DNA of 33,651 nucleotides from Pleurocapsales cyanobacterium LEGE 06147 (GTDB lineage Bacteria; Cyanobacteriota; Cyanobacteriia; Cyanobacteriales; Xenococcaceae): the NCBI GenBank assembly GCA_015207585.1, contig JADEWQ010000063.1, positions 1 through 33,651 on the forward strand, written 5' to 3'. Shown piece by piece: positions 1-33,651 of the stretch (position 1 is the stretch's first letter; the number at the start of each line of letters is the position of its first letter). The notes under the pieces were generated by a model that ran no database searches, was not told the origin of the DNA, and saw only the letters and a list, made by a program, of their open reading frames with translations. The translations under genes and the position numbers were made by a program.

Positions 1-259
1 GACACAATTGAGCTAGAGTTAAATCATTACATTCTTGAAGATATTGAACAATTTGTTCTCTATAAAGTTGTAATTGACCAACTGTCGGAGTCCCTAAACG
101 TTCTGGTAAAAGTGTTCCCTGTTCTCGAGCGCGTTTAAGTAATCTTTGTCCAAAACTTAGACTGACCTGAAAACGTTTTGCTAATTGCCGATAAGAATCG
201 TTTCCTTGCTTATAAGCTTGGACAACTTTCTGCCGTAAATCCAGGGAATAAGGTTTCAT
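1..259 (-). CDS. IS630-type transposase, N-terminal part (cut by window edge)
   Basis: Reading the minus strand from ATG at 259 gives an open frame of 86 codons that runs off position 1. It begins MKPYSLDLRQKVVQAY and continues with a helix-turn-helix pattern (RQLAKRFQVSLSFGQRLLKR, about residues 24-43), typical of the DNA-binding N-terminus of IS630/Tc1-type transposases found in cyanobacteria. The DDE catalytic domain would lie left of the window, so I cannot say whether the copy is intact. No terminal inverted repeat could be identified with confidence upstream of the start. The sequence differs from the transposase start at 33586, so these are two distinct IS630 groups. Confidence 0.75.
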   Translation of the reverse strand, partial: MKPYSLDLRQKVVQAYKQGNDSYRQLAKRFQVSLSFGQRLLKRAREQGTLLPERLGTPTVGQLQLYREQIVQYLQECNDLTLAQLC

Positions 260-620
260 CTTTGTGCGAGCGCGAATCTAATCCAATTCCTGTATTCTAT
301 CTTGCTGCAAACCGCTATAATCTATCAGCAAACTCAATCAAAGAGACATCGGTTACCCGCCTGTGTTACTAGACAGGTAATGGTAAAGCGAATGCAGAGT
401 TGGAAAGAGATGACTGGGGTTAGTGTATCTATTTAGAGGCAGGAGAATTGTTTTTCCAGGAAAATAGTAGCTGTTTGCTCTTTGGGTAACTTATACTAAA
501 TTGCTAAATTTCTGCTACAAATTAATCTCTGTAAGGGCGCATAACCATGCGCCCCTACAAAATATTATGTTGCAACTAAAAAATAAATTGATATTAATTT
601 GACAATACCCGTATGAATGC
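260..620. other. Non-coding stretch between transposase and amidase relic
   Basis: No gene could be supported here. It should contain the outer end of the IS element on its left side and it holds one 28-bp palindrome at 531-558 (listed separately). The short frame at 178-372 overlaps the transposase on the other strand and has no family resemblance. Confidence 0.5.
531..558. repeat. 28-bp dispersed palindrome, copy 1
   Basis: Arms GTAAGGGCGCAT and ATGCGCCCCTAC around AACC; 11 of 12 arm positions are complementary. It belongs to the same family as the copies at 18526, 19013, 23806 and 25711: all are exactly 28 bp, and four of the five end in CCCTAC. It lies 62 bp beyond the 3' end of the amidase relic. 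Confidence 0.85.
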
Positions 621-1583
621 TCAATAGCCCGATGGATTTTGGAAACTACCAACTACTTGGTCAAGCTCTTGAGCGATCGCCAGCAATTCCATTTCTCGCC
701 ACCGCTTGCCAACAATTTGCATTCCAATCGGAATAACCACAACCGGATGACCTGTAAAACTGAAGGGTATGGTGTAAGCACCCGATGCCATCAGATACGG
801 CACTTTCCTACCATCGATTGCAACTGCTTCACCTCTAGCGCAATGAGTAAACGCAGGTGTCATCGCAACCGGACAGAGCAATACATGCCACTGTTCGAGT
901 TCCTTATCCATTTGAGCAATCAAGCGATCGCGCTCTGTCAATGCTTGAAAATAACCTTTTAAAGTCGGATTTAACGAAATTAGGAAAGGTATTTCCAGGA
1001 ACGTTACTCAGTTTCCGCAATGAGCGATCGCCTTGCATCGCTTCACGAAATTCTAGAGTAAGGGAGTCACGAACATAATCAAAGTCAAACGGTTGATTAT
1101 AGATTGAAATGTAGGTTGAAATGGCGAAATAAAATTGCCAAGCGGAGATAAAATCAAATCTGATAGTTGCTAACTAGTTTTGCCGTGTTTATTTTACCTA
1201 AGATAATGGCTCCAGCCTCGCGCAAGCGGGCAACTACTGTGGCATCTTCTTTAGGAACGTAATTTTTTAAGGGCTTATAGCCTGCACTGGCGCGAAGTCC
1301 AGCGGTTTCAAAACAGTCTTTAATCGTGATGGAAACGCCATGTAAAGCACCCCAGTTTTCACCACGGGTTAGGGCTTCATCCGCTTGTTTCGCTTTTTGA
1401 CGGGCACGTTCTTCATTCAGCGTGCAGATGGCATTTAGTTTTGAGTTATGTTGGGCAATTTGAGCCAGATAAGCATCTAAAACTTCAACAGCAGAGATTT
1501 CGCGATCCCGCGAATGCGGGTGCTGCCGCACCGCGTATCATCTGAGCGAGTTCATAAGCAGGTGTAAACACGAGATTGCTCAT
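621..1583 (-). pseudogene. Amidase (amidase-signature family) pseudogene
   Basis: Pieces of one amidase gene are readable in order on the minus strand but not in one frame. The start (ATG at 1583, MSNLVFTPAYELAQMIR) is followed by about 25 extra nt, a dispersed repeat, which shifts the frame. The next piece (about 1507-1155) has the catalytic-lysine region SITIKDCFETAG and ends near LGKINTAKLVSNYQ. The Gly-Ser-Ser region that should follow is absent, and the sequence jumps to a late part of the protein (AWQFYFAISTYISIYNQPFD, about 1140-1081). An extra base in the T-run at 957-960 shifts the frame again. The last piece (from about 955) reads LLCPVAMTPAFTH and ends at 621; there VVVIPIG joins MQIVGKRW directly, where relatives have roughly ten further residues. 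Without the Ser-cis-Ser-Lys centre it cannot be active. It starts 2 nt after the ABC ATPase stop, so it was probably its operon partner. Confidence 0.85.
1509..1534. repeat. Small dispersed repeat inserted in amidase gene at a HIP1 site
   Basis: Removing about 25 nt restores MIRDREISAVEV and a CGCGATCGCG (HIP1) sequence, so the repeat appears to have entered inside that site. It shares TGCGGGTGCTGCCGCACCGC exactly (20 nt, 1515-1534) with the 3' end of ctaA at 6792-6811. The exact insertion edges are ambiguous by a few bases because CGC and CGCG flank both sides. Confidence 0.75.
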
Positions 1584-1585
1584 AA

Positions 1586-2566
1586 TTAAATTGTTCCCGT
1601 CTGAAACAGGCGACCGATCACTTCTTCAATGGGTGGCTCGCTGACGTTTAAATCTTGTACGGCTAATTGAGCCAGAAGACGAGAGATAGTTACAGTTAAA
1701 TTTTCCCTCGGTACTAAAAAACGTACTTCTTGCCCTTGTATCGACTCTATTTCTCCATACTGAGCTAATTCTGCTTCGGATAAGGCTTGGGCAAGTTCTA
1801 CTCTGACTTCCCGGCAAGGGGCAAAACGCTCTAGTAGTTCGTTTAAACTACCGTCATAGATTAGTCTTCCCTGATGAATCAATAATACTCTTTCGCACAG
1901 AGCAGTAATATCTGCCATGTAGTGACTGGTTAGGAGAATAGTAGATTGATAGCGGCGATTGTATTCTTTCAAAAATTCTCTAACAGCTACTTGAGCATTA
2001 ACATCTAAACCTAGAGTTGGTTCATCCAAAAATAATACTTGGGGATGGTGTAAAAGAGCGGCGAGTAACTCTGCTTTCATTCTTTCCCCTAAAGATAATT
2101 TTCGTACGGGCTGAGTTAATTTTTTTTCGAGGGAAAGCATCTGAGTCAATTCCTCTAATCTCTGTTGAAAAATTTTGTCGGGGATGTTGTAAACGGCGGC
2201 ATTGATTTTTAGAGAGTCGAGGGCGGGTAAATCCCAGAGTAGCTGTTGCTTTTGCCCCATAACCAGACTCATCTTGCGTAAAAATTGTGGTTGACGACGA
2301 AAAGGCACATAATCAGCTACTCTTAACCGTCCGCTAGAAGGATGAATCAGTCCCGTCAACATCTTGAGAGTAGTTGTTTTTCCCGCACCATTAGGACCTA
2401 AAAAACCAACAATTTCTCCTGGGTTGATATAAAAAGAAATATCTTGGACTGCTTTGACTTGACGATAAGTGCGGCGAAAAAAATGGGTTAAAGTTCCCTT
2501 AATGCCAGGTTCTTTAACCGCAACTGGATAAGTTTTGCTTAACTGCTCGACTATAATAATGGACAT
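1586..2566 (-). CDS. ABC transporter ATP-binding protein (ABC-2 / viologen-exporter-like ATPase)
   Basis: A 326-residue ATPase subunit that would power a membrane transporter at the plasma membrane. The sequence shows Walker A GPNGAGKT (about 57-64), the ABC signature LSLGE (157-161), Walker B VLFLDEP (177-183) and the switch histidine in LLTSHYM (about 215). A C-terminal tail of about 100 residues follows. The insertion before the nucleotide-binding core (KEPGIKGTLTHFFRRTYR, 19-36) is typical of the cyanobacterial ABC-2 ATPase group that includes the Synechocystis viologen exporter ATPase; this resemblance is from memory, not a search. No permease gene is in the window, so the substrate is unknown. 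Downstream is the amidase relic, 2 nt away, suggesting former co-translation. Confidence 0.88.
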   Translation of the reverse strand: MSIIIVEQLSKTYPVAVKEPGIKGTLTHFFRRTYRQVKAVQDISFYINPGEIVGFLGPNGAGKTTTLKMLTGLIHPSSGRLRVADYVPFRRQPQFLRKMSLVMGQKQQLLWDLPALDSLKINAAVYNIPDKIFQQRLEELTQMLSLEKKLTQPVRKLSLGERMKAELLAALLHHPQVLFLDEPTLGLDVNAQVAVREFLKEYNRRYQSTILLTSHYMADITALCERVLLIHQGRLIYDGSLNELLERFAPCREVRVELAQALSEAELAQYGEIESIQGQEVRFLVPRENLTVTISRLLAQLAVQDLNVSEPPIEEVIGRLFQTGTI

Positions 2567-2688
2567 GATGTAAGAAGATTGAATGCTGATATCTGCAATT
2601 AGTTTGCTCGAAGTTCCTATATTTATTTTTGGACAAGAATTACCAAGTTTCTTAGTACAAACTGTAAATTACAGAGATCGAACGACAT

Positions 2689-3372
2689 TCAATTCGAGGC
2701 GCAGGTCATTAAAGTAGTTGGCTTGTCTTTTATTTCGTTAAAAATCAATTCTGAGTCAAGAGCGGATATTTGCACCCATAAATTTTTATCCGTATCCTCG
2801 TGCGTTGAGGAATTAGTTTGCTCGTCGAGTTGAACTAGATTTACTCTAGCTCGATCGAGAAGAGTAGTTTTTTGTGAATTGGAACCGGGTTGAGTGCTAA
2901 TTAAGCCTATTTGCTCGTCTGCTTGGTAACAGTTTTGGGACAGCGATCGCTCAACGACAATTTGATGACCATTTTGTTCGACACTAAGCATTCCTTCAGA
3001 AGAAGTCATTGCGATAAAGTAGGAAAGATTGCCATTATCGGCTCGGTAAGTATGACCGTCTTCTAAAAGATAGGCAGGAAGAAAAATAGAATCGATATAA
3101 CCTTGCTTGGCTTCTCCTGAGTAGAAAAATCGATCGCCTTTGCTACAGATATTGACATAGTAGCTTGGCGTTTCAAAAGCGTATACTTCTACATACTCTG
3201 TACCCATCTGAGTACAATTACGCCAGTCTGCAGTAACTAAAAAGGAATAATCAGAACTAGAAGCAGAAGCGTTATCAGCTTTAGCCGGATTGGCAGTAAC
3301 AGTAGCCAAGCTAACACTTATCAGCGAAACAGCGATCGCTCTATTAAATCTTGGCAATGACTTACTCATCAC
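2689..3372 (-). CDS. Exported protein of unknown function
   Basis: A 227-residue protein with a clear Sec signal peptide: positively charged start (MMSKSLPRFNR), hydrophobic core (AIAVSLISVSLATVTA) and an AKA-type cleavage site near residue 32. The mature part contains two conserved-looking cysteines in NCTQMGTEYVEVYAF and YYVNICSKGDRFFYSGEAK, a third in SLSQNCYQ, and a polar C-terminus. The motif ICSKGD..YSGEAK recurs, as I recall, in unannotated exported cyanobacterial proteins, but I know no function. It is probably periplasmic or cell-surface. It is separated from the ABC ATPase by about 120 nt and need not be in the same transcript. Confidence 0.75.
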   Translation of the reverse strand: MMSKSLPRFNRAIAVSLISVSLATVTANPAKADNASASSSDYSFLVTADWRNCTQMGTEYVEVYAFETPSYYVNICSKGDRFFYSGEAKQGYIDSIFLPAYLLEDGHTYRADNGNLSYFIAMTSSEGMLSVEQNGHQIVVERSLSQNCYQADEQIGLISTQPGSNSQKTTLLDRARVNLVQLDEQTNSSTHEDTDKNLWVQISALDSELIFNEIKDKPTTLMTCASN

Positions 3373-3554
3373 TTGTTTTCAGGTTTGCTCTTTAGCCAGT
3401 CCATTGACTAGCTACTCTTATTAGCAGTTCCCTTTTGTGGCAACTTATGTAACAAATAAAAATAAAACTTTAAATCATGTTGATATCTCTCAACATTTCG
3501 CCATCTATTTCGGTCTAATGAGTCAAATTATTGCAGTTTAAAAATTATACTTCT

Positions 3555-3598
3555 GTACGCGCTCCCGAAGGGTCCATAGCGACTACCGAAGGTCTTTC
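3555..3598. repeat. Small GAA-loop hairpin repeat, intergenic
   Basis: The stretch contains CCCGAAGGG and ACCGAAGGT, two tiny hairpins with GAA triloops separated by about 14 nt. This architecture matches the repeats inside the sugar transporter gene (16297-16329) and at the ctaA 3' end (6779-6834). It lies just downstream of the rpoZ stop codon. Confidence 0.55.
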
Positions 3599-3613
3599 TG
3601 ACTCCTGCTATAT

Positions 3614-3844
3614 TCAATCTGTCACAATAATTTCTGGTTCGCTCAACTCATCTGACATTTCAATAACAGCACGAATTACTGGTTTCATTGTTAACTCGTC
3701 ATCTCGATCGAACTGTTCATCGCGCAGGCGTTTGGCACGTCTAGCTACTTGAGTAGTAATGCGGTAACGGCTGGAAGCTGCATTAATTAGCTTCTGCGAT
3801 CGCCAGATAATTTCATTGGCATCAAAGGAAATATTTTGAGGCAT
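3614..3844 (-). CDS. rpoZ: RNA polymerase omega subunit
   Basis: A 76-residue protein matching the short omega subunit of cyanobacterial RNA polymerase. Diagnostic stretches are [20 protein letters not shown] (about 11-30), which corresponds to the conserved helix that embraces the C-terminus of beta-prime, and [20 protein letters not shown] near the end. Length is as usual for cyanobacteria. Omega helps assemble the polymerase core and, in cyanobacteria, affects which sigma factors associate with it. The gene is single and divergent from aroE, with about 300 bp between the two starts. Confidence 0.87.
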
Positions 3845-4145
3845 TTGAAGCTTTTTAAATAAACAAAAAAAATTAATTTGCTCAATAATCTCTGCAAGCA
3901 GTATTTCGATCTAACTTTTCAAGTTTACTGCTTTAGTTAAACCACAAAAGCTGGTTTATTAAATGAATTTGTTCTAAAAAATATTATCAATTTAAGGTAA
4001 AGAAGGCATCAAGTTCGTGTAATTTTTTGTTTAAGAAATAAAATTGAGAGTATTTTAGAGCGATCGCTTTTTAAAAGTTATTTCGCTCAAGGGCAAATTA
4101 GTATTACCTTCTAGTAGTGATAGTAATTTGTTTCTTTAAACATCG
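3845..4145. promoter_or_regulatory. Divergent intergenic region rpoZ / aroE
   Basis: AT-rich 301-bp spacer between two gene starts, so it must hold the promoters of both. It contains one HIP1 octamer near 4061. I could not assign specific -10 or -35 boxes or operators with confidence. Confidence 0.45.
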
Positions 4146-5021
4146 ATGCGAGTAATTACAGGTAAAACCAAACTACTAGGAGTCATTGGCGATCCTATCG
4201 AGCATTCTCTTTCCCCAGTTATGCATAACGCTGCTATTAGTGAATTGGGACTCGATTATGTCTACGTGCCCTTACCTGTTAAAACAGAAGATTTGAAGAG
4301 AGCGATCGCGGGTTTTGAAGCTATTGGTTTAATAGGCTTTAATGTTACCATTCCCCACAAACAAGCTATTATCCCTCTATTATTAGAAATATCTCCTGCT
4401 GCTCAAATGGTAGGAGCAGTTAACACTGTTTGGCGTACCGAAAGAGGATGGAGTGGCACGAATACTGACGTAGAAGGATTTATTGCTCCCTTAAAAGCAT
4501 TATCGCAGGATTGGCATAAGATAACGCCAGTAATTTTGGGAAATGGTGGGGCAGCTAGAGCAGTGGTTACGGGATTGAGCCAATTAGGGTGTCTGAAACT
4601 GCACGTAGTCGGACGCGATCGCCAAAAATTAGAGCAATTCAAACAGAGTTGGCAAAATTTACCTATTTATGATTCTATTGCCGTTCATGGTTGGACTGAA
4701 TTGCCAGAATTAATTTCAGGGAGTGAATTGTTAGTAAATACTACTCCAGTAGGTATGTATCCCGATGTAGAGCGATCGCCAATAGATGCCGCCTTGCTCG
4801 AACAATTACAACCAGGAGCGATCGCTTACGATCTAATTTACACCCCCAACCCAACTCAATTTCTCAAGTTAGCTCGACAACAAGGAGCAATTGCGATCGA
4901 CGGATTAGAAATGCTCGTACAACAAGGGGCAGCCGCCTTACAAATTTGGCTGCAACAACCAGTTCCCATAGACATAATGCGTCAATCTCTTAAAGAAATA
5001 GTTTATAGGAGAGAAATATGA
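4146..5021 (+). CDS. aroE: Shikimate dehydrogenase
   Basis: Reduces 3-dehydroshikimate to shikimate with NADPH, the fourth step of the cytosolic shikimate pathway to aromatic amino acids and other chorismate products. The 291-residue protein has the substrate motif SLSPVMHN (21-28), NVTIPHK with the catalytic lysine (K72), NTD with the partner aspartate (D108), the nucleotide-binding turn GNGGAARA (132-139), VNTTPVGMYP, and the C-terminal GLEMLVQQGAAALQIW. All key residues are present and length is normal. ATG at 4146 is the first start in frame. No other aromatic pathway gene is nearby. Confidence 0.95.
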   Translation: MRVITGKTKLLGVIGDPIEHSLSPVMHNAAISELGLDYVYVPLPVKTEDLKRAIAGFEAIGLIGFNVTIPHKQAIIPLLLEISPAAQMVGAVNTVWRTERGWSGTNTDVEGFIAPLKALSQDWHKITPVILGNGGAARAVVTGLSQLGCLKLHVVGRDRQKLEQFKQSWQNLPIYDSIAVHGWTELPELISGSELLVNTTPVGMYPDVERSPIDAALLEQLQPGAIAYDLIYTPNPTQFLKLARQQGAIAIDGLEMLVQQGAAALQIWLQQPVPIDIMRQSLKEIVYRREI

Positions 5022-5566
5022 CTTCTACAATCAATAAGAGCAAATAGAAGAATATTTAGCAATGTCAAAGTGCATATCGACAGTAGTGCAGTAAAAATAA
5101 ATTCAAGATATTAAGGCTAAAGCCTTTACTAGATATGGGGACGGGAAGAGTTTTTGTTGTTTTTGATTAAAAACTTATTGTTACAAGATATAAAATGTCT
5201 GAAATAAAAATGACAGATCGTTCTTATTCTATAGAAGAAGTGTTGGATGAGAATTTTCTACCATAAAAGCTTCCATTATATTTAAAAGCGATCGCTTTTC
5301 TTGAGTAATTCTCTTTCCAAAAGAAGCGATCGCTTTTTCTTTGCGCTGCAGAAGTCATACCAAATCCGATTCTGAAAACATACTTTTCGTTTGGGAGTTT
5401 TAATTAGGCTAAAAAGCTTCTGCCCAATAACAATTGGCAGTGCTGCTCCGCAATCTGAATGGAACGCAGTTATTAATTGCGAACTGCGAACTGCGAATTG
5501 CGAACTGCGAATTGCCTTTACCCAACTTTTAAATATTGTATTTCAACAGGATTTAGTATCAGCCCC
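5022..5566. other. Gene-poor spacer between convergent aroE and ctaB
   Basis: About 545 bp with no supported gene. It contains a small hairpin AAGGCT-AA-AGCCTT (5113-5126), a 16-bp palindrome AAAAGCGATCGCTTTT (5284-5299), a second HIP1-centred palindrome at 5324-5338 followed by T residues, and the heptamer repeat at 5478-5512. Because aroE and ctaB converge here, these HIP1 palindromes with T-runs could serve as transcript ends, but that is only inference. Very short frames, such as a 23-codon one starting near 5195, have no support. Confidence 0.5.
5478..5512. repeat. Heptanucleotide tandem repeat (TGCGAAY)x5
   Basis: Five uninterrupted units of TGCGAAC or TGCGAAT, followed by a degenerate sixth (TGCCT). 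Short heptamer tandem repeats are a known feature of cyanobacterial intergenic DNA. It lies about 55 bp beyond the ctaB stop codon. Confidence 0.9.
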
Positions 5567-6520
5567 TTACTGATGCAAGCAGGTAATTACTGCAAGCACT
5601 TGATGAGTTAAGGGTAAACTGTCGATCGCCATTCCCGTGCATAACAGCATCATGTAGAGAATGGAATACTTAAACAGAGAACGGGCTAGTTGTTTATCAG
5701 TGGGTGTTTGTTTTAGTTGCCAAGCCTTGCGGAGAAAAAGAATTCCTAGAAAAAGAGCGATCGCGCCATAGACTATTCCTAACGGACCTAAAGGATAAAT
5801 CAATAACAAAGTGCAGAGCACGACTAACCAAGCATATAGCCAAATTTGCTTAACGGTTAATTCTTCTCCTTCAACTACTGGCAGCATTGGCACTCCTACT
5901 TGGGCATAGTCATCTTTGATCATCAAAGCTAACGACCAAAAATGGGGAGGAGTCCAAAGAAAGACAATTGTAAATAATAACCAAGCAGTCCAACTTAGAT
6001 CCCCTGTCACTGCAGCCCAGCCTACTAGAGGAGGAATAGCACCAGCCGCCCCCCCGATCACGATATTTTGCGTTGAATGGCGTTTTAGTAGGTGGGTATA
6101 AACTAGCATGTAGAATACGATGCCAGACATGGCTAACAGTGCGGCTAGCAGATTAACAAAAACAGTAAGAAGAGTAAAAGAAGATACACCTAAAATAAGG
6201 GCAAAAATGGAGGCGTGAAAGGGTTTAATCTTTCCCGAAGGAAGGGGGCGTTTGCGCGTCCGCGACATCATGTAATCAATGTCTTGGTCATAAATACAAT
6301 TGAGTACTTGGGCTGAAGCAGCCGCTAAAGTCCCTCCTACTAAAGTAACTAACAGTAAGAAAGGGTCAACTTCTCCTGCAGAAGCAATCCACATTGATGC
6401 TGCTGTAGTGATTAGTAGTAGAGGAATGATGCGAGGTTTAGTTAATTGATAGTAACTTTTAATGACGTCCAAAAAATTTTCGTTGCGGCGGGCAATACTT
6501 GTCCCAATCATTATGGTCAT
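5567..6520 (-). CDS. ctaB: Protoheme IX farnesyltransferase (heme O synthase)
   Basis: Transfers a farnesyl group to heme B to make heme O, the precursor of heme A for the aa3 oxidase encoded next door. It is a multi-pass membrane protein of the UbiA family. The aspartate-rich prenyl-diphosphate motif is visible as [18 protein letters not shown], together with [20 protein letters not shown] and the second aspartate-containing loop [19 protein letters not shown] at 6526 is the most upstream start; ATG at 6520 or 6511 is more likely, and 6511 fits a weak GGGA ribosome site better. It lies downstream of ctaA on the same strand with a 250-bp gap, so it may have its own promoter. Confidence 0.93.
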
Positions 6521-6774
6521 TCCCAAATTCTGTCTTTAATCGATCCAAGGTAATACGTCATAAGACGACTTAGCTTGCTTGAACTGCGTCAAATTCAAGC
6601 CTTATTTGCATTAAAGCGCAATTATTCTATTCGCAGTGCTATTTTTAAGCTTTAATTTTCAATTACTCCTATTTTTTTGTACTAGTAGTAACCGAATCGG
6701 TTTTCGCTAAACTGCTTGCCAAAGTCAATAGTTAGACAAAGTTTAGCAAATTCGGATAAGAGTTTTACGGATAA

Positions 6775-7725
6775 CTATAGCGAGCCCACTTTGCGGGTGC
6801 TGCCGCACCGCTTCGCTGCTACTTCGTAGTCGCGCATTGACAAAACTGTAAAAGCAACTAAAACTCCTAGTAAAGTCGCGCCAACTGCTTGATGAGTTAC
6901 GGTCAAGGGTTCGACTTGAAGGTGTAACTTAAACGTTGCTATCCCCAAAATTATTTGCAACACTACTAAGCCAGCAGCCAGATTAGCTAGTTTTCTCAAA
7001 ATTGCAGACAGTGCGGGAGTGCGCCAAGCTAATCCGATTAGGATCGCAGTTGCGATTATCGGAGGAAAAACACCGATGATATGACTATTCATTACCGTGC
7101 ATAGTTGTGAAGCTCCAAAACATTGATGCAAAGCCCAGCGAGACCCCACTAAGCCTCCGAGTAAACTTTGTCCATAGACAAGGAGAGTAGCAGTTAAACC
7201 CACCCAAGCTAAATTACCTGCAGCTCCCGTTCCCTTATAAGGAGTTAGAGCCGTCGCGATGACAATTAAGGTACTGAAAAACAATAAAGCAGTGCCTAAA
7301 TGGGCAGTAACGATATCAAAGCGTAGTAATTCAGTAACTGTCAGTCCACCGAGAATGCCTTGAAACACGATGAGAAACAAAGCAAAACTGGCAGCCCAAG
7401 GGAGCCAATGAGGTAGAGCGCGCCGATACCACCAGGATAGACCAGCTAAAGCGATCGCGCTCAGACCGATTAGGGCAGCATCTAAACGATGAAACCATTC
7501 TAGGAAAACTTGTAGATTCATCTGTTGAGATGGTACCAGTTGACCGTAACACAGCGGCCAATCGGGGCAAGCTAGACCTGCATTCATTACTCGCGTCGCG
7601 CTGCCCACTGCCATCAATAACAGAGTAGCGATCGCCATCTTCCATACCAAGCGACGAATCCAAATTTGCGGATTTGACTCTGTTTGAGGCGTAGCGAACT
7701 GACGTTGAAATACTGAATTTGCCAT
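6775..7725 (-). CDS. ctaA: Heme A synthase (COX15/CtaA family)
   Basis: Oxidises the C8 methyl of heme O to the formyl group of heme A. The 316-residue protein is a multi-helix membrane protein with the family's conserved parts: GSATRVMNAGLACPDWPLCYGQ (cysteines in the first outer loop), WFHRLDAALIGL, DIVTAHLGTALL, ALHQCFGASQLC and VTHQAVGATLLG, giving the four heme-ligand histidines. The extreme C-terminus (about the last 18 residues, AAKRCGSTRKVGSL at the end) is encoded by a small dispersed repeat (6779-6834) rather than by family sequence, so the tail is probably a neutral extension. Oriented divergently from ctaC and upstream of ctaB. Confidence 0.93.
   Translation of the reverse strand: MANSVFQRQFATPQTESNPQIWIRRLVWKMAIATLLLMAVGSATRVMNAGLACPDWPLCYGQLVPSQQMNLQVFLEWFHRLDAALIGLSAIALAGLSWWYRRALPHWLPWAASFALFLIVFQGILGGLTVTELLRFDIVTAHLGTALLFFSTLIVIATALTPYKGTGAAGNLAWVGLTATLLVYGQSLLGGLVGSRWALHQCFGASQLCTVMNSHIIGVFPPIIATAILIGLAWRTPALSAILRKLANLAAGLVVLQIILGIATFKLHLQVEPLTVTHQAVGATLLGVLVAFTVLSMRDYEVAAKRCGSTRKVGSL
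6779..6834. repeat. Small dispersed repeat forming the ctaA 3' end
   Basis: On the minus strand it contains CTACGAAGTAG, GCGAAGC and GTGC-GGCA-GCAC in succession: compact hairpins with GAA or GGCA loops. Positions 6792-6811 are identical over 20 nt to the insert in the amidase relic (1515-1534). Confidence 0.75.
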
Positions 7726-8186
7726 AGCAATAATTGCTGGTATAAAACTTAATCAAACTAGAGCTGCGTATTACTTAAACTCAAATTACTCTTACTTGAG
7801 TATAAATACCACGCTCTATTTATCACTGTAGCGATGTTTTTTAAGGAGCTACACCCTCTTATAATATTCTTCAGATTGATTTAAGAGTTAATTTATAAAA
7901 ATTTATTTCATCATAAAGAAATCCTAAAACAGATAGATTAAGCCTACCAGACATCTTCTAGCGATCCCAAAAAAAAAGTAAAAAACTAGCCTAAACGCTT
8001 CTACTAACTAACTCTTCTGTTGAACTATGTCTTAGGCTAGTACACAGAGACAACTAAATATCGATCCTGCAAACTTTTGTCTTCTTCAAGCCAACAATCG
8101 CTTTAGCCAAGTACAAGTAATAGATTATATAGTGTTGACCTCTCGCCCTATTACCAGTAGTTCAGATCGCAAACCAAGAAAGACCC
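7726..8186. promoter_or_regulatory. Divergent regulatory region ctaA / ctaCDE
   Basis: A 461-bp spacer between two divergent oxidase operons, so it must contain both promoters. It holds a 10-bp inverted repeat (7985-7994 with 8032-8041) followed on the minus strand by T-runs, listed separately. No coding frame is supported. I did not find a recognisable operator. Confidence 0.5.
7972..8041 (-). terminator. Possible terminator or attenuator upstream of ctaA
   Basis: ACTAGCCTAA (7985-7994) and TTAGGCTAGT (8032-8041) are perfectly complementary with a 37-nt loop. Read on the minus strand, the second arm is followed at once by TTTTT and then a further run of T. It would end a minus-strand transcript about 250 nt before the ctaA start codon. 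The long loop makes it weaker than a classical intrinsic terminator. Confidence 0.35.
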
Positions 8187-9182
8187 GTGAATATTCCTAG
8201 TAACATAGTTACCCTAATCGTAGGTATCGTCGTGACCCTACTCAGTCTTTGGTACGGTCAAAATCATGGACTGTTACCCGTTGCTGCTTCTTCTGAAGCA
8301 GTTCAAATCGATGAACTCTTCAACTTCATGATGACCGTTTCTACCGGGTTATTCCTGTTAATTGAAGGAATTTTAATCTACTCGGTAATCAAATTTCGCC
8401 GACCCAAGGGAGATACCACAGATGGTTCCCCAATAGAAGGAAACGTACCTTTAGAAATCCTCTGGACAGCTATTCCTACGGTCATTGTACTTATTCTGGC
8501 TATTTACAGTTTTGAGGTATACAATGCCATGGGAGGACTAGATCCGATGGCTGCCCACGATATGGGTCCCCACACTGTTGCCCGAGCCGAATCTAATTCA
8601 AAAGAAAACTTGATTGCTTTCGATCCCGACCGAAAACAGGTAGCTTTGGGACTAGGTGTTTCGCCAGAAACTAAAGAGGGTGAAAACCAGTTAGTAATTA
8701 ATGTTAATGGCATTCAATATGCCTGGATTTTTACTTATCCAGAGTCAGGAATTGTATCGGGAGACATGCACATTCCCGTCGGTCGCCCCGTAAAATTAAA
8801 TATTACGGCAGGGGATGTATTGCACGCTTTTTGGTTACCAGAATTTCGTCTAAAACAAGACGCTGTTCCGGGTAGAGAAGTGCAATTAACTTTTACACCT
8901 AATCGAGTCGGTCAGTATCCCATCATTTGTGCAGAATTGTGTGGTGCCTATCACGGTGGGATGAAAAGCCAGCTTTACGTACAAACTGAAGAAGAGTACC
9001 AACAGTGGCTACAACAAAACACGCTCGCTCAATCGGATGTCGAAAGTACTTTAGCAGCTAACGCCGCTTCAAGTTCAGATAGTGAATTTTTAGCACCATT
9101 AGCAGCCGAAATAGGCGTTGAAGCAGATACCATAGCTCAGCTACATGCTTTACATCACCATCCCCTCAATGCTGAGTTGTAA
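8187..9182 (+). CDS. ctaC: Cytochrome c oxidase subunit II
   Basis: Carries the CuA centre that accepts electrons from cytochrome c6 or plastocyanin and passes them to subunit I. The 331-residue protein has an N-terminal hydrophobic segment (7-22), two membrane helices (about 44-68 and 88-110), then a cupredoxin domain. CuA ligands are visible: H213 in DVLHAFWLPEF and C248, C252, H256, M259 in CAELCGAYHGGM. The aromatic stretch INGIQYAWIF-type (173-182) is the electron-entry site. The start is GTG at 8187. About 60 residues after the copper site form an acidic, low-complexity tail. First gene of ctaC-ctaD-ctaE. Confidence 0.96.
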   Translation: MNIPSNIVTLIVGIVVTLLSLWYGQNHGLLPVAASSEAVQIDELFNFMMTVSTGLFLLIEGILIYSVIKFRRPKGDTTDGSPIEGNVPLEILWTAIPTVIVLILAIYSFEVYNAMGGLDPMAAHDMGPHTVARAESNSKENLIAFDPDRKQVALGLGVSPETKEGENQLVINVNGIQYAWIFTYPESGIVSGDMHIPVGRPVKLNITAGDVLHAFWLPEFRLKQDAVPGREVQLTFTPNRVGQYPIICAELCGAYHGGMKSQLYVQTEEEYQQWLQQNTLAQSDVESTLAANAASSSDSEFLAPLAAEIGVEADTIAQLHALHHHPLNAEL

Positions 9183-9239
9183 AAGTGACGCTTTGCCGCA
9201 GGCAATTTTAAATATTTGCAATTTTCAATCCAAAATCTC

Positions 9240-10925
9240 ATGAGTACATCAGCAGAAAAAATCGTCACTTCCACCCATGATGGACAAAAAGCGGAACACA
9301 AACAAAGAAAGTGGCAAGACTATTTCACCTTTAATACCGACCACAAAGTAATTGGCATTCAATATCTAGTTACTGCCTTTCTCTTTTATTTTGTTGGCGG
9401 TGCTTTAGCAGAAGTGATGCGCACGGAACTGGCAACTCCCGAACCCGATTTGGTGCAGCCAGAGTTTTATAACCAGATAATGACAATGCACGGGACAATT
9501 ATGTTGTTCCTGTGGATCATTCCTGCTGGGGCGGCTTTTGCCAATTTCCTAATTCCTTTGATGATTGGGGCAGAGGATATGGCATTTCCTCGCCTCAACG
9601 CAGTTGCCTACTGGATGTTTCCCATTGGTGGAATTCTGTTAATGAGCAGCTTTTTTGTAGGGCCCGCTCAAGCAGGTTGGACATCCTATCCACCTTTAAG
9701 TCTGGTTGCTAGCAAGTGGGGACAAGAAATCTGGATCTTGAGCATCCTGATTTTGGGGACATCGACAATTTTGGGGTCGATAAACTTCATTACCACCATT
9801 TTGAAGATGCGCATGCCCGATATGGATATTCACAGCATGCCCCTATTTTGTTGGTCTATGCTGGCAACTTCTGGTTTGATTTTGCTAGGTACGCCAGTTT
9901 TAGCCGCAGCTTTAATTTTGCTTTCGTTTGACTTAATTGCCGGCACGTCCTTCTTTAATCCTGCTGGTGGGGGAGATCCAATCGTTTATCAGCATATGTT
10001 CTGGTTTTACTCTCACCCGGCTGTATATATCATGGTGCTGCCCTTTTTTGGGATAATTTCGGAAGTTTTACCAGTTCATGCTCGTAAACCAATTTTTGGC
10101 TATCGGGCGATCGCTTATTCTAGTCTCGCGATCGCTTTTCTAGGCTTAATTGTCTGGGCACACCACATGTTTACCAGTGGTACACCTGGTTGGTTAAGGA
10201 TGTTTTTTATGGCAACCACGATGGTTATTGCTGTACCTACGGGCATTAAAGTCTTTAGCTGGACTGCGACGATCTGGGGCGGTAAAATTAACCTCAACAG
10301 TGCCATGCTGTTTGGGGTAGGTTTTATCTCTCTCTTTTTGATCGGTGGTTTGAGTGGGATCATGGTTGCCTCCGTACCCTTTGACATTCACGTCCACGAC
10401 ACTTACTTCGTTGTTGCCCACTTTCACTACGTTCTCTTTGGTGGTTCCGTTTTAGCCCTGTTTGCCGGAATATATCATTGGTTCCCGAAAATGACAGGGC
10501 GCATGCTCAATGAAACCTGGGGCAGAATTCATTTTGCTCTCACTTATATTGGTTTTAATCTAACTTTCCTGCCCATGCACCAGTTGGGCATCCAAGGAAT
10601 GAATCGTCGTGTTGCTCTATATGATGCCCAATTCCAATCTGTGAATATGATTTGTACGATTGGGTCATATATTCTGGCGGTTTCTACCCTTCCTTTTGTT
10701 GTTAACGTTCTTTGGAGTGTATTTAAAGGAGAAAAAGCCGGTCGCAATCCCTGGCGTGCTCTAACCTTAGAATGGCAGACTTCTTCCCCACCAGCTATCG
10801 AAAACTTTGAAGAAGAACCCGTTCTTTGGGCAGGTCCTTACGAATATGGTGTCGATACTGAAATGATCGATGAGGATAGCTCGATAGAAGAGATGCTGGC
10901 AGAAGTTAGTGCTGAAGCCAAGTAA
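9240..10925 (+). CDS. ctaD: Cytochrome c oxidase subunit I
   Basis: Catalytic 12-helix subunit with low-spin heme a and the heme a3-CuB centre where oxygen is reduced and protons are pumped. Visible are the heme a histidine in MTMHGTIMLF, the CuB His-Tyr pair in FWFYSHPAVYIMVLPFFG, the two CuB histidines in VWAHHMFTSG, and the heme a3/heme a histidines in HDTYFVVAHFHYVLFGG. The D-channel region ANFLIPLMIGAEDMAFPR is normal. I take ATG at 9240 (MSTSAEKIV, 561 residues) rather than the upstream TTG at 9216. The gene follows ctaC by 57 nt. The tail after the last helix is acidic. Confidence 0.96.
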   Translation: MSTSAEKIVTSTHDGQKAEHKQRKWQDYFTFNTDHKVIGIQYLVTAFLFYFVGGALAEVMRTELATPEPDLVQPEFYNQIMTMHGTIMLFLWIIPAGAAFANFLIPLMIGAEDMAFPRLNAVAYWMFPIGGILLMSSFFVGPAQAGWTSYPPLSLVASKWGQEIWILSILILGTSTILGSINFITTILKMRMPDMDIHSMPLFCWSMLATSGLILLGTPVLAAALILLSFDLIAGTSFFNPAGGGDPIVYQHMFWFYSHPAVYIMVLPFFGIISEVLPVHARKPIFGYRAIAYSSLAIAFLGLIVWAHHMFTSGTPGWLRMFFMATTMVIAVPTGIKVFSWTATIWGGKINLNSAMLFGVGFISLFLIGGLSGIMVASVPFDIHVHDTYFVVAHFHYVLFGGSVLALFAGIYHWFPKMTGRMLNETWGRIHFALTYIGFNLTFLPMHQLGIQGMNRRVALYDAQFQSVNMICTIGSYILAVSTLPFVVNVLWSVFKGEKAGRNPWRALTLEWQTSSPPAIENFEEEPVLWAGPYEYGVDTEMIDEDSSIEEMLAEVSAEAK

Positions 10926-10948
10926 CAGTGAGCAGGTATTAGGTATTA

Positions 10949-10993
10949 GGTGGCAGGGTTGCTGGAATTTGATTCCAGCGCTTGCCTGCCACC
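10949..10993 (+). promoter_or_regulatory. Strong hairpin between ctaD and ctaE
   Basis: Outer arms GGTGGCAGG (10949-10957) and CCTGCCACC (10985-10993) and inner arms GCTGGAAT (10961-10968) and ATTCCAGC (10972-10979) are all perfectly complementary, giving 17 bp with a small internal loop and a 3-nt apex. No T-run follows, so it is not an intrinsic terminator; it may shape mRNA processing or stability. Confidence 0.75.
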
Positions 10994-11084
10994 GCCTTCT
11001 GCGGTTAAATAATAATTCACCTACTACCTAGCATCTAATAACTGGTAACTAATCGCTGAGTAAAACAAACGAGAAACAATCAAT

Positions 11085-11699
11085 ATGCAAAGTTCAGCTT
11101 TAGACGAGTCGAAAGTAACTCTCAACTACCACCATGAGGCAGCAGGTCATCACGGACATCCAGACCACCGCATGTTTGGTGTCATCTTATTCCTAATTGG
11201 CGATAGCATGACCTTTCTTGGGTTTTTTGCTGCCTTTTTGATTTACCGTACCATGATGCCTGTTTGGCCTCCAGAAGGTACGCCCGAATTAGAACTGTTA
11301 GTACCGATAATTAATACAATTGTTCTAGTATCGAGCAGTTTTGTCATGCATCAGGGACAAACAGCGATTAAGCGAAACGATGTATCTGGTTTACGTCTCT
11401 GGTTTGGTATTACTGCCGCGATGGGAGCAGTTTTTCTGTTGGGACAGGGATATGAATACTTTCACTCGGAACTCGGTTTAACAACTAATTTATTTGCTAG
11501 TTGTTTTTATGCCTTAACTGGTTTTCACGGCTTACACGTGACTGTAGGAGTGCTATTGATTTTGTCGGTTTTGTGGCGATCGCGCTCCAAAGAACATTAC
11601 TCTAGTGGCAGTCATTTTGGTGTAGAAGCAGCAGAAATTTATTGGCACTTTGTCGATGTCATCTGGGTTATCCTTTTTATCCTGGTTTATTTGTTGTAG
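11085..11699 (+). CDS. ctaE: Cytochrome c oxidase subunit III
   Basis: Third core subunit of the aa3 oxidase, which stabilises subunit I and assists proton uptake. The 204-residue protein is the five-helix form usual in cyanobacteria. Family stretches include MFGVILFLIGDSMTFLGFFA, GQGYEYFHSELGL, FYALTGFHGLHVTVGV and the final EIYWHFVDVIWVILFILVY, the strongest signature. Several histidines at the N-terminus (NYHHEAAGHHGHPDHR) are common in this family. It is separated from ctaD by 159 nt containing a strong hairpin, and is followed by more hairpins. Confidence 0.95.
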   Translation: MQSSALDESKVTLNYHHEAAGHHGHPDHRMFGVILFLIGDSMTFLGFFAAFLIYRTMMPVWPPEGTPELELLVPIINTIVLVSSSFVMHQGQTAIKRNDVSGLRLWFGITAAMGAVFLLGQGYEYFHSELGLTTNLFASCFYALTGFHGLHVTVGVLLILSVLWRSRSKEHYSSGSHFGVEAAEIYWHFVDVIWVILFILVYLL

Positions 11700-11704
11700 C
11701 TAGT

Positions 11705-11736
11705 GAAAGCAGTGCGCTTTCTGCCTCCAGCGCACT
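11705..11736 (+). promoter_or_regulatory. Competing hairpins after ctaE
   Basis: GAAAGC (11705-11710) can pair with GCTTTC (11716-11721), while AGTGCGC (11711-11717) can pair with GCGCACT (11730-11736). The two stems overlap and exclude each other. The loop of the second includes GCCTCC (11723-11728), complementary to the GGAGGC of the next gene's ribosome site. Confidence 0.4.
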
Positions 11737-11761
11737 CAATTCCACGTTTGGCTTAACTAAT

Positions 11762-11784
11762 AGCCTCCTAAGGAGGCTTTTTTT
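11762..11784 (+). terminator. Intrinsic terminator whose 3' arm is the next gene's Shine-Dalgarno
   Basis: AGCCTCC (11762-11768), loop TAA, GGAGGCT (11772-11778), then T residues to 11784: a textbook intrinsic terminator. The ATG of the debranching enzyme starts at 11785, and AAGGAGG (11770-11776) sits 8 nt before it at ideal Shine-Dalgarno spacing. The same bases can therefore end the ctaCDE transcript or hide the ribosome site. Confidence 0.85.
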
Positions 11785-13866
11785 ATGATGGACATTAAAT
11801 TTGGACGAGAAATTTGTGGCAAACTAGCTACTGCCGAATCGCGGGAATGGCTGGTAACTAATGGTATGGGTGGTTATGCTGCCGGTACTGTAGCGGGACT
11901 GTTAACAAGACGCTATCATGGCTTGCTGATAGCAGCTCTTAAGCCTCCTTTAGGACGGGTTCTATTGTTGAGTAAGCTAGATGAATTCGTCCGATATAAC
12001 GAGCAATCTTCTTTTATCTACGCCAATCGCTGGGCAGATGGAAGTGTTAACCCTAATGGTTACATTAATATCGAAAGCTTTTATCTAGAAGGAACTACGC
12101 CAGTCTGGCATTTTGCCCTAGCTGATGCCTTATTAGAAAAGCGAATTTGGATGCAGTTGGGGGAAAATACTACTTATATTCGCTATACTTTGCGCCGAGG
12201 AAGTAAGCCCTTAGCCTTATTTCTCAAAGCATTGCTCAACTATCGAGACTATCACGGCAATACTAAGGGCGGTCTCGGCGGACTCGTAGAGCGTCGAAGA
12301 CTAGCCGAGGCACTGCGCGATCGCTGGCAGATGCAAATAGATAACCTCGAACGAGGTATTCGTGTCCAAGCTTTTCCTGATGCTGTTCCCTACTATTTAC
12401 TAGCAACTCAAGAAGGTAATCAAGACAATTTATTTTGGCAAACTCATCACACTTGGCACCAAAATTTTGCTTTAGCAGTAGAAACCTATCGCGGTTTAAA
12501 TGACTCTGAAGATCATCTTCACGCTGCTACCTTTAATACAGTTTTACAAGTAGGTGAATCTCTGACTTTAGTTGCCAGCACCAAACCAGATCCTCTACTA
12601 GACAGTCAAGCTGCTTGGCAGGTGCGTTATTATTACGAACAAAAATTGTTAAACCGCTGGCATTCTCGTTCCTCTCTTTCTAGTTCAGTTGCACCAAGTT
12701 GGCTAGAGCAATTGGTTTTGGCTGCCGACCAATTTATTGTCGATCGCCCTTTAGTCGAAGAACCGGAGGGTAAAACGATTATTGCCGGTTATCCCTGGTT
12801 TACCGATTGGGGAAGAGATACGATGATTAGCTTAGGGGGATTAACTATCTCTACCGGTCGTCCGGAAATTGCACGTATTATTCTGCGTACTTTTGGCAAA
12901 TATGTAGATCGAGGCATGTTACCTAACGTTTTTCCCGATGCGGAAGAAGAGCCAAACTATAATACGATAGATGCTACTCTTTGGTATTTTGAGGCAATTC
13001 GTGCTTATTATGCTGTAACTAAAGATCGAGAATTATTAACCGAGTTATTTCCCTTGTTAGCTGAGATAGTTGACTGGCACTGTCGAGGAACTCGCTACCA
13101 GATCCATCTCGACGATGATGGCTTAATCTATGGCGGAGAAAGAGGAGTACAGCTTACTTGGATGGATGCCAAAGTTGATGATTGGGTAGTGACTCCTCGG
13201 ATCGGTAAACCAGTGGAAATAAATGCTTTGTGGTATAATGCGTTGGTTTGTATGGTACAGTTTGCTCGCGCATTAGATAAACCTTCTCAAGCATACGAAC
13301 AGATGGCAGTTAAGACTAGAGAAGGTTTTCAACGATTTTGGAACGAAGCTGCTGGCTACTGCTACGATGTCATCGATACGCCCCAAGGAAACGATCTTTC
13401 TTTGCGTCCCAATCAGATCTTTGCCGTATCTTTACCTATTAGAGAGCAAGAGACATTTGCGCCTTTACTCAATCGAAAGCAACAAAAAAGCGTAGTAGAT
13501 ACGGTCGCTCGATATCTACTGACTTCTCATGGATTGCGTTCTCTTGCTCCCAATCATCCCGATTATCAAGGTCATTACGGTGGCGATCGCCTTCAGCGTG
13601 ATGGTGCCTATCACCAAGGAACTGTCTGGAGTTGGTTAATCGGTCACTTTGTCCAAGCTCATCTAAAAGTTTATCGAGATCCGACTCTAGCTCGCAGTTT
13701 TATCGAGCCGATGGCAAATCATCTACAAGCTTCTTGTGTAGGCAATATCAGCGAAATTTTTGATGGTGATGCTCCCTTTTTGCCAAGGGGATGTTTTGCT
13801 CAAGCTTGGAGTGTAGCGGAAGTTTTACGGGGATGGCTGTTAACCTTAGAAAAGCAAGCTTATTAA
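11785..13866 (+). CDS. Glycogen debranching enzyme, amylo-alpha-1,6-glucosidase (GH133-like)
   Basis: Hydrolyses alpha-1,6 branch points of glycogen, in the cytosol. The 693-residue protein shows an N-terminal domain starting FGREICGKLATAESREWLVTNG, with GGYAAGTVAGLLTRRYHGLL (about 30-49) typical of the bacterial/archaeal GDE N-domain. The C-terminal (alpha/alpha)6 domain has AGYPWFTDWGRDTMISL, GMLPNVFPD, YNTIDATLWYFEA, LTWMDAK, EINALWYNAL and YHQGTVWSWLIGHF. This is not the GlgX type (GH13). Start could be ATG 11785 or ATG 11788; the Shine-Dalgarno at 11770-11776 fits either. Expression may be limited by the overlapping terminator hairpin. The next gene is convergent. Confidence 0.92.
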   Translation: MMDIKFGREICGKLATAESREWLVTNGMGGYAAGTVAGLLTRRYHGLLIAALKPPLGRVLLLSKLDEFVRYNEQSSFIYANRWADGSVNPNGYINIESFYLEGTTPVWHFALADALLEKRIWMQLGENTTYIRYTLRRGSKPLALFLKALLNYRDYHGNTKGGLGGLVERRRLAEALRDRWQMQIDNLERGIRVQAFPDAVPYYLLATQEGNQDNLFWQTHHTWHQNFALAVETYRGLNDSEDHLHAATFNTVLQVGESLTLVASTKPDPLLDSQAAWQVRYYYEQKLLNRWHSRSSLSSSVAPSWLEQLVLAADQFIVDRPLVEEPEGKTIIAGYPWFTDWGRDTMISLGGLTISTGRPEIARIILRTFGKYVDRGMLPNVFPDAEEEPNYNTIDATLWYFEAIRAYYAVTKDRELLTELFPLLAEIVDWHCRGTRYQIHLDDDGLIYGGERGVQLTWMDAKVDDWVVTPRIGKPVEINALWYNALVCMVQFARALDKPSQAYEQMAVKTREGFQRFWNEAAGYCYDVIDTPQGNDLSLRPNQIFAVSLPIREQETFAPLLNRKQQKSVVDTVARYLLTSHGLRSLAPNHPDYQGHYGGDRLQRDGAYHQGTVWSWLIGHFVQAHLKVYRDPTLARSFIEPMANHLQASCVGNISEIFDGDAPFLPRGCFAQAWSVAEVLRGWLLTLEKQAY

Positions 13867-13915
13867 GGATTCGGCACTCGGTTATTGCTTGAAGAGCGAT
13901 TGAGATATTTTTAGC

Positions 13916-13949
13916 AAAAAAAACGCGCTGTTGAAGATCGGACAGCGCG
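13916..13949 (-). terminator. Intrinsic terminator of the proline-rich exported protein gene
   Basis: On the minus strand CGCGCTGT (13949-13942) pairs with ACAGCGCG (13931-13924) around a 10-nt loop, followed by eight T residues (13923-13916). It lies 39 bp beyond the stop codon of the gene at 13988-14518. Confidence 0.9.
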
Positions 13950-13987
13950 AGTTAATAGAGAGGTAAGCAAGTGGAAGGAAAACCGAT

Positions 13988-14518
13988 TTAGAGAGGTAAA
14001 TTAATAGGCAATCTGATAGGAGGAACGACCAAAGTAGGACGAGGGGGAGTAGGTTGAACTGTTTGGGATCTAATAGGCATTGATGCACCCGGTACGATCC
14101 CTTGCGGTACGGGCATTCCAGGTCTGACTCCGGTAGGTGGGATTACTCCTGGAGGTAAAGTCCCCGTTTGGGTGGAAACGTTGCTTTGGGAAAAAGACCC
14201 TTGTGGTGAAATACCCGTAGAAGAAACTGGGGGCGCTCCTAATCCTGGTAACGTGGGAAAACGAATCGGAGAAGGAATGCCGCCAGGAGTACAGGGAAAT
14301 AAGCATAGATTAAAATTATTGCCATTAGCGTTATTGGTGCCAAAAGAGAAATTGTGATTGGGAATTGGTTTGGGAGGACGATTAAACAGAGCGTTAATAG
14401 CTCCAGTAGCTAATTCTAAAACTTGTGCTGAAGCTGGTTGTGGCGTGGAGATGGTGCTGATGCCAACGCTTATAGCAATTACAGATAGAGCGGTTAATTT
14501 TTTGTGAGTTCTTTTCAT
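13988..14518 (-). CDS. Proline-rich exported protein of unknown function
   Basis: A 176-residue protein with a signal peptide (MKRTHKKLTALSVIAISVGI) and an ASA cleavage site near residue 31. After a short segment QVLELATGAINALF, the mature part is rich in Pro, Gly, Ser, Thr and Asn without repeats of fixed length, and has one close cysteine pair (NLCLFPCTPGG). It is probably unstructured and located in the periplasm or cell envelope. A strong Shine-Dalgarno, AGGAGG at 14532-14527, sits 8 nt before the ATG. It has its own terminator, so it may be an independent, well-expressed transcript. I do not recognise a family. Confidence 0.75.
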   Translation of the reverse strand: MKRTHKKLTALSVIAISVGISTISTPQPASAQVLELATGAINALFNRPPKPIPNHNFSFGTNNANGNNFNLCLFPCTPGGIPSPIRFPTLPGLGAPPVSSTGISPQGSFSQSNVSTQTGTLPPGVIPPTGVRPGMPVPQGIVPGASMPIRSQTVQPTPPRPTLVVPPIRLPINLPL

Positions 14519-14618
14519 CTGACTTACCTCCTAGCTTAATGTGAAGATTGTTAAAGTTGTTGTTTGTCTCTTCACTGATTAAGTATGTTGGCAAGAAAGA
14601 ATTATGCATTTACGTTAA

Positions 14619-15587
14619 TTAGAAATCTTGTTTAATTTCAAAAACATAATCCGTATCGTAGGTACGTACGTAAAGCTTATTATCCTTTTGGATCGAGTAT
14701 TCAGGAGCAGTTTTTACATTTATCTGCTGCAAAATCTCTCCTGTAACTTTATCAATTAAATAGAGAAAATCTGGTTCTGCAGTAAAACCATAGCCACAGA
14801 TAATGACATCATCAATCATGACAAAATTGTTGGCATTACACACTAGTGGTTGACTGCGCCACAAAATTTGCTCGGTATTAGTATCGATCGCAGTCAGATA
14901 ACCATTCATTCCATGAGAAGATTTAGCGTAAGTTTGATGGGCATTAGCAACATAGAGAATATTATCTTCTTGCATCGCCCAGGTTAATCTTTGAACGATA
15001 AAAGAAATATCTTCATTTATATAGCTAGGAGATAGAAGATAATTACTAAAATCGTAACCGTAAATAAAGTTATTTTTATTTGGATCGTAGGCAAATAAAT
15101 ATCTACCTTCTCCATAATTTTTCCCATAAATCAGTAAGTAGCGATCGCCATCTCGAATTGGTTTGATTAATACGTTATCTTGAAAATTAGTGGGAATTTG
15201 TGAGGGAAGATTTCCAGAATGGTTTAGAGTAGGATTAGGAACTACATAAATTGGTAGAGATAAATTATTTCGTTCGAACCATGCCTTCTCATCAGTAATT
15301 TGGTTGGGTGTAGCGGTTATAAGATTAAGTTGTACTGAATTTGGTTTAGGACTAATTTTACCGGGTGCATCTTGGCGAAAAGGTGGAACTTCTAGTAACG
15401 CTAATTGAACGCGATCGATAGTTTGGTATGCAGTTTTATTCGTCTGGAGAGAATCTACTGCTGGTAGAAAAGAATTAGCTAAAAGTAACGAGGTACCAAC
15501 AGTTCCAGTAATTAAAGTAATAGTAACGATCGCTCTTACTGCTAATTTATTTACTTGTCGATTATATTTTTCTCGATCGCGATTCAT
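14619..15587 (-). CDS. Membrane-anchored protein with PQQ-like beta-propeller repeats
   Basis: A 322-residue protein with an N-terminal membrane anchor (about 18-38, AIVTITLITGTVGTSLLLAN) and a long extracytoplasmic part. Within it several segments look like propeller blades: YLTAIDTNTEQILWRSQPLV, FLYLIDKVTGEILQQINVKT and NKLYVRTYDTDYVFEI. These alternate strands with a D-x-x-T-G/E turn, as in PQQ-like repeats, but there is no evidence of cofactor binding. It starts 9 nt after the stop of the sugar transporter gene and is the last gene of the gpsA operon. Function unknown; a sensor, scaffold or extracytoplasmic binding partner is possible. Confidence 0.72.
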   Translation of the reverse strand: MNRDREKYNRQVNKLAVRAIVTITLITGTVGTSLLLANSFLPAVDSLQTNKTAYQTIDRVQLALLEVPPFRQDAPGKISPKPNSVQLNLITATPNQITDEKAWFERNNLSLPIYVVPNPTLNHSGNLPSQIPTNFQDNVLIKPIRDGDRYLLIYGKNYGEGRYLFAYDPNKNNFIYGYDFSNYLLSPSYINEDISFIVQRLTWAMQEDNILYVANAHQTYAKSSHGMNGYLTAIDTNTEQILWRSQPLVCNANNFVMIDDVIICGYGFTAEPDFLYLIDKVTGEILQQINVKTAPEYSIQKDNKLYVRTYDTDYVFEIKQDF

Positions 15588-15596
15588 GCTCGATGA

Positions 15597-16997
15597 TTAA
15601 CTTTGATTAGTTAATTTACTTTTTAATAATTCGGGATTGATTTCTCGATACTCTACTCCGTCATCAATACCATAAACAAAGATAGCAGCTATCAAAAGGC
15701 AGAAGCCACCCAATACTACTGCTAGTAAAGAATTTTTATTCAGCAAATTAATCATTATCCATCCCAAGCCAAGAGAACTAACTATTTGGGGTAAGACAAT
15801 AAAAACATTAAAAATTCCCATATAAACCCCCATATTTTTAGGAGGAACATGATTGGCCAAGATAGCATAGGGAATAGAATGAATACCTGCCCAAGCAATA
15901 CCAAAACAAATCATTGGTAGCAAGATTAAATAGCGATCGTTAATCCAAAACAGGCTGACAATTCCCGCTCCCCCAGAAAGCAAACAAAAGAACAGTGTCA
16001 ATTTTCGGCTGGTTATTTCGGTAATTTTGACTATAAAAAAAGAAAAAATCAAACAAACAAAATTATAAAAACTAATACATATACCCGCCCATTCTATACC
16101 TTGCTGATAAAGGGCTGAATTTTGTTTGACAGCTCCAAAGATATGATGAGCTACAGTGGTTGGAAAATAAATTAATATAGCAAATATTCCTAACCAAGTA
16201 AAAAATTGTACCCATACTAATTGCTTTATCCCTTTAGGAATTATTTTATTCAAACAATCAATAATACCTCTATCGCTTAACTTATTTATGTCTATTGGCG
16301 ATCTCGAAGAGATCTGCGAAGCAGACCGCTTTTCTGTTGGTAACTCTTCATCTGCATATTCTTTGGTGGTTGCTACCGTCCAAATAACTGTTGCCAAAAA
16401 AATGATTGCTCCTAAATAAAAAGATAATTTTACCGTTGAAGGAATAGAAACAATACTCTCATCGATCGCTGGAAATCTAAATATATTATTCAACCACCAA
16501 GGAGACAAAGAAGCTATTACTGCACCCAAACCAATAAAAAAGCTTTGTACTGCATAACCCCGAGTTTGTTGTTTCTCTGGCAATAAATCCGCTACTAAAG
16601 CGCGAAAAGGCTGCATACTAATATTAATAGAAATATCTAAAATCCACAGGAGTGCTACAGCCATCCACAAACAAGGAGCATTAGGCATTAAAACTAAAGC
16701 AACCGAACTAATTATTGCTCCCCCAAGGATATAAGGTTTTCTTCTGCCTAAAAAAAACCAAGTGCGATCGCTTAAATAACCAATTAATGGTTGAACGAAT
16801 AAACCACTTACGGGTGCCGCCAACCAAAGAAGGGGAATTTGTTCGGCGTTGGCTCCCAAATACTCGTAAATGGCACTAGTATTTGCCAGTTCTAATGTCC
16901 AGCCATACTGAATGCCAAACATACCAAAATTCATATTCCATAGTCGCCAAAAACTTGCATTTTGTCGCTCTTTTACGCTTAAATTTTGATTACTCAT
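15597..16997 (-). CDS. MFS sugar transporter (GPH / SLC45-like)
   Basis: A 466-residue twelve-helix major facilitator protein. The start FWRLWNMNFGMFGIQYGWTL, the motif GYLSDRTWFFLGRRKPYI between helices 2 and 3, and MQPFRALVADLLP resemble the sucrose/maltose-proton transporter branch (plant SUT, SLC45, bacterial homologues). Sugar transport is therefore likely, but the substrate and direction are inference. The central cytoplasmic loop contains an in-frame small repeat (16297-16329) encoding residues such as KRSASQISSRSP. The start ATG at 16997 is 13 nt after the gpsA stop and the stop is 9 nt before the next gene, so the three genes are probably one operon. Confidence 0.85.
   Translation of the reverse strand: MSNQNLSVKERQNASFWRLWNMNFGMFGIQYGWTLELANTSAIYEYLGANAEQIPLLWLAAPVSGLFVQPLIGYLSDRTWFFLGRRKPYILGGAIISSVALVLMPNAPCLWMAVALLWILDISINISMQPFRALVADLLPEKQQTRGYAVQSFFIGLGAVIASLSPWWLNNIFRFPAIDESIVSIPSTVKLSFYLGAIIFLATVIWTVATTKEYADEELPTEKRSASQISSRSPIDINKLSDRGIIDCLNKIIPKGIKQLVWVQFFTWLGIFAILIYFPTTVAHHIFGAVKQNSALYQQGIEWAGICISFYNFVCLIFSFFIVKITEITSRKLTLFFCLLSGGAGIVSLFWINDRYLILLPMICFGIAWAGIHSIPYAILANHVPPKNMGVYMGIFNVFIVLPQIVSSLGLGWIMINLLNKNSLLAVVLGGFCLLIAAIFVYGIDDGVEYREINPELLKSKLTNQS
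16297..16329. repeat. GAA-loop hairpin repeat inside the sugar transporter gene
   Basis: GATCTC-GAA-GAGATC (16300-16314) overlaps TCTGC-GAA-GCAGA (16313-16325). Two compact perfect hairpins with identical GAA loops lie in tandem. The reading frame is kept, and the insert falls in the poorly conserved central loop. Confidence 0.75.
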
Positions 16998-17010
16998 TAC
17001 TGATTATTAA

Positions 17011-17952
17011 TCACAACTCCAAATCGCTAAACTCCGCTTTGAGGTCGCCCTGCATCAGATTTTGTAGAGCTACCTGGGGAGTAATTTCTCCTTTGAGCAG
17101 TCGATATACTTGTAGAGAAATGGGGACATAAATTCTTTGTTGCTCGGCTATTTGCATCAGGACTTCAGTAGTATTTATCCCTTCTGCCGTACCTTCAATT
17201 CCTGCTAGAATTTGTTCCAAAGATTTACCCCTAGCTAATCCATAACCTACTTGATAATTACGGGAAAGAGAACTATTGCAAGTAGCCAACAAATCTCCTA
17301 AACCAGATAAACCAAAAAAAGTTTCCGCTTTTGCTCCTAAATGAGTGCCGACGCGGATCATTTCTGGTAAGGCTCTTGTCAACAGTCCGGCTTTAGCATT
17401 AGTACCTAACTCTAAACCATCACAGATTCCTGCGGCGATCGCCATCACATTTTTGAGCGTGCCACCTAATTCCGTGCCCAAAGGGTCGTTATTAATATAG
17501 ACGCGAAAGCGATTTGATGCAAAAATTGCTTGTACTGTTTTTGCTGCTTGAATATCTTTACTGGCTACTACTGTCGCTGCTGGCAAACCTCGTTCGATTT
17601 CTTTAGATAAATTAGGTCCGGATAAGACAACTACAGCATGATGGGTAAAAGCCTCTTGCCACAATAACGAAGGCGTTTGCGCTGTCGCGGGGTCTAAACC
17701 TTTAGTCGCCGTGATGATAATTACTGGTAGAGGCAATTCTAAGGTTTTTAACTTCTCTATCGTCGGTTTGACTCCTTTAACCGAGACGGCTGAAACGATC
17801 GCATTTGCTTCTCTCAGCACGGATGCCAAGTTTTCTTGACTGCGACGAGACCATAAACCGACTCGATGACCATTACGGGATACCAAATGGGCTAAAGCCG
17901 TTCCCCATACTCCTGCACCTAAAATAGCTACATTTTTCTGCTTATCCGTCAC
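17011..17952 (-). CDS. gpsA: Glycerol-3-phosphate dehydrogenase [NAD(P)+]
   Basis: Reduces dihydroxyacetone phosphate to sn-glycerol-3-phosphate, the backbone of membrane glycerolipids. The 313-residue cytosolic enzyme has the dinucleotide-binding GAGVWGTALA (about 12-21), VVLSGPNLSKEIERGLP, the catalytic lysine in GGTLKNVMAIAAGICDGLELG, and GLSGLGDLLATCNSSLSRNYQ. It is slightly short but complete for the cyanobacterial form. It is first in an operon with the transporter and the propeller protein. Glycerol-3-phosphate is also the acceptor for glucosylglycerol, a cyanobacterial osmolyte, but no gene here proves that link. Divergent from the Nudix gene, with 138 bp between starts. Confidence 0.95.
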   Translation of the reverse strand: MTDKQKNVAILGAGVWGTALAHLVSRNGHRVGLWSRRSQENLASVLREANAIVSAVSVKGVKPTIEKLKTLELPLPVIIITATKGLDPATAQTPSLLWQEAFTHHAVVVLSGPNLSKEIERGLPAATVVASKDIQAAKTVQAIFASNRFRVYINNDPLGTELGGTLKNVMAIAAGICDGLELGTNAKAGLLTRALPEMIRVGTHLGAKAETFFGLSGLGDLLATCNSSLSRNYQVGYGLARGKSLEQILAGIEGTAEGINTTEVLMQIAEQQRIYVPISLQVYRLLKGEITPQVALQNLMQGDLKAEFSDLEL

Positions 17953-18090
17953 TGATAATGACTCTTACTCACTTCTATGCCGATTTTATCTTTCTCACCC
18001 ATCCTAAAACTTTTGAGTAGATTTGTCTCTTAGGGGTTACTCGGCGATGATAGGATCTAAACTCGTTAACCCCGAAATATCCAAATCAAA

Positions 18091-18525
18091 GTGTCTCAGT
18101 CTCACCGCAATCCTGCCCCAACTGTCGATATTATTATCGAGTTAAGCGATCGCCCGGGACGACCAATTGTTCTGATCGAACGGCGCAATCCTCCCCACGG
18201 CTGGGCAATTCCGGGAGGATTTATCGATTATGGCGAATCAGCCGAAACAGCAGCCAGACGAGAAGCAGCCGAAGAAGTAAGCTTAGAAGTCCAATTAGTC
18301 AAACAATTTCACGTTTATTCCGAACCCGATCGCGATCCCCGGCAACATACTCTGGCGATCGTTTTTATCGCTACAGCCAAGGGTCAACCCGAAGCTGCCG
18401 ACGATGCCAAAAATATAGGCATTTTTCAGCCCTGGGAAATACCTAACAATCTTTGCTTCGACCACGATCGCGTTTTGCAAGATTATTGGCGTTATCGCCA
18501 TCATGGTTTTCGTCCCCATTATTAA
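18091..18525 (+). CDS. Nudix hydrolase
   Basis: A 144-residue pyrophosphohydrolase of the Nudix fold, cleaving a nucleoside diphosphate linked to another moiety. The Nudix box runs from [24 protein letters not shown] (about 43-66): the metal-binding REAAEE is intact, but the usual glycine after EEx is serine (VSL). The upstream [10 protein letters not shown] is typical. The start is GTG at 18091, giving [13 protein letters not shown]; the next methionine would be inside the fold. The substrate cannot be read from sequence; ADP-ribose or oxidised nucleotides are usual. A palindrome starts right at the stop codon, followed by ridA. Confidence 0.9.
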
Positions 18526-18553
18526 GTAGGGGCGGTTCGCGAACTGCCCCTAC
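18526..18553. repeat. 28-bp dispersed palindrome, copy 2
   Basis: GTAGGGGCGGTTCG pairs with CGAACTGCCCCTAC with one G/T-type mismatch. It begins immediately after the Nudix stop codon and ends 36 bp before ridA. Confidence 0.88.
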
Positions 18554-18589
18554 TCAAATTGTGATTCGCCCGTACACCATTAATTTCCA

Positions 18590-18988
18590 ATGAGCAACAA
18601 AAAAATTATTCGTACCGATCGAGCACCCGCGCCAGTAGGACCTTATAATCAAGCAATTGCTGCTTCCGGAGAAATGATTTTTGTCGCCGGACAAATTCCC
18701 CTCGATCCGCAAACAGGAGAAATAGTTGGTACTGGGGATATTACCCAACAAACGCAGCAGGTGATGGCAAATATCGAAGCCATTCTCAAAGAAGCTGGTG
18801 CTAATTGGCAAAATGTAGTTAAAACTTCTGTTTTTCTATCCGATCTGGCTAATTTTGTGCCTATGAATCAAGTTTATGCTCAATATTTTGAGGAAGCAAC
18901 TGCTCCCGCCCGTGCTTGTGTAGAGGTGTCTCGTTTACCGAAAGATGTGTTGGTAGAAATTGAGTGTATAGCTGTTATTAATCCCTAA
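18590..18988 (+). CDS. ridA: RidA family enamine/imine deaminase
   Basis: Hydrolyses reactive 2-aminoacrylate and related enamines or imines released by pyridoxal-phosphate enzymes, protecting them from damage. The 132-residue protein is full length for the trimeric YjgF/RidA fold. Signature parts are [10 protein letters not shown] (near 14-23), [16 protein letters not shown], and [20 protein letters not shown] with the substrate-binding arginine and the late glutamate. ATG at 18590 is the natural start. It converges with htpG, and a 28-bp palindrome lies between the two stop codons. Confidence 0.93.
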
Positions 18989-19012
18989 AAATTAATTCAG
19001 TTTTCACATTAT

Positions 19013-19040
19013 GTAGGGACGTTCTATGGAACGTCCCTAC
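19013..19040. repeat. 28-bp dispersed palindrome, copy 3
   Basis: Perfect 12-bp arms GTAGGGACGTTC and GAACGTCCCTAC around TATG. It lies between the convergent ridA and htpG stop codons, where it could form a hairpin in both transcripts; there is no T-run. Confidence 0.92.
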
Positions 19041-19047
19041 TCCTGGT

Positions 19048-21042
19048 TTACTTCTGCGTCAATTTAGTCAACACTTTGTTAGAACGTTCCACAAAAGCCT
19101 TCATACCATCTGCATCAAAAGCTTTTTGTGCCATCAGTGCCAGATCGTAAATATGTTGACACATTAAATTAACTAGTTCGCCAGTAGGAGATTCGCCACT
19201 CCCCTGAATGATTGCCCCCTGACTGAGTTCGTAGAGGTTTTGAACTAAAGGATGAGCAGTATTGATCAACAGGATATGATCTTCAGGAAATGTCATGGAT
19301 TTTTCTTGCATGAGGGCAGTCATTTCTTGCAGCCGCCGCATCGCTTCGGGTAAAAGTACCATAGCTGGAGGCGTTCCCTGAGGATCGTCGGATTTAACTG
19401 CTTGAGTGCGGATATTAACTCTGGGTTTATTGAGCGCTTTTTCAAATAGTTCTTTAATTACCTCATTGCGAGTTTTGTTAGTTTTGGGGTCGACAATTTC
19501 TTGGGCTTTGTCGTCTTCAACGAGGGTCTTATCTAATTCGGAGTCGACGCGAGAGAATTGAACGTTAGAATATTCTTGTTCGAGGAAGGGGATGAAGTAG
19601 TTGGCATCGATAAAAGAGTCCATGTAAAGGACTTCTAAACCCTGATTTTTGTAAAGTTCTACATAGGTTCCCTGGGTGGAAGGATCGCTGCAGTAGAAGA
19701 CGTGATTTTCGTGTTTTTCTTTGTTTCTTTCCAGATATTCTTTAAGGGTAGTGTAGGGTTTGCTGGAGGTTTTGTTGTCTGGTTTGTCTGGTTTGTCTGG
19801 GGTGACATCTTCCCAAACATCTCCCGATTCTGCCTGAACTTGTACCTGAGGCGTATCCTTGCCGCTAGATGTTGTACTTCCTTGATAGGTAGTGCGAAAA
19901 ATAATTAGGTCTTCGACTTGTTTTTTGAATTTTTCATTTTTGATCGCCCCATATTTGACAAAAGTGCCTAAATCTTCCCAACAACGGATGTATTCGTCGC
20001 GATCTTCGGTATAAAGAGATTGGAGGCGATCGCCAATTTTCTTGGCAATAAAGTCGGCAATGCGACGAACAGTGCGATCGTTAGTTAGAGAACTACGAGA
20101 GACGTTGAGAGGAATATCGGGACTGTCAATTACACCCCTTAGAGGCATCAAGAATTCAGGAATAATCTCTTCACAATGGTCGCTGACAAAAACCTGATTG
20201 CAGAAAAGTTTGATATGTCCTCTGCTAACGTCTACATCGGGTTTTAGTTTGGGAAAGTAGAGAATGCCGTTAAGGAGGAAAGGATAATCAGTACTTAAAT
20301 GCACCCACAGCAGGGGATCTTCTTGGAAAGGATAGAGATAACGGTAAAATTCTAAATAATCATCTTTAGTTAGATTCTGAGGCGATTCTTTCCATAATGC
20401 CCGTTGTTTATTGATGACTTCCCCGTTAAATTTGATTTTAACGGGCATGAAGTCGCAGTAGGTTTTGATTAACTGTCTGATTCTGGCTGGTTCAGTGTAT
20501 TCTAACTCGTCGTCTTGTAAGGTGAGGGTAACGGTAGTACCTCGGGTTTTCCGGTCGGACTCGCTTAATTCAAATTCTGGCGAACCATCACAAGACCAGT
20601 GTACCGCCTCTGCGCCTTCTTTATAGGAAAGGGTATCGATTTCCACTTTTTGCGCCACCATGAAGCAGGAGTAGAATCCCAACCCGAAGTGACCGATTAA
20701 GTCATTAGCCGACTTTTCATACTTTTGAATGAAATCTTCCGCACTAGAAAAGGCTACCTGATTGATATATTTTTTGACCTCATCTGCGGTCATGCCGATA
20801 CCGTTATCGGAAACGGAGATGGTTTTTTTGCTTTTATCTGCGGTAATAATAATTTCTGGTTCGTCTGTTTCGCCACTAACCTCCCCAGCTAAGGATGCCA
20901 TTTTGAGTTTAGAAATAGCATCGACAGAGTTAGAAATCAACTCCCGCAAAAAGATTTCGCGATCGGTGTAGAGAGACTTTTTGATAATGGGAAAAATATT
21001 CTCGGTATGGATTGTAATATTGCCTTTTTCAAGTACAGTCAT
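19048..21042 (-). CDS. htpG: Molecular chaperone HtpG (Hsp90)
   Basis: ATP-dependent Hsp90 chaperone of the cytosol, important for heat and light-stress tolerance in cyanobacteria. The 664-residue protein has the GHKL ATP-binding motifs ELISNSVDAISKLK (N-box), VSDNGIGMT, and GHFGLGFYSCFMVA, followed by the middle domain (PDVDVSRGHIKLFCNQVFVSD) and the C-terminal dimerisation domain. An acidic linker near 398-427 holds three 9-nt tandem repeats (DKPDKPDN). AAGGAA lies just upstream of ATG at 21042. Length is at the upper end for the family because of the linker. Confidence 0.96.
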   Translation of the reverse strand: MTVLEKGNITIHTENIFPIIKKSLYTDREIFLRELISNSVDAISKLKMASLAGEVSGETDEPEIIITADKSKKTISVSDNGIGMTADEVKKYINQVAFSSAEDFIQKYEKSANDLIGHFGLGFYSCFMVAQKVEIDTLSYKEGAEAVHWSCDGSPEFELSESDRKTRGTTVTLTLQDDELEYTEPARIRQLIKTYCDFMPVKIKFNGEVINKQRALWKESPQNLTKDDYLEFYRYLYPFQEDPLLWVHLSTDYPFLLNGILYFPKLKPDVDVSRGHIKLFCNQVFVSDHCEEIIPEFLMPLRGVIDSPDIPLNVSRSSLTNDRTVRRIADFIAKKIGDRLQSLYTEDRDEYIRCWEDLGTFVKYGAIKNEKFKKQVEDLIIFRTTYQGSTTSSGKDTPQVQVQAESGDVWEDVTPDKPDKPDNKTSSKPYTTLKEYLERNKEKHENHVFYCSDPSTQGTYVELYKNQGLEVLYMDSFIDANYFIPFLEQEYSNVQFSRVDSELDKTLVEDDKAQEIVDPKTNKTRNEVIKELFEKALNKPRVNIRTQAVKSDDPQGTPPAMVLLPEAMRRLQEMTALMQEKSMTFPEDHILLINTAHPLVQNLYELSQGAIIQGSGESPTGELVNLMCQHIYDLALMAQKAFDADGMKAFVERSNKVLTKLTQK
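19775..19801. repeat. 9-nt tandem repeat in htpG
   Basis: TTGTCTGGT, TTGTCTGGT, TTGTCTGGG in tandem; in frame it encodes DKP-DKP-DN in the HtpG linker. A copy-number change would keep the frame. Confidence 0.9.
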
Positions 21043-21624
21043 AGTCTTTCCTTTAATTCGCTGCCATTACCAATACATTTTAATTACAGATTTTGTCCGA
21101 TCGCTCGTCTTAACTACTGCGGGAATTACACACCATCCAAGATACGGATTTCCCTACTTACAGAAAAAAGCTAGTAGGGGTAGCTATAACAGTGCAAGTA
21201 AAGGTTGAGACACTTTATCCTGTCCCAAAGTTCAAAGTTCAAAATGAGCTGTTCTCTGTCAAAAGTATTGATATCCTATTCTATACTTCCCTTACCACTT
21301 ACTATCTTTTTCTGCCTAGAGTGACAAGAAAGATAATTTAGAACTGCTAGATTAAATGATTTATAACCTTAGTGCGATGTTATAAATATAGAATTTGATT
21401 ATCTTAGTCATTGTTTTATGAATATAAGGTGTATTCCTTAAAACCTAAAGTAATAAACTATTTATTTAGCAATTTAGCTGGGTTTAATATCTATTTGAAA
21501 TACCATCAAACTTCAAAATTTACTAATGAATTAGTTTGGATATTTGAAAAATTCAAAAATCCAATTATGTTGTGTAAGTAAGATGTTTTTTCTAGAAGGC
21601 AGTATCAATTTTAAGATTGTTTCG
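21043..21624. other. Non-coding upstream region of htpG
   Basis: About 580 bp without a supported gene; it must hold the htpG promoter. I found no CIRCE element (TTAGCACTC-N9-GAGTGCTAA). A short direct repeat AAAGTTC occurs twice near 21226-21239. Confidence 0.45.
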
Positions 21625-21819
21625 ATGAGACTGACAAGTAATTCAATAACGCCTATATCCTATGCTTTGGCTGTAGCCTTAGTTTTAGTACTTCTTCTAT
21701 TTTTGCCGCAAATTTTAATAGCCTTAGCAAGGATATTGTATCATATTTTGCAGGTAGCGATCGCCATATCCGTGTTTATGGGTATTATTGTAGAGTACTA
21801 TAACCCAGGTAAGACATAA
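21625..21819 (+). CDS. Small hydrophobic membrane protein
   Basis: A 64-residue frame from ATG at 21625 reads MRLTSNSITPISYALAVALV and is almost entirely hydrophobic up to residue 57, ending EYYNPGKT. It would form one or two membrane helices (about 13-31 and 34-56). The same frame extends to a TTG at 21544, but the added residues look unlike protein, so ATG is preferred. It has no recognised family. A single gene between htpG and a small disrupted ORF; whether it is expressed is unknown. Confidence 0.5.
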   Translation: MRLTSNSITPISYALAVALVLVLLLFLPQILIALARILYHILQVAIAISVFMGIIVEYYNPGKT

Positions 21820-22114
21820 ATCTAAAACTATTTATAGAGCTTGACAATTCCTATTAAAGTATATTCTTTGTTTGAAAAAAGTCAGAAAAGTAATTTTAAA
21901 GCAATATTTGCTTCGATCGCTTGGTCTAATCCATCGCTCTATCTGATGAGCGATTAATTTATTACGAATAATATTTAATCTATTCGTGTGGACAAAAATA
22001 AATAGACTAACTTATCAACTAACTGAATAATAATCACTGAGTTAGTATTACACGAGTTGATTCCCGTCTCGATAAGTTAGATCGAAATATGAGCAAGCCC
22101 TAGAAGCAATAAAT
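21820..22114. other. AT-rich spacer
   Basis: No gene seen. Near 21925-21955 there are short complementary pieces (GATCGC and GCGAT; ATCGCTC and GAGCGAT) that could form a small hairpin. Confidence 0.4.
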
Positions 22115-22303
22115 ATGCCTAAGCAAAAAACAATCATTAAAATTGTTGTTTGGTTAGCCGCCGAAATTATTTTAAATTTTATTGGTTTGGACGATTTAGC
22201 TGACTATTAGACTATTAGTGAATTTATTTTTGAACATAATTTGCTAACTCAAATAGCGATCGTTCAATTAAAAATATCTAAATTTACTCTAAGCTCACTA
22301 TAG
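22115..22303 (+). pseudogene. Small membrane protein ORF interrupted by an in-frame TAG
   Basis: ATG at 22115 opens MPKQKTIIKIVVWLAAEIIL, reaching a TAG at 22208 after 31 codons (ending LDDLADY). The same frame stays open beyond TAG for 30 codons (TISEFIFEHNLLTQIAIVQL and on) to a second TAG at 22301. The interruption sits in a near-duplication, GACTATTAG followed by ACTATTAG, so removing nine bases (TAGACTATT) would give a continuous small protein of about 58 residues with ADYSEFIFE across the join. I recall similar small cyanobacterial proteins with LDDLADYSEF, but cannot verify it. It could also be a true 31-residue protein. Confidence 0.4.
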
Positions 22304-22576
22304 TTATTATTTTTATTATTTCAATAAAGTATATATTTCAGTTTAGAGTTTGCACAACAATAATAACTTTTGTATTTAATATTTAAATTAGTCTTAGAGT
22401 TAATTAATATTTATTTGTATTTTTTAAAAAAAAGACTTCCGATTAAGAAAGTAAGTGCTTTCTATCTTAGGGATGATTTATATTGACTTTGATTTTTAGA
22501 AAATTAGAAGAGGCAATAACCCAAAAAACTAAATTGCTCTTGGTTAGCTCAAGCATAGTTAGGTGCAAACAAGTAA
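22304..22576. other. Very AT-rich spacer before the DUF1830-like gene
   Basis: No gene seen. Long A/T runs (for example near 22420-22435) and no HIP1 octamer; presumably contains the promoter of the gene at 22577. Confidence 0.4.
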
Positions 22577-22837
22577 ATGACCCAAATATTAGCCTCTAAA
22601 GATTTACCTCCAAACTCTAAGCAGTTATGCTGCTACGTCAATCGAACTAAAACAGTTGCGTTCAGCGAAGTTGCGCCTTCGGTGATTGCCCGTATTAGAG
22701 ATAGATCGGGCAAGTATTGCGAATGGGTTATTTTTCCTCAAGAACGCTTTGGATTTGAAGCTCCTAACAACAGCAACCTAGAGATATATCAAAATACACC
22801 AACTGACATCATTACAGATAGCATTCTTTGTTCTTAA
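22577..22837 (+). CDS. DUF1830-like small protein
   Basis: An 86-residue protein matching the DUF1830 pattern, a cyanobacteria-specific family of unknown function. Diagnostic parts are the N-terminal LCCYVNRT (about 17-24), WVIFPQERFGFEAP in the centre and LEIYQ. The usual family pattern is CxYxN-T, then a Phe-Pro pair and FEAP, all present here. ATG at 22577 is the first start. It lies 61 nt before the sigma factor gene start on the same strand, so the two might be co-transcribed. Confidence 0.7.
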   Translation: MTQILASKDLPPNSKQLCCYVNRTKTVAFSEVAPSVIARIRDRSGKYCEWVIFPQERFGFEAPNNSNLEIYQNTPTDIITDSILCS

Positions 22838-22898
22838 TTAAAGTTAACAGAAAACATTATTGCGGATAGTGAATATAGGGAGAAAAAATCGGTTAAAT

Positions 22899-23774
22899 AT
22901 GTCAAATAACATTGAATCTTATCTCCGGGAAATTGGACGGACTCCTCTTTTAAGTGCTGAGCAAGAAGTTAAATTAGCCAATCAAGTGCAGTCTATGTTG
23001 CATTTGCTCGACAAAGAAAAACCAACTTCAGAGGAGAAACAGATTATCAAACGAGGACAATATGCCAAACAAGAAATGACAAAGGCAAATTTACGTTTGG
23101 TAGTCTCCATAGCCAAGAAATATCAGAATCGGGGTTTGTCCCTACTAGACTTAATTCAAGAAGGTAGCTTGGGTTTAATTCGGGCAATTGAGAAATTTGA
23201 CCCGACCAAAGGTTATAAATTCTCTACTTATGCTTATTGGTGGATTAGACAAGCCGTGACAAGAGCGATCGCCAATCAAGGACGTACCATTCGTCTGCCC
23301 ATTCACATAACTCAACATCTTAATAAGATTAAAAAGGCTACCCGTCAATTATCTCAAGAGTTAGGCAGACAGCCGACGGAAGAAGAATTAGCAGAAAGAC
23401 TCGACCTCGAACTCAATAAGCTGAGAACTATCCGTCAGGCATTGCGTAAAACTAAGCTCAGAAGCCTAAACGTTAAACTAGAGGATAATCAAACTGAATT
23501 AGAACAAATGCTGGCAGCAGACTCTCCTTCTCCTTCGGAGTTAGCCGTCCAAGGAGAGTTACGCACACAAATTCACAGTTTGTTGGAGTGTTTATCACCT
23601 CGACAAAGAGATGTAATTGCTTTACGCTTTGGTTTAAAAAATGGTCGGCCAATGACCTATGAAGAAATTGGCGCTCGATGTGGTATTAGTCGAGAACGAG
23701 TAAGGCAAATTAAAAATAGGGCGATGAGAACTTTGAAAAAGCAAGCTATCGATCTTCAAGAGATAGCTGGATAA
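22899..23774 (+). CDS. Group 2-type sigma-70 factor (RpoD/SigA family)
   Basis: A 291-residue sigma factor directing RNA polymerase to promoters. Region 1.2 is [13 protein letters not shown], region 2 contains [20 protein letters not shown] and the promoter-melting [14 protein letters not shown], region 3 has [17 protein letters not shown], and region 4 has [15 protein letters not shown] with the -35-binding helix [21 protein letters not shown]. It lacks the long region 1.1 of a primary sigma, so it is an alternative group 2 type, usually linked in cyanobacteria to stress, dark or nutrient responses. I take ATG at 22899 over TTG at 22860. Which named Sig it equals cannot be told. Confidence 0.92.
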
Positions 23775-23805
23775 ACGGCATTGAAATTAAATTATAGAGA
23801 ATTTT

Positions 23806-23833
23806 GTAGGGACGTAGCATGCTACGTCCCTAC
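23806..23833. repeat. 28-bp dispersed palindrome, copy 4 (perfect)
   Basis: A perfect 28-bp palindrome: GTAGGGACGTAGCA is exactly the reverse complement of TGCTACGTCCCTAC. It lies 31 bp beyond the sigma factor stop codon. Confidence 0.95.
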
Positions 23834-23975
23834 GAGTGAAAACCTCTTTTCTTCTCACTTTTGACCGAGGCAAACCGATAGTTATTTGCAGTAAAAGAGA
23901 AACAAGTTAACTAAACACAACAAAAGTAATTAACTTTTAGTTACATTTTTGAGCGAAATTGGAGGGTAAAAATTG

Positions 23976-24593
23976 ATGAAAGTCCCCGCAGAAATCAGCT
24001 ATCGAGAAGTCGAAAAGACCGAAGCACTTGACTCCCTAATTCACGAAAAGTTGGCAAAACTGGAAAAATTCTGCGACCACATCAGCAGTTGCCACGTAGC
24101 TATTGAAAAAATACACGATCGCCCTAAAACTGGTTCTCCCTATCGAGTGCGCCTCGATATTACAGTACCACCAGGACACGAAATTGCAGCGGTGAGCAAT
24201 CCAGACGAGGGAAATCAATACGAGCCTCTTGAGGCTGTCATTCGGGATGCCTTTGAAGCAGCACGCCGTCAACTTGTAAAACTCAACGAAAAACAACACG
24301 ATCGAGTTAAAGTCCACCCACAACAGGAAATGAAAGCGGTAGTCACTAAGTTATTTCCCGAGCAAGGATATGGCTTTTTAAAAACTACTGATACCGGTCG
24401 CGAGATTTACTTTCAGCGCAATAGCGTTGCCAATGACGACTTCGATCGCATAGAAATAGGTACGGGGGTACAGTATTCTGAAATAGAAGGAGAAATGGGA
24501 CCACAAGCAACAACAGTGCAAATTGTGGATAAACCAGGTCCTGGAGCTGCTACAGAAGATGAAGGAACGATCGAACCTCCCTTAGGTTGGTAA
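23976..24593 (+). CDS. HPF/RaiA ribosome-associated protein with C-terminal cold-shock domain
   Basis: A 205-residue two-domain protein. Residues 1-105 are an S30AE domain (MKVPAEISYREVEK, LEKFCDHISSCHVAIEK, YRVRLDITVPPGHEIAA, FEAARRQLVKL), as in factors that block the ribosomal A and P sites in resting cells. Residues 115-180 form a cold-shock-like OB fold with RNP1-like QGYGFLKT and RNP2-like EIYFQRNSV. It differs from the long HPF (LrtA) of cyanobacteria, whose C-terminal domain is for dimerisation. Shine-Dalgarno GGAGG at 23961-23965 precedes ATG at 23976 by 10 nt (a TTG at 23973 is also possible). The location after the sigma factor fits a stress role. Confidence 0.88.
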   Translation: MKVPAEISYREVEKTEALDSLIHEKLAKLEKFCDHISSCHVAIEKIHDRPKTGSPYRVRLDITVPPGHEIAAVSNPDEGNQYEPLEAVIRDAFEAARRQLVKLNEKQHDRVKVHPQQEMKAVVTKLFPEQGYGFLKTTDTGREIYFQRNSVANDDFDRIEIGTGVQYSEIEGEMGPQATTVQIVDKPGPGAATEDEGTIEPPLGW

Positions 24594-25276
24594 TAATAAA
24601 TATGGTTTGTACTTCGTGAGAGAACCAAAGAAACTGTTTCTAAACATTAACAATAGTAAAGTTCTCGATCGCGATCGCTCTTCGACTCCATACAATGTAC
24701 AAAACTAAACTATGATTAGCTTCAGCTAGAATACGCCCTCAAATGAAGACAGCAGTTATATTTCTATCTTTAAATAGAATTTACAAGCAGCTCGTTTTGG
24801 TAGTATTCTGTTGCTAGAGGCAAGATATGGAAATCTCGATCGCAGTTCAGCAAGTTTTTCATTTGGTTTTGACAAAAACATCTCTTTGGGTTAACTATCT
24901 GGATTTAGTTTTTGTTCAGAGCTAAATTTAAAATTTAGTTGACATAGAAAAACAAGCATCTAAATAATTTGCGGTCAGTATTTCCAAATAATCCTCTTAA
25001 CTTATTTACTCTCATGACTGCTAAATATAAACAAACCTAAAAAGTTAATTGCTCATAGGCGATCGTTTGTATCGTTTTGCCATCCCCTTGGTTGCGCGCT
25101 CACAATTAAATAAACTGTCTGGAAGCTTTTATCAGCTTTAGACTTTTAAATTTTGTAAATTATGAGCAAGTAACAAATTTTATATTTATGCAGTCAGAAG
25201 AGTTAACAACAAGAAAAAAACCATTTTATAATTTTTTCTTGACCATATTTAAATCATCTGTAAAAGGAGATCTATT
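24594..25276. promoter_or_regulatory. Long upstream region of psaE
   Basis: About 680 bp with no supported gene. A 33-codon frame from ATG at 24826 lacks support. A perfect TATAAT at 25227-25232, 45 bp before the psaE start, is a candidate -10 box, though no good -35 is seen. HIP1-like clusters occur near 24669-24680. Confidence 0.4.
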
Positions 25277-25654
25277 GTGGTTCAACGTGGCTCAAAAGTA
25301 AGAATTTTGCGCGAAGAATCTTATTGGTATAAAGATGTTGGCACAGTTGCTTCTGTCGATAAAAGCGGTATTCGTTATCCCGTAATCGTCCGCTTCGATA
25401 AAGTTAACTATGCTGGCGTAAACACCAATAACTTTGCTGATTACGAAGTAGAAGAAATCGGGGCACCCAAAGGAAAAGCACAAAAAGCTACACCTACTAC
25501 TTCTGGGGGCAAACAAACTCCGATCGATCCGGCTATCCGAAGAACGGGACAGGGAGCGCAAGAGCCTGTTAAATCAAATGCAGCACCAGAGGCTCCCGGG
25601 ACAGATAATCCTCAAACAGAGGGCGATCCCAATCAAGGAACCGAATCCCGTTAG
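25277..25654 (+). CDS. psaE: Photosystem I subunit IV (PsaE) with long C-terminal tail
   Basis: PsaE is a stromal (cytoplasmic) subunit of photosystem I that helps dock ferredoxin and supports cyclic electron flow. Residues 1-69 are the complete SH3-like protein: [51 protein letters not shown] and [15 protein letters not shown]. Family members usually stop near here (about 70-75 residues). This one goes on for some 56 residues rich in Pro, Thr, Gly, Gln and Glu, with no hydrophobic segment and no stop codon in between. Start GTG at 25277 is preceded by AAGGAGA at 25264-25270, 6 nt away. The tail is probably disordered; its role is unknown. Confidence 0.95.
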
Positions 25655-25914
25655 AGCGGCAAAAATATATTGCGGCAATTATACTGATACTCCAATCAAC
25701 ATACGGCTAAGTAAGGGCGCATGCAAATGCGTCCTTTCAAGCAATTGATATCATGTAACTAGAAGCGCGCGAACTCAACGCCCGTACAAAGTACAAAGTT
25801 CGCTCATTACCTATTACTTATGTACGAGCGAATGGTCATTAACCGAAAGCGATCGAGCGCCCATTCCTTTTCCTTCTAGTAATTGTTATTTGTCCTTTGT
25901 CTTTCTACTTATTT
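25655..25914. other. Spacer between convergent psaE and the cheB-like gene
   Basis: Contains 28-bp palindrome copy 5 (25711-25738) and two loose inverted repeats near 25767-25835 (GCGAACT with AGTTCGC; TTCGCTC with GAGCGAA). No gene seen. Confidence 0.5.
25711..25738. repeat. 28-bp dispersed palindrome, copy 5 (degenerate)
   Basis: GTAAGGGCGCAT and ATGCGTCCTTTC around GCAA. The arms pair with mismatches, some of G/T type; same length and layout as the other four copies. Located 57 bp beyond the psaE stop codon. Confidence 0.75.
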
Positions 25915-26925
25915 TTAAGAAACCTCACTTGTCTTATCTAGTTCGCTCGTGTTATTCAAAATTGCCTGCCGAATAAGTTCAGCACGTTGCTCCATCCCTT
26001 CTGCCTCCACGTTATATTTCTGTGCTCTTGCGGAGTGGCCGGATTGAACAGCCCGTTGCGCCAATCTTCTGCGAATATTTGCCATCTCTTCCAGTGCCCT
26101 AAGCGCGCTCCACAAAGCTTCCTCTAGTTGATCTGACTGCTCCGCCATTAAACTTTCTACGGAGAAAGCGTGACCGATGCGACAGCGAAAACGAATGAGA
26201 TTCCCTTCCTTAGCTTCCCACAAAACTCCGCCACAATCAGGACAGGCAAAAGCTGATGGCGTTCCCGAGTGTTTATCATTTTGCATGACTACTGGTTCTA
26301 GTTCGGCCGGGTCAGATTCAATTTCTAAGCTAGATTTACGAGGTAATTGCCGAGTTTTTGGGGGTTTTTGAGCCAAATTTACTAAAGCTTTTGTTATTTC
26401 TAATACGGGTAAAATTAAATCGACATCTACATTCTCAATTGCATTACGGGGCATACTAGGATATAGAGCTTCATCAGGATCTTGTACAATAACAACACCT
26501 CCTTGCTGCTTAATTGTCCACAAACCTGCCGTGCCATCATCGAGAAGCCCTGATAGCAATACACCAATCACCTGAGAGTCATAAGCCCGCGCTGCTGTAC
26601 GAAACAGCACATCGATAGCAGGGCGAGAATTGTTTTCTTTCGCACCCCGCGTTAATTGGATTTGTCCCGGTTTGAGCAACATATGATAATCCGGTGGGGC
26701 AACATAGATGCGTCCGGGCTGAATAATCTCGCCATGGGTCGGGTGAAGTGCTTCTAAAGAGCCAGCCCGGCTGAGAATTTTCGGTAGAACACTATTACTA
26801 TGAGGTGAAATGTGAATTACTACGAATACTGCTGCCGGTAAGTCCGCTGGCAAACCCGCAACCAGTTTCCTGAGTGTTTCTACTCCCCCAGCAGAAGCAC
26901 CAATAACGATAATTCTTCCTAACAT
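25915..26925 (-). CDS. CheB-type protein-glutamate methylesterase without receiver domain
   Basis: A 336-residue protein. Residues 1-190 form the CheB catalytic domain with Ser11 in GASAGG, His38 in VIHISPHS and Asp130 in LLDDGTAG, the expected catalytic triad for removing methyl groups from chemoreceptor glutamates. There is no N-terminal receiver domain. The C-terminus carries a putative zinc-binding site (Cys228, Cys231, Cys248, His252: CPDCGG and FRCRIGH) and a helical tail. I take ATG at 26925 with an AGGAAA upstream; the frame extends to 26976. No cheR or chemoreceptor is nearby, so the true substrate is uncertain. Confidence 0.85.
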   Translation of the reverse strand: MLGRIIVIGASAGGVETLRKLVAGLPADLPAAVFVVIHISPHSNSVLPKILSRAGSLEALHPTHGEIIQPGRIYVAPPDYHMLLKPGQIQLTRGAKENNSRPAIDVLFRTAARAYDSQVIGVLLSGLLDDGTAGLWTIKQQGGVVIVQDPDEALYPSMPRNAIENVDVDLILPVLEITKALVNLAQKPPKTRQLPRKSSLEIESDPAELEPVVMQNDKHSGTPSAFACPDCGGVLWEAKEGNLIRFRCRIGHAFSVESLMAEQSDQLEEALWSALRALEEMANIRRRLAQRAVQSGHSARAQKYNVEAEGMEQRAELIRQAILNNTSELDKTSEVS

Positions 26926-27251
26926 TAATTTTTTTCCTGCTTTGAATATAATCTTAGCTAAGAACAGGGAACACAAGAGATTGAGATAGTTGTAAATTTT
27001 TTAAGATAGCCTTCTAAATTCATGTCCAAGTACTTAATGTTGTAGCGCTCGAATTTATTCTTCAAGAAAAATTGATTTTGAATTTGTTGAAATAAGAATT
27101 AAAGAGCGATCGCGCTGATCCTCAATTGTTAATCTGTTCCTTGAACCTAGATTAACTAAAAATTAACATCTTGGCGATCGCAGCAAGTCTAGAATTTAAA
27201 CAATTGGCTGTAATTAAATCTGCACACAAAAGTTGAGTCGCTCGCAACTAA
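26926..27251. promoter_or_regulatory. Divergent region between cheB-like gene and pap
   Basis: About 325 bp between two divergent starts, holding both promoters and HIP1-related octamers near 27105 and 27174. I could not assign boxes with confidence. Confidence 0.4.
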
Positions 27252-28751
27252 ATGTTAGACATCCTTGATTTAGAAATCTCTCTTGATAAAGCTGAATACA
27301 AAAATCAAATTAAAGATTTAATGCGTCGGTTACGTTCTCTCCAGAGAGATTGCTGGCAACAAAAATTACCCGTAATTGTAGTTTTAGAAGGATGGGCGGC
27401 AGCAGGCAAGGGGAGTTTAGTTAAGAAAACTACTAACTATATGGATCCTCGCGGTTTTATCGTTCATCCTATTTTTTCCCCTTCGGATCGAGAACAAAAA
27501 TATCCAGTACTGTGGCGATTTTGGCAAAAACTGCCCCCTAAAGGAAAGATTACTTTCTTTTATCATAGTTGGTATACCCACGTTCTAGAAGACCGCTTAT
27601 TTAAACGCTTAGCTCCCGAACGAGTTCCCGGGATGATGCGCGATATCAATGCTTTTGAACGTCAATTGGTAGATGATGGAGCAGCGATCGCCAAATTTTG
27701 GATTCACTTAAGTCGCAAGGAACTCAAACACCGTCTCAAAAAATACGCTAGTGACGAACTGGAGGCTTGGCGAGTACGTCCGGAAGATTGGCAACAAGCC
27801 AAGCAATATAAAGAATATGCTGCACTAGCTGAGGAAATGCTAACCTATACCAGTACTGGCGCTGCTCCTTGGACTCTGGTAGAAGGCAATTGTCAACGCT
27901 GGGCAAGAATTAAAGTACTTTCCCAGTTGGTTTCAACGATCGTGGCTGCCTTAGCAAGACAAGCAACAAATACTTCTACTACTACCAATTTACCGCCACA
28001 AAAAGAGTTATTGCCTACGGAACCTAATTTTCTCTCTCAAGTAGATTTAACCCTAAATTTAGACCGGGACGAATACAAACAAAAGCTCCGTCAAGCTCAG
28101 GTTAAGTTACGTCAACTACAACTAAAAATTTATCAAGCTCAAATACCAGTATTAGTGCTGTTTGAAGGTTGGGACGCAGCCGGAAAAGGAGGAGCAATCA
28201 AACGACTGACAGATATTTTAGATCCCCGCAGTTATCAAGTTAATACTTTTGCCAAACCTACCGAGGAAGAGTATCGACACCACTATCTCTGGCGTTTCTG
28301 GCGACAACTGCCTCAGCACGGTAATATTGGTATTTTTGACCGCAGTTGGTATGGACGAGTTCTGGTAGAAAGGGTAGAAGGGTTTGCCAGCGAAGCCGAA
28401 TGGCGAAGGGCTTATCAAGAAATTAATGAATTTGAAGCGATGCTTACCAGTGATGGCTATGTTTTAGTTAAGTTTTGGTTTCATATTAGTCCAGAAGAGC
28501 AATTTAATCGTTTCGAACAACGACGAGCCGATCCGTTTAAACAATATAAATTGACAGAAGAAGATTGGCGTAATCGAGAAAAATGGCCCTTTTATGAAGT
28601 GGCAATCAATCAAGCGATCGCTCTTACCAGCACTCCGACAGCACCGTGGACGGTAATAGCCGGCAACGACAAATATTATGCCCGCGTCAGCGTAATCGAG
28701 GCAGTTATTGCCGCCATCCAAGCTCAATTGAAAAGATCTGGCAATGGCTGA
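27252..28751 (+). CDS. pap: Polyphosphate:AMP phosphotransferase (two-domain PPK2)
   Basis: Uses polyphosphate to phosphorylate AMP to ADP, recovering energy from the polyP store. The 499-residue protein is a tandem of two PPK2 domains. Both have a Walker A: GWAAAGKGS (47-55) and GWDAAGKGG (306-314). The lid/Walker B region is FDRSWYGRVLVERVEGF in the second domain, but YHSWYTHVLEDRL in the first, where DRSWY is replaced by HSWY. The C-terminal domain therefore looks like the active one. Single gene; a DUF3172 gene follows after 119 nt and may or may not be in the same transcript. Confidence 0.92.
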   Translation: MLDILDLEISLDKAEYKNQIKDLMRRLRSLQRDCWQQKLPVIVVLEGWAAAGKGSLVKKTTNYMDPRGFIVHPIFSPSDREQKYPVLWRFWQKLPPKGKITFFYHSWYTHVLEDRLFKRLAPERVPGMMRDINAFERQLVDDGAAIAKFWIHLSRKELKHRLKKYASDELEAWRVRPEDWQQAKQYKEYAALAEEMLTYTSTGAAPWTLVEGNCQRWARIKVLSQLVSTIVAALARQATNTSTTTNLPPQKELLPTEPNFLSQVDLTLNLDRDEYKQKLRQAQVKLRQLQLKIYQAQIPVLVLFEGWDAAGKGGAIKRLTDILDPRSYQVNTFAKPTEEEYRHHYLWRFWRQLPQHGNIGIFDRSWYGRVLVERVEGFASEAEWRRAYQEINEFEAMLTSDGYVLVKFWFHISPEEQFNRFEQRRADPFKQYKLTEEDWRNREKWPFYEVAINQAIALTSTPTAPWTVIAGNDKYYARVSVIEAVIAAIQAQLKRSGNG

Positions 28752-28870
28752 CTGGGAGAGTTAAGCTGAAGTAAAAGAGTTTACCTTATCCTCACTTACC
28801 CAAATTCAGCATAAAGAATCTAGAATTTGTAATGAAATTAAACTTTTATTAATCGCCAATTTTTAGTTCT

Positions 28871-29428
28871 ATGAAACAAAAAAATAGATACGATTACGAC
28901 CGCTATACTCCTCCCAGTCCCAAATCGCCTTCATCAACTCAATCTATGAAAAATTGGTTACAGCCAGCGACCCTCGCGATTGTAGCCAGCATCTTTGTCT
29001 TGGGTATAGTCATAGGGATTACTTTAAACCTGACTACTACCTCTAATCCCACCAGAGTTGACTCTCGCTTAGAAATCGACCGTCAAGCACCAAATCCCGA
29101 ACTATGTCAGCAGTTTGGAACCAGTGCGATCGTTACTGACATGCGGGTCTTTCTTAGTCTCAATCCTTTTACTGTCTTCGTTACCCAACCAGTCATGCAA
29201 CCAGGTTGCGTGCTCCGTCAAACTAACTGGTCTATACTGGAACAGCAAAAACTGGTGACACAAGAACAAGTAAGAGACTGTAAGAGAAGAATGAATACTT
29301 TTGGCTTTACTGGTTCTTTAGAGAATTCGCCCAAGATTAACTGTATTTATCAAAATGATGCAGCCGGAAATCTCTTTTTGAACAAGCCGGGAACTTCTGA
29401 CTTACCCGCAGAGTCGGGCAATTTTTAA
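28871..29428 (+). CDS. DUF3172-type membrane-anchored protein
   Basis: A 185-residue protein with a basic, polar N-terminus, one membrane helix (about 33-53, ATLAIVASIFVLGIVIGITL) and a soluble part with several cysteines (PELCQQFG, QPGCVLRQ, RDCKRRMN, NCIYQND). The sequence SAIVTDMRVFLSLNPFTVFV followed by QPGCVLR is what I associate with DUF3172, a family conserved in cyanobacteria and plastid-bearing lineages, with no known function. ATG at 28871 is the natural start. It is followed by glmS after 76 nt. Confidence 0.8.
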   Translation: MKQKNRYDYDRYTPPSPKSPSSTQSMKNWLQPATLAIVASIFVLGIVIGITLNLTTTSNPTRVDSRLEIDRQAPNPELCQQFGTSAIVTDMRVFLSLNPFTVFVTQPVMQPGCVLRQTNWSILEQQKLVTQEQVRDCKRRMNTFGFTGSLENSPKINCIYQNDAAGNLFLNKPGTSDLPAESGNF

Positions 29429-29504
29429 TCGAGTAGGCGATAAACTCTAAAAACTCTAGCAAAACCCAGTCAAGCAGAATCAATTAGTAGGAGTGAACGG
29501 TCAA

Positions 29505-31388
29505 ATGTGTGGAATCGTGGGTTATATAGGGACTCAAGCGGCTACGGAAATTTTGCTCTCTGGTTTAGAAAGACTCGAATATCGCGGTTATGATTCTGCT
29601 GGAGTAGCAACTGTTTTAGAGGGAGAACTGCATTGCGTTAGAGCCAAGGGCAAATTATACAATCTACGAGAAAAGATCCAAAGAGATGTAAATCCGTCCC
29701 AAATTGGCATCGGACATACTCGTTGGGCAACCCACGGAAAGCCAGAGGAACATAATGCTCATCCCCATCTGGATATGGCGCGACAGGTGGCAGTAGTTCA
29801 AAATGGGATTGTCGAAAATTATCAGGAAATACGAGAAGAACTGATTGGCAAAGGACATCAATTTAGTTCTGAGACAGATACAGAAGTAATTCCCCATCTT
29901 ATTGCCGAGTGTTTGGCTAATTCTGCTACTTCTTTGTTAGAAGGAGTGCAGCAAGCAATTGCACGTTTGGAGGGAGCCTTTGCGATCGCTGTTATTAGTG
30001 CCGATCATCCTAACGAACTCGTAGTTGCGCGACAGCAAGCACCCCTAATTCTGGGGTTCGGACAAGGAGAATTTTTCTGTGCCTCGGACATTACTGCCGT
30101 TATTCCTCATACCCATACCATACTCAGCCTAGAAAATGGCGAAATGGCGAGACTGACACCCCTGGGAGTGGAAATATATAGTTTTGCAGGGGAGCGCTTA
30201 CTCAAATTCCCTCGCACTTTAGACTGGAATCCTACTCAGGTAGAAAAACAAGGATTCCGCCACTACATGCTCAAAGAAATTTACGAGCAACCAGATGTAG
30301 TCAGGACGTGTTTGGAAAGCTACCTCAATCCTAATTGGCACGCTCAAGAAAATCCCGATTTCAGCCCAATTACTCTGAGTTTAGCTCCCCGACTCTACGA
30401 AAACCTAGAATACGTTCAAATTCTTGCTTGCGGTACGAGTTGGCACGCTAGCTTAATCGGTAAATATCTCTTAGAACAATTAGCAGGGATTCCTACTACT
30501 GTTGACTATGCTTCGGAGTTTCGTTACTCTCCCAGACCCATTATACCCAATACTCTAACTATTGGCGTTACTCAATCGGGAGAAACCGCCGATACTCTAG
30601 CCGCCCTAGAAATGGAGAGAGAACGACGAGCCAGTCTAGAGCCTAAATTACAGGCAAGATTATTGGGAATTACCAATCGTCCCGAAAGTACCCTGGCGCA
30701 AATAGTAGATCAGATTATTAATACTCAAGCGGGAATTGAAATTGGGGTTGCAGCGACCAAAACTTTTCTTGCCCAAGCAATAGGTTTTTACTTTTTAGCT
30801 CTGGATTTGGCTTATCGACGCAAAACTTTATCCAATGAGAGAATTGAGAATATTATTGACGGCTTGCGCCACATACCCGCTCAAATTGAGAAAATTTTAG
30901 AAACTCAAGAAAGTTATATTGAAGAACTAGCTCACGAATTTACCGAAACTCAAGATTTTATCTTTGTTGGACGCGGGATTAATTTCCCCATTGCTCTGGA
31001 AGGAGCCTTAAAACTTAAAGAAATCAGCTACATTCATGCAGAAGGATATCCTGCTGGTGAAATGAAACACGGTCCGATCGCATTGTTAGATAGTAAAGTG
31101 CCCGTAGTAGCGATCGCCATGCCTGGTAGTGTTTACGATAAAGTTCTTTCTAATGCCCAAGAAGCCAAAGCCAGAGACGCTCGGTTAATTGGCGTAACTT
31201 CAGCGATGAATGCTCAAGAAGCTACTTCGACTTTTGATGATTTGCTCACGGTGCCTGAAATCGAAGAGTTAATTTCACCAATTTTGGCAGTTGTACCTTT
31301 GCAGCTATTGGCTTATCACATTGCAGCGATTAAGGGGTTAGATGTAGACCAACCAAGGAATTTAGCGAAAAGTGTTACTGTGGAGTAG
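29505..31388 (+). CDS. glmS: Glutamine--fructose-6-phosphate aminotransferase (isomerizing)
   Basis: Makes glucosamine-6-phosphate from fructose-6-phosphate and glutamine, the first step to UDP-GlcNAc for peptidoglycan and lipopolysaccharide. The glutaminase domain begins MCGIVGYIG, with the nucleophile Cys2, followed by RLEYRGYDSAG and GIGHTRWATHG. The two SIS domains show ACGTSWHASLIGKYL, GVTQSGETADTLAAL, GRGINFPIALEGALKLKE, and the C-terminal DQPRNLAKSVTVE. I use ATG at 29505, giving 627 residues, rather than GTG at 29493, because the cysteine must be N-terminal after Met removal. TAGGAG lies 11 nt upstream. Confidence 0.96.
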   Translation: MCGIVGYIGTQAATEILLSGLERLEYRGYDSAGVATVLEGELHCVRAKGKLYNLREKIQRDVNPSQIGIGHTRWATHGKPEEHNAHPHLDMARQVAVVQNGIVENYQEIREELIGKGHQFSSETDTEVIPHLIAECLANSATSLLEGVQQAIARLEGAFAIAVISADHPNELVVARQQAPLILGFGQGEFFCASDITAVIPHTHTILSLENGEMARLTPLGVEIYSFAGERLLKFPRTLDWNPTQVEKQGFRHYMLKEIYEQPDVVRTCLESYLNPNWHAQENPDFSPITLSLAPRLYENLEYVQILACGTSWHASLIGKYLLEQLAGIPTTVDYASEFRYSPRPIIPNTLTIGVTQSGETADTLAALEMERERRASLEPKLQARLLGITNRPESTLAQIVDQIINTQAGIEIGVAATKTFLAQAIGFYFLALDLAYRRKTLSNERIENIIDGLRHIPAQIEKILETQESYIEELAHEFTETQDFIFVGRGINFPIALEGALKLKEISYIHAEGYPAGEMKHGPIALLDSKVPVVAIAMPGSVYDKVLSNAQEAKARDARLIGVTSAMNAQEATSTFDDLLTVPEIEELISPILAVVPLQLLAYHIAAIKGLDVDQPRNLAKSVTVE

Positions 31389-31460
31389 TAAATAAAAGTT
31401 TTTTCGCATTTTGCATCTAAATTTTAGTATTTCACTCAAAAATACTATCTTATAGTACAT

Positions 31461-31494
31461 CATACCCAATTAAATGGAAAAATAATTGGGTATG
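31461..31494. repeat. Perfect 12-bp inverted repeat after glmS
   Basis: CATACCCAATTA (31461-31472) and TAATTGGGTATG (31483-31494) are exact complements with a 10-nt loop. No T-run follows, so it is not a classic intrinsic terminator. It could be a terminal repeat of a small mobile element or a transcript-end hairpin. Confidence 0.75.
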
Positions 31495-31566
31495 GCGATC
31501 GCTATTGGTAAAATTATTGTACGTGTATTAAGGGTTTGTGTCAAAAAAGACAGAAAGCTCAAATGA

Positions 31567-31842
31567 TTATTTAGTCCACCTGATAAGTTTGAGACGTTGC
31601 GCCAAGAGTTTGGAGAGGAAACAGAGGTAATTGAAGATAGTGCGGAATTTTGTTGGAAACTTGGGGCAGCTTTGGAAACTATGGAGATTAATTCTCAACC
31701 TGGTAATCCTTACCAGATTTCTCAGAGTTCTCATGCTGTTTTGAGTTTGGGATATAGTGGCGAGCAAGGACATCCAGCTAATAGAGTATATGGGCGTGTG
31801 GTTGAGTTTTTGCAGGAACAGCTTGCCAATTATCCAAAATAA
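31567..31842 (+). pseudogene. Gene fragment or small ORF of unknown function
   Basis: An open frame from 31567 reads SPPDKFETLRQEFGEETEVI and continues about 85 codons to 31842, ending FLQEQLANYPK. The composition is protein-like (acidic, with VYGRVVEFLQ near the end) and the frame is clean, but there is no ATG or good ribosome site; only TTG at 31597. A TGA just upstream closes the frame. It may be the 3' end of a truncated gene or a TTG-started ORF. I do not recognise a family. Confidence 0.35.
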
Positions 31843-31952
31843 TTAGGTAAGAAGTCATTAATGCAACCCAACTCTAAGATTCCTGCAAATAGGCGATCGC
31901 CAAAATCTAAACAAGGAAAAAATTCTAAGAGAGCATTTAACTTGAGATTGAT

Positions 31953-32291
31953 ATGCTGTTAAAGTTAGAGCCACAATTACAAGCACGTTTAGGCATCTCA
32001 TTAAAGGAAATCGCTCAATTTTGCCAGCGATGGAACATTATCGAACTAGCTTTATTTGGCTCAGTTTTAAGCGACCAGTTTCACGCCGACAGCGATATCG
32101 ATCTCCTGATTCGCTTTGAGTCAAACGCCCGTCAAGGGTTATTAACTCTAGCCAAAATTAAACATGAATTAGAAGCAAGTATAGGGCGTGAAGTAGATAT
32201 TGTCCTCAAAGAATCGGTAGAAAATAGTGAAAACTGGATTCGTCGTAATGAAATTTTGAAGAAAGCTCAGGTAATTTATGAGCAGAGATAA
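31953..32291 (+). CDS. mntA: MntA-type nucleotidyltransferase antitoxin (type VII TA)
   Basis: A 112-residue minimal nucleotidyltransferase with GSX10DXD: GS in LALFGSVLS followed ten residues later by DID (in HADSDIDLLIRF), the metal- and nucleotide-binding signature. In HepT-MntA (type VII) systems the antitoxin inactivates the HEPN toxin by adding AMP to its active-site tyrosine. The third acidic residue is probably in REVDIVL. The stop overlaps the hepT start by 14 nt, indicating coupled translation. Start ATG at 31953 has only a weak ribosome site. Confidence 0.87.
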   Translation: MLLKLEPQLQARLGISLKEIAQFCQRWNIIELALFGSVLSDQFHADSDIDLLIRFESNARQGLLTLAKIKHELEASIGREVDIVLKESVENSENWIRRNEILKKAQVIYEQR

Positions 32292-32634
32292 GGCATCACT
32301 TCTAGACATGGTTAACGCAGCCAAGCGAGTAATCAAATTTACCGAAGGACTTGATAAATCTGCCTTAGCAACTAATGAGGAAAAACAATCTGCAATTCTC
32401 TATCAGGTTGTCGTAATTGGAGAAGCAACCAAGCGGTTGTCATTAGAATTTCGCACACAACATCCTGAAATTCCCTGGAAAGATATTGCAGGAATGCGAG
32501 ATATTCTTGCCCATCAATACGATCGCATTAATCTCAATACGCTTTGGGATGTAGTTCAAACTGATATTCCAGAACTTTTAGCACTGCTTGAGCCACTCTT
32601 GCCAGATTCGAGTCTTGAGGTGAATAATGAGTGA
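32278..32634 (+). CDS. hepT: HepT-type HEPN ribonuclease toxin (type VII TA)
   Basis: A 118-residue all-helical HEPN protein. The active-site motif RX4HXY is present as RDILAHQY (around residues 79-86), with the tyrosine that MntA modifies. Other typical parts are YQVVVIGEATKRLSLEF and PWKDIAGMRD. HEPN toxins of this type cleave RNA, for instance tRNA, and stop growth until neutralised. The ATG at 32278 lies inside the last codons of mntA and its own stop overlaps the next ORF by 8 nt, so the three ORFs appear co-translated. Confidence 0.88.
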   Translation: MSRDKASLLDMVNAAKRVIKFTEGLDKSALATNEEKQSAILYQVVVIGEATKRLSLEFRTQHPEIPWKDIAGMRDILAHQYDRINLNTLWDVVQTDIPELLALLEPLLPDSSLEVNNE

Positions 32635-32824
32635 TTTTTCTGCTAAACTGTATCAGCGATCGCATCACGAATACGATCTATCCTTAGCAGCAGTTTATGC
32701 AGCTATGACATACTATTATGACCATAAAGAAGAAATTGACCGTCATACAGCAGAATCTAGAGCTCGGGTCGAACAAAAATTTTCAGAGCGACATCAAGCA
32801 TCATTGGTTTTCTTCAACCTTTAA
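32627..32824 (+). CDS. DUF433-like small ORF, probably truncated
   Basis: A 65-residue frame from ATGAGTGA, overlapping the hepT stop. The central YDLSLAAVYAAMTYYYDHKE matches the C-terminal half of DUF433/antitoxin-like proteins (typically LSLAQVYAALAYYYDH). The usual N-terminal DNA-binding half is missing, so it may be a fragment or a naturally short relative. The C-terminus (ASLVFFNL) ends where a transposase relic starts, suggesting loss of its own tail by insertion. Whether it still has a role in the toxin-antitoxin operon is unknown. Confidence 0.55.
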   Translation: MSDFSAKLYQRSHHEYDLSLAAVYAAMTYYYDHKEEIDRHTAESRARVEQKFSERHQASLVFFNL

Positions 32825-32828
32825 TTAG

Positions 32829-32999
32829 TTTCGTTTTGAATTAGAGTGGCAACACCTCAAAAAAGATGAACTGGCCTCAAAAACTTTTGAGGATGAGTTA
32901 GACCTTGCCTATGCTGTGATTGATGGAATTCAAATCAGAGGAGAAAGGGGAAACTATAGTACCCAACGTGTAAGATTTAACTCTAATTCTTCTGCTTAA
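32829..32999 (+). pseudogene. IS630-type transposase 3' relic
   Basis: A 56-codon frame without a start, reading FELEWQHLKKDELASKTF, then EDELDLAYAVIDG, ending RGNYSTQRVRFNSNSSA before TAA at 32997. This is the pattern of the very C-terminus of IS630-type transposases as I recall it from cyanobacteria, where a conserved acidic residue in an (I/F)ELEW motif is the last of the DDE triad. The 5' part is absent, so it is an inactive remnant. Confidence 0.62.
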
Positions 33000-33038
33000 T
33001 TTTTTGTTATATAGTTATAAATTTTCTCCCCTTACTTA

Positions 33039-33421
33039 AGTACTTTGTCGCAAGTCGAGAAATTCCTGGGCAATTTGCTTTCCTTTTATTTTTAAATTTT
33101 CCACAGTTTCTCGGTCAAATCGACCCTGACTGACCTAAAATGACAAAAAAATGTTACGAAGCGTTCAAAAGAGAATGATTTTTTTTCCTCAATAGAGGAC
33201 GCACCTTGGCGTTTTGACTTATCTAGAGTATCTGCGATCGCTATCAATAACTGGCTAATTTGAGTCGCATCCATTAACTCAAGTTGAAGATTATCCAGCC
33301 AAGAAGACCCATTCACCATTAATTCAGGATTTTGATCTGCTAACAAGTTATCAGGATAAGAGAACAAGCGATCGCTTTTGTTAATCCAAACATTATTTCT
33401 TATAAACCCAAGCATTTTCAA
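33039..33421 (-). pseudogene. Hypothetical ORF, possibly frameshifted
   Basis: From ATG at 33421 the minus strand codes for 109 residues (MKMLGFIRNNVWINKSDRLF, then QLLIAIADTLDKSKRQGASS) and stops at 33092. From about 33143 another frame reads VSQGRFDRETVENLKIKGKQ and on to LDLRQST, stopping near 33052, which looks more protein-like than the ORF's own end (RSVRVDLTEKLWKI). I infer a frameshift or deletion between the two. No family is recognised. Confidence 0.35.
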
Positions 33422-33585
33422 TTAATATCGAGCACCCGCAGAGCGAAAAAAAGCCGCCATATTCCCAAGCGGTTGCTCTTTAAGGTGGAGAAGTTGGAGG
33501 CGGAGAAAGTATCAGTGAGGAAGATTTTATATGAAATAGAAAAAAGAATGCTACAAATAGTTAAAGAATAGTTAGCACTAAAAAA
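33422..33585. other. Upstream region of the right-edge transposase
   Basis: Contains a plus-strand frame without start (KRLLFKVEKLEAEKVSVRKI and on, ending TAG at 33569), which could be a relic of a lost gene, and a weak hairpin with AGCCGC/GCGGTT arms near 33448-33470. Confidence 0.3.
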
Positions 33586-33651
33586 ATGTCAGGAGTAGTC
33601 CGCATAGAAATAGCCGAATCAGAATCAAGCCTGAAAAAACTCTTAAAACAG
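33586..33651 (+). CDS. IS630-type transposase, N-terminal start (cut by window edge)
   Basis: ATG at 33586 opens MSGVVRIEIAESESSLKKLL and runs off the edge after 22 codons. This start resembles cyanobacterial IS630-type transposases that begin with M-(A/S)-GV--(V/I)EI-ES, whose C-terminal type is the same as the relic at 32829-32999. If so, a truncated copy lies just upstream of a possibly complete one on the same strand. Only the continuation outside the window can confirm it. Confidence 0.5.
   Translation, partial: MSGVVRIEIAESESSLKKLLKQ

Follow-up and report, generated by a model that had tools for sequence, protein, structure and literature searches.

A terminator-like hairpin after ctaCDE overlaps a Shine-Dalgarno-like sequence before a glycogen debranching enzyme-type gene in Pleurocapsales cyanobacterium LEGE 06147

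The stretch of DNA analysed here (the window; 33,651 nucleotides of Pleurocapsales cyanobacterium LEGE 06147) contains the ctaCDE operon (8187-11699), whose last gene, ctaE (11085-11699, + strand; Pfam COX3, 1.3e-34), encodes cytochrome c oxidase subunit III and lies downstream of the COX2 and COX1 genes. On the same strand, ctaE is followed by a glycogen debranching enzyme-type gene (11785-13866), which starts with ATGATG and encodes a protein of 693 amino acids with GDE_N (1.1e-67) and GDE_C (1.1e-125) domains. Between the two genes, the sequence 11762-11784 reads AGCCTCC-TAA-GGAGGCT plus TTTTTT and forms an intrinsic terminator-like hairpin on the + strand, with a 7-bp perfect stem (arms 11762-11768 and 11772-11778), a 3-base loop and a U-tract, the run of seven T's (11778-11784) abutting the ATG at 11785. 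The 3' arm of this stem includes the GGAGG (11772-11776) of a Shine-Dalgarno (SD)-like AAGGAGG (11770-11776), and two overlapping alternative hairpins lie further upstream (11705-11736, + strand). The positions that an earlier note on this DNA gave for the stem, the T-run, an upstream GCCTCC and both alternative hairpins are all correct. As to other features of the window, a short tandem array of TGCGAAC (5475-5515, ~5.4 copies) lies between the shikimate dehydrogenase and UbiA genes; a region of ~1.8 kb (21043-22859) without any listed frame of at least 100 aa is flanked by an HSP90-like gene and a sigma factor gene; and a 206-aa frame combining S30AE (ribosome hibernation type) and cold-shock domains (23973-24593, + strand) comes right after the gene for a sigma-70-family factor (22860-23774).

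The 11762-11784 element has what is expected of an intrinsic terminator, namely a stable G+C-rich stem-loop with a U-tract directly after it, and the stem and U-tract folded in isolation give -10.8 kcal/mol. A loose scan of 7000-16000 on both strands returned 12 terminator-like sites, and because shuffled sequences yield 6.8 sites on average, such a scan tells little by itself; only one of the 12, the 11762 hairpin, has more than three G-C pairs. For a strict class of hairpins (perfect stem of 7 or longer, 5 or more G-C pairs, and T at six or more of seven positions), the window contains one on the + strand and none on the - strand, and 60 dinucleotide shuffles of its + strand contain none; a relaxed class (stem 6, 4 G-C, 5 T) occurred six times across the same shuffles. 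Furthermore, 20 of 26 family relatives carry a terminator-like hairpin in the 160 bases that follow ctaE (21/27 with the genome itself, as a raw count). The six relatives without one are G005, G007, G012, G013, G014, where just 56 bases of sequence are left, and G025. The hairpins of the relatives differ in sequence, and among the best hairpins listed only that of the window has GGAGG in the 3' arm. As would be expected of a terminator, its position after ctaE appears to be conserved by function and not by sequence. Since most family relatives have such a hairpin at that place, 11762-11784 is best read as an ordinary intrinsic terminator of ctaCDE flush against the next gene, which we consider probable and which agrees with the claim of the earlier note that it ends ctaCDE.

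The same stem recurs in other cyanobacteria. Among 386 genomes of the phylum, 20 contain the pattern GCCTCC-N3-8-GGAGGC-TTTT-N0-10-ATG, which has 24 matches in total and no listed match for the control. All 24 were read; one pair is a single site seen from either strand, and another pair is one element shared by two genomes. Of the 23 places outside the window, seventeen fall no more than 60 bases behind a frame of 80 aa or longer on the same strand, and at these 23 the start codons within 16 bases of the stem open no frame longer than 61 aa. Judged by these matches, the GCCTCC/GGAGGC stem is a common form of terminator in the phylum, and only in the window is it joined to a long gene in the 386-genome sample. 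A looser pattern (CTCC..GGAG NN TTTT..ATG) matched in 69 of 120 genomes of the order, where the reversed control also matches many. Thirty loci, a part of the places, were read; five of these (L238, L242, L252, L256, and L257) open frames longer than 140 aa, as pattern matches only, and the frame of L242 runs upstream beyond the ATG. One of them (L238, genome G436) has CTCC/GGAG and TTTT directly before a frame with an N-terminus that we read as NusG-like, and two others (L256 and L257, genomes G451 and G037) share one CTCC/GGAG plus TTTT pattern before a lipoprotein-like frame. An SD core opposite CTCC at real gene starts thus does occur elsewhere in the order.

Within its own genome, the stem is not a repeated element, as GCCTCC-N3-12-GGAGGC is found at four sites (8 strand-wise matches against 24 in the reversed control); two of the three other sites lie inside reading frames and one in what we read as rRNA-like sequence. 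Neither is there an SD-masking stem class in this genome, with CCTCC-N3-8-GGAGG-N4-13-ATG found at 5 places against 15 for the reversed control, four of the five lying inside reading frames and one of them antisense (whole genome). A further AGCCTCCT at 11942-11949 (+ strand), inside the debranching gene, falls on KPPL codons and is probably mere coding sequence.

GGAGG is most likely present as the complement of the CCTCC arm. It could well be a used SD, since it lies 8 bases ahead of the ATG and the gene starts of this genome are enriched in GGAGG. A sample made up of the window, whose inclusion biases the rate, and 57 further stretches (58 sequences in all), amounting to 1,007,891 bases of 6.23 Mb and carrying 590 mechanically predicted genes, has GGAGG at -4..-18 in 15 genes against one at -34..-48, and a 4-base SD core at these positions in 117 and 28 genes, respectively. 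SDs are used in this genome, yet in a minority of genes, and SD-less starts are the rule, because just 117 of 590 genes have the 4-base core and 15 have GGAGG. Genes without an SD depend on weak structure around the start, according to two published accounts (PMC6847405; PMC3121790) with which this minority use of SDs agrees. The start region of the debranching gene (-30..+21) ranks 25th of 590 by stability, and an SD core is fully paired in 12 of 102 genes having one. The sample contains 26 strict terminators; GGAGG lies in an arm of only one, that of the window, and three end 16 bases or less from a candidate start, namely that of the window and two at non-first start codons. The spacing of GGAGG, described earlier as perfect, is 8 bases if translation starts at 11785. 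It is 11 bases for the second ATG (11788), which matches most homologue starts when compared by eye (MDIKFGRE against M-x-[LI]-x-FGRE), and the description thus depends on the ATG chosen.

The earlier note had proposed that read-through transcripts from the oxidase operon hide the SD-like sequence, and the prediction is in line with this. RNAs with a 3' end at 11830 and starts from 11500 to 11768 and later were folded at equilibrium. GGAGG is unpaired with a probability of 0.003 (~99.7% paired) in RNAs from 11500, 11600, 11700, 11740, 11757, and 11762, and in RNAs starting at or before 11762 its partner is the 11762-11768 arm (0.93-0.997). RNA from 11764 still has GGAGG masked (0.012 unpaired, equilibrium prediction). 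In RNAs from 11766 or later it is partly freed (0.39-0.70), with means of 0.63-0.70 for starts at or after 11768. The SD-like sequence is therefore paired in predicted read-through RNA. To read the stem as an RNA thermometer seems unlikely, because it is perfect, G+C-rich, and has -10.8 kcal/mol.

The dependence of GGAGG on the RNA start (0.003 unpaired from 11762 or earlier vs 0.63-0.70 from 11768 or later), along with the strong duplex of the GGAGG stretch with an assumed 16S tail sequence (-11.1 kcal/mol), would suit a selected insulator. Such a stem would end cta transcripts and mask the SD in leak-through RNA, while RNA of a separate promoter, starting within or after the 5' arm, would have a free SD, and the debranching enzyme would thereby be decoupled from the oxidase operon. 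We regard both the insulator and the decoupling as unlikely. The only TAnnnT hexamers within 11700-11784 are TAGCCT at 11761, with 3/6 consensus matches and the -35 left out of the score, and TATGAT at 11784, from which transcription would start inside the gene, and neither is convincing; moreover, the arrangement is not conserved among the relatives examined. A promoter-like scan found no + strand site starting between 11014 and 14937, and its total of 19 sites against 18.7 in shuffles makes it weak evidence in either direction. As no convincing promoter is seen between ctaE and the debranching gene, all expression of the latter may have to pass through the hairpin, and if so the overlap would have real consequences. 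It is mainly because no promoter of the debranching gene is recognised that the overlap is not to be dismissed altogether. Selection on it within its own lineage is possible. A lineage-specific double lock, in which the stem terminates the oxidase operon, silences translation of leak-through RNA, and lets the enzyme be made only from RNA starting inside the stem, is quite improbable. If true, a terminator would here act as a translation gate that depends on the start site, a simple means of preventing read-through RNA from expressing the gene that follows.

Two mutually exclusive hairpins upstream of the stem, together with an extra GCCTCC (11723-11728) able in principle to pair with GGAGGC, had led to the proposal of an RNA switch coupling respiration and glycogen use, whose alternative leader structures would respond to a signal by exposing or covering the SD or by preventing termination. 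The hairpins do exist in the folds of 91- and 131-base leaders, one having the arms GAAAGC (11705-11710) and GCTTTC (11716-11721) and the other AGTGCGC (11711-11717) and GCGCACT (11730-11736), and the 91-base leader is more stable than its shuffles (z -2.90), which is not so for the 131-base leader (z -0.90). The 91-base fold chooses the hairpin with GCCTCC in its loop, and the 131-base fold the other one. However, the predicted equilibrium pairing of this GCCTCC with GGAGG is only 0.00004-0.00012 in RNAs from 11500, 11600, and 11700, so that the hairpins at 11705-11736 have no bearing on the SD in equilibrium predictions. As the named competitor for an alternative structure that would compete with the terminator or free the SD, GCCTCC thus pairs negligibly (~1e-4 in equilibrium prediction), contrary to what had been proposed. 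No Rfam family matches the window at gathering score, and a permissive search of 11600-11900 gave seven matches, all well below gathering score (best E 0.045). A dual riboswitch class was reportedly described by Barrick and Breaker in 2007. With the hairpin-SD overlap also missing in the relatives examined, neither conservation nor known families nor predicted competition supports a true RNA switch, which we consider very unlikely.

Conservation of the overlap was assessed in relatives at family level and beyond, a comparison among genomes of other genera; named members of the family include Xenococcus, Pleurocapsa, and Hyella. In all 26 family relatives, which are mostly drafts and include one match of only 73 residues (G016), the best match to ctaE and that to the debranching gene are on different contigs or at least 0.9 Mb apart, the latter being the case in the five relatives with both on one contig (G001, G008, G013, G015, and G020). 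A set of 104 debranching-gene starts was assembled from 108 loci (30 from a genome search and 78 of 80 named) less four without a usable start; L078 and L106 were excluded for too little upstream sequence, and ten named loci duplicate counted genomes, which leaves ~94 distinct starts. Of all 104, only the start in the window has a same-strand COX3 motif in the 900 bases before it, with five loci having less than 900 bases upstream of the match, where a farther ctaE would be missed. A 4-base SD core at -20..-5 is absent in 26 of 29 relatives; G008 and G001 have GAGG, and G041 (L028, of another family) has GGAGG before ATGATG, with all 4 scored bases paired and no T-run. The core is present in 30 of the 104 starts and fully paired in the predicted fold in seven: the window, G041, and five non-cyanobacterial records (L061, L062, L064, L066, and L112), of which L112, a Clostridia MAG, has a fully paired GGAGG and no T-run. 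By eye, a T-run follows the fully paired core only in the window among these seven. The overlap before the debranching gene, whose presence in related genomes had been named as a check, is therefore not conserved among the relatives examined (104 starts, none other of the same genus), and these relatives lack the ctaE neighbourhood as well. Among the genomes compared, this is an outcome that the earlier note itself had named as speaking against its proposal. A protein tree of 30 rows (midpoint root, for drawing) places the enzyme in a 22-row group (support 100/99) made up of 21 rows from its own family and G049 from outside, and the family rows G001 and G008 group with other families. The tree agrees with the gene being a resident one, and what would fit best is that a resident gene moved beside the terminator, or the terminator beside the gene.

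Literature searches returned nothing on this locus. Like intrinsic (Rho-independent) terminators at operon ends, the hairpin has a G+C-rich perfect stem, a short loop, a U-tract, and a place after the last gene; unlike the usual case, the next gene starts at the end of the U-tract, and the 3' arm is at the same time SD-like. Premature terminators of rimP leaders lie 4-130 bases from the gene start and may encompass the ribosome-binding site, and are widespread and have a conserved GGGc...gCCC stem in the leader of their own operon (PMC2965389). Both have a terminator near a gene start, whereas the stem in the window is CCTCC/GGAGG, is not conserved, and comes after another operon; it is not a rimP leader, the stem being AGCCTCC/GGAGGCT before a GDE gene and not GGGc...gCCC before rimP. 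The SAM-II metZ and metA leaders of S. meliloti are riboswitches with a ligand-binding domain and either a terminator or SD masking (PMC9373788). They resemble the window in that termination and SD masking bear on a downstream gene, and differ from it in their ligand-binding domain, as neither an aptamer match nor an effective alternative structure was found in the window.

From the computed features (hairpin, U-tract, overlap, predicted sequestration, and non-conservation in the genomes examined), we propose, as a reading that we hold to be probable as a whole, that the debranching-enzyme gene came to adjoin the ctaCDE terminator in this lineage, so that the U-tract would meet the start codon, with the 3' arm at the SD position. 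Most cta transcripts would end at the 11762-11784 hairpin, and the few passing it would carry a masked GGAGG. Translation of such read-through RNA may be weak and SD-free, from the single-stranded U7-AUGAUG; alternatively, the debranching gene may be transcribed from an unrecognised promoter. Signal-dependent switching would play no part.

In summary, close packing of genes can make a 3' terminator resemble a regulatory leader. Because GGAGGC is natural as the 3' arm of a terminator, overlaps of this kind need a conservation test before they are labelled as switches.
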